Below, piece by piece: positions 1-48,247 of a stretch of DNA of 48,247 nucleotides. The translations under genes and the position numbers were made by a program. Location: IMG/VR virus record IMGVR_UViG_3300025853_000149, positions 1-48,247 of that record; one strand, written 5' to 3'. The notes under the pieces are model-generated. The model did not search any database and was not told the origin of the DNA. It saw nothing but the letters and a program-made list of their open reading frames with translations. Source of the DNA: a virus. Numbering within the stretch: position 1 is the stretch's first letter; every line of letters begins with the position of its first letter.

Positions 1-137
1 AACTATCCACAAGACTAAATGACATTATCACCTCACGCTCATAATCTAATTCACTGCCTAGTATTTCAAACTCTATCGAACTAGGGTCTATATCATATTC
101 AATGACATCGAAAGTATCATTTAATTTTATTGTTTGA
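1..137. repeat. Terminal redundancy, left copy (circular closure)
   Basis: Bases 1-137 repeat at 48111-48247 in the same orientation with one difference (A at position 11, G at 48121). The repeat lies inside a protein-coding region, and joining the copies restores one open gene. This fits a circular or circularly permuted genome better than a packaged terminal repeat. The difference is synonymous (CTT versus CTC, leucine, on the minus strand). Confidence 0.93.
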
Positions 138-391
138 TACATCTTAATATATTGTATGACCTCTATCTCATCATTTGTTAGAACCCACGAACTTCTGTAT
201 CTTGACCTAGTTTTTGAATATACAATGCTCTCAATTCCTTGTCCATCTTGAATTGATTCTGTTATGGTTTCGGCTTGTACAGGTTTAAAGTCAATTACTT
301 CCTCTTCTAACTCGGTTAGCGCCTCTGCTAATCCAGAATATAACACTGTGTTACAATCGTCCTCCCATGTCAACTTCCATCTGCAAGCCAT
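1..391 (-). CDS. N-terminal part of a 523-aa structural protein that continues at 46930-48110
   Basis: The gene starts at ATG 391, one base after the stop of the gene at 393-2129, so the two are tightly coupled. It runs off the left window edge in frame. After circular joining it continues from 48110 down to a stop at 46930, giving 523 residues. This N-terminal 130-residue part begins MACRWKLTWEDD, is acidic and has no signal peptide or catalytic motif that I recognise. Its place between a tail-tip candidate and exported fiber proteins suggests a virion or adhesion component. The exact function is unknown. Confidence 0.85.
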   Translation of the reverse strand, partial: MACRWKLTWEDDCNTVLYSGLAEALTELEEEVIDFKPVQAETITESIQDGQGIESIVYSKTRSRYRSSWVLTNDEIEVIQYIKMYQTIKLNDTFDVIEYDIDPSSIEFEILGSELDYEREVIMSFSLVDS

Positions 392-392
392 A

Positions 393-2129
393 TTAATGAT
401 TTAATTCTAATTCTAAAATATCTTGTGGTGTTTCATACTTAACACTTACAGGTTCACCCCACCCTATAATTGTGCGCACTAAATCCTGCGGCTTAAATAC
501 CTCAAAGTAATCTGATTTTATCATAGGGATTTGAATTGCTGTCTGCTTTTTATTTCGTGTACTACTTAAGAACTGAGTTACACGGCCATTCATATTGCCT
601 GACATCAATGGCCTTTTCCATAACCAAAGCGCCTGTATTATATTCGCAAATGACATCGCTGCATTTAGCACACTAACCCCTGTAATTGCGCCTGTACTGT
701 TATTAATTGACCCAGAATTAGTACTGACGATACACATAACGCCTTTCATCTTGTCGATATCATTCTCAATAGAGCTGTTACTATATAAATACCCTATATT
801 TGTAATTGTCTCAGCCATTGTGTATTTCTTCTCATCCTCGTTCGAGCAATTACTATCATAATCAATAAAGGCATCATCGAAATCATAAGCCTCAACACCT
901 GTAGCATACTTAAAACTAAACACTTCTTTTCTCGGTATATTAGATTGCTCATAACTATACTCCGACTTGCCGACCATATGCTTCTCGAATTTAGGCTGTG
1001 TAAGGTCTAACATTAGATTCTCTTCAGAATATGATATATGTTCTATCCTCAAAACATTACTACCTTCATCTATCATTTGCAGGTTAAGGTGTTTTATATT
1101 ACTCCAAAACTTCTCAAATGTTATATTGAATCTAGTCGCATTCTTAAACTCCTCATTGTCGGCACGGACCACATCCGAAGCCTGTAGAAATATAAGCTCC
1201 TGTAGGTAGTTCTCTGCATATGTATATGCTCCATTGTCTGGAGCTGTACCGTCCGCATTGATATTAAAGAAATCAGATTTTAAGGTAATACCACAATCGG
1301 CAAAGAATAGGTCAAATATACCTTCTAAGGCCACACCGTTATCAATATCTATATTAACAATCTTTAGTGTGGTTGTGACCTTTTCACCTACTTGAACAGA
1401 TGACTGGCTGTCTATTTGTGTAGGTTCAATATAAAATACCGGTGTCGAAAAAGTGATGGGGTCGGCTAAGTTAGGCGGCGCATAATAGTTCCCGTCAGGG
1501 TCAAGCGTAAATCCTGCCGGGTCGGATTCCGTGCCGTTGTATCTTATCCTGCAAAATGTGTAGGAGTAACTAGGAAGAACAAGGTCATCAAAATAGTATG
1601 TTAATTCGGTGTTTGATATTGCCCAGCCGACACCATCAGGTGCAACAGGAACGTTTCCATTAGCCGTATTTACTATATCACATTCAACAACCCCCTCGAC
1701 GGTTGATATTCTTTGTTTCTCAGGGATTCTTAAAAGGTTAAAATCAACTTTTGCGATTTTATTTATACAGCTAAATACATCATTTATTTCTGGCTTCACT
1801 TTGAATGTGCATTCACTAAAATTATATTTGCCTTTCTTTAAGGGGATTAGGCCAGTATACGCAAGGCTAAAGTTCTCACCGTCTGAGGAGTATTGTACTT
1901 GCAGGTCTACCTCATAGCACTGATTTTGCATATTATCTAGAGCTGCGAAAGCATCAAAAGTTTTATGCTCATCTGTGTTTCTGAAAACTAATTCAGTATC
2001 AAGTTTCTTTCTAAATGCGTTGTAGGCGGTGTTATATTCATCCACGAAAGTCAAGGTCGAATTGAGAGGAAACACTTCGGCTATACCTGAAGGAAAGGTT
2101 ATGTAAAACTTATAGGAATTTCTTATCAT
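393..2129 (-). CDS. Probable tail-tip or baseplate structural protein (578 aa)
   Basis: A 578-residue acidic protein without signal peptide or obvious catalytic motif. It begins with a segment about positioning and strain in a frame (FYITFPSGIAEVFPLNSTL) and has a basic C-terminal part around residues 500-545 (LWKRPLMSGNMNG, then RNKKQTAIQIPM). It is the first long structural gene after the portal and minor head genes and is followed by the large adhesin gene with a one-base gap. That context suggests a distal tail, hub or baseplate role. Its ATG overlaps the stop of the upstream homing endonuclease (ATG at 2129, stop at 2126). I do not recognise a named family, so the assignment rests on position and size. 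Confidence 0.6.
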   Translation of the reverse strand: MIRNSYKFYITFPSGIAEVFPLNSTLTFVDEYNTAYNAFRKKLDTELVFRNTDEHKTFDAFAALDNMQNQCYEVDLQVQYSSDGENFSLAYTGLIPLKKGKYNFSECTFKVKPEINDVFSCINKIAKVDFNLLRIPEKQRISTVEGVVECDIVNTANGNVPVAPDGVGWAISNTELTYYFDDLVLPSYSYTFCRIRYNGTESDPAGFTLDPDGNYYAPPNLADPITFSTPVFYIEPTQIDSQSSVQVGEKVTTTLKIVNIDIDNGVALEGIFDLFFADCGITLKSDFFNINADGTAPDNGAYTYAENYLQELIFLQASDVVRADNEEFKNATRFNITFEKFWSNIKHLNLQMIDEGSNVLRIEHISYSEENLMLDLTQPKFEKHMVGKSEYSYEQSNIPRKEVFSFKYATGVEAYDFDDAFIDYDSNCSNEDEKKYTMAETITNIGYLYSNSSIENDIDKMKGVMCIVSTNSGSINNSTGAITGVSVLNAAMSFANIIQALWLWKRPLMSGNMNGRVTQFLSSTRNKKQTAIQIPMIKSDYFEVFKPQDLVRTIIGWGEPVSVKYETPQDILELELNH

Positions 2130-2677
2130 ATAGCTTCCTTGATTTTTTTAGCCTCATCATAAGTTAAATCTGGATTGGATTGAATTGCATTCAACATTTT
2201 TTGGTATGCGTTTGAAGCCTCTAACTCATCCTCGAATAAACCTAGATGTAATTGTTTGCCTTGGATTCGAATTTTTGACAACCATTTAGATGTTGGTTTA
2301 AACCAACATACTCCAACATACTTAGAGACACCTCTATCTGTATCTTTAATTACGTTATGGCGATTGGTTGTAATTTGTAAATTCTCAATTCTATTATCTG
2401 TTTTGATATTGTTTATATGGTCGATTACCTTTTTGTGACCGTTAGGCTTATGCCCCAAAAAAGCCATTGCCATTAATTTGTGAATCATGAAATTTTTCTT
2501 CTTCCCATCTTTATTTAAACACACTCTCGGATAACCCATAACTAGAGTTGGTCTTCTTATTCTTTCATTAACACGATGACCTCTTAAATCCACCCTAGAC
2601 AGACTCTTCACATTGCCCATATTGCTCACCTCGTAGAGGCCTTCATAGCCCGGAATCGCCTTGTAAATTTCTTGCAT
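2126..2677 (-). CDS. Homing endonuclease: NUMOD4, HNH_3 and AP2 domains
   Basis: The 183-residue protein has an N-terminal NUMOD4 motif (IPGYEGLYEVSNMGNVKSL, residues ~7-26). An HNH_3 core follows (HKLMAMAFLGHKPNG, VIDHINNIKTDN, ENLQITTNRHN, residues ~66-110). The C-terminal AP2 DNA-binding domain spans ~118-160 (YVGVCWFKPTSKWLSKI). This is the arrangement of free-standing phage homing endonucleases that cut DNA lacking the insertion. It lies between the minor head and tail-tip genes and is translationally coupled to the latter. A close paralog lies at 5622-6185 and an AP2-only relative at 16942-17217. Confidence 0.93.
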   Translation of the reverse strand: MQEIYKAIPGYEGLYEVSNMGNVKSLSRVDLRGHRVNERIRRPTLVMGYPRVCLNKDGKKKNFMIHKLMAMAFLGHKPNGHKKVIDHINNIKTDNRIENLQITTNRHNVIKDTDRGVSKYVGVCWFKPTSKWLSKIRIQGKQLHLGLFEDELEASNAYQKMLNAIQSNPDLTYDEAKKIKEAI

Positions 2678-2707
2678 ATAAATTCGATTTTGGTTGATAT
2701 TAATTGC

Positions 2708-3643
2708 CTATTTTTTCTTTCTTTCTTTGCCAAATGTACTTTTTAATTCTGGTCTTAGACGGAATGCAAGCTTTTCGCTTATAGGGTCAAGGTCGTGTCT
2801 ACAATTGAAGCCTCCACAATGAACATAAGGGTCATAAATACCTCCTGACCATTGTGGTCCGTCCTTTCTATTTATTAGTAAATGCCAATCATCAATCTCT
2901 TCACTGGTAAAAACCTTACCATCTCGGTTCTCACAGAATAATCTTGTAGTATCAATTACGCCCCCATTGTACATGAAATACTTCATATTCAACTTATCGG
3001 CATACTGCTTAGAAGCTTGTCTATTATACTCAGCAAATGTATCATTAGCATGAGTGTAAAAGTGGCGTTTTATACTCTGCGTCTTGCTATCTACAACCGC
3101 ACTCTTAATAGTCTTTCTAAAATCATCTAATGATATGCCAGCCCTTACAGCGTTCAAAGCCTCTTGTTTTACCCTCATGTAAGGGTCTTTAAATTGACCA
3201 AGAGAGTAAAGCCAACCTCCTTTTTTTATCGTCACTTTCTTTGGTCCGACCTTGATGCCATAAGCAGCTAACATATTAGATTCTACTCTCTTTACTACAT
3301 TTCTATTATAATCGTTTGAATTAGCTTTGAAATATTGCCGATTAACACCATTTACCTCTACCATACGGCGCGCAATCCATACTAATAGCTTGCTAGTCTG
3401 CTTCTTAAAAAAAGACTCCTCTAAGGCGCTTAAATCGGTTGCTATATTTAGGTTAGATTTTGTATTTTTTATAACATTTTCGCTAACAGACAATTTAGAC
3501 CTATAATAATCCAATACGAGATTATAGAAATTCCGTTGCAATCCTTCTACTTTGCCTGACAAAGCTTGCTCCAGCTTTGAAACTAATGATATTCTTGCCT
3601 TACTGTACTTCGGTCTCATCCTCTTCTTCTTCAATTTCCACAT
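2708..3643 (-). CDS. Minor head protein, SPP1 gp7 / Mu gpF family
   Basis: The C-terminal third carries the hallmark of phage head morphogenesis proteins. That is a DTTRLFCENRDGKVFT segment (residues ~231-246), then a tryptophan-rich stretch and a terminal CGGFNCRHDLDPIS motif (~277-290). These proteins bind the portal and are often ejected with DNA or help initiate procapsid assembly. The gene overlaps the 3' end of the portal gene by 44 bases, as is usual for portal-gp7 pairs. A second methionine eight codons in (position 3619) is an alternative start. The remainder is basic and helical. Confidence 0.9.
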   Translation of the reverse strand: MWKLKKKRMRPKYSKARISLVSKLEQALSGKVEGLQRNFYNLVLDYYRSKLSVSENVIKNTKSNLNIATDLSALEESFFKKQTSKLLVWIARRMVEVNGVNRQYFKANSNDYNRNVVKRVESNMLAAYGIKVGPKKVTIKKGGWLYSLGQFKDPYMRVKQEALNAVRAGISLDDFRKTIKSAVVDSKTQSIKRHFYTHANDTFAEYNRQASKQYADKLNMKYFMYNGGVIDTTRLFCENRDGKVFTSEEIDDWHLLINRKDGPQWSGGIYDPYVHCGGFNCRHDLDPISEKLAFRLRPELKSTFGKERKKK

Positions 3644-5573
3644 CCATTACATCTATATCTGGTGGAAGTGATGCATCTTTATAGCTTTGATACTTTGCCA
3701 TATACTCATTTGCCTTTTCTTCAAACATTATTGTCAATGTATCATGTGGCATCCTGTAAAAATATGGCTCTTGTAATTCTATATCTCTTACTATATCATC
3801 AAAATATAGGTTCAAAATCCTTTTAGGGTCATACTCAGGAAGTTGCGAAAGCGATTGCAACTTATCAGCCTCCGACCTATCATTATAAGGCTTATATCGC
3901 TCTATAACCATCATTTTAGATACTGCCTCAACGTCATCCTTGTGCAGCTTCTTCATTATAGCGACCTCAAAGTCACGGATAATAAATCTAGGCGCATTAG
4001 ATGCCTTTGCTTCCTTTAGGTATGTTAATAGTTCTTGATATGATTCTAAGCCAAAATCTGTGGGGTATTGCCTCATTATTTTTAAGGACTGCCTATCACC
4101 TATCTGTGCATTATGTGCAATATGCCTAACTACAAACTCCCATAACTGTGACTTAGGTCTTGCATATTGTGTGTAAAGTACATTATTGACAGGTGTGAGA
4201 TTGGCCTTAATCTCTGTTGCTGTAGCGGCAACCAACTGTTCTCTATTGAATATATTGGTATTGAATAATCCTAAACTCACATCAGCCTCATATTCCTTTA
4301 CAACCTCATGGTGCTTGTCTATCACTGCCTGTGGATATTCGGCATAATGCACCAACTGGCTTAAATCAATAGGCTGAGAAATGCCTGACTCGTCCAATTT
4401 CAATTCCAACGTAATTACATCAAACTCCGATTTATGTAGTTTCTTCTTCGCCGTTCCTTCACACGATGGACATACATCGCCACCGATATAACCAGATTCA
4501 CACCTTAATCCTTTCTCAGTCCTATAATCACACCTTTCGACATATACAAACTTCTGTGCTATACCATGCAAGGCCATAGTCACATCGAAGTTAGATTTCT
4601 TCTGTGCTAGGTCAATGAATCGCTCTCTTGCAGGCCTTAAAAGACTATCGGCTAAATTCTTGTACTCAGGATGAGGTCTTTGACCTATACGCATAGCAGG
4701 CACGGAGGTAAAACCTGCATCCATAGAAGTATCAATCACATAGTCAACAAGCTCATCAGAGGATCCTACAGATAAGTCATACACGTCAAAGGCATTGCCT
4801 TGTGTATCGTATATCTTAGCCTCTTCTGATTTACCTCGCTTTAATCTTACAATTGATTCACCCGGCTTTAACTCATATCCTTTAGGTTTCCGGAATAACT
4901 TAAATCTACTTTTATCGGTATATAACCATTCTATTGTTAATTCTACTTGATGTGATTCGCCTTCATATGTAACAACCTCATTCGCCTTTGTTTGAAATGC
5001 TAGGTATTGCAATAAACCATGATGGTGTTGAAAATCCCTTACATCAGCCACAGGTATATGCAAAGGATAGGAACTGGCCTTCTCTGTAATATGATCAAAG
5101 CTATAAAAGTCTATTAGTAAAAAGCTATTTGGTTCAACACACAGCCAGTCGGCAAACCGCTCATCTAGATAATCATCTACGTCCATTTCACCATGAAACA
5201 TTGACATTTTATCATTAAGCGCTCTTATCTCTTTAGACTCTTCTTCACCGTTTAGCTCTATAATATCCTTCTTTCCATCTGCTCGGTCTACTTCTAGAAA
5301 CACAGTCTTAAGCCGATTGAAGACATAAGGCGTTTTTGAGTTTGTTACATTCTCTCTATGGATTGCCTCTTCTTGGTAGGATTTCTTCTTTTTCTTATCA
5401 TCACCAGTCTTACCCATAACGAGTATCTCACCTTGTTTCTCACCAAAACATAAAGACCGCCATAGTTCAGTCAATTTGACTGCTTCAGTTTTATTTGCAA
5501 AGTATTCGCCTTCTGAAACTTTGTTTAGCCATCGGTTGATTAAGGTTTGCTCATCATTTATGTAAATAATCAT
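3600..5573 (-). CDS. Portal protein with a zinc-finger-like insertion
   Basis: The 657-residue protein is the first gene after the late promoter at 5579-5621 and sits between the terminase genes and a gp7-type minor head gene, the standard place of a portal. The middle and C-terminal parts are long amphipathic helices typical of portal stems. The C-terminus is strongly acidic (IEEEEDETEV). At residues ~345-375 four cysteines form a zinc-ribbon-like module (RCDYRTEKGLRC, then VCPSC), which is unusual in most portals. An N-terminal KKKKK stretch is also present. The name comes mainly from order and size, supported by the helical stem region. Confidence 0.82.
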   Translation of the reverse strand: MIIYINDEQTLINRWLNKVSEGEYFANKTEAVKLTELWRSLCFGEKQGEILVMGKTGDDKKKKKSYQEEAIHRENVTNSKTPYVFNRLKTVFLEVDRADGKKDIIELNGEEESKEIRALNDKMSMFHGEMDVDDYLDERFADWLCVEPNSFLLIDFYSFDHITEKASSYPLHIPVADVRDFQHHHGLLQYLAFQTKANEVVTYEGESHQVELTIEWLYTDKSRFKLFRKPKGYELKPGESIVRLKRGKSEEAKIYDTQGNAFDVYDLSVGSSDELVDYVIDTSMDAGFTSVPAMRIGQRPHPEYKNLADSLLRPARERFIDLAQKKSNFDVTMALHGIAQKFVYVERCDYRTEKGLRCESGYIGGDVCPSCEGTAKKKLHKSEFDVITLELKLDESGISQPIDLSQLVHYAEYPQAVIDKHHEVVKEYEADVSLGLFNTNIFNREQLVAATATEIKANLTPVNNVLYTQYARPKSQLWEFVVRHIAHNAQIGDRQSLKIMRQYPTDFGLESYQELLTYLKEAKASNAPRFIIRDFEVAIMKKLHKDDVEAVSKMMVIERYKPYNDRSEADKLQSLSQLPEYDPKRILNLYFDDIVRDIELQEPYFYRMPHDTLTIMFEEKANEYMAKYQSYKDASLPPDIDVMDVEIEEEEDETEVQ

Positions 5574-5578
5574 AACAG

Positions 5579-5621
5579 CAAAGATAAACTAAAACCTCTT
5601 TAGTGTTGTTTTGCGGCAAAA
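5579..5621 (-). promoter_or_regulatory. Late-type promoter with TTTTGCCGCAAAA box
   Basis: On the minus strand the box TTTTGCCGCAAAA (5621-5609) is followed after 22 bases by TATCTTTG (5586-5579), a match to the Bacteroidota -7 element TAnnTTTG. The portal start codon is six bases further on. The same 13-base box recurs once more, at 35146-35158, in front of the head operon. This points to a phage-specific late activator or sigma factor site in place of the usual -33 element. Confidence 0.7.
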
Positions 5622-6185
5622 TCATAGGAAAAATCCTTTCTTTCTCAAAGCTTTCATTTGCTCGTAAGTAACTTTGGGATTAGCTAGAATGACCTTCAAG
5701 GCTTTTTGATAAGCTTCGGCTGCATCTAATTCAAATTCAAAATATCCTAAATGTAATACCTTGCCTTGTACTGTAAGTTGTGACCTCCATTTAGACGTCG
5801 CTTTAGACCAACTAACTCCCGTGTACTCAGAAGAGCCACCTTTTTTATCTTTACTTAAATTGTGCCTACTTGTTATGATTTGTAAATTTTCGAGCCTGTT
5901 ATTATTCTTGTCATTATCGATATGGTCGACTACACTTTTGTGGCCGTTAGGAATGTGATTCAAAAATGCCATCGCCATTAATTGATGAATCAGAAAGCTT
6001 TTCATTTTCCTATATTTATAAAGATTCACTCGAAGATAACCACAATTATTTGTTTGCGGTTTTAAAATCTTTTCTTTAAGCTTCCTACCATCTGAAAGCT
6101 TCCTTTTTAAACTCTTCACTTTTCCTAAGTTGGATATTTGATACAATCCTTCATAGCCTTTTATGTTTCTAAATTCTTCTTTCAT
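5622..6185 (-). CDS. Homing endonuclease: NUMOD4, HNH_3 and AP2 domains (second copy)
   Basis: From ATG 6185 the product is 187 residues. It contains NUMOD4 (IKGYEGLYQISNLGKVKSLKR, residues ~8-28, quoted in part), an HNH_3 core (HQLMAMAFLNHIPNGHKSV then DHIDNDKNNN), and AP2 (YTGVSWSKATSKWRSQLTV). It is clearly paralogous to the enzyme at 2126-2677. The frame is open upstream to 6275, but the extra 30 residues are hydrophobic, not conserved in the paralog, and lie in a region with RNA-like structure, so I chose the internal start. The gene ends at the edge of the late promoter box upstream of the portal gene. Confidence 0.9.
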   Translation of the reverse strand: MKEEFRNIKGYEGLYQISNLGKVKSLKRKLSDGRKLKEKILKPQTNNCGYLRVNLYKYRKMKSFLIHQLMAMAFLNHIPNGHKSVVDHIDNDKNNNRLENLQIITSRHNLSKDKKGGSSEYTGVSWSKATSKWRSQLTVQGKVLHLGYFEFELDAAEAYQKALKVILANPKVTYEQMKALRKKGFFL

Positions 6186-6296
6186 GATTATATTGATTAA
6201 ATTAATAATAGTAATAAATAATACTAATAATTGCCAGTTCAAGGATTGGTTTAGAAGTAGGCGTAGGTTCCCCAATACAGAAAAGAAGTCTTTAAA

Positions 6297-6575
6297 AAAA
6301 AGAAATCAATCCTGTTTGGGTAACTACTCTCTTTGCCTTGTCCCTATCATGGATGTCAGCAGGCACACAACCTACAAAGACAACAATGATTATGCTCAAC
6401 TCTCTCAGGGCAGTTCTACAACTTGCAGAATCTGGTCTATCCCCTCCCCAGACATTTCGCGTGAGTTCTGTAGCTACGATTGGCGGTGCAACGTCTGGCA
6501 GTCTTCCGCAGGCTTTATGATTCCTCCGACTCGTGTAAGTATTCTAACTTGGACGCTAAAAAGGAATCGCCTTTG
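6297..6575 (-). ncRNA. Candidate structured noncoding RNA
   Basis: This stretch has no convincing gene on either strand. It is much richer in G+C (about half, by hand count over 6361-6540) than the A/T-rich genome. A TATATTTG box with an upstream dyad (6582-6626) points leftward into it, and eight T residues follow at 6304-6297. The minus strand can form several helices: GATTCC with GGAATC, CCAGAC with GTCTGG, and a hairpin TTCTGCA-AGT-TGTAGAA. The hairpin uses a G-U pair that would be A-C on the other strand. A decayed gene or a packaging site beside the terminase genes are alternatives. Confidence 0.4.
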
Positions 6576-6581
6576 TATCGG

Positions 6582-6626
6582 CAAATATATATCATTATAG
6601 CTGTCCAAATAATTAACACTTGTTAA
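6582..6626 (-). promoter_or_regulatory. Dyad-type promoter reading into the candidate RNA
   Basis: The minus strand carries a 14-base dyad (AATTAACA/TGTTAATT arms, 6611-6628, core 6613-6626) and, 23 bases downstream, TATATTTG (6589-6582). The architecture matches the dyad promoters at 6956, 7258, 16808 and 25037, although the dyad sequence differs and the spacing is one base longer. Confidence 0.5.
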
Positions 6627-6678
6627 TTATATTTTGCTCCTATTAGAGTAGTTTTGTCTCATCATAACAATAAAATTT

Positions 6679-6723
6679 AGGGCGTTTAGTGCTTCGAACA
6701 CTTGCGCCCTTTCTTTCTTTTAA
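6679..6723 (+). terminator. Intrinsic terminator-like hairpin, plus strand
   Basis: GGGCGT (6680-6685) pairs with GCGCCC (6704-6709). An inner AGTG/CACT helix closes a TTCGAA-containing loop, and a T-rich run follows (6710-6722). G-U pairing favours the plus strand as the RNA. No plus-strand gene precedes it, so it may block read-through opposite the candidate RNA region. Confidence 0.5.
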
Positions 6724-6861
6724 GAAGTAGGCGCACACCAATTTCTAACACAAAATCAACCTTTTTAAAATTTGCTCTATAACGAGTTCTACACTTAAAA
6801 CCATAGCAATACACTACTTTACAATTAAAACCCATTAGAATCCCTTAAAATGGCCTTAAAA

Positions 6862-6949
6862 ACAAAAAGGGCAGCAACCTTTCGATTACCGCCCCTCAAT
6901 CTCACGAAGGTTCTATGTTATTTATTTAAGTCTTGTTTTGTTACTAATT
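6862..6949 (-). ncRNA. Candidate small RNA of about 88 nt ending in a strong terminator
   Basis: A dyad promoter (6956-6999) should start RNA near 6949. Within about 60 bases there is an intrinsic terminator: a nine-pair stem GGGCGGTAA/TTGCTGCCC (6894-6886 with 6877-6869), an eight-base loop and a T-rich tail. No ATG lies between, so the product would be an untranslated RNA of about 88 nt. The loop (TCGAAAGG) can also pair with an upstream AACCTTCG, giving a pseudoknot or a competing helix. It could instead merely end transcripts from 7232 and above. Confidence 0.5.
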
Positions 6950-6955
6950 ACAATG

Positions 6956-6999
6956 TAAATATAAGAGCTTTGCGCTTAAATCTAATTAAACTAGTTTAA
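6956..6999 (-). promoter_or_regulatory. Dyad-type promoter
   Basis: A perfect 14-base palindrome TTAAACTAGTTTAA (6999-6986) is followed by TTAGATTT and, 22 bases after the palindrome, by TATATTTA (6963-6956), one base off TAnnTTTG. It is near-identical to the promoter at 7258-7301. The only thing downstream is the small RNA candidate. Confidence 0.65.
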
Positions 7000-7061
7000 T
7001 AAGAAATATTTTGCTTGAATTTTCATTTTTGTCTGTTTTTAATTTATTAAGTCTTTACTCA

Positions 7062-7232
7062 TTATCCTATGTATGAAGTTAATGTATTGTTATCCAAATC
7101 AGATTGGTTATAAGTCCAACAAGCACCAGAAATATACTGAACCTCAAATCTAACATCCTTTACTGAAACAACTTCCACTTCAAATCTACCTTCTTTTAAA
7201 ATTTGCCCTACTTTTAAATCTTGAATTTTCAT
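7062..7232 (-). CDS. Small hypothetical protein (56 aa)
   Basis: A 56-residue frame starts MKIQDLKVGQILKEG and ends SYIG. The composition is normal for a soluble small protein: a K/V-rich beta-strand-like N-terminal half and a single C-W pair. It starts about 19 bases after the expected start point of the dyad promoter at 7258-7301, which strongly supports expression. No family is recognised. It is the only gene between that promoter and the next one at 6956. Confidence 0.72.
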   Translation of the reverse strand: MKIQDLKVGQILKEGRFEVEVVSVKDVRFEVQYISGACWTYNQSDLDNNTLTSYIG

Positions 7233-7257
7233 AATTTTTATTTGTTTAATTATAATT

Positions 7258-7301
7258 CAAATATAAGAGCTTTATAGCAAAATCTAATTAAACTAGTTTA
7301 A
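7258..7301 (-). promoter_or_regulatory. Dyad-type promoter for the 56-aa gene
   Basis: The palindrome TTAAACTAGTTTAA (7301-7288) is followed by TTAGATTT and, after a 22-base spacer, by TATATTTG (7265-7258), a perfect TAnnTTTG -7 box. Transcription would start near 7251, just upstream of the start codon at 7232. The dyad occupies the place of a -33 element. Confidence 0.75.
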
Positions 7302-7310
7302 TAAGAACAT

Positions 7311-8696
7311 CTATTGCGGTAAATAATGATGATGCAGGTAGTGCAAGATATAATCATCACCATCAGAGAAGTGGCCGTACCTTTCAAAACCGTTCTTATC
7401 TTTTGCTTTTAACTTAGCACCATTAGCATTAATCTGAACCTTCTGAAAATCAGCAATAGACAACTCACACTTCTCGTCAATGTTAATGTCATACTTGTAT
7501 GCACCTGATAAAGCCCTGTTAATCAATCTGCGCCTCTCTGAGTGCAACGGATTGGAATTAGGTATTCTTATATCACCCCGGTATAAATAGCCTTTAAACG
7601 ACTCTATAATAGCCATTAGAAACGAACGCTTATCTCTTAACATTGTAGTTCGTTTAGCGTGGACGTCACCGTAGAAGAATAATCCATATTTAAAGTACTC
7701 TTCAAAATCCGATACAACGACATCAATGCAATCCTCAACAGTGTTGGATGGAGACTTCATTGCATACTCCTTTATCTTATTGAGACTTATACGCTTTCCT
7801 GTATCATCTATTTGCCAAACACCAACAGCCATATAAGGATTTGCATTAAAGTCCATTGTCACATGAATAGCTTTTTGTAATACCGGTAACTTCTTTACAT
7901 GGTCAGCCCTTTTAAATCTATTGTAATATTCCAAGCCTGTCTTCACAGAACCCCAGTTTCCACGACCATCCACCTCATACTGCTCTGGGTCGATTCGTTT
8001 TAAGTCATCAAGGTATTCAATCCTGTTCTTAGGACAAAATGGATTGTCATCATAATTAGCTTTAAGCCTTAACGCCCTGTATTTATCAGCATTCTTTTCA
8101 TCGAAGAACTGCTTATATATATCAGTATCAACAGATATAGGATTAAATGTCAGGTCAATAATAGGCTCTATATCATGCCTTGAACGCAATGAACCTTGCA
8201 TATGCACGATATCCTTTACATTGATTTCATGGTGATGCGTGATTGGCTCTTCTAGCCATAACCTTGTTACATCAGCAATTGACATCACCTTTCCGGGGTC
8301 TTCAAAAGAGCCGCCGAACATCTTATTGCCTGTTTCAAGGTGTACAATCTCAAGGCGTGAATCGTAGAATCGAAATGAATCCTTTAAGATAGGTTTCATC
8401 TCGCATACGTCTTTAAATAGTTGGTATTGGCTATTCCTAACAGCTACTTTCGCATACCTCATAAATATGCCTCTGAAATACTGCTCACCGGAACAAAGTA
8501 AAAGGTATTGAATCGCCTTTGTGTATGACTTCGCACTATATCTTGAACCGTACCAGATTTGGAATGGACTCTGATTATTCCATTCAGATAGGAATATATC
8601 AGGCACACCTATGACATTATCCTTCTTTAGATAATCTTGAATCACAGGTGAATTTAAGTTATCACTCGTAACGCCTAATGTGACGATTTTAGTCAC
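7311..8696 (-). CDS. terL: Terminase large subunit
   Basis: The 461-residue protein has the two-domain plan of large terminases. The ATPase domain holds a Walker A-like GSRYSAKS (residues ~50-57) and a Walker B followed by catalytic glutamates (VTRLWLEEPI, ~143-152). The C-terminal RNase-H-like nuclease shows acidic residues in VTMDFNANPY (~279-288), FYGDVHAKR (~341-349) and a late SDGDDY. It cuts and pumps concatemeric DNA into proheads through the portal. It overlaps the small-subunit gene by four bases (ATGA). Confidence 0.93.
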   Translation of the reverse strand: MTKIVTLGVTSDNLNSPVIQDYLKKDNVIGVPDIFLSEWNNQSPFQIWYGSRYSAKSYTKAIQYLLLCSGEQYFRGIFMRYAKVAVRNSQYQLFKDVCEMKPILKDSFRFYDSRLEIVHLETGNKMFGGSFEDPGKVMSIADVTRLWLEEPITHHHEINVKDIVHMQGSLRSRHDIEPIIDLTFNPISVDTDIYKQFFDEKNADKYRALRLKANYDDNPFCPKNRIEYLDDLKRIDPEQYEVDGRGNWGSVKTGLEYYNRFKRADHVKKLPVLQKAIHVTMDFNANPYMAVGVWQIDDTGKRISLNKIKEYAMKSPSNTVEDCIDVVVSDFEEYFKYGLFFYGDVHAKRTTMLRDKRSFLMAIIESFKGYLYRGDIRIPNSNPLHSERRRLINRALSGAYKYDINIDEKCELSIADFQKVQINANGAKLKAKDKNGFERYGHFSDGDDYILHYLHHHYLPQ

Positions 8697-9112
8697 TTTT
8701 TCTTTTTCTTCTTCAAGTCTATTTCATCGGCACGAATAACATCATGGCCTATAACTATATTCGTCTCAGCACCTTCGTGGCTTATCGACTGCTTCGGCAT
8801 ACCGTCAATCCTATTAATAGCATCTTTAAGGATAATATCAGATTTCAAAGCCCTCTTGACATAGTGAAGTATTAACGCCTCTGAAGATACCATTGAAACC
8901 CTTACATCAACTTTCTGCCCGGTAGGCTCTCCATCTTCATCTAATACCTCTGCATCTTTAATATCAATAGTTTGCTCACCATTGAATAGCTGCTTTTTCA
9001 GCATTGTGACAAGCGACTTACTACCGTGCGGTCTACCTGCATCCTGTGGCCTTTCCTTAAAAGTATTGGTTCTCAAACCTTTACCAAAATTCTTTAAATT
9101 TCCTCTAGGCAT
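8693..9112 (-). CDS. terS: Probable terminase small subunit
   Basis: A 139-residue basic protein immediately precedes and overlaps the large terminase gene. It starts with a basic tail rich in G, R and K (residues 1-35), has a helical central region (MVSSEALILHYVKRALKSD) and ends in a lysine run. The size and position fit the DNA-recognition subunit that loads the large terminase. A conserved HTH is not obvious, so the name rests mostly on gene order. Confidence 0.75.
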   Translation of the reverse strand: MPRGNLKNFGKGLRTNTFKERPQDAGRPHGSKSLVTMLKKQLFNGEQTIDIKDAEVLDEDGEPTGQKVDVRVSMVSSEALILHYVKRALKSDIILKDAINRIDGMPKQSISHEGAETNIVIGHDVIRADEIDLKKKKKK

Positions 9113-9148
9113 ATTTGCATATTTTTAAATATTGTTTAATTATTAACC

Positions 9149-9508
9149 TCATATCTTGTATTTTTTCAAAATTGATAATACAGCATCCATGTTGTAACAT
9201 ACATAGCAATCCCAACCGGCAAGAGATAACTCCTCTAAAAACCTTTTTTGATTACTACCTAGTCTTCCATTTTTCACTTTCAATTCTATTGCGATTCTCG
9301 GCCTAGTTTCTAGGATAAATATGTCTGGTACACCTGCCTTCACTCCCATTTTTTTGAGCTTTGCACCTCGCATAGGTGAAGTCCGCCTTTCATTAGCGAC
9401 GTGCATCCAAAGCAGCTTTTTCCAGTCTAGTAGTTTAGCGACTTCAATTTGAAAATTATCTTCCTTGCCTAGGTATGGTTTATCCTTTCCTAATTCTGAG
9501 AATCTCAT
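9149..9508 (-). CDS. VRR-NUC domain nuclease
   Basis: The 119-residue protein is a stand-alone VRR-NUC (PD-(D/E)XK superfamily) module. It shows an N-terminal E in EDNFQIEVAKLL, the GVPDIFIL motif (catalytic D, residues ~60-67) and IAIELKVKNGRL (the ExK, ~73-84), then QKRFLEEL. Such enzymes cleave branched DNA and in phages commonly neighbour terminase genes. I chose the start at 9508 because its ATG overlaps the stop of the upstream gene (ATGA). An in-frame ATG at 9538 would add ten residues. Confidence 0.9.
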   Translation of the reverse strand: MRFSELGKDKPYLGKEDNFQIEVAKLLDWKKLLWMHVANERRTSPMRGAKLKKMGVKAGVPDIFILETRPRIAIELKVKNGRLGSNQKRFLEELSLAGWDCYVCYNMDAVLSILKKYKI

Positions 9509-9861
9509 TGTTTCGCAGTCAGTTCCTCGATGATACATTTTAGCTTTTGGTTTTCTTTTTGTAAATACTTTAATGACTTCAATTTTTCTATATTATCACA
9601 CAAAAACGTGTCAAGGTATTGGAGGAACTCTTTCGAATCTTTGTGATACTTCCATTTTTGCCCTCTTAGCGTATCTATCGGGATGTCTACGTCTGTTATA
9701 TTCCAAATATCCATCCATTCTATAATAATATCATTCTCACTACGTTTATCATTGTTTCTTCGCAAGGCTTCAAGGTATCCGCCTAAATGATATATATAAA
9801 AAGACCACCTATAAATTCTAGGGATGGAACTCACCGACCAATCTGATGGATGATACTTCAT
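9505..9861 (-). CDS. Hypothetical protein (118 aa)
   Basis: An unrecognised 118-residue protein with an aromatic N-terminal half (MKYHPSDWSV, IYRWSFYIYHLGG) and a C-terminal coiled-coil-like helix (YLQKENQKLKCIIEELTAKQ). It is the first gene leftward of the divergent dyad at 9877-9917 and is coupled to the VRR-NUC gene by an ATGA overlap. It probably belongs to the packaging transcript; the small size and helical tail would suit a DNA-binding or terminase accessory role, but nothing shows this directly. Confidence 0.75.
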   Translation of the reverse strand: MKYHPSDWSVSSIPRIYRWSFYIYHLGGYLEALRRNNDKRSENDIIIEWMDIWNITDVDIPIDTLRGQKWKYHKDSKEFLQYLDTFLCDNIEKLKSLKYLQKENQKLKCIIEELTAKQ

Positions 9862-9876
9862 TTAGTTTGATTTTAC

Positions 9877-9917
9877 AACCTATAAAGTTAACAATTTTTT
9901 GTTTATCTTTATAGGTT
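9877..9917. promoter_or_regulatory. Inverted repeat in divergent promoter region
   Basis: Two perfect 11-base arms, AACCTATAAAG (9877-9887) and CTTTATAGGTT (9907-9917), flank 19 mostly A/T bases. They lie in the only divergent intergenic gap, between the minus gene ending upstream at 9861 and the plus gene starting at 9928. The plus strand also contains TATCTTTA (9905-9912), a -7-like box. A symmetric operator for both directions is the simplest reading; a hairpin in either leader RNA is possible. Confidence 0.6.
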
Positions 9918-9927
9918 AATAGTCACA

Positions 9928-10401
9928 ATGAGTCCAAAGGAGTTTTCACAGAATTTGAAATTAATGCTCGATGAGCTTCCAGAGTTTAACCGAAAGGCTG
10001 CATTAGAGTCAACACTGGATGGTATTGCGCTAATTCGAAAACGTGTGCAAACCGACAGGAAGACGGTAGATGGTGCAAGCTTCGGAACATACAATTCACA
10101 GTATTTTAAGAATAAGAAGCAAAAATTAAGTTCCAATAGGAATATAAATTGGACGGCTACAGGTAGAACTATGTCAGATTTGTCACCTATAATTACAAAG
10201 GATGACGGTAAGAAAATAGAAGTGACCATGAAACCTAAGAGTGCCGTATATGCTGAGAGGCTAGGTTTTTTAGAGGCATTACAAAAAAGAAAAGGTCGTG
10301 ATGATAGGATAGTTGAATTGTCAAAACAAGAATTAGAAATTGTACTAGAAATCTACCTTGAGAATTATGAAGAATTTCTTAGAAAATATAATCTAATATG
10401 A
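9928..10401 (+). CDS. Probable neck/tail-completion protein (HK97 gp10-like)
   Basis: The 157-residue protein starts MSPKEFSQNLKLMLDELPEF and includes a TDRKTVDGASFGTYN segment and a WTATGRTMSDL segment, the pattern (basic, with a helical N-terminus followed by a strand-rich core) seen in HK97 gp10 / virion-morphogenesis proteins that join tail to neck. It is the first gene of the plus-strand island and overlaps the next by ATGA. The family call is by general resemblance and by association with the chaperone gene. Confidence 0.55.
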   Translation: MSPKEFSQNLKLMLDELPEFNRKAALESTLDGIALIRKRVQTDRKTVDGASFGTYNSQYFKNKKQKLSSNRNINWTATGRTMSDLSPIITKDDGKKIEVTMKPKSAVYAERLGFLEALQKRKGRDDRIVELSKQELEIVLEIYLENYEEFLRKYNLI

Positions 10402-11039
10402 TTAACGAAATAATAGAAAAGTTTGAGCCTGAAGTAACCGAGTTGGCATGGGTTGAACGATATGGCGGCCTTGCAAAGCCTGTTAGGATAGTTCAGCCTA
10501 ATGTTGCTGATAGGACCGTTGCGGTAGCGCATTATATATCAACACCTAGCGATAGTGACCAGACAAAGCTATTAGCGGAAAAGCGTTATAAATTTCTTAT
10601 TCCAGATAAGAGTATAAAGAGTATAATGTATTTCGAGCAGCCGCAGAGTGAAACACTTGTTGACGGTGTAGGCAAAACTAATTACTGCCGATACCAAACT
10701 GATATTAAGCTAATTGCATGGCTTAATTTAAAGAAGATAGGTGTTGAGCAAACAACAATAAAAGGTAGGTGTATGCAGCAGCTTGTATCTATCTTTAATC
10801 AGAAGAATTGGGGTTCCACAGCATCGGCGCACAATATAAAAACAAGTAATGTTACAATTGATAATGATGCCGCTACACTTGCATTATTTGCAAAATACTC
10901 CTATGGTAATAGCCAGTACCTGCATTTCTACCCTTACGAAGTGTTATCAATAACCATCCCGGTCAGATATACCGTTTATCTTAATTGCTTAGATGAAATT
11001 AAGATAACTAACATAGATTGCGTAAAATATGAAAATTGA
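10398..11039 (+). CDS. Putative neck or tail-terminator-region structural protein (213 aa)
   Basis: A 213-residue protein of mixed alpha/beta composition with no transmembrane segment or catalytic motif. It is coupled to the preceding gene by an ATGA overlap and precedes a membrane-protein gene and the tail chaperone. Its position after a gp10-like gene is where tail terminators or tail-completion factors are usually encoded. No sequence motif proves this. The ending VKYEN overlaps the next gene start by 11 bases. Confidence 0.5.
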   Translation: MINEIIEKFEPEVTELAWVERYGGLAKPVRIVQPNVADRTVAVAHYISTPSDSDQTKLLAEKRYKFLIPDKSIKSIMYFEQPQSETLVDGVGKTNYCRYQTDIKLIAWLNLKKIGVEQTTIKGRCMQQLVSIFNQKNWGSTASAHNIKTSNVTIDNDAATLALFAKYSYGNSQYLHFYPYEVLSITIPVRYTVYLNCLDEIKITNIDCVKYEN

Positions 11040-11328
11040 CCTATTACTTATTTCATTACAAGCAGCAGTTATTGCTTTCGCTTGGGTCCATGTAATCACC
11101 GATGCAGATGGTATTGGTGGAGTAATCGATAAATGGGCGGCAGAGAAATTGCCTAGACTTGCATATAAAGCATTTGTAGGGTGTGCGCCATGCAATTCTT
11201 TCTATTGGTTCACTATTATATGCCTTTCTAGATTCAACCATTTAGCTATGTGTATAATTGACCTGTTCTTTTATATATGCTTGGCTTTAACGATAGCTAA
11301 ATTTTTACAGAATTACAAAAGGTTTTAA
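11029..11328 (+). CDS. Small membrane protein with two predicted transmembrane segments
   Basis: The 99-residue product has a hydrophobic N-terminal helix (LLLISLQAAVIAFAWVHVI, residues ~4-22), a short loop with a CAPC pair (residues ~48-51) and a second hydrophobic region (~70-92, with FFYICLALTIA). It sits directly upstream of the tail chaperone gene with no gap (stop ends at 11328, next ATG at 11329). A role in assembly at the membrane or in superinfection exclusion is possible but not shown. Confidence 0.65.
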   Translation: MKIDLLLISLQAAVIAFAWVHVITDADGIGGVIDKWAAEKLPRLAYKAFVGCAPCNSFYWFTIICLSRFNHLAMCIIDLFFYICLALTIAKFLQNYKRF

Positions 11329-11814
11329 ATGATAAAGACCGCTAAAAACACAACCGATGCAAAGCCTATAGATTTCACTACAGGCTCTTTTGAAAGCAAT
11401 GGCACAAAATACTATTTATATCAAAAGAAAATGGGATACGAACGCTCTAAGCGCTTTGAGCAGCTTGTTCCTCAGATATTAATTGCTAGTACCTTTCAGG
11501 ACCACGTTGGAGCATTGATAAAAATCCGTGATGGATACAAGAATGCTAAAACCGATGGTGATAGATATGAGGCTTACAACCTGCTTAGCAATATATGCAC
11601 ACAGGCACAGCATTTTCTAGAAAGAAACCACTCGACCAGTCATGAGTTGCTTTTAGAGTTTTGTGCCTTGTTTATCGTCACAGATAATGAGGATGCAACT
11701 ATTATCGACCTTACACATCAAGCTAAGAAGATAAACGACTGGAAGACTGATATGGATATGGAGTCTTTTTTTTTATATGCCCGCGAAGTATTGAAACGTT
11801 CTACAAAGATATAG
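11329..11814 (+). CDS. Tail assembly chaperone, short form (gpG-like)
   Basis: The zero-frame product is 161 residues: a soluble, mostly helical protein rich in acidic and basic residues and ending REVLKRSTKI. Near its 3' end it contains nine T residues followed by A (11766-11775), read as TTT TTT TTA, a canonical -1 slippery sequence. An open extension in the -1 frame follows. This short-plus-frameshifted pair is the hallmark of siphovirus tail chaperones that coat the tape measure protein during tail assembly. Unusually, the tape measure gene is far away (25341-27779) and on the other strand. Confidence 0.75.
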   Translation: MIKTAKNTTDAKPIDFTTGSFESNGTKYYLYQKKMGYERSKRFEQLVPQILIASTFQDHVGALIKIRDGYKNAKTDGDRYEAYNLLSNICTQAQHFLERNHSTSHELLLEFCALFIVTDNEDATIIDLTHQAKKINDWKTDMDMESFFLYAREVLKRSTKI

Positions 11815-12116
11815 GGCCATACTTAAGGTCGGGCAAGAAGAAAGGAAAACAAAAGAACAGGTCAAGGTATCCATATGAGTTTACGCTTGAGCTAGTAGAA
11901 GAGAATGGCAAGTACAAGGAAAAGATAATTGACAATATCAAGAGGATAGATAAGGATTACGAAGATTTAATGCTATTCCTTACTACACATTTGCCATACA
12001 GCAGGATGGATTTAATGCAAATGAATTACCCAACTTTTTTTAGTATGATTCCGAAGGCACAAAAGATAATTAAGGCGCAAAAGAAACAAGAGAAGAAGAG
12101 TAAGAAGAAAAGATAA
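11329..12116 (+). CDS. Tail assembly chaperone, -1 frameshift product (gpGT-like)
   Basis: Slippage at T-TTT-TTA (11769-11775) moves the ribosome back one base. Residues 1-149 of the short form then join 113 residues from the -1 frame (codons from 11775), ending at TAA 12114-12116; total 262 aa. The extension has no ATG near its beginning. It contains a basic KKKGKQK stretch, a helical part (IKRIDKDYEDLMLFL) and a motif MNYPTFFSMIPKAQKI that resembles the T domains of chaperone fusions, ending in a lysine-rich tail. The stop codon lies within the terminal box of the attC-like site beyond. Confidence 0.75.
11769..11834 (+). promoter_or_regulatory. Programmed -1 frameshift site and downstream helix
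   Basis: The heptamer TTTTTTA (11769-11775) fits X-XXY-YYZ in the zero frame. Three bases later GCCCG (11779-11783) can pair with CGGGC (11830-11834), and AAGTAT (11786-11791) with ATACTT (11819-11824), forming an extended stem that could pause ribosomes. The spacer is shorter than usual. Confidence 0.65.
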
Positions 12117-12169
12117 CGATATATAAGAAACCATTAAAACGGTTCTTATATGGGCGTTGTGCGTAATAC
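12111..12169 (-). repeat. attC-like site A (after methyltransferase cassette)
   Basis: Read on the minus strand: GCACAAC, a short unpaired GCCC, ATATAAGAACC, the loop GTTTTAAT, GGTTTCTTATAT (one extra unpaired base in the stem), an unpaired spacer, then GTTATC. This is the R-L-loop-L-R plan of integron attC sites with an extrahelical base. About 40 bp are nearly identical to site D at 20104-20157. The outer boxes do not pair with each other here, because the 3' one is phage DNA at the end of the tail chaperone gene. Confidence 0.7.
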
Positions 12170-12939
12170 TAAAACATCGTTAATTGAGATGTTTCGTCTT
12201 TTATTCTTCTAATTGCTTTTTTATAATATTCTTCATTTAATTCTGCGCCAATAAATCTGCGTTTCGTTTTATGGCAAGAAATGGCTGTACTACCACTTCC
12301 TGAATATCCATCAAATACTAAGTCGTTTTCATTACTAAATGTTATTATTAACTCGTTTAAAAGCCCTACAGGTTTTTGTGTTGGGTGCCATCTGTTTAGT
12401 GGGTTGCATTCATCAGCCTTTCCACTAAACTTAACTAAGTTTGTTGGGTAACTTTTAGTATTGTCATAACCATCTGCGAACTCGCCTTTATGCTCACCGT
12501 AAGTGCTTTTCTTTTTATCCTTTGGGTTTCCCATTGGTCTTATGTTTTGTTTCGGCTTGGGTTTTAATATAGGGTTATAAGTATATTCACCGTTTTTCAC
12601 CCTACTAAACATCACAATATCTTCTGTTTGTTTTAATGGCATTTTGTGAGCATTAAGAAAATTACTTCCTTGCATCTTATCCCAAGTTATTCTATATTTA
12701 AAAAACCCAAGCCTTGACATAATTAAACGGCTCGTAAACGGCTCATCACTAAAAATAAGTATTACACCATCGGGCTTTAAAACTCGTTCCCATTCTTGCC
12801 ATAAAACAGGTAAATCAATATCATATTCCCAATCACATTGCGTTGTATTATATGGCGGGTCTTGCAGAATTAAATCTACACTACCATCGTCAATGCTTTT
12901 TAGCAAATCAAGGCAATCAGTATTTCGTAAATCAATCAT
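12169..12939 (-). CDS. DNA adenine/cytosine-N4 methyltransferase, beta class (256 aa)
   Basis: Motif IV DPPY lies at residues ~27-30 (LILQDPPYNTTQCDW). The SAM-binding motif I lies near the C-terminus (DLVFDGYSGSGSTA, ~212-225), with a HPTQKPVGLL segment (~189-198) just before. This circular order is that of beta-class amino-methyltransferases such as those of type II systems. No restriction endonuclease is adjacent, so it is an orphan enzyme, probably protecting phage DNA from host restriction. It forms a complete cassette between attC-like sites B and A. Confidence 0.92.
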   Translation of the reverse strand: MIDLRNTDCLDLLKSIDDGSVDLILQDPPYNTTQCDWEYDIDLPVLWQEWERVLKPDGVILIFSDEPFTSRLIMSRLGFFKYRITWDKMQGSNFLNAHKMPLKQTEDIVMFSRVKNGEYTYNPILKPKPKQNIRPMGNPKDKKKSTYGEHKGEFADGYDNTKSYPTNLVKFSGKADECNPLNRWHPTQKPVGLLNELIITFSNENDLVFDGYSGSGSTAISCHKTKRRFIGAELNEEYYKKAIRRIKDETSQLTMF

Positions 12940-12957
12940 ATTTCGTCTATTAAATCC

Positions 12958-13023
12958 GTACTACGCACAACAATGTATAAACGGCATTAAAACGACCGTT
13001 TATACTCAACGTTGTATGCAATT
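12958..13023 (-). repeat. attC-like site B
   Basis: On the minus strand GCATACAAC, an unpaired GTTGA, GTATAAACGG, the loop region TCGTTTTAATG, CCGTTTATAC (ten perfect pairs), unpaired ATT and GTTGTGC follow in order. The downstream cassette begins TTGTGCGTAGTAC, which is complementary in 13 of 14 positions (counting the shared G) to the box GTATTACGCACAAC at that same cassette's far end in site A. Confidence 0.75.
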
Positions 13024-13105
13024 ATTGGTTTATGTATATTAGTGTAGTTAAACACTTCATGGCTTCTTGCTTGGCTCTCTCAAGCATTGCGACTTTCTCA
13101 TCCAT
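13022..13105 (-). CDS. Possible small protein (27 aa) within the IbrB/IbrA cassette
   Basis: After the PAPS-reductase-like gene stops at 13149, a short frame runs from ATG 13105 (MDEKVAMLERAKQEAMKCL) to TAA at 13022, which lies at the edge of attC-like site B. It would form a single amphipathic helix of 27 residues. Nothing else in the gap of about 125 bases looks coding. It may equally be chance; expression is not supported by any visible signal. Confidence 0.35.
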   Translation of the reverse strand: MDEKVAMLERAKQEAMKCLTTLIYINQ

Positions 13106-13148
13106 TACATTTATGTGGTTTACTTATTTGAAAACCTATTGCAAAGCC

Positions 13149-14369
13149 TTAGCCGTTAGGTTTAATTTCATTTTCTATTCTCCGTTTTTCTTTGATTTGC
13201 TTATATTTTTCATATGCCTCTGATTTTGGCTGTGTTTGTCCAAGTCCTTTACAATAATAGTCATTTCTCAATATACATCTTGCCATTCTTTTCCAACTTG
13301 GAGCCCAGCATTTAACCTCTAAATCATGAGGTGCAATATCTGGTATTTTATCATATCCTCTTTTTTTCCAGCCTACTATAAATTTAACAAACCTTTCCTT
13401 ATAATGCTTTTGCATTTTTATAGGCAATGACTTTAGTAAATAGTTAGTATATGATTCCCAAGTATGATTTACTGGCTTAGTTACATCATTATATCCGTTA
13501 ATATTTCCTTTTTCCTTTATGTATAATGCCCCACTGTTAACACCACTAACCCTGTTAAGAAGCTTGTACCATGTTTCATTTTCTAAAATATGATAAAGCC
13601 AAAGTCCTTTTTTTTGGTCGTCACCGAACGGTTGACATAATCTTTGATTACTTAATTTAACTCCAGCCATTGTCATCATGTCATATATCTTATTATGAGA
13701 TAAATTTTTGTTTTTAGAATGGAATACCCATATATCCTCAGTTCTCCAATCATATATCGGGTAGACATTGTATAACATATTCGACAATTTTGTAGTCCAT
13801 TTGTAATTATTGAATGTTAAGTTTTTTTTCTCTGAAACAATAGCTCTATATCTATGTAAACTTTCATCAGCCCTTATCCCTATAAATCCAGCTGTTAATT
13901 TATTATTTGCATACCACTTACCGAACAAAACCATAAATTCCTCAAATTCCATTTTTGGAATATAAAAATCATATTGTTCTAAATTTGATGATTCGTTTGG
14001 CTTTTCTCTTACCCAAATATTTTTGTTATTTTCATCCCAACATATCCATTTAGGCTGAAAGTCACTAACTGCATTTCTCAATAACAATTCTCCACAAAAC
14101 CAATGTAAATCTATATGTTCTTTATATTCTTCAACTATTTCTCTTATGTGGTCTATTGTGTGCTTGTATTGAGCCTCTAAGTCTATAATTAATAATCCTA
14201 CCTTTTTCCCCCTTTTAATAGCTTCATTCATAACCAAATGAGTCATTACAGTGCTATCTTTACCACCAGAAAAACTTATGTAATATTTTTCAAATGAATC
14301 AAACACTTTACTTATCCTTTCTTTAGTTGCCTGGAGTACGTTTATGTCTAAATATTTCTTTGTTGCCAT
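13149..14369 (-). CDS. IbrA-like PAPS-reductase-family protein
   Basis: The 406-residue protein contains the PP-loop SGGKDSTVMTHLV (residues ~34-46) of the adenine-nucleotide alpha hydrolase superfamily. The overall plan matches the DUF3440 / IbrA group: WKWTT-like and YDWRTEDIWVF segments (residues ~190-215) and a cysteine pair towards the C-terminus. IbrA with IbrB is known from E. coli as an activator of prophage-encoded eib genes; the biochemical activity is unsettled. It follows the ParB-like gene with a one-base gap and both share one attC-bounded cassette. No free sulfur-assimilation genes are nearby, so an assimilatory role is unlikely. Confidence 0.85.
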   Translation of the reverse strand: MATKKYLDINVLQATKERISKVFDSFEKYYISFSGGKDSTVMTHLVMNEAIKRGKKVGLLIIDLEAQYKHTIDHIREIVEEYKEHIDLHWFCGELLLRNAVSDFQPKWICWDENNKNIWVREKPNESSNLEQYDFYIPKMEFEEFMVLFGKWYANNKLTAGFIGIRADESLHRYRAIVSEKKNLTFNNYKWTTKLSNMLYNVYPIYDWRTEDIWVFHSKNKNLSHNKIYDMMTMAGVKLSNQRLCQPFGDDQKKGLWLYHILENETWYKLLNRVSGVNSGALYIKEKGNINGYNDVTKPVNHTWESYTNYLLKSLPIKMQKHYKERFVKFIVGWKKRGYDKIPDIAPHDLEVKCWAPSWKRMARCILRNDYYCKGLGQTQPKSEAYEKYKQIKEKRRIENEIKPNG

Positions 14370-14370
14370 A

Positions 14371-15528
14371 TTAATAAAGTTCTACTTGTCTGCCAATTAT
14401 AGCAGCTTCATTTATATCTATTTCTTCAATATTATTATTCCTTAACCACTTGTTTAAATATTCTAAAGCTATATTATTACATTCATTTTGAGTATTCTCA
14501 TCTAATTCAAACAATGCTCCTGAATATGATGAGGGTATTCCAGTTTCATAACATACAGCTGCTTTACCAAGCCATGCTATTCTATTCATACTTTTATTTG
14601 TTAAATAGTGTTCACATGAATATTTCCATTCCATTATAACCCTATCAAGAATGCTTGAAAATAGTTCTCCGTCTGACAATATTCGTTTATATTCTAAATA
14701 GCATTCTTCTTTTGTCATTCCTTCTTTCTTGCTTTTATAAAAACCTGCCTTGTGACATTCCCATTTATCGTAAGTATGAAATATTCTGTTAGTATCGCCT
14801 TCATTTGGTATTCTGTATAGGTTTAACTCATCTTCCGTAACATCATCAGATATTTGTTCATAGTCACAAATGCTATCAGAACTTTCCCATGCATTACTGA
14901 AGTCGTTATCAGAAAATAAATGTTCTAACCCTGAAACTTGACAAAGTCTTAATACTTCTTCTTCATCCATTCCTAGCTGTTTTGCTATGCGTTTGTTGGT
15001 CCAATTTCTGTTTTTTAATTCAATAACTATTTCACTCATAGCATCAACTTGATGTTTTCCTCTTGCTCTGTTGTGCCTTATGGTTGAGGCAATTCTGTCA
15101 TTTTTCCCAGACTGTTCTTTTCGAATATCTACAATTGGCAAGTATCCCATCACTCTTTGATTTACAACCTTAGACTCTTTGCCTACTCTATTCCTATGAA
15201 ACCCATCAATCACTTCGATTTTTTCTTTTTCTGGATTATCCCACGTAACAATAGGTTGAGTATATCCGTCATTCATTATTGAGACTTCTAAAAGTTCCAT
15301 TTCAGGTGGTGCGACTTTGTTAGGGTTGTAATCATTTGCAACAACATTTTTATTTACTACCCATTTTACAAAATCAACAGGTTCATTTTTAAAAGGAGAC
15401 TCATTATGTATAGCCTCTCGTATTTCATTTATACTATTAATTTTATCTGCAAAATCTAACTTACTCAGATAGTCCTTAATTTCATTTATTAATTTGTTTT
15501 TTTCAAAACCATTTTTGCCATCACACAT
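14371..15528 (-). CDS. IbrB-like ParB/sulfiredoxin-domain protein
   Basis: The 385-residue protein has a ParB N-terminal-like domain at ~55-160, with VIDGFHRNRVG (~105-115) and the arginine/histidine-rich TIRHNRARGKHQ (~145-156), followed by a helix-turn-helix (WTNKRIAKQLGMDEEEVLRL, ~176-195). This matches IbrB, the constant partner of IbrA. ParB-type domains can bind CTP or act on nucleotides, which might serve the partner PP-loop enzyme. The C-terminal half is unrecognised. It is the first gene of the cassette that ends at site B. Confidence 0.85.
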   Translation of the reverse strand: MCDGKNGFEKNKLINEIKDYLSKLDFADKINSINEIREAIHNESPFKNEPVDFVKWVVNKNVVANDYNPNKVAPPEMELLEVSIMNDGYTQPIVTWDNPEKEKIEVIDGFHRNRVGKESKVVNQRVMGYLPIVDIRKEQSGKNDRIASTIRHNRARGKHQVDAMSEIVIELKNRNWTNKRIAKQLGMDEEEVLRLCQVSGLEHLFSDNDFSNAWESSDSICDYEQISDDVTEDELNLYRIPNEGDTNRIFHTYDKWECHKAGFYKSKKEGMTKEECYLEYKRILSDGELFSSILDRVIMEWKYSCEHYLTNKSMNRIAWLGKAAVCYETGIPSSYSGALFELDENTQNECNNIALEYLNKWLRNNNIEEIDINEAAIIGRQVELY

Positions 15529-15587
15529 TTTTAAATATTTTTACGTTAGTACATTTAATCATCATTCGTTGTATAAGTCGCCATACA

Positions 15588-15645
15588 GCACACAACACGT
15601 GGTAAAAACCATTAAAGCGCACCATACACTCCTCCGTTAGCCGCC
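15588..15645 (-). repeat. attC-like site C (degenerate)
   Basis: On the minus strand the box GGCTAAC, a central GCTTTAATG loop like that of the other sites, a short TGGT/ACCA stem and the box GTTGTGTGC follow in order. The beginning of the downstream cassette, GTTGTGTGC, pairs in 8 of 9 positions with the box GCATACAAC at its far end in site B. The stem is much weaker than in A, B, D and F. Confidence 0.5.
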
Positions 15646-15647
15646 TT

Positions 15648-15830
15648 TTATACAGGTAGCTTATACTTACTTTCCTCTACAGGCTTATCAAGTTCTGAGA
15701 TAACATCATCTAATTCAGAAGTCAGACTTTCATCATCTAATCTCATCTTAATTGATTTTAAAATAGAAAGACAGACGCCTCTCCTGTATGCTAAATTATA
15801 AATCTTTTTTTCTAATTCAAGATTGCTCAT
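15648..15830 (-). CDS. Hypothetical protein (60 aa)
   Basis: A 60-residue protein, mostly helical and acidic (MSNLELEKKIYNLAYRRG at the start), with no known motif. It overlaps the upstream gene by 14 bases and its stop lies three bases from attC-like site C. It is therefore the last native gene before the cassette array begins. Confidence 0.65.
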   Translation of the reverse strand: MSNLELEKKIYNLAYRRGVCLSILKSIKMRLDDESLTSELDDVISELDKPVEESKYKLPV

Positions 15831-16293
15831 AATAACTTATTTCTTTTCCTTTATATTTTTTCTTATGGTGTAAAGCATTGTAAAGCACATGGATGTTTCT
15901 AGGGCTAATCTGATTGACCAATAAGTAATCCATAGCTGAATCATATATAGTTCCATCAGCTCCTAGTATACGCTTTTTCTTGTAGACCCTCTTGGTGGTT
16001 TTATGTATTTCCAAAAATTCAAACAGGTCTGCATTGTTATGGTATGTGCAATACGCAGGATATATGCTAGTTTGATAACGTCGCAATACATCAATTATTT
16101 TATTGCTAATCTGATGGACAGTTTTTTCGCCCCTAGATATGCCCACTATACCTATACCGGGTTTATGCCTTACAGGCTCAGAAACCTCTTTTACCCAGTT
16201 CATTTCTGTGAAGCCTTCAGATGCCAAATAGCTTTGCAGCTCATTATATTGAGCATCTGAATTGATGATTACTCGCAAAAAATTAGAATCCAT
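15817..16293 (-). CDS. Hypothetical protein (158 aa)
   Basis: The product has an N-terminal strand-helix-strand pattern (NFLRVIINSDAQYNELQSYL) and a GIGIVGISRGEKTVHQIS segment, followed by a basic region (KKRILGADGTIYDSAMDYL) with a helical tail. No family is recognised. It abuts the SleB-like hydrolase gene directly (one-base spacing), so it belongs to the operon begun by the promoter at 16808-16851. Confidence 0.72.
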   Translation of the reverse strand: MDSNFLRVIINSDAQYNELQSYLASEGFTEMNWVKEVSEPVRHKPGIGIVGISRGEKTVHQISNKIIDVLRRYQTSIYPAYCTYHNNADLFEFLEIHKTTKRVYKKKRILGADGTIYDSAMDYLLVNQISPRNIHVLYNALHHKKKYKGKEISYYEQS

Positions 16294-16785
16294 TTAAATG
16301 CTTTTATTATAAAATGTGTGATTTCCTATTTTTTCTTGGTTTGGATATAGTTTTTTGATATGTTTTATCCACCCTCTATTCGTAGCCGTGTCGGTATTAG
16401 CATAAAATAATGCTTCCGTAATTATAGCGCCTTCTAAAGCTCTTTTAGCGGCAATATAGCAATCTTCATTCGGCCGATTAAATAGGGGTGAGCTAACGCC
16501 ATGGAATTGATTCTTTTGGTATATCACCTCTTGGATGGTGTTAGGGAATTCCTTAGCTTCTACTCTATTAAGAACAACAGAGGCGACAGCTAATTTACCT
16601 TGGAATGATTCGCCTAATGCTTCTGCTGCCACTATCTTAGCTAGAATTTCTAGCTCATAATTAACTTCCGGTTTAGGAGCTTCGGTGATGAGAAGCTCTT
16701 CTTTGATAGGTTTTTCGTATTGGCATATCTTGTAGGATATGTAAAAGAATGCCAATATCTGTAATATAATGAATACATTTTTCAT
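16294..16785 (-). CDS. SleB-type cell wall hydrolase with N-terminal membrane anchor
   Basis: Residues ~3-20 are hydrophobic (FIILQILAFFYISYKI), a signal anchor. The following domain matches the hydrolase_2 / SleB family: LAKIVAAEALGES with the conserved glutamate (~50-60), VASVVLNRVEAKEFPNTI (~66-83), a QFHGV segment and FYANTDTATNRGW near the C-terminus. SleB-type enzymes cleave glycan strands. With the amidase at 29336-29902 the phage has two peptidoglycan enzymes in separate operons. This one follows a dyad-type promoter, so it may act early or at the membrane. Confidence 0.88.
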   Translation of the reverse strand: MKNVFIILQILAFFYISYKICQYEKPIKEELLITEAPKPEVNYELEILAKIVAAEALGESFQGKLAVASVVLNRVEAKEFPNTIQEVIYQKNQFHGVSSPLFNRPNEDCYIAAKRALEGAIITEALFYANTDTATNRGWIKHIKKLYPNQEKIGNHTFYNKSI

Positions 16786-16807
16786 AGTTTTAATTTTAGA
16801 TTAGGCA

Positions 16808-16851
16808 CTAAAATAGTTAGTATTATTTACAATCTAATTAAACCAGTTTAA
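16808..16851 (-). promoter_or_regulatory. Dyad-type promoter for the SleB operon
   Basis: TTAAACTGGTTTAA (16851-16838), TTAGATT and, 22 bases after the dyad, TATTTTAG (16815-16808; seven of eight positions of TAnnTTTG) precede the start codon at 16785. The dyad begins at the end of the terminator at 16851-16891, so the two operons are insulated. Confidence 0.65.
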
Positions 16852-16891
16852 CAAAAGGCAGGGCAAAACTACTTTTAGCCGAGACCTGCCT
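16851..16891 (-). terminator. Intrinsic terminator of the SSB operon
   Basis: AGGCAGG (16891-16885) pairs with CCTGCCT (16862-16856), with an inner GGC-AAAA/TTTT-GCC helix, and the minus strand continues TTTTGTT. It lies after the AP2 gene at 16942. Confidence 0.7.
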
Positions 16892-16941
16892 GATAACCAA
16901 TTTAAAGATATAACCGCTAGAAACGATTAAAAAAAATTATT

Positions 16942-17217
16942 CTACTTTTTTACTATTATTTCATTAAACATGAAAAGCGATACAACATCTCTCAACCTCT
17001 TGGCTTTCTTGTATGAAATGCCCGGATTCTTTTTCACCACATCGACCATCCCATTATACATCGCATAGGCATCCAGTTCATCATCGAACAAGCCTAAATA
17101 TAAACTTTTGCCTTTTATTTTTATGCGTGAGAGCCATTTAGAAGCCCCTTCATGCCAAGTAATCCCTTTGTATTTTGAACTTCTACCTTCTTTGTTTTTC
17201 ATATCATTATTTTTCAC
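16942..17217 (-). CDS. AP2-domain protein, likely remnant of a homing endonuclease
   Basis: The 91-residue product contains only the AP2 domain (YKGITWHEGASKWLSRI, residues ~16-32) and the C-terminal extension seen in the endonucleases at 2126 and 5622 (a DELDAYAMYNG segment, then NPGISYKKAKRLRDVV). The NUMOD4 and HNH_3 modules are missing, so it cannot cut DNA by itself. It may be a decayed insertion or a retained DNA-binding module. It lies last in the SSB operon, before a terminator. Confidence 0.75.
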   Translation of the reverse strand: MKNNDMKNKEGRSSKYKGITWHEGASKWLSRIKIKGKSLYLGLFDDELDAYAMYNGMVDVVKKNPGISYKKAKRLRDVVSLFMFNEIIVKK

Positions 17218-17289
17218 ATTGACAGGATTCGGACCTTATATCTATCCAGACAAAGCACACATCACACCATCGCCATATCTCGTGATTTC

Positions 17290-17481
17290 TCATTTTCGGA
17301 AAGTTTTGCATTTTCTCATCTTCCGAGCGTTCTTTTTCTTCTGTTTCTTTGAGTATCGCTCATATTTGGCAATTCCGCAATTTACAATCTTAAATTGCTT
17401 ATTTTTAACTGGTGCATATCTACTAGAAGCACAGCTACTCAGAAGAATTATTACTAAAAAAAATAACATTGATTTTTTCAT
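17290..17481 (-). CDS. Small predicted lipoprotein (63 aa)
   Basis: The N-terminus is a lipoprotein signal peptide with a lipobox at ~LSSC (MKKSMLFFLVIILLSSCASS). The mature part is about 46 residues and extremely basic (KKQKKKNARKMRKCKTFRK). It would be anchored in the inner or outer membrane. Phage lipoproteins of this size can act in superinfection exclusion or as a spanin component, but its placement with SSB genes does not decide this. Confidence 0.75.
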   Translation of the reverse strand: MKKSMLFFLVIILLSSCASSRYAPVKNKQFKIVNCGIAKYERYSKKQKKKNARKMRKCKTFRK

Positions 17482-17483
17482 CT

Positions 17484-17726
17484 TTAATTATTTTGATTTT
17501 CATTAATATTAATCGGATTAGTCCATTCTTTTATTCTACACTCGATAACGACCAAATCACCTTGCCCATTTTGAAGCTCTATAATATCCATTTTAGCCTG
17601 CCGACTATTTATAAAGTTGATGATAGTCTGCCCACATAAAACTGTAAAACGTGCCTTACTATCCTCAGAATTAAAACGCATTTGACCATCTTCATCAAAG
17701 TATATATCTGAGTAATTATCCATCAA
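17484..17726 (-). CDS. Hypothetical protein (80 aa)
   Basis: An acidic 80-residue protein (starts MMDNYSDIYFDEDGQMRFN) with strand-rich middle (DIIELQNGQGDLVVIEC). It overlaps the SSB gene by four bases (ATGA), so it is translationally coupled to it and probably acts in replication or recombination. No family recognised. Confidence 0.7.
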   Translation of the reverse strand: MMDNYSDIYFDEDGQMRFNSEDSKARFTVLCGQTIINFINSRQAKMDIIELQNGQGDLVVIECRIKEWTNPININENQNN

Positions 17727-18121
17727 AAAGGCAAGTCATTTTGATTATTAGAACTTTCAACCGGGGCAAACGCATTGCCTTGCAAACCTCCTGCTAACTG
17801 ACCCCCTTGTCCTGTAGGTATTTTCCTAACATACGAAGCCTTAATCCCTGTTCTGTAATGGGTAATACCTTCTTTCTCGTATTTTCGAGTATTCAACTCC
17901 CCCTCAACCCACACTAAATCTCCCTTCCTAAAAGATTTAGCCTTATCCGACATCGAACCCCAACATGAGACATTATGCCACTCGGTCTGCTCGACCCATT
18001 CATCTCCTTTTTTATAAGATTTGGAAGTAGCCACATTGATTGATGTAACTTCATTTCCTTCGAATTGCCTAGAATCTGGGTCTGTGCCTATTCTACCTAA
18101 TAAATTAACTTTATTTATCAT
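17723..18121 (-). CDS. ssb: Single-stranded DNA-binding protein
   Basis: The 132-residue protein has the bacterial-type OB fold: MINKVNLLGRIGTDPDSRQF at the N-terminus, WHNVSCWGSMSDKAKSF (~47-64) and VEGELNTRKYE (~70-80). A linker follows with a typical acidic-tip ending NNQNDLPF, which recruits partner proteins. It coats ssDNA in replication and recombination. A strong intrinsic terminator lies only about 22 bases upstream of its start codon (18144-18177), so transcription into it is probably conditional or comes from partial read-through. Confidence 0.95.
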   Translation of the reverse strand: MINKVNLLGRIGTDPDSRQFEGNEVTSINVATSKSYKKGDEWVEQTEWHNVSCWGSMSDKAKSFRKGDLVWVEGELNTRKYEKEGITHYRTGIKASYVRKIPTGQGGQLAGGLQGNAFAPVESSNNQNDLPF

Positions 18122-18143
18122 ACTTAAAATTTAAATTTCGTTT

Positions 18144-18177
18144 AAAAACCTGCGATGAGTTGGGTACCCACCGCAGG
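18144..18177 (-). terminator. Intrinsic terminator just upstream of ssb
   Basis: CCTGCG (18177-18172) pairs with CGCAGG (18154-18149) and further GTGGG/CCCA-type pairs stack inside. TTTTT follows (18148-18144). It lies between the exonuclease stop at 18203 and the ssb ATG at 18121. Confidence 0.75.
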
Positions 18178-18202
18178 AAAATCTGTATTAAAAACAAAAA
18201 AA

Positions 18203-18952
18203 CTATGAATCTTCTGCGACATAATGTATGCCACCGTTTCTTACTATTTGTCCACCCCACGTGAATGGATTGGATTTGTCTTTTAGCCTCGTTATTTTCT
18301 TCTCTTTGTGTATATAGAAAAATTCAGAGTCGTTTACTTCAATGGCATTTAGCAAATCAACCATTAATGTATCCCTCATACCTACAAACACATCAACCCG
18401 GTGCGGTATCTCTTTCTGTATTGCCTCGTCCTTTAGGATTGTAATAAAAGAATGCCTATCATTTATATCAATTTCATACTCAATCTTATTGCCAAAACCA
18501 TCTACTCTATTCGATGTTAAATATAGGCATATCATTCCATTATCATAACCCATAGCGAGCATCTGCATTTGTACTTGATACATATAACTGCTCGGCAGAT
18601 TATTTAAATTCTTGTAAAAGCTAGACACCGTATATGGACACTTTACATCAATCACAAGACTATTCTCCTCGTCTGTTATGTCAGGCGTAGCCCAACAATT
18701 GCTATCTATCCAAACAGACTCTGAAGACCTGTATCGTGCCGATGGATAAAACACCTTTACAACAGAGTTATAAGCCTCCTCCTCGTTAAAGAGGCCATGC
18801 AGCATTGCAACCGTGTTGATTCTAGGTTTTTCGCCATTCAGAATCTCTTCACACTTCTCGACGCACAAGGTTTTCACGCCTTTTGAAGCCATTCCATCTC
18901 TAGTGAAAAGCTTACCTATCTCACTAGCACCTATTCCTCCAAGCTTATCCAT
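18203..18952 (-). CDS. YqaJ-family viral exonuclease (lambda Exo-like)
   Basis: The 249-residue protein opens with GIGASEIGKLFT (residues ~6-17), typical of YqaJ. It has the PD-(D/E)XK active site in CWATPDI (~88-94) and VIDVKCPY (~103-110; the D-x-K), then a Q-M-Q-M helix (YQVQMQMLAMGY, ~124-136). It would resect double-stranded DNA ends to make single strands for annealing. Its start overlaps the annealing-protein gene by eight bases, a classical exonuclease-annealase pair. Confidence 0.9.
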   Translation of the reverse strand: MDKLGGIGASEIGKLFTRDGMASKGVKTLCVEKCEEILNGEKPRINTVAMLHGLFNEEEAYNSVVKVFYPSARYRSSESVWIDSNCWATPDITDEENSLVIDVKCPYTVSSFYKNLNNLPSSYMYQVQMQMLAMGYDNGMICLYLTSNRVDGFGNKIEYEIDINDRHSFITILKDEAIQKEIPHRVDVFVGMRDTLMVDLLNAIEVNDSEFFYIHKEKKITRLKDKSNPFTWGGQIVRNGGIHYVAEDS

Positions 18953-19481
18953 TGATTTCAGCTTTTCTAGATGAGAAGATAGACTTTATCTGTACGTGCC
19001 TTTGATATTCGGCAGGTAAGATATTGTAATAATCTTTAAGCTCCTCTAGTGATGTAAGTTCATTAATTTCCTCATTGTATTTCTGTAGTATTTTTGAATC
19101 TATAGTACCAGTCCTTTCTGTAGCCTTTAATCCATTCTGTTGCTGATTAATAGCATTGATAACCTCATCAGCTGTAGCGTATGAGGAGTCTATGCCGATG
19201 CCGAAAGAGCCTAAAGCACGTCCAATCGCTGACGTCTCACAATTCTCAATATAAGATGTCTTATTTATATAAGAAGACGCCTTTAATTCATGAGCATAGC
19301 CTGTGGCTATGACTCGGCCAGTTTTGTCTAGTATTGACGCTTTAAAAAGACATGATTCAGCGTCAGCATTTATCAACTCCGTAATGAGCGAATGCTCCGG
19401 ATGGTTTGACCTGAACGCTTTTACACGTTCATTTACAGTAACATACTCGTTACCTTTAATAGAAATGGTTTTTAATTTCAT
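18945..19481 (-). CDS. Probable single-strand annealing protein (ERF/Sak-like)
   Basis: The 178-residue protein has the motif TGYAHELKASSYINKTSYIE followed by NCETSAIGRALGSFGIGID (residues ~74-113), which recurs in phage recombination proteins of the ERF/Sak type. A linker and a helical C-terminal region follow. Overlap with the YqaJ exonuclease gene and proximity to SSB make a role in recombination-dependent replication likely. A terminator-containing leader precedes it (19500-19602), so its synthesis may be controlled at transcription elongation. The exact annealase family is uncertain. Confidence 0.7.
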   Translation of the reverse strand: MKLKTISIKGNEYVTVNERVKAFRSNHPEHSLITELINADAESCLFKASILDKTGRVIATGYAHELKASSYINKTSYIENCETSAIGRALGSFGIGIDSSYATADEVINAINQQQNGLKATERTGTIDSKILQKYNEEINELTSLEELKDYYNILPAEYQRHVQIKSIFSSRKAEING

Positions 19482-19499
19482 AGTTTGTTTTTTGTTTTT

Positions 19500-19602
19500 A
19501 AAAAATATAGGCGGATCAACTTTTTGAATCGCCTATACCGAAAATAGAAAGACTATCAACTTCTTTAAGTTGAATGAGCAAAATCGCTCGAGTACAAATA
19601 TA
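19500..19602 (-). promoter_or_regulatory. Promoter plus attenuator-like leader for the annealase operon
   Basis: TATATTTG (19602-19595) should start RNA near 19588. The leader forms a TCAACTT-AAAG-AAGTTGA hairpin (19573-19556). A terminator comes next: TATAGGCG/CGCCTATA arms (19537-19530 with 19513-19506), inner TCAA/TTGA, then a T run. The start codon follows about 20 bases later. The same AAGTTGA sequence occurs in both structures, so the first TCAACTT could pair with either, which would make termination conditional. Confidence 0.55.
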
Positions 19603-19636
19603 TAAGTTTTTGAATAATAAAAACATTTTTTGAATA

Positions 19637-19936
19637 TTATTTTGTGAATTTATTAAAATAATCTTCCCTTCTTTTCACGCAAGAAGCAACATAAGCATCA
19701 ACCTTATGTCTTGGTAATGACTTCGCAAAACGCCTCTGTTCATTACTCAACCTAAACTGATGATCAAGCCATTCGCAATACCTTTCCTTATAAAGCTGCC
19801 TGTAATAGACTTCATTTTTAATAGCATCTTCATCGACAATCAATCCTAGTTTAGATTTTAGATTTGTTGCTAACTCCTTGAATCCTTCCGGGTTTGTATC
19901 TCGGAGCCTTATTTGTTTTTCTTTAATTCCAATCAT
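19637..19936 (-). CDS. Hypothetical protein (99 aa)
   Basis: A basic 99-residue helical protein (MIGIKEKQIRLRDTNPEGF at the start, FNKFTK at the end). It contains an RRFAKSLPRHKVDAYVASC stretch and two isolated cysteines. No family recognised. The strong basic charge suggests nucleic acid contact. The gene stands between the zinc-ribbon gene and the promoter-leader of the annealase operon. Confidence 0.7.
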   Translation of the reverse strand: MIGIKEKQIRLRDTNPEGFKELATNLKSKLGLIVDEDAIKNEVYYRQLYKERYCEWLDHQFRLSNEQRRFAKSLPRHKVDAYVASCVKRREDYFNKFTK

Positions 19937-19981
19937 GTTAAAAAAGGGATTTTTGTTTATGGTTTATTTTTTTTTAATTTA

Positions 19982-20086
19982 TCAAAAAGGCAGCTCATCA
20001 GAAACTTCTTCCACATCAGAGCTTCCACACCATAGGCAGAATATAGATTCAACAAAAAGCCGGTTACATTTATTGCATTCTCTCAT
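19982..20086 (-). CDS. Tiny zinc-ribbon protein (34 aa)
   Basis: The frame from ATG 20086 encodes 34 residues with two CxxC pairs (CNKC at 4-7 and CLWC at 17-20), spaced for one zinc ion, and an acidic C-terminus ending SDELPF. The tail resembles SSB acidic tips (ELPF versus DLPF), so it might compete for or use the same partners. It lies directly beyond attC-like site D, in the native phage part. Confidence 0.68.
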   Translation of the reverse strand: MRECNKCNRLFVESIFCLWCGSSDVEEVSDELPF

Positions 20087-20103
20087 ATTTATGATGTTAT
20101 TAT

Positions 20104-20157
20104 TAACAATATATAAGAAACCATTAAAACGGTTCTTATATGGGCGTTAGTGGCAAT
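20104..20157 (-). repeat. attC-like site D (after second methyltransferase cassette)
   Basis: On the minus strand: ATTGCCACTAAC, an unpaired GCCC, ATATAAGAACC, the loop GTTTTAAT, GGTTTCTTATAT, unpaired ATT and GTTAATA. The stem, the extra base and the loop are identical to site A, 8 kb away. The stop codon TAA of the methyltransferase (20149-20147) is part of the first box, as is common in integron cassettes. Confidence 0.7.
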
Positions 20158-20815
20158 GCTGTGAAATCCTCCGAACAGCAATGTCGTAATAATTTTCATC
20201 CTTCTCAATCCCTATAAAAGAACGATTTAGATTTACACAAGCCAACCCTGTGCTACCTACTCCCATAAAAGGGTCTATCACTACACCTGTGGTCTTATTC
20301 ACACAAAATTCCATTAGTTGTATTGGTTTTTCAGTTGGGTGTTCTTTTGGAAAAATTCGTTTGTTGAAATAAGCATCAATTCTACTCATTCTAAAAACTC
20401 TGCATCCACGCTTTTTTAATTTACTCCAGGCCATTTCCGCATCACTACCTCTATTGTCTTGCAGTTTATCCCAAATCATCCAACTATCTGTTGGTGGTAA
20501 ATTATAAAAGTTTCCACCCCACATTATTATTTGGTCTTTTTGTGTTGTCAAATTTTCAACAAACGAATTTAGTTTTTCATCCCAACTGTTTTCTGCGTGG
20601 AATTTTGTTTTCCCGTTGTTTCCGTGCCAACCCCTTTTAAGTTCTTTTTTCAATCCGTAAGGTGGGTCTGTGATTATAGCATCAAAATCTAAATCGTTCT
20701 TTGCCATCACACTTTGAGAATCGCCATTAATAAGTAAGTAGAAAGCACTGCCACTAACACTGCGTATAAGCAATGGCGGTTTTAGTGCATCTATGATAGT
20801 TATTTCGTTATTCAT
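20147..20815 (-). CDS. DNA methyltransferase, beta class (222 aa)
   Basis: DPPYGLK (motif IV) lies at residues ~50-56 (AIITDPPYGLKKEL) and the SAM-binding motif I near the C-terminus (VVIDPFMGVGSTGLA, ~178-192), preceded by EHPTEKPIQLMEF (~159-171). The size suits a compact orphan N4-cytosine or N6-adenine enzyme. It is unrelated at the sequence level to the enzyme at 12169 outside the motifs. It probably modifies phage DNA against restriction. It ends inside attC-like site D. Confidence 0.92.
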   Translation of the reverse strand: MNNEITIIDALKPPLLIRSVSGSAFYLLINGDSQSVMAKNDLDFDAIITDPPYGLKKELKRGWHGNNGKTKFHAENSWDEKLNSFVENLTTQKDQIIMWGGNFYNLPPTDSWMIWDKLQDNRGSDAEMAWSKLKKRGCRVFRMSRIDAYFNKRIFPKEHPTEKPIQLMEFCVNKTTGVVIDPFMGVGSTGLACVNLNRSFIGIEKDENYYDIAVRRISQHCH

Positions 20816-20847
20816 ACTTTCGTTCTTTTAATTAAGTTTCTGCGGGT

Positions 20848-20884
20848 AATTCGCCACTGCTCATACGCTTTTCCGTTATAGGTA
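20848..20884 (-). repeat. attC-like site E (degenerate)
   Basis: The box TACCTATAAC (20884-20875) ends the HNH cassette. Some 16 bases further AGTGGCGAATT matches the start expected for the methyltransferase cassette (AGTGGCAAT, complement of its end box in site D) with one inserted base. The central hairpin is lost or shortened. Confidence 0.45.
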
Positions 20885-21328
20885 ATCATCTACAAAACCT
20901 TTCATCTCTTTTATTGTAGCATCTCTCCTACCTGTATTAGCAAAAACCGTAGTCAAAACAACGTTCCCTATTTCGTAACCTTTACTATTATCTAGCCTAT
21001 CTAAACTTGGTTTTCGTAATTTATCTTTCATTGTAAAATCTATAGGTATATTTAACCAATAACACATTCCTTTTTGCTCTTTTTTCAAACTTTCCAAAAA
21101 CGCACCGTTTATACCTTTATCTCTACTCAAACATTTTCTTTCACGACCATCTGACATAACTCTTTTACTTTCCCTGCTTGTCAATGTACTCATAAGTCTA
21201 TATTTCCAATTAGAATTATAGCAGACTTTACATTGGCTTTTATATCTTTGGCTACCATCACTTTTAAAACCTGTTTTACAAAACTCCGATAATGGCTTTA
21301 CTTCCCCACATTTTATACATTTTCTCAT
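20876..21328 (-). CDS. HNH-like nuclease with N-terminal zinc ribbon
   Basis: The 150-residue protein starts with CIKCGEVKPLSEFCKTGF and a second CKVC pair (residues ~4-36), a zinc ribbon common before phage HNH domains. A later segment SLDRLDNSKGYEIGNVVLT (~108-126), then NTGRRD, follows the HNH pattern, although the first histidine position is R. It may nick or bind DNA. It forms a whole attC-bounded cassette: its stop codon is inside box E, and its leader begins with the exact complement of that box. Confidence 0.72.
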   Translation of the reverse strand: MRKCIKCGEVKPLSEFCKTGFKSDGSQRYKSQCKVCYNSNWKYRLMSTLTSRESKRVMSDGRERKCLSRDKGINGAFLESLKKEQKGMCYWLNIPIDFTMKDKLRKPSLDRLDNSKGYEIGNVVLTTVFANTGRRDATIKEMKGFVDDYL

Positions 21329-21344
21329 AAATCAAATAATTAAA

Positions 21345-21402
21345 TACCTATAACACTATTTAAACCACATTAAAACGTGGTTTACATTCAACGTTATGTT
21401 TC
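21345..21402 (-). repeat. attC-like site F
   Basis: On the minus strand: ACATAAC, unpaired GTTGAATG, TAAACCAC, the loop GTTTTAAT, GTGGTTTA (eight perfect pairs), a short spacer and GTTATAGGTA. The last box is the exact complement of TACCTATAAC in site E, the other end of the HNH cassette. Confidence 0.75.
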
Positions 21403-21619
21403 ATTTTTTTTGGGCGTAAAGCCATTCATCAAATTCAACAATATCACTTTCGCCCCATTTTTTCGTAACCTCTTCTAAAAACGAAAGCCTAACATTTTGT
21501 AAATGCAAATTATTGGCTTGCATTAGTCTAAACATTGAGGCTTGCAGCTCTTTTATCTGTTCCTGTAAAGGTTCTATTCGTTTTTGAACATATTGTTCAA
21601 CATTCGGGTCTTGTATCAT
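21401..21619 (-). CDS. Hypothetical coiled-coil protein (72 aa)
   Basis: A 72-residue protein with a central amphipathic helix (IEPLQEQIKELQASMFRLMQ) that should form a coiled coil, and an acidic end (VEFDEWLYAQKK). The gene starts two bases after the primase-helicase gene ends, and its stop overlaps the outer edge of attC-like site F. The upstream side shows no cassette start, so it is probably native phage sequence at the array border. Confidence 0.68.
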   Translation of the reverse strand: MIQDPNVEQYVQKRIEPLQEQIKELQASMFRLMQANNLHLQNVRLSFLEEVTKKWGESDIVEFDEWLYAQKK

Positions 21620-21621
21620 AA

Positions 21622-23388
21622 TTAAAATATTGGATTTTTATCTCTTTTTTTATCATTTTCAAACGGCAATTTAAGCCATGACGATATATTAAATTTATGC
21701 CCATCCACACTATAATCATCAAACTGGCCCATCACCGTTACACCTTGCATTTCTTCATATCTGCCATTCACTAGATTATAAACAAACTTAACAAGCCCCA
21801 TCTTACCTAGATGTAAATGCTTTACCTTCTGTATATATATCTGAACGATTTGACTCTTGTCCCCATCCACATAATCCAAGTGAACGCATATGCCATAATC
21901 AGCTTTATTAAAAAAATTACTACTCCCTGAGATGTCATACAAACTAGGCACATCATAATTACCTGTATCGTTTTTTCTCATTTTTCGTGGATGAGCTACA
22001 AGCACAACAAGTATACTATGTTTTTTTGCAAACCGCCTAAGCTTGTCAAGGAATAAACCTATATAATCAGTCTCAGAGCGATTACCAATTGAATGGTCAA
22101 AACAATTGTAAGGGTCTAGCACCAATGTTCTTATTCCGTATTTCCTCACATGAAGCTCTGCAACTTCCAACACCTTATCCACATCATATATGTCATCACT
22201 ATCTACCCAAAAGAAATTTTTTGATATATGGCCGAAAGTGTAAGCAAATTCTGGACCAGATATATACTTACTTGAAAAAGTTTTGCCCGACAACAATGAA
22301 GCTATCAATGAAAAATGCAGCTCCATAGGATTCCTCTCAGGTGAGAAATAACTAACCTTCCATTCGTGTTCTATATTTAATTTTGCTGCCAACCACTCAA
22401 CGAATTGAGATTTTCCATTTCCCGGAACACCAGTCACGATAGCAAGCCTGCCAGTTTCCCATGTTATAATTTCATCTAATGAACTATCTATTTTATGACC
22501 GTTTTTTAAACCATTCATGTACAAATCTAAAATCTCATTCTCTCTATCAAAAGCGGTAATGGAACCATCAACAGGCGCATCCTTTGCCGTCTTTAAGTGA
22601 TTCAAAAACTCCCTTTTCCCTTCAGCAACAAAAAACCCATTCGCATCCTTATGAACACCAAAATCTAACAACTTGCACTTTTCGGCCTCTAAGCGACGTA
22701 AAAGTTCATTCCTTAGTATATAACCACTTTTATCATTATCTACGCTTAGAACGAAGGTATGGTGCCTTAAATCGTCAATTACGAGGTAATCTAAATTCTT
22801 ATTTGCTCCATTTGGTACAGAAACTACATTTTCTATGCCTGCTTCAATAAAAGTTAAAGCGTCTATTTCACCCTCTACAATATAAATTTCATCGTGGTCT
22901 TTAAGGGCATTAATGTTGTATAGAATTTTTTCAGCACCTCTAACCAATTTGAAGTTCTTCCTTCCATCTCTATACTTAATGTTGACAAGTTCATCATCAC
23001 GTATGTATGGAAAGCAAATAACACTTTCTTCTTTCCCGGTCTGCGGCATAAATTCAAATGAAGAATAAACGCCTGTTTTTTCAAGTGTCTTCTCCGATAT
23101 ACCTCTACTCTTAAAATAAGCTAATGCCTTATCGGAAAGCTTTGTTTTGTTTTTTCTTTCCGGAACCACATATACTTTCCTCTGGAATAGCTTATGCTTC
23201 TGCCTGTAAAATGATGCCTCACAATAATGACAATGACCTACCTCATCATCAACATTAAAAGATAATGATTTGTCTGTCTTGTTTGAACGTGCCTCATCAC
23301 ATACTGGGCATCTTAGCTTTATATTCCCTTTTCTGCCTTCTACAGGTAAGTTATATTCTTGTTTTGTGCTGTATTCTAAAACTTTCAT
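21622..23388 (-). CDS. Primase-helicase (zinc, TOPRIM and DnaB-like domains)
   Basis: The 588-residue protein resembles T7 gp4. The N-terminal zinc module has CPVC (~28-31) and CHYC (~53-56). The TOPRIM domain includes EIYIVEGEIDALTF (~168-181) and the SVDNDKSG motif (~213-220). The RecA-like helicase has Walker A GVPGNGKSQF (~313-322), a Walker B-like LVLDPYNC (~422-429) and VVLVAHPRK (~459-467). It would unwind and prime phage DNA at the fork. Thus the phage encodes its own fork engine but no DNA polymerase in this genome, so it must use the host replicase. Confidence 0.92.
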   Translation of the reverse strand: MKVLEYSTKQEYNLPVEGRKGNIKLRCPVCDEARSNKTDKSLSFNVDDEVGHCHYCEASFYRQKHKLFQRKVYVVPERKNKTKLSDKALAYFKSRGISEKTLEKTGVYSSFEFMPQTGKEESVICFPYIRDDELVNIKYRDGRKNFKLVRGAEKILYNINALKDHDEIYIVEGEIDALTFIEAGIENVVSVPNGANKNLDYLVIDDLRHHTFVLSVDNDKSGYILRNELLRRLEAEKCKLLDFGVHKDANGFFVAEGKREFLNHLKTAKDAPVDGSITAFDRENEILDLYMNGLKNGHKIDSSLDEIITWETGRLAIVTGVPGNGKSQFVEWLAAKLNIEHEWKVSYFSPERNPMELHFSLIASLLSGKTFSSKYISGPEFAYTFGHISKNFFWVDSDDIYDVDKVLEVAELHVRKYGIRTLVLDPYNCFDHSIGNRSETDYIGLFLDKLRRFAKKHSILVVLVAHPRKMRKNDTGNYDVPSLYDISGSSNFFNKADYGICVHLDYVDGDKSQIVQIYIQKVKHLHLGKMGLVKFVYNLVNGRYEEMQGVTVMGQFDDYSVDGHKFNISSWLKLPFENDKKRDKNPIF

Positions 23389-23391
23389 AAT

Positions 23392-24357
23392 CTAAAAATC
23401 TGGTTCACGGTTTAACATTTCTTGTCTTTCTTTTTCTTCATTAGCTTCATACTCGTCTAAGGATATTCCATGAACCTCTCTGCAAGCTTGGTCATTTATT
23501 TTTCTCTTCTGTGCATCATAATCAATTGTTTTAGTTTGTGATAAACTTCCACCTCTTACACTTTTGTATTCTCCTGCCCATTTGTATATCAAATCTTCAT
23601 CCCTGCTCAAACTGGATGGTACTATATTATGCCTCTTATACCCATTCGAATCTTTCTCAGAATGTGAGAGCATGAAATTAACCAGTTTTTTTATATCGCC
23701 TACACTAAACTCATCACCCATTGCACTTATCACATACTTTACATTATTCTCATTCTCTCTAAAGCTTATTTGGCTATGCCACCAATTCAATAGCTCATTA
23801 ACCTCTTCACCTAACTTTAACTTCTCTGCCATACCTTGTCCACTACCATCATCTTTGAATTGTTTATGCCCTTCTGGTATCTTGTGTATGGCACCTTCTT
23901 CTTTACCTTTATTTAAAGGAAGAGAATCTTTTTTCTTTTTTTCTTTTTCTATATTATTATATGGTTTATTATCTGGTTTATTATCTGGTATAGGTAAGTC
24001 ATTATTATCAGATTGATTTGTTAAATCTAGCAGATGGGATTGAGCATTTTTACTTATGCTTCTGGTAGAGCTGTACCACGTTGTTCTGTCATAATTACTT
24101 TTATTATAATTACCTGTCACAACATAACCAGCACCCTTTAATTTTGACAGGCACGTTCTTATCTTTGATGTAGTTAGGTAAGGAAATAGTTTTCCCCAAG
24201 CTTCCAATGAGTTATAAGTCCAATATTTGCCATCATAAAAGTTTCTCTTATTAGCCTTGTTTTTTACTTGCCAAAACTCAATATTATGCAATATTATAGC
24301 AGCATCCGTACCTACATCTTTTGCTACATCATCATCAAAATACTTTACTGTATTCAT
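23392..24357 (-). CDS. DnaD-like replication protein / replisome organizer
   Basis: From ATG 24357 the product has 321 residues. The N-terminal part (MNTVKYFDDDVAKDVGTDAA, then NSLEAWGKLFPYLTTSKIRT) forms a winged helix of the type found in phage replication initiators. A low-complexity charged linker follows (IEKEKKKKDSLPL), and the C-terminal domain is helical. It precedes the primase-helicase and likely loads it at the origin. The frame is open upstream to 24402, but that extension would cross a strong terminator, so I chose the internal start 17 bases after it. Confidence 0.78.
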   Translation of the reverse strand: MNTVKYFDDDVAKDVGTDAAIILHNIEFWQVKNKANKRNFYDGKYWTYNSLEAWGKLFPYLTTSKIRTCLSKLKGAGYVVTGNYNKSNYDRTTWYSSTRSISKNAQSHLLDLTNQSDNNDLPIPDNKPDNKPYNNIEKEKKKKDSLPLNKGKEEGAIHKIPEGHKQFKDDGSGQGMAEKLKLGEEVNELLNWWHSQISFRENENNVKYVISAMGDEFSVGDIKKLVNFMLSHSEKDSNGYKRHNIVPSSLSRDEDLIYKWAGEYKSVRGGSLSQTKTIDYDAQKRKINDQACREVHGISLDEYEANEEKERQEMLNREPDF

Positions 24358-24373
24358 GCTTAATTTTTTAGAT

Positions 24374-24478
24374 AAAAAAAGCCCTAAACCAAGGCAGGAC
24401 ACGAATACTACCTCGGAATAGAGCTAAAAATATGTTTTCTGATACCAACTTGTTCGTGTCGTCGGCAATGCAAATATA
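24374..24478 (-). promoter_or_regulatory. Promoter plus attenuator-like leader for the replication operon
   Basis: TATATTTG (24478-24471) precedes a leader of about 90 bases. The leader ends in a long terminator hairpin: AGCTCTA/TAGGGCT outer arms (24425-24419 with 24386-24380), CCGAGG/CCTTGG inner arms, then seven T residues, only 17 bases before the ATG at 24357. The apical loop holds TTCGTGTC (24405-24398), an exact complement of GACACGAA (24460-24453) near the RNA start, so a pseudoknot or competing antiterminator can form. Confidence 0.6.
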
Positions 24479-24494
24479 TAATAATTATTTCATA

Positions 24495-24851
24495 TTAAAT
24501 ATCGTGCGCCACATCATCATGTGGACAATAATCTGGCCGTTCGTCCAACATACGTTGATATTCGGCCGTCTTTGTGATGTCAATATCGGCATTGACATCA
24601 TCAGTTAGAAAGAAGTATTTAGACCGTTCATGCTCGTGAACAGTATCGATATACTTTTTCTCTATTAAACTTCTAATGTCTCTCCAGACAAGCGCTAGGC
24701 GTCTGTCTAATAATTCACAGAAGTCTTTGACAGAGGCTTCGCACTTGCCGTCAAAGCCTAAATTATCGTCTATTACAGACAACAGCCTGAACTCAGAGTC
24801 TGTTAACTCCGAGTCATAGATATTATCTGAAAATGTTTTCTTAAGTTTCAT
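24495..24851 (-). CDS. Predicted winged-helix protein (118 aa)
   Basis: The segment DSELTDSEFRLLSVIDDN then ASVKDFCELLDRRLALVWR and IRSLIEKKYIDTV (residues ~13-70) is the helix pattern and wing of a winged-helix DNA-binding domain, similar in layout to replication initiators and MarR-type regulators. The C-terminus is acidic with two His-containing segments. It is the second gene after a dyad promoter and lies just before the replication leader, so it may regulate early genes or act as an initiator accessory. Confidence 0.7.
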   Translation of the reverse strand: MKLKKTFSDNIYDSELTDSEFRLLSVIDDNLGFDGKCEASVKDFCELLDRRLALVWRDIRSLIEKKYIDTVHEHERSKYFFLTDDVNADIDITKTAEYQRMLDERPDYCPHDDVAHDI

Positions 24852-24853
24852 GT

Positions 24854-25015
24854 TCAGTTTTTGCAGATTTTGAAATACATTTTGTTATCAAGTTCCTCAA
24901 AGAAGTCATCTAAATCCTCTTCAAGGAACAGTAATTGGTCATACATATTCTTGTCTACGACCATAGTCTCCATCTCTTCCAAGATGGAGATGAGTCTTTC
25001 TAATTTTTCTTTCAT
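24854..25015 (-). CDS. Small acidic helical protein (53 aa)
   Basis: From ATG 25015 the product is 53 residues, nearly all helical and acidic (MKEKLERLISILEEMETMVV, then EEDLDDFFEELDNKM). The start lies about 15 bases after the expected RNA start from the promoter at 25037-25080. A TTG further upstream (25039) would fall inside the -7 box and is rejected. Acidic helical proteins expressed first in phage operons are often DNA mimics or inhibitors of host factors, which is only a suggestion here. Confidence 0.72.
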   Translation of the reverse strand: MKEKLERLISILEEMETMVVDKNMYDQLLFLEEDLDDFFEELDNKMYFKICKN

Positions 25016-25036
25016 ATTTTTATTTAAATAATGATT

Positions 25037-25080
25037 CAAATATATATCACATATATTTAAATCTAGTTAAACAAGTTTAA
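25037..25080 (-). promoter_or_regulatory. Dyad-type promoter for the early operon
   Basis: TTAAACAAGTTTAA (25080-25067; TTAAACTTGTTTAA as read on minus) is followed by CTAGATTT and, exactly 22 bases after the dyad, by TATATTTG (25044-25037), a perfect -7 box. The operon encodes the small acidic and winged-helix proteins. Confidence 0.75.
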
Positions 25081-25103
25081 TAAGAGCAAGTATCATTCGG
25101 GCA

Positions 25104-25144
25104 TAAAAAAAGCCCGTATGGACGGCAATCCAGATACGAGCTTT
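25104..25144 (-). terminator. Intrinsic terminator of the head-tail operon
   Basis: AAGCTCGTAT pairs with ATACGGGCTT (G-U pair allowed), an inner GGA/TCC follows, and the minus strand then has seven T residues. It lies after the tape measure and 43-aa genes and before the early promoter. A 68-base stretch between the terminator and the 43-aa gene holds no gene that I see. Confidence 0.85.
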
Positions 25145-25212
25145 AGATTTTAAATAACGTAATAAAAGAATTAAGATGGTCCAAATATATTAATTTTTTA
25201 CATATTAAACAA

Positions 25213-25344
25213 TCATGCACTACAGGACTCACAGTCATCGTCGGCAATATCACAAACTTTGACTTCACCGGATTTGATTTTATCTTCTAACTCTTTGTCT
25301 TTAGCTTCTAACTTTTTTAAAAAATCTTCTGAAAAGTCAATCAT
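25213..25344 (-). CDS. Small cysteine-rich protein (43 aa) coupled to the tape measure gene
   Basis: The frame from ATG 25344 (MIDFSEDFLKKLEAKDKELE) to TGA 25213 encodes 43 residues: a charged helix and then a cysteine-rich acidic end (CDIADDDCESCSA). Its ATG overlaps the tape measure stop as ATGA, a strong sign of real translation. It is the last gene of the operon. The three cysteines could bind metal. Function unknown. Confidence 0.75.
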   Translation of the reverse strand: MIDFSEDFLKKLEAKDKELEDKIKSGEVKVCDIADDDCESCSA

Positions 25345-27779
25345 AATATATTTATTGTTTCTTTATTTTTGCCGTTGTTCCAAGTACGAACTATCTTCTT
25401 GACATCATCGGTCAGGTAATGAGTTTCTTTTTTATTCATATCATAGGTTTGTTCTGCGCCTCTGTTTTCCGCTAATACCTCCGTCATTACTTGCTTTAAA
25501 TCCTCTTTCGATATGGCGCTATTCATCAAGTAGTTAGCACGGTTAACACTTGCTTTATTAGCCGAAGCAATCAACTCTGATTTATCCAGTTGTTCAATGC
25601 CACCATAGCCTTCCAATACGCTGCCACCTACACCAACGTCAAATAATTCAGCAGATAGATTTCGGCCTCTATACTTCCAAGGATTCTTGTTCATATCGCG
25701 CAATAATGCACCATGTTCTCGGCTAATCTCTGGACGCATTATGTCCTCATCTGGACCAACTCTTACACCTGTATCACGACCTGTTGCCGTCTCTATAACG
25801 CTGTACCTATCATCAGCGCCTTTTCCTCTTGCATAGTGGCCTATCGGCCCTTCTTGTGTACCTGTGGCGAGCTTAGAGAGACTACTTGCCTGCGCTTTTG
25901 CTTTAGCGAATGCTGTGTACATTGAAGCAATTTGAGCAACAGCTAAAGCTATACCCACAAACGGAATAGAGGAATAAGCAGTAAATATCTGAGCGACGGC
26001 AGTACCTAGACTTTGAGCTTGTTGCACAGCTAACTGAGCTAATTGTAGCTTCTGCCGTTTCTTTTGTAACTCGTCTCTTTTCTTTAAGGCCTGCTCTCTT
26101 TTTTCTTCTTCAACTCTTAACTCCTCCTCTAGCGTTTCGGCTTTAGATGCTAGCCCTTCCTTTGCAAACTCTTTTTCTTTGTCAAGGTCATCCTGAAGCC
26201 TACTAACTTTCTCATCTTGCTTTGCTAATAGCTCGTCAATCTTTGCTATCTGCACATCTATACCTGCTGTGAAAGCATCCGTGACGGCGTTAAATGCTGC
26301 CTCACCGGCTTGGAATTCTTCGGATGAAAAAACTTTATCTAATGAATCTTTTAATTTTTGCCCAAAAGAACGTAAATCGTCCTCAGATGGCTCTCTTATA
26401 CTTGTGGTATTTGGCACAACTTCTAGTTCATCAATGCCTAGTGTGGTAACAGTTGGTGATTGGTACTCATCGAATTTTTCAATAGACTTAATAAAGTCCT
26501 CGATAGATTTATCTACCTTTGCCTGTAAATTTACTATGATTTTATCATACGTTTCTTCTAGTTCTTCCATTGGCCTACCTAGCTGTTTTGCCAATGGAAT
26601 TAATTCGTCTCTAAGTTTTTTGAATTTTTCTAATTCATTTTCACTTTCTTTTAATATCTTACCGAAAGGTGTAAGCTCCTCAAATTCCTGCTTTTCTAAA
26701 GCATCTCTTAATACATCTAAACCTGTTTCAAACTGATTAGCAATCTCCTCTAATTTTCTTTTCTTCTCGTCTAGTAAGGCATTCTCTTTGTTCTGTAATT
26801 CTATCGATAACGTTGTACTTTCTTTTTGTATATCTGCAAGTGCTATCTCAGCCTCTGCAATCTTGTCTAAAAGCTCTATATTGTCTTCATCTGCTGCTAT
26901 CTTTTCTTTTTCTGTTTTTAATGTTTTTATCAGCAAACGTTGCTGTTCTTCTCGTTTCGTCAACAAGTTTTGTTCTTTTTCTGTCGCTAATTGTGTAGCC
27001 TTTATTCTTTCTTTTGTTGACTTCGTTGTATCATCACTTATCTTTTTCAGCTTCTCAATCTCAGCTCTACTTTTTGCAGTCTCAATAGATAGATTTCTTT
27101 GTGCATCTCTTAACTTTATCTTATCTTTTTCTAATTGAACCGCCGCCTTACTCGCTTCCTTCATTGCATTAACCACACCACCGGAGCCTGAGAATAAATC
27201 ACGAACGGCTTTTAGAGGGTTCCTTAAATCTAAGAGAGCCTCACCTATTGCATAGAAACCTTTTGAAACAACCTTGATAGGCCCAGTTATTTTAGCCATA
27301 GCGACGTTAAGTCTATCCATTCCCCTCTGCGTCTTAGTCAAAAATGCGACCATACTTCCTAATGCCACAACAATAGCACCAACCCCGGTTGAGATTAAAG
27401 CTATACGGAAAAGCTTTAAAGCCTTTGTTGTCCCACCCATTGCGGCGGTTACAGCCTTTTGCGTAGCTCTCCATTTTGCAAGTTTACCGGTAACATCATC
27501 AAGGCTTACACCGAAGACCTTAATTTCCTTTGCAGATTCTTTTAAAACGGCTACAGATTCCTTTTGCTCTTTATTCAGCTTATCGACTTCTTTAGCGGCA
27601 TCTTTTGTTTCTTTGCCGAATCCATCTAGTGCCTTTTGGACATCCTTCAAAGAACTTTTCATCTCGTCGGTCATCCCTTCTGAGGCATCGCCTAAATCAT
27701 TAAAAAGCTCTATTATTTTCGGTAGATTCTTCTGAACCTCGGATATATCAAAACTTACCTTACCGCCTATTTCTGCCAT
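25341..27779 (-). CDS. Tape measure protein
   Basis: The 812-residue protein is the longest in the operon. It has long coiled coils at ~215-365 (repeating E/K-rich heptads with KEKIAADEDNIELL) and ~520-590, an alanine/glycine-rich hydrophobic region (~130-150, RIALISTGVGAIVVALGSMV) and another at ~595-635 (FVGIALAVAQIASMYTAFAK). These are the standard features of tape measure proteins that set tail length and span the membrane during DNA entry. Its chaperone pair is on the opposite strand at 11329-12116. It overlaps the small gene behind it by ATGA. Confidence 0.92.
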   Translation of the reverse strand: MAEIGGKVSFDISEVQKNLPKIIELFNDLGDASEGMTDEMKSSLKDVQKALDGFGKETKDAAKEVDKLNKEQKESVAVLKESAKEIKVFGVSLDDVTGKLAKWRATQKAVTAAMGGTTKALKLFRIALISTGVGAIVVALGSMVAFLTKTQRGMDRLNVAMAKITGPIKVVSKGFYAIGEALLDLRNPLKAVRDLFSGSGGVVNAMKEASKAAVQLEKDKIKLRDAQRNLSIETAKSRAEIEKLKKISDDTTKSTKERIKATQLATEKEQNLLTKREEQQRLLIKTLKTEKEKIAADEDNIELLDKIAEAEIALADIQKESTTLSIELQNKENALLDEKKRKLEEIANQFETGLDVLRDALEKQEFEELTPFGKILKESENELEKFKKLRDELIPLAKQLGRPMEELEETYDKIIVNLQAKVDKSIEDFIKSIEKFDEYQSPTVTTLGIDELEVVPNTTSIREPSEDDLRSFGQKLKDSLDKVFSSEEFQAGEAAFNAVTDAFTAGIDVQIAKIDELLAKQDEKVSRLQDDLDKEKEFAKEGLASKAETLEEELRVEEEKREQALKKRDELQKKRQKLQLAQLAVQQAQSLGTAVAQIFTAYSSIPFVGIALAVAQIASMYTAFAKAKAQASSLSKLATGTQEGPIGHYARGKGADDRYSVIETATGRDTGVRVGPDEDIMRPEISREHGALLRDMNKNPWKYRGRNLSAELFDVGVGGSVLEGYGGIEQLDKSELIASANKASVNRANYLMNSAISKEDLKQVMTEVLAENRGAEQTYDMNKKETHYLTDDVKKIVRTWNNGKNKETINIL

Positions 27780-28336
27780 TAGTTATTTTTTAAAAACTTG
27801 TAATTTTTAACCTTTTTACTGGCTAATTGTACTGCCTTTTTTTCTAATGCAAATACATCAGCAATTGACATCTCCAATAAATATGCTTTTGAGTAGTAGT
27901 AAGTTAAGTCATCAATTTCATTTTTAGCCCATTGCTTGTCCAATTTTTGCAATTGCCTTGTTAGCTTATTAACATAACCTACACCTTTCTTTCTTGCCTT
28001 AACTACTCTTATTTCATCACAATTATCCTGCTCCCACATCCCCAAAACCTTATCCAAAACACCTAGCCCATCGCCTACAATTCCAGATGTCTGTATATGC
28101 TCGGATTGCGCAGATAATATGAAAGGGAAAAATATAGGAAATAACAATTTCAAAAACCGAGTTAGAATATCTATTATCTTTTGTATTATAGACTTTATTT
28201 CCTCGTCAATAACAGGCTTTACAGGCTCATTATCTAAACCCTTATCGAGAATACCTAATAGAATCTCAGGGTCTATTACCTTGACGGTATTATTACCGCT
28301 TATCGGCAGTCTGTTCATTATATCTTTTAGCATCAT
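27779..28336 (-). CDS. Hypothetical tail-region protein with one membrane-like segment (185 aa)
   Basis: A 185-residue protein with an acidic N-terminus, a strongly hydrophobic stretch at ~69-85 (LKLLFPIFFPFILSAQS), and a basic helical C-terminal half (KARKKGVGYVNKLTRQL, then ALEKKAVQLASKKVKNY). It ends one base before the tape measure gene begins (shared base at 27779). The hydrophobic segment ends in a signal-peptide-like ILSAQS, so it may be cleaved, which is odd in mid-protein. Alternative start: MNRLPIS at 28318. Confidence 0.65.
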   Translation of the reverse strand: MMLKDIMNRLPISGNNTVKVIDPEILLGILDKGLDNEPVKPVIDEEIKSIIQKIIDILTRFLKLLFPIFFPFILSAQSEHIQTSGIVGDGLGVLDKVLGMWEQDNCDEIRVVKARKKGVGYVNKLTRQLQKLDKQWAKNEIDDLTYYYSKAYLLEMSIADVFALEKKAVQLASKKVKNYKFLKNN

Positions 28337-28421
28337 CTTCCTTTTGCTTAATTAATTCTTCTAAACTCACTACCTTATTAACCGCATAGGGCACGATTTT
28401 AAAATCTTCTTTCTTTGACAT
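28293..28421 (-). CDS. Small hypothetical protein (42 aa) overlapping both neighbours
   Basis: A frame from ATG 28421 (MSKKEDFKIVPYAVNKVVSL) to TAA at 28293 encodes 42 residues, charged and helical, ending NEQTADKR. It overlaps the subtilase gene end by 23 bases and the following gene start by 44 bases in different frames. Such overlaps and the coding-like composition support it moderately. Confidence 0.5.
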   Translation of the reverse strand: MSKKEDFKIVPYAVNKVVSLEELIKQKEDDAKRYNEQTADKR

Positions 28422-29256
28422 TGATTGATTTTATATCTTGAGCGAACAAATGCAAGTTTGCAGGTGTAATTTTAAATCCTAATTTCTTTTCTAATGGTAT
28501 TCTCAATGTTGCAAAAACACCTAATGCAGTAGGTGTAGCCATTGAAGTTCCGCTTAACAGGGCATAGTCCTTATCACCATAAGTTGAAAGAACATCCTCA
28601 CCAGCGCTATAGATGTCCGACATTGCGCCAAAATCCGAGAAGTTACTAATACTACCATTCTCATCATGCGAGCCAACAGCGACCGTCTGAGGTATGTTAG
28701 AAGGGAAATCAAGGTCATTTTTCAACCCATCATTACCGTTTGCAGCCCAAAAAGTGCCGCCATCAATAATAAAGTCATTTATAGCCTCCTCGATGGATGG
28801 TATCTTCACACCTAAACCACCTGAGAAATTGATTTGTGTAGCACCTAATTCGCGCGCTCGTCTTATTCCTTTTTCTAACCATTCTGAATTGCCACTACCG
28901 TTATCATTAAATACTTTTAATATAATAATCTTAGCTTTTGGACATATACCTTGAACACCTACGCCGTTATGAACCGCGCTGAGTCTTCCGTGTATCCATG
29001 TGCTGTGGTAGTTCCTATCTGTCACATCATTGCTGCCTCGCATATCTTCAGCGTGAATAACTGTGCCGAAAAGGTCTGGATGTTTTTCGTTTAGCCCTGT
29101 GTCAAGTATGGCAATAGTCTCACCTTCACCAAAATAACCTCTCTCGTGTATACCTTTGATATCGTAGAAATCAAAGGTCCAATCGAAAACCTCTTTAGCA
29201 TCCTTTGCAAAAATGGTTAACTTTGCATCATAATTTGGTAGTCTTATTTCTTCCAT
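28399..29256 (-). CDS. Subtilisin-like serine protease (S8 family)
   Basis: The 285-residue protein contains the subtilase triad: Asp in AILDTGLNEKHPD (~49-60), His in the STWIHGRLSA segment (~84-93) and Ser in LLSGTSMATPTALG (~231-244). An oxyanion Asn-containing GTFWAANGND motif (~167-176) is present. There is no signal peptide or pro-domain. No standard prohead protease was found near the capsid gene, so it may process head or tail proteins; attack on host surface proteins is the alternative. A strong terminator sits 12 bases upstream of its start. Confidence 0.9.
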   Translation of the reverse strand: MEEIRLPNYDAKLTIFAKDAKEVFDWTFDFYDIKGIHERGYFGEGETIAILDTGLNEKHPDLFGTVIHAEDMRGSNDVTDRNYHSTWIHGRLSAVHNGVGVQGICPKAKIIILKVFNDNGSGNSEWLEKGIRRARELGATQINFSGGLGVKIPSIEEAINDFIIDGGTFWAANGNDGLKNDLDFPSNIPQTVAVGSHDENGSISNFSDFGAMSDIYSAGEDVLSTYGDKDYALLSGTSMATPTALGVFATLRIPLEKKLGFKITPANLHLFAQDIKSINVKERRF

Positions 29257-29267
29257 ATTATTTTTTT

Positions 29268-29303
29268 AAAAAAAAAGGGAGTCAGTCATAAAAGCCAACT
29301 CCC
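29268..29303 (-). terminator. Intrinsic terminator just upstream of the subtilase gene
   Basis: GGGAGTTGG (29303-29295) pairs with CTGACTCCC (29285-29277; two G-U pairs), with a nine-base loop and nine T residues after it (29276-29268). Only 12 bases separate it from the start codon at 29256, so downstream genes, including the tape measure gene, need read-through or antitermination. Confidence 0.8.
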
Positions 29304-29335
29304 CTCAAAACCGTTAAAAACCAACCTAATCCGGA

Positions 29336-29902
29336 CTAAGTATCAACGAATTTTCCATTCCTTGCATCAAAAGAAAAATCAAACTGGCCTTCAATTTCAT
29401 TTGTTACAGTTAGATTCTTCTTTGTCAATCCTATATTCTTCTCAGGTATACCCCACTTCACTAACTCCCTTGTCAAATTAAAACTAGGACAAGCCTTTTT
29501 TGAATTAACTTCATAATGACCACCTACCTCTAAATCTGGATAATAAGCTAGATAATACTCTGTCATGGCACGGATAACCCTCTTTTGGGCATCCGTTCTC
29601 GTATCTTTAGGCACGTTAATGTTATCCTTTCTAACACCGCCGACATATGATAGATGAATGTACTCCGAATTGTATCCTTTTGCTCCGTATGTGACTTCGT
29701 CCCATTCCATGTGCGGAGACATATTATAATCAACAAGGTCGTACACATTACCATCCAAGTTTACAACAGAACGGTAACCCGGCTTTTCCCATCCGTTCCC
29801 CGTCGGCGGCTTTGACATAAATATTGACATCAAATGCTTCCGCGATAAATACAACCCCTCTGGTGATGCCGTGCAATGCCATATCAGACCTTTAATTTTC
29901 AC
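29336..29902 (-). CDS. N-acetylmuramoyl-L-alanine amidase (endolysin)
   Basis: The 188-residue protein is an Amidase_2 / T7 lysozyme-like zinc enzyme. The zinc ligands are visible as His in GLIWHCTASP (~5-14), His in VGGHYEVNSKKACPSFN (~121-137) and the Cys of the latter. Segments YRSVVNLDGNVYDLVD (~43-58) and NSEYIHLSYVGGV (~75-87) complete the core. It cuts the bond between sugar and peptide in peptidoglycan for lysis. It overlaps the upstream holin-like gene by ATGA. No signal peptide, so it needs a holin for access. Confidence 0.93.
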   Translation of the reverse strand: MKIKGLIWHCTASPEGLYLSRKHLMSIFMSKPPTGNGWEKPGYRSVVNLDGNVYDLVDYNMSPHMEWDEVTYGAKGYNSEYIHLSYVGGVRKDNINVPKDTRTDAQKRVIRAMTEYYLAYYPDLEVGGHYEVNSKKACPSFNLTRELVKWGIPEKNIGLTKKNLTVTNEIEGQFDFSFDARNGKFVDT

Positions 29903-30396
29903 TTTACCTTCGTTGCAAATGTAACTATACTATCCTCCGTTAACTTATCTGCCTTAATAACTCTCAAGGTGTCCGCTACTGCGTTATTCTCACCCCCTCG
30001 CACTAGGAACCATAAAGCCTTCAATCCTGCAAATACATGAAATCCACTCTTCCAGATAGATTCGAAATTCTCCTGTATGTATACATATACATCCGGAAAG
30101 CTTGTCTTATCCAAGAAAGTAGCAATGAAAGGAATGGTAAACAGAAAAACAATATACTTGTCAATCTCGTCTAAATATCCTTTAATCTTTTGACCTAAAG
30201 GGTCTAATGTCTTCACAGAAACACTGTAAGCCTCTACTACACCAACTGCCGTAGCATATAGTGAAATAAACGCAGGAAACCAGAATAGAAAGTTATGCCA
30301 ACTTGCTGTGAAGTAGATAATAGCTCCTGCTAAAACCGTTACAACAACATGAAAAATAAGCTTCTGCTCTGTGTAAAATTTCTTTAAAAAATTCAT
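29899..30396 (-). CDS. Holin-like membrane protein
   Basis: The 165-residue protein has hydrophobic segments at ~14-32 (FHVVVTVLAGAIIYFTA), ~35-55 (NFLFWFPAFISLYATAVGVV) and ~83-95 (VFLFTIPFIATFL), giving two or three membrane passes, and a soluble C-terminal part. It overlaps the amidase gene by four bases, a typical holin-endolysin pair. Confidence 0.7.
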   Translation of the reverse strand: MNFLKKFYTEQKLIFHVVVTVLAGAIIYFTASWHNFLFWFPAFISLYATAVGVVEAYSVSVKTLDPLGQKIKGYLDEIDKYIVFLFTIPFIATFLDKTSFPDVYVYIQENFESIWKSGFHVFAGLKALWFLVRGGENNAVADTLRVIKADKLTEDSIVTFATKVK

Positions 30397-30417
30397 AATA
30401 GGTGGTTAAGTTAAAAA

Positions 30418-30867
30418 TTAATTATGGTCTATAGCCTTCCAAGCGTCTAAAGCCGTTTTGATGTCGGCAGCATTTTCTGTGATAGCAATATCCGTATAAG
30501 GCCTCATCAGCTTTAAAGTTACATAATCGCCTTCTGTAATAACCGCTCGAATATTTTCCGCATGAGTTAAATACCTATAACCCGCCGTTGCATCTGTAGG
30601 CGTATACTCAACGTAACAATCCAATGCCGCAACTGTGCCAGATAGTATCTTTTTTGACTTTAGTACACCCGGCGAAAAGCCTGAGATACCGAACACAGAA
30701 ATCGAATCCTCCGAAGCAGACTCATCCAACATCTGGTAAATTAAATCCGTGTGAACGTAATTAGTATCCGTCCCCGATATTGCTGTTGTAGTCTTACAAT
30801 CTACCGTCAATTGTGCAGTAGCAGCAAAAGACATTAAGACAAAAAATAATAATAATAAGTTTTTCAT
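30418..30867 (-). CDS. Secreted protein with Sec signal peptide (149 aa)
   Basis: The N-terminus (MKNLLLLFFVLMSFAATA, cleaved before Q19) is a clear Sec signal peptide of the Bacteroidota A-Q type. The mature 131 residues are acidic and strand-rich (DLIYQMLDES, GDYVTLKLMRPYTDI), with a motif LDAWKAIDHN at the end. It lies between capsid-region genes and the lysis genes. It might act in the periplasm during lysis or be added to virions after export. No family recognised. Confidence 0.72.
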   Translation of the reverse strand: MKNLLLLFFVLMSFAATAQLTVDCKTTTAISGTDTNYVHTDLIYQMLDESASEDSISVFGISGFSPGVLKSKKILSGTVAALDCYVEYTPTDATAGYRYLTHAENIRAVITEGDYVTLKLMRPYTDIAITENAADIKTALDAWKAIDHN

Positions 30868-30883
30868 TTTATTTTTTTAAAAA

Positions 30884-31969
30884 TTAAAAGTAATTTTTTT
30901 CAAGTTTCATAAATCCGCTATTCTTGCAGGTGTAGCAATGCGTCATATCATTACTATTCTGTACAAGAATAGGCATAATGTCATTAATAACCTCTGTATT
31001 GCTCTCTATCTTTGAAAGCATATAATCAGAATTAATGACCGTATAAGGGTTCGGTTGATTTCCTAGAATTGCCGACATTAACCAGTTTGCCGAGAACTTT
31101 GCAATTAATTTAGCCGCTAGTATTCCATATTCAGTCTCGGTCCAAAACTCATCGCCTTGATTACATAACCAATCTAACGCTGAACATTGAAATGAGTAAT
31201 CTACCTCTAGTCCGTGAGTATAATCAGACGTAAATAACGTATCAATATCTAACGCCGTTATATCATCTATCTTAAATCCACGAGGAACCATATAACCCCT
31301 CTTCATCCAAGCAGGGTCAGAGCCACATCCACATGAAAATTTTACATTGTAAGGCTTCTCACTTGTTCTTTCGTAATATAAGGCATAGACTACAGGCCTA
31401 TTAATATCCTCAAGAGAAACTCTATAGTTAAAGTCAACACCTTTCCTCACACCTGCCTTCGTGACAACTATATCGACACTGTGCAAAACAACGTCAGGCT
31501 CATCCGTATTAATCAAATTAACCGTATATGTGCCGACTGTATTAATTGTCAAATAAACCTTATCTATGTGCTGATATACACCTTTATAAATCGTAGGTGT
31601 CCAGTAGAATCCCACCGCTGTATCGCTTACAGTTAAAGTATTCAAGGCATAAAAATTAGAAGGCCTCTGTCCTACATGGTCAGAGTACCCGCTAAATTTA
31701 TTCGTCATTGTGCTATTCAAGTGCTGAAGGTAGGAAGCAATGAAATTAGTTACACCCTTACTTCTAGCCCTTGTTAATAGCGCCCAAATGTCTGAGCTTT
31801 CACAATCTATTTCCGTTAAAGGGAAATTGAGCGTTACGCAATGCTCCGTGTCATCTATATACTCCGAGCTAGTGCCTTGTTGATAATCAACAACACCAGC
31901 AGCAGAATGGCATGGACATTCTGTGTTAGAAAGTCCGACAATCGGAATGAGACAATCCGTAACGCTCAT
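30884..31969 (-). CDS. Cysteine-rich structural protein (361 aa)
   Basis: A 361-residue protein with about fourteen cysteines (SVTDCLIPIVGLSNTECPCH near the start, FSCGCGSDPAWM near 207, THCYTCKNSG near the end). There is a predicted beta-rich middle (YLTINTVGTYTVNLINTDEP) but no signal peptide. It starts six bases after the major capsid gene. Its size, order and Cys content suit a head-tail connector or head decoration protein, without direct proof. Confidence 0.6.
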   Translation of the reverse strand: MSVTDCLIPIVGLSNTECPCHSAAGVVDYQQGTSSEYIDDTEHCVTLNFPLTEIDCESSDIWALLTRARSKGVTNFIASYLQHLNSTMTNKFSGYSDHVGQRPSNFYALNTLTVSDTAVGFYWTPTIYKGVYQHIDKVYLTINTVGTYTVNLINTDEPDVVLHSVDIVVTKAGVRKGVDFNYRVSLEDINRPVVYALYYERTSEKPYNVKFSCGCGSDPAWMKRGYMVPRGFKIDDITALDIDTLFTSDYTHGLEVDYSFQCSALDWLCNQGDEFWTETEYGILAAKLIAKFSANWLMSAILGNQPNPYTVINSDYMLSKIESNTEVINDIMPILVQNSNDMTHCYTCKNSGFMKLEKNYF

Positions 31970-31975
31970 TAATTA

Positions 31976-33055
31976 CTATGTTATAACTATTCTGATAACG
32001 GTTGGGTAATCATTAACACCTTTAGGCGCTTCTACCCATTTCCCTAATAGTTTGAATCTGTGTACTAGTGCCGTCTCATACTCATTAACACATTTAAGTG
32101 CAAATCGTACATCCGCCCTCACATTCTGTACTACAGGCCTGCCGTCAATCATGTTTCTCCAGAACAACCTCGGTAGTGGAGTTGAATAAGTAAAATGATT
32201 ATTCTCTTCCATCACCTTATCCTGTGGTGCATCATTATCCCAGTAGTTCTGTGAGAAATAGCCTATCGTAGCTCTATCAACTAACAACATAGAGTTATCA
32301 CCTGCAATTGTATCATAATGATTTCTATCTCTAATAATAGGGATAGTCAATTGCTGATTCAATAACGCATTTGCATCAGTTGTTAAGTTAATACCTCTTT
32401 CACCTCTGAACTTCATCTCCATGTACTCGTAATTCTTACCAACAATCAACACAGGGTCAATCATCCTCAAGTCCATCGCTTGTTGCTTAATTCTATAAAG
32501 CAACTCAGGCACAACATCGGCAGTGCCAATATTCCATGTCGTTGTCATTGTTCCAACGCCTTGAGTGTTTAATCCTGTAGCATCATCTTGGAAAGAAAGG
32601 ATTTGAGTAATCGCATCCTTTTCAGCATATCTCATGATGTGAAAAAGTCTACTTGCAAATCCGAATGCTAGTTTCTGCTGAAAAGACTTTAAATCATAAG
32701 TCTTTTGGTCAACAGTCTTCAAACCTTTTGTTACCGCCGTCGCTGGTGTGTAATCTGTGCTATGCGCACCAACTTCATCGGCATCAGGAACAATGCAATC
32801 TGTACTATCTGCATCCATAATTCCACTATCCTCATCTTGTAACCAATGCGCTCTCATGTTTTTACCAGAACGTGGGTCAAGGAACTCGGCATCAAAACCA
32901 ACATTTTGGTTCATTGCCATCTCATTAAAGACCGGGAAAGTCTCATCGTAATCTTTCAGGACGGTTGGATTCTGCTGTATCCTCATGAGAGGAACCTGAA
33001 TCGGCGCGTATATATCCGTCAGCGCGCTAAAATCACCTTTCGTTAAAGCAGGCAT
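31976..33055 (-). CDS. Major capsid protein
   Basis: The 359-residue protein is the first large gene after a scaffold-like gene, the classic capsid order. Composition is balanced, with a flexible N-arm, then a strand/helix pattern (LAFGFASRLFHIMRYAEKDA, TADVVPELLYRIKQQAMDLR) and a C-terminal VADVRFALKCVNEYETALVH segment similar to HK97-fold A-domain helices. It probably forms the icosahedral shell. No N-terminal cleavage motif is evident. Confidence 0.78.
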   Translation of the reverse strand: MPALTKGDFSALTDIYAPIQVPLMRIQQNPTVLKDYDETFPVFNEMAMNQNVGFDAEFLDPRSGKNMRAHWLQDEDSGIMDADSTDCIVPDADEVGAHSTDYTPATAVTKGLKTVDQKTYDLKSFQQKLAFGFASRLFHIMRYAEKDAITQILSFQDDATGLNTQGVGTMTTTWNIGTADVVPELLYRIKQQAMDLRMIDPVLIVGKNYEYMEMKFRGERGINLTTDANALLNQQLTIPIIRDRNHYDTIAGDNSMLLVDRATIGYFSQNYWDNDAPQDKVMEENNHFTYSTPLPRLFWRNMIDGRPVVQNVRADVRFALKCVNEYETALVHRFKLLGKWVEAPKGVNDYPTVIRIVIT

Positions 33056-33071
33056 AATGTATTATTTTATT

Positions 33072-34037
33072 TTATTCGTTACTAATTTGTGATGCTGCTT
33101 CCTCCATCTTGTCGAATACCTCCGCAGATGCGTCCTCTGGGATTGATTTGACTTTTTCTAGATACTCATCAACATCTTTAAATTTATCCGGAACTATAAA
33201 AGATTGTACATTGCCGTTCTTATCTGTATACTTTATTGTGTTATCACCACCAGTTGAATTGCCAGAAGATGATACTACTACATCAGAAGCCGATGGGCCT
33301 CCTCCGTCTCTTGCTTTACTTTGTATAACAGGAAAGAACTTATCAATTTTTGTTTTAGAAGTAATAAATTTGTCAAACGACAACTTGTTAAAGTTCTCAT
33401 CCTCCGCTTGGTCCCCTTTCTCATCAACAATTATCAATTCGCCTGAATCTGTTTCCTCCGGACTGTAACCATTAGAATACATTTGCTCTATTAGCGCACG
33501 CATTGCTAAATCATTGATTTCCTCGTCTTTAGGGGCATCTCTGCCGCTCGAAACGATTTGTCTTAACTTAGCTTCTGCTTTGCTTTTAATGCGCTTAGAA
33601 CGCATGACAGATACCTTCTCATTAAAGGCATCTTTCATTTCTTTCTTTTCAAGCTTGAACTGTTTTTCCCTCTCACGCCAAATCTTTGATTGAGTGACAT
33701 CTTCATCTGATAGCTTGTTGGACTTTTCTAAATGATTTTTAATAGCATCAACACCGTCATCTGACCATGTAATGTCTAAATCAAAAGAATTTTTAATGTC
33801 CTTTTCTACCCTTGAAAATGTCTCCTTCACACCTCTTTGGCGCCCCTCTTCACGACCTTCACTTCTAACATCTTTTAATTTGCTCTGAATTTTTGTGCTG
33901 AAATAACTTTTTATTTCGTCACTTTTTAGGACAGCAGCACCATCCTTTTCTTCTGTTATAGCTGAAGTAAGCTCACTCTGATTTATTCCGAGAAAATCAG
34001 ACAAAACTCCTAACAAATTTTTTTCATTTGTTGTCAT
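33072..34037 (-). CDS. Probable scaffolding protein (321 aa)
   Basis: A highly charged, mostly helical protein with extended coiled-coil potential at ~45-175 (KIQSKLKDVRSEGREEGRQR, WREREKQFKLEKKEMKDAF) and a low-complexity G/S region at ~250-265. This composition and its location upstream of the major capsid gene are typical of scaffolding proteins that guide prohead assembly. A fused protease domain is not visible. Confidence 0.75.
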   Translation of the reverse strand: MTTNEKNLLGVLSDFLGINQSELTSAITEEKDGAAVLKSDEIKSYFSTKIQSKLKDVRSEGREEGRQRGVKETFSRVEKDIKNSFDLDITWSDDGVDAIKNHLEKSNKLSDEDVTQSKIWREREKQFKLEKKEMKDAFNEKVSVMRSKRIKSKAEAKLRQIVSSGRDAPKDEEINDLAMRALIEQMYSNGYSPEETDSGELIIVDEKGDQAEDENFNKLSFDKFITSKTKIDKFFPVIQSKARDGGGPSASDVVVSSSGNSTGGDNTIKYTDKNGNVQSFIVPDKFKDVDEYLEKVKSIPEDASAEVFDKMEEAASQISNE

Positions 34038-34075
34038 AATCGGTTAGTTTTAAATTATAAAAGGCATAATCGTCA

Positions 34076-34249
34076 TTACACCTCAGAATCTTTCGCTTTA
34101 GATTTAACTTTTTCTATTATATCTTTCGATTTCTTTGAAATTCTCTTCACTTTTGAGAACCTACCGGGGAAAACCTTTTGAATCTTATCAAACTCCTCCT
34201 CTGTCACCTCTGAAGTCTCCTTTGTCCTGTTATTTCTTATCGTTATCAT
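34076..34249 (-). CDS. Small basic protein (57 aa)
   Basis: The frame from ATG 34249 to TAA 34076 encodes 57 residues that are strongly basic in the second half (MITIRNNRTKETSEVTEEEF, then KVFPGRFSKVKRISKKSKD). The ATG overlaps the stop of the preceding gene as ATGA. It lies directly before the scaffold gene. Likely a small head accessory protein; no family known. Confidence 0.72.
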   Translation of the reverse strand: MITIRNNRTKETSEVTEEEFDKIQKVFPGRFSKVKRISKKSKDIIEKVKSKAKDSEV

Positions 34250-34479
34250 GCCTTTTTCCTGCTTCTTGTCTTCTTAATTATCGCTTCAGACTCGACAGGT
34301 TCCTTTCTTGCTGCCTTTTCAGCAATCGACCATCCTCCATTCGGTATAGTCTTCAGAATAACACCATCCTCATTCCTAATATCATAGGTACTTAATGAGA
34401 TTATATCCCACCAAACCTTGGTCACTTCCATCTCACGACCATCATGATGTACAACTTTTAATTTTTCTATTCCTCTCAT
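34246..34479 (-). CDS. Small head-region protein (77 aa)
   Basis: A 77-residue protein with a strand-rich N-terminal part (LKVVHHDGREMEVTKVWWD) and a basic C-terminal tail (KKTRSRKKA). It fits between the first head gene and the 57-aa gene, to which it is coupled by ATGA. The fold and size resemble neck or head-tail joining components, but no family is recognised. Confidence 0.7.
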   Translation of the reverse strand: MRGIEKLKVVHHDGREMEVTKVWWDIISLSTYDIRNEDGVILKTIPNGGWSIAEKAARKEPVESEAIIKKTRSRKKA

Positions 34480-34502
34480 ATTATATTTGGTTAGTTTTTA
34501 TA

Positions 34503-35099
34503 TTATACAGGCCAGTCAATTCTTGGTGGTTTTTCGAACGCCTCCCATTCAGCCGTTATCTTGATGGATTCATAAGCATCACCTCTCTGAAGGTCAATAT
34601 CATTGTCAATGAACGCACGGATTCCATTCGAATAAGTCGCATCAGCACCATATAGTTTATTGCCTTTCGTTACAAGCCAGATGAAAACCTCAGCACCACC
34701 CTCTAGAATCCTAGAGGAATCATATGTAGTGTTATTAGTGTCATCAACATCTAGATTTGCAACAAACTGTTTCTTCCCTACTCGCTTCCTGCCACCTGAG
34801 ACTTGCCTCGTTGTTTTACTAGGAACAGGCATATCACCAATCACATATAATTTCTTAATTCCTGCTCCTGTGTTAACTATTGCAGTAGCCCATGCCGCTG
34901 CTGATGTTACATCTGTAGGCGTATATAAGGGAGCATCCGGATTGGCCGGGTCAACCTCTGACATTAATAGAAATTGTATCTCGGATTCGTTGTCTACCTC
35001 TACTGAATCGGCATCCACACAATCTTCTGCTAAAACATTTGGAAGGGTAAGAGCAGCACAATTAGCCGCATCAGTAGCCTTCGGATAAGCATCGAACAT
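34503..35099 (-). CDS. Structural protein, candidate tail tube or head decoration protein (198 aa)
   Basis: The first gene of the head operon, directly after the promoter at 35115-35158 (ATG about 8 bases after the expected RNA start). The 198-residue protein is acidic and beta-rich (SEIQFLLMSEVDPANP, KKLYVIGDMPVPSKTTRQV, ESIKITAEWEAFEKPPRI) with an S-G-G-R-K-R-V-G-K loop at ~102-110. That pattern and size are similar to major tail proteins or capsid decoration proteins. Order alone does not separate these. Being the promoter-proximal gene suggests high expression. Confidence 0.6.
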   Translation of the reverse strand: MFDAYPKATDAANCAALTLPNVLAEDCVDADSVEVDNESEIQFLLMSEVDPANPDAPLYTPTDVTSAAAWATAIVNTGAGIKKLYVIGDMPVPSKTTRQVSGGRKRVGKKQFVANLDVDDTNNTTYDSSRILEGGAEVFIWLVTKGNKLYGADATYSNGIRAFIDNDIDLQRGDAYESIKITAEWEAFEKPPRIDWPV

Positions 35100-35114
35100 A
35101 TTTATATTTTTTTA

Positions 35115-35158
35115 CAAAAAAAAACATTCCGAATACTATATGCAATTTTGCGGCAAAA
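35115..35158 (-). promoter_or_regulatory. Late-type promoter with TTTTGCCGCAAAA box, head operon
   Basis: The 13-base box TTTTGCCGCAAAA (35158-35146) is identical to the one before the portal gene. A TTTTTTTG element at 35122-35115, 23 bases after the box, is one base off TAnnTTTG. The start codon at 35099 follows closely. The -7 match is weaker, so box recognition may matter more here. Confidence 0.6.
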
Positions 35159-35166
35159 CTATTTTT

Positions 35167-36051
35167 TTACACCGCTTGTTCTATTATTGGTTTTATAATA
35201 TGCCCCACTCTACCGCCGGTGAAAGTGATATCTATTTCCGTTCTAATGCAACCTAAAAATTTCGGTGAGCCTATTCTTTCAACAGCCCAACCGCTTCCTT
35301 TTGTGAACTCCTCCTTGTATGTGCCTGACCTCACTACCCATCTCGGTTTATTGATAACTCTACCATTCTCAATTTTCAATGTAGGCTGCGGCACAATCCA
35401 ACTGTCATGTGTATGTCCTGAGTAACATATGTCGAAGTCAGGATAAAATGCACAATATCTAACCGCTGATAAAGTACCTTTTGTTATTATACCACCCCAA
35501 TGGCCATGGTCATGCATCATGTTCACAGTATACTTACTTGTACTCGAATTATAATATATAATCTTCTGAAAGCTAGTATATGCGCCTTGAACAACAGGCG
35601 TGTACATATCACCAAAATCTGAGACTCCGAATATGTTTAACCTTTCTATCAATCTAGATAATATATTCGTCCCTAATGTTTCTGAAACTTTTGTCTCATG
35701 GTTCCCTGCGCCTATCCATGCAATTTGCCTCACATACGGTCTAAGGAAATCGGCACAGGAATTAATGACTAGGTCGATATAATCATTATGGTTATGCTCG
35801 GGTCTAATGTCACCTTTGCTTCGTCTAGGGTCATACTTCCCTTGCATTAGGCACAGCAAATCGCCGTTGATAAATATAAGGTCATCGTTTGCTTTCGCTT
35901 TGTCTAAATGCCTTTTAAATGCCTCTTGATTGCACTTAGGATTGTCCCAATGTACGTCAGAGATATTCCAAAAACTAGGCCTATAGTTTTGATTTAACTT
36001 AAAGCTATGCAGATTTTTTGCATATATATTAACATCGTAGTTTTTAACCAT
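35167..36051 (-). CDS. Calcineurin-like metallophosphoesterase
   Basis: The 294-residue protein shows all metal-ligand motifs in order: ISDVHWD (D-x-H, ~30-36), FINGDLL (GD, ~59-65), GAGNHETK (GNHE, ~112-119), MHDHGHWGG (~176-184) and YSGHTHDS (GHTH, ~211-218). It hydrolyses phosphodiesters or phosphomonoesters using a two-metal centre. It has no signal peptide and lies at the 3' end of the fiber operon, just before the head operon promoter. DNA processing, capsid maturation or nucleotide-signal cleavage are all possible substrates. Confidence 0.9.
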   Translation of the reverse strand: MVKNYDVNIYAKNLHSFKLNQNYRPSFWNISDVHWDNPKCNQEAFKRHLDKAKANDDLIFINGDLLCLMQGKYDPRRSKGDIRPEHNHNDYIDLVINSCADFLRPYVRQIAWIGAGNHETKVSETLGTNILSRLIERLNIFGVSDFGDMYTPVVQGAYTSFQKIIYYNSSTSKYTVNMMHDHGHWGGIITKGTLSAVRYCAFYPDFDICYSGHTHDSWIVPQPTLKIENGRVINKPRWVVRSGTYKEEFTKGSGWAVERIGSPKFLGCIRTEIDITFTGGRVGHIIKPIIEQAV

Positions 36052-36064
36052 TATTTTGATTTTG

Positions 36065-36445
36065 TTATTGTGCCCTTATACTGTCTATCATCACAGATAG
36101 TTGTGTTAATCGCTCCGCATAATATGCTTGCTTCAAACTATCAACTTGCTTAGATGACTCTAATGTTGCTATCCTTGATATGTATCTATTGTATGATGCC
36201 AGTTCTGTTATATACGTTGAATATGAGCTAACAGTATCGGCAACCAAATATGTGTCAAGGGTAAGGCTATCCATGTTTGATGTTCTAGTTACGGTGATTC
36301 TACCTGAATTGTAAATAGTGCTATCTATTAAATAATAGTTACCTCCACCTGCATCGTTGAATGTAATACTAGAACTTTGAACCGTCTGTGATTTCATTGT
36401 GAAAAATGAAAATAAAAATAGAGACAAAAATAATAACTTCTTCAT
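36065..36445 (-). CDS. Secreted small protein with Sec signal peptide (126 aa)
   Basis: The signal peptide MKKLLFLSLFLFSFFTMKS is cleaved before Q20 (S-Q). The mature part is strand-rich, then forms a helical C-terminal half with heptads (TLESSKQVDSLKQAYYAERL). It contains T/S-rich repeats (TVSSYSTYITELASYNRYI). It belongs to the block of exported late proteins and is unrecognised by family. A trimeric adhesin accessory or periplasmic assembly factor are guesses. Confidence 0.7.
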   Translation of the reverse strand: MKKLLFLSLFLFSFFTMKSQTVQSSSITFNDAGGGNYYLIDSTIYNSGRITVTRTSNMDSLTLDTYLVADTVSSYSTYITELASYNRYISRIATLESSKQVDSLKQAYYAERLTQLSVMIDSIRAQ

Positions 36446-36473
36446 TTTTTATATATATTTTAAATTAAAAAAA

Positions 36474-36674
36474 TCACTCTAATCTAGGTGTGAATTTTGT
36501 TATGCACATAAACCCATCAGTTCCACCATCCATACCCATATCACAAAGCTCTTTCCCTATACCGCACAAATCGTAATCCGGCGAATGTTTATTAACAATC
36601 CCCTTAGTTATTAATAAAAATGTAGCGCCTATAGCCTCTTGAAGTAGAGTTAACCTAGCTGATGTCTTGTCCAT
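36474..36674 (-). CDS. Hypothetical protein (66 aa)
   Basis: From ATG 36674 the frame gives 66 residues: a helical N-terminal half (LTLLQEAIGATFLLITKG) and a glycine/cysteine-containing end (YDLCGIGKELCDMGMDGG). An upstream in-frame start at 36707 would overlap the previous gene more and add a hydrophobic leader. The overlap of about 20 bases with the gene before suggests coupling. Function unknown. Confidence 0.6.
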   Translation of the reverse strand: MDKTSARLTLLQEAIGATFLLITKGIVNKHSPDYDLCGIGKELCDMGMDGGTDGFMCITKFTPRLE

Positions 36675-37053
36675 ATAACATATCCATTTTTTGAATAACA
36701 GCAACAATAGCTTTATCTGATTGGTCTGCTGTGGTTTTCATTATTGTAAGAGCTAGAGCCATAAACCTATTCGCTTTGTCTAATGATAAACGCATACTAT
36801 TAAGTTCGGATTGAAGCTTTAACTGTCTTTTTCTCCATTCATCCTCCCTTTCACTTGTATCATTTTTAAATAAAGAAAAAATTTCCTCTAATTCACTATA
36901 CTTTTTCTGCCAGCCCTCTATCTTTGCTTTTTCTATTTCAGTTCTATTGTCATTTGAATTTTTGTAAGCATCATAAAAAGCCTTCAAAAAAACCCCTAAA
37001 AACCCACTAATGGATGCGATAATAGCGCCCCACAAGCCTGTATTTTCATCCAT
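36655..37053 (-). CDS. Membrane-anchored coiled-coil protein (132 aa), spanin- or holin-like
   Basis: The first 35 residues include a hydrophobic helix (WGAIIASISGFLGVFLKAFYDA, quoted in part: GAIIASISGFLGVFLKAF). The rest is a long charged coiled coil (EIEKAKIEGWQKKYSELEEI, WRKRQLKLQSELNSMRLSL). This N-in membrane anchor with a coiled-coil periplasmic domain resembles i-spanin or XhlA-type proteins. The neighbouring signal-peptide gene at 37067 could be a partner. Placement outside the amidase cluster makes the lysis role uncertain. Confidence 0.6.
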   Translation of the reverse strand: MDENTGLWGAIIASISGFLGVFLKAFYDAYKNSNDNRTEIEKAKIEGWQKKYSELEEIFSLFKNDTSEREDEWRKRQLKLQSELNSMRLSLDKANRFMALALTIMKTTADQSDKAIVAVIQKMDMLYGQDIS

Positions 37054-37066
37054 AAAAATATCATAT

Positions 37067-37252
37067 TTAACTGCACTTTAATTTATGCTTCTTTTTTAGG
37101 TCGTTAATGATTTTATTATGGTTTTCTTTGCTATTGAAATAGTTATATACATATTCTATATTCTCGATAAAGCATAAATTATTTGAATCCATTGCAACAA
37201 AACAAGGCAAAGAATTTATCAAAATTATTGTATATATTATCTTGTTCTTCAT
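37067..37252 (-). CDS. Small secreted protein (61 aa)
   Basis: The start at 37252 is chosen because its A is shared with the stop of the collagen-like gene (TAATG), a strong coupling signal. The longer frame to 37294 is not favoured. The N-terminus [20 protein letters not shown] is a signal peptide; the mature part is basic and helical, ending KKKHKLKCS. It may be an o-spanin-like partner to the membrane coiled-coil protein downstream, but lacks a clear lipobox. Confidence 0.6.
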   Translation of the reverse strand: MKNKIIYTIILINSLPCFVAMDSNNLCFIENIEYVYNYFNSKENHNKIINDLKKKHKLKCS

Positions 37253-38868
37253 TAGTTTGATTGTATTGTTTCCCATACACCACCACCTACACAAACTTTC
37301 AGTTTATTATCATCGGAATCATAATATATAACTCCCTCCGTGCAATTTGCTGTGGAACTAGGCTCTAATAATAAACCTTCTGTTGTTACTGTTCCACCTA
37401 TTATTGTGGTATTCCCACCTAAATAACTCCATGTTGCCGAGTTTAAGAATGAAAAGTTTCCATAGCTTGTCCCTGAGCCTATTTCTAATCCTGCTGATAT
37501 TATAGCATTACCATTCACATGAAGCCTCTCGGTTGGGCTGCCAGTCCCAATCCCTACAAAACCCTGCGTTCTATAAACATTCCCAAGATTGGAACTCCAC
37601 AAACTACCGCCGGACGCATCAGTCCAATAAATATAAGTACCGTCACTCATTAAGTATTGGCCATTAGTACCGGATGAGCCTGAATTATCGAGAATCGAAG
37701 ACGATATATATATATCACCCTTAACATTCATTTTGTTCGAAAAATAGCTTTCACCCTCAACGTGCAATTTTTTTAAAGGGTTATTTGTTCCGATTCCTAC
37801 ATTGCCTCCATTATAATATATCTTAGAACCATTTTGCGCCCATAAGGAGCCTGTAGAGGTGAATGTAAAATCATTACCGCTTCTAGTGATTCCCATATTA
37901 GTAGAAGGAACGAACCCGACTAAATTCCTCCCGCCTGTTATGCCAACATAAACCTTTCCTGTGCCGGTTGCTGTGTATAAGTTTTGGTCATCAGTTGCTG
38001 GGTCTCCTTGTGGGCCTTGTGGTCCTGTTGGTCCTGTAGCTCCTGTTGCACCTTGTGGGCCTTGAGAGCCAGTTGCACCTGTGGCACCTGTATTCCCCTT
38101 ATCACCCTTTGGGCCTTGTGGTCCTGTTGGTCCTGTAGCTCCTGTTGCACCTTGTGGGCCTTGAGAGCCAGTTGAACCTGTGGCACCTGTATTCCCCTTA
38201 TCACCCTTTGGGCCTTGTGGTCCTGTTGGTCCTGTAGCTCCTGTTGCACCTTGTGGGCCTTGAGAGCCAGTTGCACCTGTGGCACCTGTAGCTCCTGCGG
38301 GGCCTTGAGGTCCTTGAGGGCCAGTATCACCCACGTCACCTCTAGGTATTGTGAAATTAAATATAGCTTCAGAACTATCTCCTGAGTTTGTTATAATTAC
38401 ATTTGTTCCCGGATTACCTGTTGTCACCGTGCCCAAATCTATAGTAGCTGCATCACCCTGCACACCTTGCATATCGTATGTCGTTAATGTGTCATATGTG
38501 TCGTTTGAGTACATTACAATTATTTCAAAGACACCTTCCGAAATACTATCGCCCCTGTACACACTATCAACACCTACATTAGCACCAAGAACCTCAAATC
38601 TAACATCTTTCAAATTGTCTAGTTCAAAGCCGTCTTCTTGCCTTATATAAAGCAAAGGGTTCTCAGACCTAACTATAATAGTGTCCGTGCCTATCTCATT
38701 CCCTAGACTATCGGCTTCAACATATTTCAGAATCCCTTTATTGTCGGGCTGTGAAACTAACATATACACCTTTGATGTGTCAGCTCTTTGTATTTGAGTA
38801 AGCTTCACCTGTGCGGATAACGAGGCACCAACAAGCATCAATATAATTATTATCTTAATTTTCATCAT
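37252..38868 (-). CDS. Collagen-like fiber protein with signal peptide (538 aa)
   Basis: A signal peptide ([20 protein letters not shown], cut before the final Q) is followed by a beta-rich N-domain and ~35 Gly-X-Y triplets (~175-290). This collagen-like stalk is rich in GPQ, GAT and GDK triplets. The C-terminal part has repeated [16 protein letters not shown] and [17 protein letters not shown] motifs, as found in fiber heads. It should form a trimeric fiber. The stalk holds 99-bp tandem repeats. Export by Sec is unusual for a phage fiber. Confidence 0.85.
38012..38308. repeat. 99-bp tandem repeats encoding the collagen stalk
   Basis: Units start at 38012, 38111 and 38210 and are nearly identical (for example GCACCTG versus GAACCTG at one place). 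Each encodes 33 residues, or 11 Gly-X-Y triplets. Slippage or recombination between units would change stalk length in whole triplets. Confidence 0.9.
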
Positions 38869-38873
38869 ATTCT

Positions 38874-40748
38874 TTAATTTCTACACATTGACAACTTAAA
38901 TCCATTCCCACCCTCCTTTGTAGCTGCGCTTCCATATAACGGCTCAGATACTTGCTGTGAAAATGTATATAATACTGTTGTAACCCCTGTATCAGACCTG
39001 TGGCTAATAACTCTAATAGTATTCCCTATCCTTTCGAGCCGAATAGACATATATACGCTTTGTAAATCGGAAAGTGTAAATGTATTAATAAAACCCAAAT
39101 AACTGCCTTTATATCTAAACGTTGTGACAGTTGGCCGTATTTCTATTAAGTATTCGTTTTTATTGTTACCTGTAGTATTCGGTTCAGCAATATTAGCCGC
39201 AGTCCTTAAACTCATTACAATATTAGCATTTATGGTATATCCGGCATTTGTATGACGAGCAAGGTTAAAAGACTCGTTAGGGTCCAATGCTTCACCTAGT
39301 GTTACTGTTTGGTTACTATAACCCTGAAATTCATATCTGTTATAACAAAGAATTTCACTACCTATATCATTAACTGTAACGTAAATCGAACTAGATTGAT
39401 AACCTATACTAACATCTGAGCCATTTGCCGTCCTTGGGCAATAATCACAAATATCACCACCATCGTCAAGGCCATCCGTGTTCAATTGGTCATTGTTACT
39501 TATAAGTACACAGTTATCACAAGCATCTCCATATGAATCACCATCAGAATTTAGATTTGCATTATCAGTAACCAAATCACACCAATCACAAGCATCTCCC
39601 AACGTGTCTGTATCTGAATTAATTTGATTTGTATTAATAACATTAAGGCAGTTATCACAAGCATCTCCAACATCATCTGTATCAGTATCTAATTGGTCGT
39701 TATTATCTATAAGGTCACAATTATCACAAGCATTTCCTAATGTGTCTGTATCGGTATTTATTTGGTCCTCATTAGCAACACTTATACAGTTATCACAAGC
39801 ATCTCCAACATTATCCGAATCTCCGTCTAATTGGTCATTATTATCTACATTTATACAATTATCACAGGCATTACCTAATGTATCAGTATCAGAATTTAGT
39901 TGGTCCTCATTAGTAACATTTATACAATTATCACAGGCATCCCCTAAATTGTCAGAATCAGAGTTTAATTGATTTTCGTTCGTGTCGTTCGGGCAGTTAT
40001 CACAAGCATCTCCCAACGTGTCTGCATCTGAATTTGCTTGGTCCTCATTCGTGTCACTTACACAATTATCACAAGCATCTCCATATGAATCACCATCAGA
40101 ATTTAGATTTGCATTATCAGTAACCAAATCACACCAATCACAAGCATCTCCCAACGTGTCTGCATCTGAATTAATTTGTGACGTATTAATAACAGATATA
40201 CAATTATCACATATATCACCTACGTTGTCACCGTCTCCATCCTCTTGACCTTCATTGTCTAAATTAGGGCAATTATCACAAGCGTCTCCTAATGTATCAG
40301 CATCACTATTAGTTTGGTCTTCATTCGTGTCGTCTGGGCAATTGTCACAGGCATCCCCTAAATTGTCGCTATCGGAATTTAACTGGTCTTCATTATCAAC
40401 AAAGTCACAATTATCACAAGCATCTCCGAAACTATCAGAGTCATTGTTTGCTTGGTCTGTGTTATAAAAAAAATTGCAATTATCAACACTATTAATATAT
40501 CCGTCACCATCTTGGTCACAACTACCTACGTTTGTCAATGGCGCACATGGGTCACGGTCATCGGTGTCAAACCCAGCACCTGAGCCATCTTGGTAGAAGC
40601 TATCTTGGTCGGCATCTAACTTTGGATACCACAAAGTATTGTCCGTAAAGATTTCTACTATATTACAGTCGCATCCACAGGTATCAACTTGTGACCATGC
40701 AGATACATTGCACGATAATAGTATGGCAATAATTAATAATCTATTCAT
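38874..40748 (-). CDS. Exported thrombospondin type 3 repeat protein (624 aa)
   Basis: After a signal peptide ([20 protein letters not shown], cut before the Q) comes a segment with [13 protein letters not shown] and then about fifteen calcium-binding TSP3 repeats at ~75-445. The consensus is DNC-x-NxDQxNSDxDxxGDACDNC (23-25 residues). The C-terminal ~180 residues are a beta-sandwich-like domain ([38 protein letters not shown]). In Bacteroidota such repeats occur in outer-surface proteins; in phage they are rare. It probably forms a rigid Ca-dependent stalk with a terminal binding domain. Confidence 0.88.
39430..40500. repeat. Tandem ~72-75 bp TSP3 coding repeats
   Basis: Around fifteen copies of the calcium-loop unit, diverged but with near-identical longer blocks. 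For example, about 95 bases starting near 39510 recur near 40068, encoding the [20 protein letters not shown] arrangement twice. This indicates past unequal exchange inside the gene. Confidence 0.85.
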
Positions 40749-43700
40749 TTTCTAATGCTTCAATTCTTTGTAATAATTGCTGAATTAATAGTTTCTGCTC
40801 CTCTATTTGCCGCTGCTGTTCTTTTATAGCTGACACTGTTATTGCGCCTATTTGCTCGTCTCTCAAGAACAGGTATCCGTCATCATTTTTTCCGACCGCT
40901 GAAGGCAGAACCTTTCTAACATCCTGAGCAATGAATCCTATGTTGATTCTATCTGTGTTTTCCTTTCTCTTTTTGTTTATTTTTCTGTATTGTTTTAGCT
41001 CTTGTTTTGCCGTTTTTCTTTGCTGTGTTAACTCTTCTATTTGATTCGGTATAGAAGTGCCACTTCCTGTATTTGTGCCCTCTAATGAGTCTATTTGCAT
41101 TGTCAATTCAATGATACTTTGCTTTCTTTCGTCGATGAAACTTGAATCTCTCATTACTTTTTTGGACTGCTTCCATTTAAATTCCGACGGTTTTAATTCC
41201 AATAGTTTTACAAGTGCAATAGAGTCGTTAACTTCTACTATGTTTTTCTTTAATCGCCTATCTGATGTGTTTGTAGTTAATGTTCCATCTGCTTCATAGT
41301 GCAATGCACCACTACTTGTTCCTGAGCCTATTGATTGAAACCTTGCATTGCCGTTAACGTGCAGTTTTTCACTCGGCGATGTACTCCCAATTCCGACATT
41401 GCCTGAAGCGTCAATAGTTAATCTATTATTTGCGCCTAAATTTACATTGTCGTCAATTGCAAACTTTCCACCATCATTACCAATTGCCCAATAATTTCCA
41501 TCCCTATCAAACCTTATCTGTGGGTCACCACCCGAAGCTCCTATATAAACATTGCTGCCGTTGGTTCCAAAATCTGTCCTTTCAAACCTAGCGCCACCAG
41601 TTGCGCCTTCGTACTCTAAATGAAAATCTACAACAGGCGATGTAGTCCCAATTCCGACCGAAGCACCACCATTTGCAATATATATCGGGGTAGTTGATGC
41701 ATCATTATCCTTTACAAAAAAGCCCTCATTATCATCCATTCCAAACACCCAAGAGTCAGTAAAATTAGATAGCTTAATATCAGCCCCTGTGAAGCCTGAC
41801 CTAGAAAGCTCCATCATACCAGAATAATTACCACCAATGAAAAATGGATATTCAGTACTGCCTGCCAATGTGTAATCACCTGTATGTATAACATCTAAGC
41901 CTTGTAAAATAAATCCAGAGCCATTTAAAAGCGTTAAGCCTTTGCTGTCCATGTAGACAGTCCTATTATCACTTAATGTATCATTATCATCATAAAAATT
42001 AGTCTCAGGAGCAACATACTCAAGCGCATTCTCTGTGCCGTTCACCTTGACATGATATCCTGCTGCACCTGCTTTAGATGCAGGACTATCGGTAAGTTCA
42101 TCGAAACTCGTTATCCCTTGACCTCCTGCTGTTGCACCACCTCCTGCGATAGGTATACTACCTCTTAAATCTGTAATATCAATTATCTTGACCGTTGTAT
42201 TTGTTCGCTGTATTGTCAATTTTGAAATTAAGAATCCTGTACCTGTGTATTGCGAAGGAATGGAGAAGCTAGTATAATCATCAAGGTCATTCAAGGCATC
42301 AGCTTCACTTGTATAACTTCCAGATGGCAAATTATAGAATATCTTACAATCCTTTGCCTCTTGCGAAGCAACACCCCAAATGACAATATTGTAATACTTG
42401 TTGTTCCCGATTGCATTACCTTCACTATCTGTATCAATACTAGGCGTTATTCCCTCTATAATCTCGTAAGGTGTCGCAAAATCATTAACTACAAATGATG
42501 CATCTGTTTCAGTGTCAAATGCAGGGAAAGTTTGATTATGCAACTGCAATACTACACCGCTCGTAAATGATAAATCTATAGTATCTGTAGCTACACCAAC
42601 CGCTGCCGATGTTGTTAATACCACTCCACTTTGCCATTCGGCAGGTCGGCTTCGTATCCATTGATTAATATGCGATAAGTGACCATTCGAGCCACCTCTG
42701 AGATGGTCAGTATAGGCGTGTGACTTATATACTCCATATGCTTCGGCTCGTGCAGCAGAAGGAACAACATAACGTCCCAAAGGCACATAATCACCTGCCA
42801 AAGGGAATGAAGATGTCGATGTTGTCATAACCCCTTCATCTGTTATGTATACGAAATTCTCAACAGGCACGGTGTCTGTGCCTAATGTAAGATTAACTGA
42901 TATGCCTGAAGGAACTCTAAGATATCCGTCATCGAATATAAGATTGATACTATCACCGCCTTCCGTGTTAGACAATACCGACGTAACAACCCCACCAATT
43001 GCCGTAATAGTAGCCGAATTGGATTCTAAAATAGCTCCTGTGAAGAAATTAAAGTTGTCATGCGTATTTGTAATTATTCGCAACTCGGCATATAGTTGCC
43101 CTTCTGTAATGTCTTGCTGCACAACCCCTCCCATTCTGACCTCGTAACTAGGCGATGGCGGTCGTTCGGTTGTATACCATCCTGCTATTGAATCGGATAA
43201 GTATATAGCAGCGCCACCTGTTATTGATGAAGTATTTACATCTCTAACAATACCGTGAGTTGTGGCCCAACCATATGTACCTGCCTCAATATCATGTGTT
43301 GCTATCCCTATTGTATTAAGTGCAGATTCTTTGTCTGATGCGATTGCCAATCCAACTTCTAATACGCCATCTGCCGTCAATCCAGTGACAGATACAGCAT
43401 AACCATTTGTAATTGTCGAGCCATTGCCATTGTAAACTCTCACCCTTTGCTCCTGACCTATCTGTAATGATGATTCTGGCTCATCATCAAAGAATGTCAA
43501 TGTATGATTTGTTGTATCGTAATATATCCTACCTTCCAAATAACTTTGGTCGCCTATATTATTAGTGAAATCTAGATAGTCCAAGGTAGGAGGTAATTCA
43601 CCACCTGCGCCTACATACATTTGAACCCAGTTAGTGCCATCATAATAATAATACTTATCTAGGTCTAATATATATGTTATTAACCCCTTATATAAATAAT

Positions 43701-43854
43701 TAATAGAAATAGTGTCAGAAAATTCATTTATGACCAACCTTGTGTCAATCGGCTGTGTTGAATTTACATCGAAAGCAGATGTAGTTTCTGTGCTTTGACC
43801 TGACAACCTAAAACTCAAAAGCAGAAGTATTATTATTCTAATGTAATTGTCCAT
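40741..43854 (-). CDS. Large fiber protein with C-terminal S74 chaperone domain (1037 aa)
   Basis: A hydrophobic N-terminus ([20 protein letters not shown]) looks like a signal peptide. The long beta-rich body includes [18 protein letters not shown] and [20 protein letters not shown] repeats near 770-870. The C-terminus is a peptidase S74 intramolecular chaperone: [18 protein letters not shown] with the catalytic Ser (~897-914), [25 protein letters not shown] (~985-1000), then a coiled-coil end. S74 domains trimerise fibers and then cut themselves off. It overlaps the TSP3 gene by eight bases and the preceding gene by 22. Confidence 0.9.
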
Positions 43855-46712
43855 TCTTGGTCCGTTAATTTTGTTGTATTATTGTATCTATATATTTTAT
43901 ATGGTAAGGTCCAGTTATTTTCCAACCCTACAGAACTAGCATCATACTCCCTAGTGCCATCGTATGCGTATATTGTCTCTAGATTCGACCCATCATAATC
44001 CATTCTCACTAAATTTCCTCCTTTCACAGATATGATTTTATCATTATCATAATCAAAACTAAAATCCATCCATCTAGTACCATTCTGCGAGGCAATCAAT
44101 GTTTCGTTTACAGGCCAAGTTGCATTGTAACTATATATATCTCCATCTAAATTCGCATAGATTTTATGGTTATCAGCATTGTATTTCAGCGCCCAAGTGT
44201 ATGTGTGTGCAAAATTTATAGCTCCTATAGTTTCATCACTACCAGAAACAAGGTCACGCTTTCTCATTTGATTACCTATTGCAGAATAATACATTGTATC
44301 ACCATATATATCCATCCTATCTATAGCTAACCCCACATTTAAAATTTCCTCTGTATAGCCTGTTTTTAATCGTCTGAGAACGTAGTTCCCAATCCTGTAA
44401 TATAGATAATCTCCCCAAAATCCCATGTCTGACCCAATACCACCAGAAGGATATTGCGTAGTAATACAATTATCATAATCCATCTCACATTTAATATCGT
44501 ATCTTCTTGACAAGCCATTAATTGAATACCATATATATTCGCCATCTGTACAGATGCCTCCGAAATAAAATTGTCTCGTTTCTGCTTCTATTCCAAGCTC
44601 ATCACCGTATCCGCTTAATGCAATAGAACCAATATGTCCGGCTGTAGGGGGTATTGACTCCCTTTCTCTAGTGTAATACATTTTGCCATCATAAACATAA
44701 GTCTCTAGAGTCTCGTCTATATTTCTAGGTTCTGTAAACACATCAAAATTTTGAATCTGCTCCTGCCCGGTATGGTCTATAATAGATGAAATTGAGACTC
44801 CCTCTGGGACAGCAAAGTAGATATACTCAGGATTGGGTTCGCCACCTGATAATATAACCTTATACTCTGAAGTTGCTATCTGCGAAGCTATTATCTTGCC
44901 ATCTTGATTCCCGTAGTAATTGCCACCAACAAAATTACTGTCACTCATACCGTATAGGATAGGATACACTGCTTGGATTGTTTTGTTTTGGCTTGTAGTT
45001 GTTCCTGACAAAGTGCCTGTTTCCCAATCTTGATAGGCGGTGAACGTATATGATTGATTCGTGTAAAAACTATCTACTATTGGAGTATCTAATGGCGTAA
45101 AACCTATCGATGTAGACCAAGTTGTATCTGAACCGAAAACGTAAACGGTATCGAAACCACCACTTGTATCAATACCGTTTTCAAGTGCATAAACAATTCC
45201 ATTGCTCATTGTTAAAGGGTCAGATAATGCTCCTTGAATCGTAACCTCAACAGAATCACCTATTTCATAATAAGTAGGCAAATAATTTATACCTAATTCC
45301 GGTTCTCTTATATAAAATGCAGTTTCCAACCAATCGCCAATTGTTGAAGTGCCTATCACATCGCCGACTTGTGGCAATCTTGCAATTTCCCTATTACCAT
45401 TGAATGAAGTTGCACCTATATCTGGTGCCTTTATAGTGTCTTTTGATGCATTTTCGAGATGGAAGATAAATGATATACTATCACCGTCCGTTGTAGAACT
45501 AACTGAGTCAACTCCGAAACCTTGTATACCCTGTGGACCAACCGGGCCTAATAAATTAGGTGTTGTAATAGTGTCAATAAAATTACCGAAATCGAATATA
45601 ATATCAAATACACCTTCGGAAATACTATCTCCCCTAGTTACCCCGTATGCTTGATTCACGTTATAGACAATGGTATCCTTACCAAGTAAGCTATCTCTAA
45701 ACATCTGATTGTTAACTATCAAAGATGTTATGCTATCTATATTGACGAAATTATATACACTATCGCGGCATATATCCACAACGGTAGTATCATAATACAC
45801 ATTAATAATTGTATCTGTGCTAATTACATAATTATACGTTCGGTCTTGGTAGACGCTATCGGTAAATGATTGATTACCTAACAATAATCCTACTAAACTA
45901 TCTATATCATAGAACATTTGCACCGTATCAATACATATATTTAATGTATCGTACACAGTGACAGTCACGCTCACAGTATCACCACCATCACCTTGAACGC
46001 CTTGAATTCCTTGAATACCTTGTATTCCTTGAATGCCCTGCGGCCCTTGCGCTCCTGTGTCACCTTGTGGTCCTGTGTCGCCTTGAATACCTTGAATACC
46101 TTGTATTCCTTGAATGCCCTGCGGCCCTTGCGGTCCTGTGTCACCTTGTGGTCCTGTGTCGCCTTGAATACCTTGAATACCTTGAATACCTTGTGGGCCT
46201 ATAGCACCTGTATCTCCTTTTTCTCCTTGAATACCTTGTGGTCCCTCTGGTCCTATCGGTCCAACCGGGCCAACGTTATTGACCGTGACGGTATCCGCTG
46301 CAATGACCAATGTGTCATAAGTATATACTGTATCATAAGTATATATATATGTAGAGTCAAAGAAATATAATGAATCCGACATGCTAAAAACCGTATCAAC
46401 GCTGTAAATTGTGTCATAGGTGTAGACGTATGTCGAATCATATATGTATACAGAATCGATAGTTAATACGGTGTCAACCGAACTGGTAATTATCACACTT
46501 ATATCCGGGTCGACAATCCAATCCTGACATTTCGCCGAATTGGAGTTAGGTACACAAGGGTTTCCGTCATCAATATCATATAGCGGATGTATTACAGGCA
46601 CGTTTCCATATAGGCTATCACCGTCTGAGTCAATAAGTACCGTCTGTGCTGATGCAGCTAATGAAGATAAAAGAACGCCTAATAATAATAATAATCTAGT
46701 TGCTGTTGTCAT
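43833..46712 (-). CDS. Collagen-like protein with beta-propeller-like C-terminus (959 aa)
   Basis: A signal peptide ([18 protein letters not shown], cut before Q) leads into tyrosine/aspartate-rich repeats ([20 protein letters not shown]) and ~28 Gly-X-Y triplets (~150-235, [19 protein letters not shown]). A second short collagen stretch follows at ~380-395. The C-terminal ~270 residues ([60 protein letters not shown]) repeat a W/Y-x-DG pattern like LDL-receptor YWTD propellers, a plausible receptor-binding head. Confidence 0.82.
46021..46190. repeat. 81-bp tandem repeat in the collagen stalk
   Basis: Units starting at 46021 and 46102 are almost identical (27 residues, nine Gly-X-Y triplets of the GIQ-GPQ-GDT type). 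The period differs from the 99-bp repeat of the other collagen-like gene, so the stalks vary independently. Confidence 0.85.
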
Positions 46713-46920
46713 ATCTTATTTCATTATCAAAATCAGGGTTGTAATCGTCATCACAAGGCACCTCTGCCTCTAATATACCGACCACCTCTAAATAAGGTGC
46801 ATACTTCCTACATTGAGAAACTGCATCCTCCCAAGTAAGTGCCTCAACAAATTGACCTTCATAGGTTTCTATCTCGCCTGTATACTCATTAACTGCCTGA
46901 AATTCTGTTACAAATAACAT
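46696..46920 (-). CDS. Hypothetical acidic protein (74 aa)
   Basis: A 74-residue acidic protein (starts [20 protein letters not shown] and ends RYDNSN) with two cysteines and an aromatic middle. The N-terminus is strand-like, without signal peptide. It lies between the 523-aa adhesin-like gene and the collagen-propeller gene and overlaps the latter by 17 bases. Function unknown; a small assembly factor for the adhesin is one possibility. Confidence 0.7.
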
Positions 46921-46929
46921 ATTCTAATT

Positions 46930-48247
46930 TTAAAAGATGATTATAACGATTTTTACATCGGCAGCTTGTGCCTCATAAAATACTATTTCCTCTGTAGTTT
47001 TGTCAATACCGAAATTTAACGGTGCAGTTGGTGTGCCATAACTCATATCATTTGCATCATACTGAGCGCCTTCGTAAACGCCTAATATGTTGTCAAAGGA
47101 AATCATTATACGCTTCTTCATAGCCTCATCCGTGTTATATATTGATGGATGTGGGAGTTCTCTACTCTCGCCACTAAAGTCATATCTAGATAGTCCACTT
47201 GTGCCATCCAATGTGACAATTACCGGCTCTCTACTACTAACCTCCGAAGTTACTACCGGGTCATTTGCCGTATTTACTATCTTGACTTCTAGACCTTCTG
47301 CTATCCATAGCTTTTGGTCACTACTACTATTACCGTCGATTGTTACTGTTACCTTATAAACTGCCGTATCTGTAGGCTGATAAGTATCCGAGCCGCTATA
47401 AACTTGAACCTCATTGCCGTTAATATCTATCTTAGTCCATGTAAATGTTTGAGTGCCTACTGGTGCATCAATAACATCGGCAAATAAACCACCATTCTGA
47501 TGCTGCAAATCCACCGTGTGACTTGCTTGATTCTCTGTAGGCAATATCACAATAACAGCTTTCATTTTCTCTCCACACCTAGCAGATGTATATTTAACAG
47601 TATAAACACCGTCAGAATCTGGTGTATAAGGCAATTCTGTAGCTACTACGACGTTTAAGTCATCTATAACCTCATAAGTGCCTGTATCATCATTTGGAAC
47701 GCCTACAACATCTGCTGTGATAGTTCCATTAGTTACCTTTACGAGTATGTCATATAATAGGCATTCATTAAGATATACAAAGGCGTCTGTTCTATTGCAT
47801 GAAATAGTCTCACCTGAAATACTTCGCCTTATAATAAAACTATATACACCATATTCACCTACTTGTAATGTGCTTCCATTACCTTTATAATTACCGTCAT
47901 GATACCACTCTATTACACTTGTACTATTCGCAGGAATTCCATTTTCTGTGATACCAAGAATTGGTAAATTCGCCTCATCAATAGCTGCGGAATAACCAAG
48001 ACATCCGGCAGGTTCGTTTGGGTCTGGTTCACCACTACCACCCGGTATCGTATTAGTGCCGTATGGGCTATTATCATAAGCAGAATCACAACAAGCGTTT
48101 CCGTATGCCCAACTATCCACGAGACTAAATGACATTATCACCTCACGCTCATAATCTAATTCACTGCCTAGTATTTCAAACTCTATCGAACTAGGGTCTA
48201 TATCATATTCAATGACATCGAAAGTATCATTTAATTTTATTGTTTGA
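46930..48247 (-). CDS. C-terminal part of the 523-aa structural protein (Ig-like)
   Basis: The frame runs in from the right window edge and ends at 46930. Together with 1-391 it makes one 523-residue gene when the circle is closed (position 48110 joins position 1). A GTG-started version from 48141 would be a false start caused by the window edge. The part seen here has repeated segments of ~90 residues with Ig/FN3-like strand patterns (YEVIDDLNVVVATELPYTPD, TFTWTKIDINGNEVQVYSG). That suits a tail-tip or fiber adhesin exposed outside the particle. Confidence 0.85.
   Translation of the reverse strand, partial: QTIKLNDTFDVIEYDIDPSSIEFEILGSELDYEREVIMSFSLVDSWAYGNACCDSAYDNSPYGTNTIPGGSGEPDPNEPAGCLGYSAAIDEANLPILGITENGIPANSTSVIEWYHDGNYKGNGSTLQVGEYGVYSFIIRRSISGETISCNRTDAFVYLNECLLYDILVKVTNGTITADVVGVPNDDTGTYEVIDDLNVVVATELPYTPDSDGVYTVKYTSARCGEKMKAVIVILPTENQASHTVDLQHQNGGLFADVIDAPVGTQTFTWTKIDINGNEVQVYSGSDTYQPTDTAVYKVTVTIDGNSSSDQKLWIAEGLEVKIVNTANDPVVTSEVSSREPVIVTLDGTSGLSRYDFSGESRELPHPSIYNTDEAMKKRIMISFDNILGVYEGAQYDANDMSYGTPTAPLNFGIDKTTEEIVFYEAQAADVKIVIIIF
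48111..48247. repeat. Terminal redundancy, right copy
   Basis: This is the same 137 bases as 1-137 apart from G at 48121 where position 11 has A. It reflects the circular map; the single copy should be kept when the genome is circularised. Confidence 0.93.

Follow-up and report, generated by a model that had tools for sequence, protein, structure and literature searches.

Two consecutive minus-strand gene segments in a viral record of 48,247 bases (the whole stretch analysed, called the window here) are flanked by hairpins that resemble the attC sites of integrons, which raises the question of whether the segments are mobile gene cassettes and, if so, what moves them. A sequence-only reading of the record had proposed that they are integron-type cassettes inserted at G/TT sites in a phage without an integrase. 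The three hairpins, A, B and C, are indeed found at the places that it gave, in an array at 12111-15650 (array 1). The parts of this array, with the hairpins assigned to cassettes according to the evidence discussed below, are as follows.

12111-12169, + strand: site A, an attC-type receptor hairpin; R'' AGATAAC ends at 12117, hairpin at 12118-12155, crossover G^TT at 12156
12157-13011, + strand: cassette 1, a methyltransferase gene in antisense plus hairpin B, from TT at 12157 to G at 13011
12169-12939, - strand: DNA methyltransferase of cassette 1; PF01555, N6_N4_Mtase (3.4e-34)
12965-13024, + strand: site B, an attC-type hairpin with the core AAACGGCATTAAAACGACCGTTT; its pattern occurs in 55 viral stretches and in Polaribacter phage P12002L
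13012-15636, + strand: cassette 2, IbrA-like and ParB-like genes in antisense plus hairpin C; ends GTTGTATGCAA / GTTGTGTGCTG
13149-14369, - strand: IbrA-like protein of cassette 2; PAPS reductase domain and DUF3440
14371-15528, - strand: IbrB-like ParB-family protein of cassette 2; phrog_2159 (3e-66)
15590-15649, + strand: site C, a weaker attC-type site; R'' ACACAAC, R' GTTAGCC

The two ends of each cassette pair with one another, as had been claimed. In cassette 1, GTTGTGCGTAATAC (at 12156) matches the reverse complement of R'', GTTGTGCGTAGTAC (ending at 12971), at 13 of 14 positions, the exception being A/G at position 11, and in cassette 2 the match of GTTGTATGC with GTTGTGTGC extends over 8 of 9. 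The boxes of site A itself (AGATAAC and GTTGTGC), described earlier as unpaired, do mismatch, although their AAC and GTT still pair; this R'' lies at the 3' end of sequence that runs out of the upstream plus-strand genes. The common hairpin layout that had been read holds in part: hairpins A and B have the same loop, GTTTTAAT, and C has GCTTTAAT; the extra base is clear in A, as well as in hairpin D of the second array, and absent from B. Site C is a weak hairpin that folds poorly. A search of Rfam gave no match.

A scan for the anatomy of array 1 uncovered a second array at 20104-21393, overlooked in the earlier reading, with a second methyltransferase gene and an HNH-like gene.

20094-20159, + strand: site D, a second copy of receptor hairpin A, which opens array 2; sites 20107/20146, crossover at 20146
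20147-20875, + strand: cassette 3, the second methyltransferase gene in antisense plus a 116-nt hairpin at 20759-20874 (long site 20758/20875)
20147-20815, - strand: second DNA methyltransferase (MTase2); PF01555 (6.3e-23)
20876-21393, + strand: cassette 4, the gene of a 150-aa protein in antisense plus hairpin E
20876-21328, - strand: 150-aa protein of cassette 4; HNH-like by eye
21345-21406, + strand: site E, an attC-type hairpin, the final site of array 2; sites 21354/21393

Hairpin D is 98% identical to hairpin A over 45 nt. The ends of cassette 3 (20146-20758) pair at 13 of 14 positions, with A/G at position 11, and those of cassette 4 (20875-21354) at 10/10 positions and 12/14 overall. 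The 150-aa protein found no match in Pfam, NCBIfam or PADLOC. In many cassette genes the R' box itself supplies the TAA stop codon (G|TTA, read on the opposite strand), for example at 20147 and 20876 in the window and at 1649, 2433 and 5426 in contig L044.

The window contains two end pairs that combine 10/10 identity with A/G at position 11 and with a tail match of at least 2/3, whereas dinucleotide shuffles yield 0.07 of them each. In an attC-like scan that had been trained on integrons, and whose scores single shuffles can match at one place, five of the six sites (A, B, D, 20758-20875 and E) rank within the top seven plus-strand candidates of the 48 kb. A PWM built from 87 integron attC sites at 14 loci, which called 79/87 controls correctly when one locus was left out at a time, assigned the plus strand as top strand to every correctly placed window site (site D left out), to 3/3 sites of the related contig L002 and to 29/32 sites of the Flavobacterium phages considered below. 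By the PWM and the scan, then, flank sequences and strand polarity are like those of known attC sites, and the terminal boxes, R'' ending in AAC and R' starting with GTT, pair across the two ends of one cassette. A home-made covariance model (R1; 27 integron attC sites from Pseudomonadota) missed the phage sites and likewise missed integron controls. The window contains no PF00589 domain anywhere, and both A-B-C and D-20875-E have the composition of a CALIN, with at least two nearby attC sites and no integrase, attC status being assigned by anatomy. A complete integron, with intI and attI in cis, is not present: the window lacks IntI, and related records hold none above the cut-off.

Four IMG/VR contigs derive from this phage or from a close relative of it, two of them being essentially identical across the stretch compared. 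Contig L002 is 98.7% identical to the window in the left flank and 88% in the right flank, and all of its sequence corresponding to 12176-15655 differs. It carries, behind the same hairpin A, cassettes with a helicase-methyltransferase and a small gene, the ends of which are pairable; contig L007 equals L002 exactly over their common 3.7 kb. Comparison with related phages, which had been suggested as a check, therefore shows this place occupied by other genes in a close relative, and since other cassettes stand between the same flanks and behind the same hairpin A, the locus is a cassette site and hairpin A is its fixed part. In the window's own phage, G^TT exchange is seen through L002 as replacement only. 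When positions 1-56 of L007 are compared with 19927-20148 of the window, hairpin D nearly abuts window 19927, and L007 lacks about 170 bp that the window has. The hairpin A pattern had 0 matches among 84,980 bacterial and archaeal genomes, a genome scan with the methyltransferase returned a single Sphingobium as sole relative, and the plasmid collection matched neither the cassette region nor contig L015. Judging from its relatives, the window phage probably infects Bacteroidota.

Movement of single units can be read from related lytic phages. Next to a 67% relative of the methyltransferase lies a hairpin with matches in 37 records from lytic Flavobacterium 'Moomin' phages, in which a minus-strand, methyltransferase-rich region is a tandem cassette array of the same architecture as in the window. 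Lillamy9-1 is converted into lillamy9-3 if a single G^TT unit of 439 bp at 5637 is placed at 2037: after the shift there are 0 mismatches past position 2037 (over the next ~4.4 kb; 6.5 kb compared), against 2872 when the unit is left in place, and lillamy9-7 has the same rearranged order as lillamy9-3. Exact losses occur as well, of 506 bp of mumin6-1 in mumin6-4 and of 342 bp of snork6-1 in snork6-2. All relocation and loss junctions are G^TT and the empty sites are restored exactly, as expected of the mobile cassettes with G/TT junctions that had been proposed. Seven Moomin phages have the same 59 nt ahead of the first G^TT despite different first cassettes, and it is at this fixed first position that the relocated unit and several of the other differing units lie, so that, on sequence comparison, the first array position appears to behave like attI. 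Comparison of genomes thus demonstrates cassette mobility in the related phages, and not in the window phage.

The Moomin arrays can also be set beside published plating data. According to Nilsson et al. (2020; PMC7077304), the LMO9 phages that plate 3-4 logs lower on LMO6 lack a specific methyltransferase, and lillamy9-1 and morran9-1 are the phages in which this defect was studied. In the loci read, both lack the gp013-type methyltransferase cassette, which is present in mumin6, mymlan6 and snork6; its absence coincides with poor plating on LMO6, which is a correlation.

The exact relocations and losses also define the unit, which on the top strand has the structure TT-R'...gene reversed...R''-hairpin-G, with genes antisense to the attC top strand. 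In relocated Moomin units the hairpin lies on the 5' side of the gene. The start codon falls inside the hairpin in 6 of 21 Moomin CDS and in MTase2 of the window (start at 20815, hairpin of its own cassette at 20759-20874), and contigs L015, L019 and L020 carry a lone methyltransferase cassette with the sole hairpin at the gene's 5' side. These observations, the constancy of hairpin A in L002 and the PWM agree in inverting the original assignment, in which genes ran in the sense direction and hairpin A closed the methyltransferase cassette: hairpin B goes with the methyltransferase and hairpin C with the Ibr genes, and A serves as a fixed receptor. The gene-sense orientation is excluded on five grounds, including the relocations and the constant hairpin A. 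In three Moomin phages, all scored CDS (21/21) are contained in single cassettes and run antisense to the attC top strand. A gene in sense to the top strand is usual in integrons, and the phage cassettes depart from this throughout, being antisense in 20/20, 39/39 and 21/21 cases; a crude count of integron candidates gave 156 sense to 62 antisense, sense orientation thus being usual and not obligatory.

The paired ends follow a strict pattern: matches are almost invariable at positions 1-9 and are also present at 12-14, position 10 either pairs or has A/T, and at position 11 an A in R' corresponds to a G in the reverse complement of R'', which gives a G.T wobble on the bottom strand. Hairpin patterns in viral contigs located 55 stretches of the site B family and 65 of a second family, which added 23 and 39 end-paired cassettes, respectively. 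In the second family, all cassettes with a partner have A/G at position 11 (39/39) and all are antisense (39/39). In the site B family, position 11 is A/G in 15 of 23, A/T in 6 and A/A in 2, and 20/20 scored ORFs are antisense, which makes 59/59 for both families together. As controls, 540 trials with a random AAC yielded a partner of this kind 28 times (site B family), and A/G at position 11 occurs in 6 of 218 candidate pairs from integrons. Among 398 Pseudomonadota genomes, including 72 with an integron integrase, none contains the site B hairpin core. The one sense-oriented cassette encountered, gp24 of P12002L (L032 14622-15197), has the same end signature.

Regarding cargo, a methyltransferase-type motif is present in 15/20 ORFs of the site B set, in which the Pfam families N6_N4, C5, MT-A70 and Dam were identified, plus PAPS reductase, and a PPY-type motif in 11/39 of the second family. 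Methyltransferases and HNH genes are the only genes widely common among cassette phages, with no common recombinase. The picture of an otherwise ordinary phage with anti-restriction-type cargo and no integrase is supported.

What moves the cassettes is less apparent from the records. Tyrosine recombinases are absent from the window, L002's contig, mumin6-1, lillamy9-1, P12002L and the L015 and L019 contigs. They occur in 6/35 hairpin-bearing contigs, where none reaches the integron-integrase cut-off of 265 bits, and no integron integrase above this cut-off was found in any cassette-bearing viral record searched. The contigs G004, G406 and G430 contain frames of 269-282 aa for tyrosine recombinases that score ~99 bits against the integron-integrase model. 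Neither a Y1 transposase nor a serine recombinase occurs in 25 records, so the Y1 transposase TnpA of an IS200/IS605 element is missing within them, though its supply in trans is possible. The enzyme must act in trans or escape recognition. Integrons are very rare among complete Bacteroidetes genomes (IntegronFinder 2.0; PMC9024848).

On balance, both arrays are probably integron-type mobile gene cassettes without an integrase, in a phage of probably Bacteroidota hosts. This explanation draws on the anatomy, the conserved polarity, the end pairing, the allelic replacement in a near-identical phage and the exact excision and relocation seen among lytic isolates related to it. In a circular cassette, R''-hairpin-R' would form a folded attC-type site; insertion and excision would take place at G^TT, and hairpins A and D would hold the first, attI-like receptor position in the window phage. 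An integron-type tyrosine recombinase, supplied in trans by the host, by an element that infects the same cell or by a gene not recognised as such, may act on the folded bottom strand, which the G.T wobble at position 11 may help to mark. The cargo, mainly DNA methyltransferases, would protect phage DNA from host restriction. Counting against the integron reading are the antisense genes, the weak hairpin of site C, the failure to find a recombinase and the paucity of integrons in Bacteroidetes. More tentatively, Bacteroidota phages might possess a cassette-exchange system of their own, with attC-like sites of reverse polarity, wobble-marked 14-nt ends, a phage-borne receptor, a non-classical recombinase and a communal pool of anti-restriction genes.

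The cassettes could also be mobile without being of integron type, if another recombinase (a host Xer-like tyrosine recombinase, an HUH enzyme or other) acts on hairpins convergent with or related to attC. Such an enzyme would suit the systematic reversed polarity (59/59 scored ORFs and 21/21 Moomin CDS), the fixed wobble in the 14-nt ends, which the integron pairs rarely have, and the lack of IntI above cut-off in the cassette-bearing records searched. The G^TT crossover, the R''/R' boxes, the flanks and the polarity are, however, like those of integron attC sites, and the 25 records yielded neither of the other recombinase types sought. Moreover, in Qi et al. (2023; PMC9892861), where a CALIN of P12002L with two methyltransferases was tested, one of two attC sites (attC2) recombined with attI1 via IntI1. 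We therefore regard this alternative as unlikely.

Ordinary mosaicism, by homologous or illegitimate recombination of co-infecting phages at short repeats with the hairpins as passive bystanders, is far less probable. The near-identical hairpins A and D could act as homology and phage sequence flanks the swap in L002, but the relocation junctions have only about 6-7 bp in common (CGTTAT / GTTATAA), the unit boundaries fall precisely on G^TT and their ends pair, empty sites are restored exactly upon excision, and end pairing with a fixed mismatch calls for a structural reason. From their place at gene boundaries and the start codons within some of them, the hairpins might pass for transcription terminators, or for the mRNA leaders of accessory genes. 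This reading is discarded with near certainty, since paired cassette ends, G^TT junctions and precise loss would go unexplained, relocation contradicts it, and the hairpins are tied to cassettes and do not simply follow arbitrary genes.

As integron-type cassettes, the units share with their counterparts in integrons the R''/R' boxes, the G^TT crossover, an imperfect inner stem, a mostly single-gene content and the receptor behaviour of the first position; they differ in their antisense genes, 14-nt ends with a fixed wobble, lack of intI and hairpins of 38-39 nt (A, B, D and E). The suggestion that such a route is little described is partly outdated, as phage CALINs with methyltransferases have been published (Qi et al., 2023; PMC9892861). 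P12002L resembles the window phage in its attC-type sites without an integrase, its methyltransferase cargo and its being a virulent Bacteroidota phage, and 'divergent directions' of attC were noted in it; the available part of that paper mentions neither a signature at the cassette ends, nor a systematic antisense polarity, nor relocation. Its 23-nt hairpin core identical to that of site B lies between two methyltransferase genes, and this site may be one of those tested with IntI1. Relative to phage CALINs, the reversed gene polarity and the strict end signature are new.

The variable region of the Moomin phages, which has the cassette anatomy and methyltransferase cargo of the window, is recognised here as cassette arrays, and a culturable phage collection can be reinterpreted accordingly; the available text of Nilsson et al. 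(2020; PMC7077304) contains no mention of gene cassettes, insertion or deletion. Orphan DNA methyltransferases of phages belong to the same types (N6_N4, C5, MT-A70 and Dam) and are likewise expected to protect against restriction, whereas those described here travel as site-specific cassettes. This suggests that lytic phages have a precise and reusable means of acquiring, losing and rearranging anti-restriction genes one at a time, and the near-isogenic isolates with cassette differences, together with the published methyltransferase-linked plating differences, make it directly testable. Complete Bacteroidetes genomes are reported to be nearly free of integrons, yet phages that are theirs, or probably so, are rich in cassettes, and the question is which enzyme moves them.

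Outside the arrays, the window contains dispersed repeats of ~78 bp that are 76-82% identical (6937-7014, 7241-7317 and 25010-25088). Two HNH-like genes, at 2126-2677 and 5622-6185, have relatives with 49-51% identity in Polaribacter phage P12002L.
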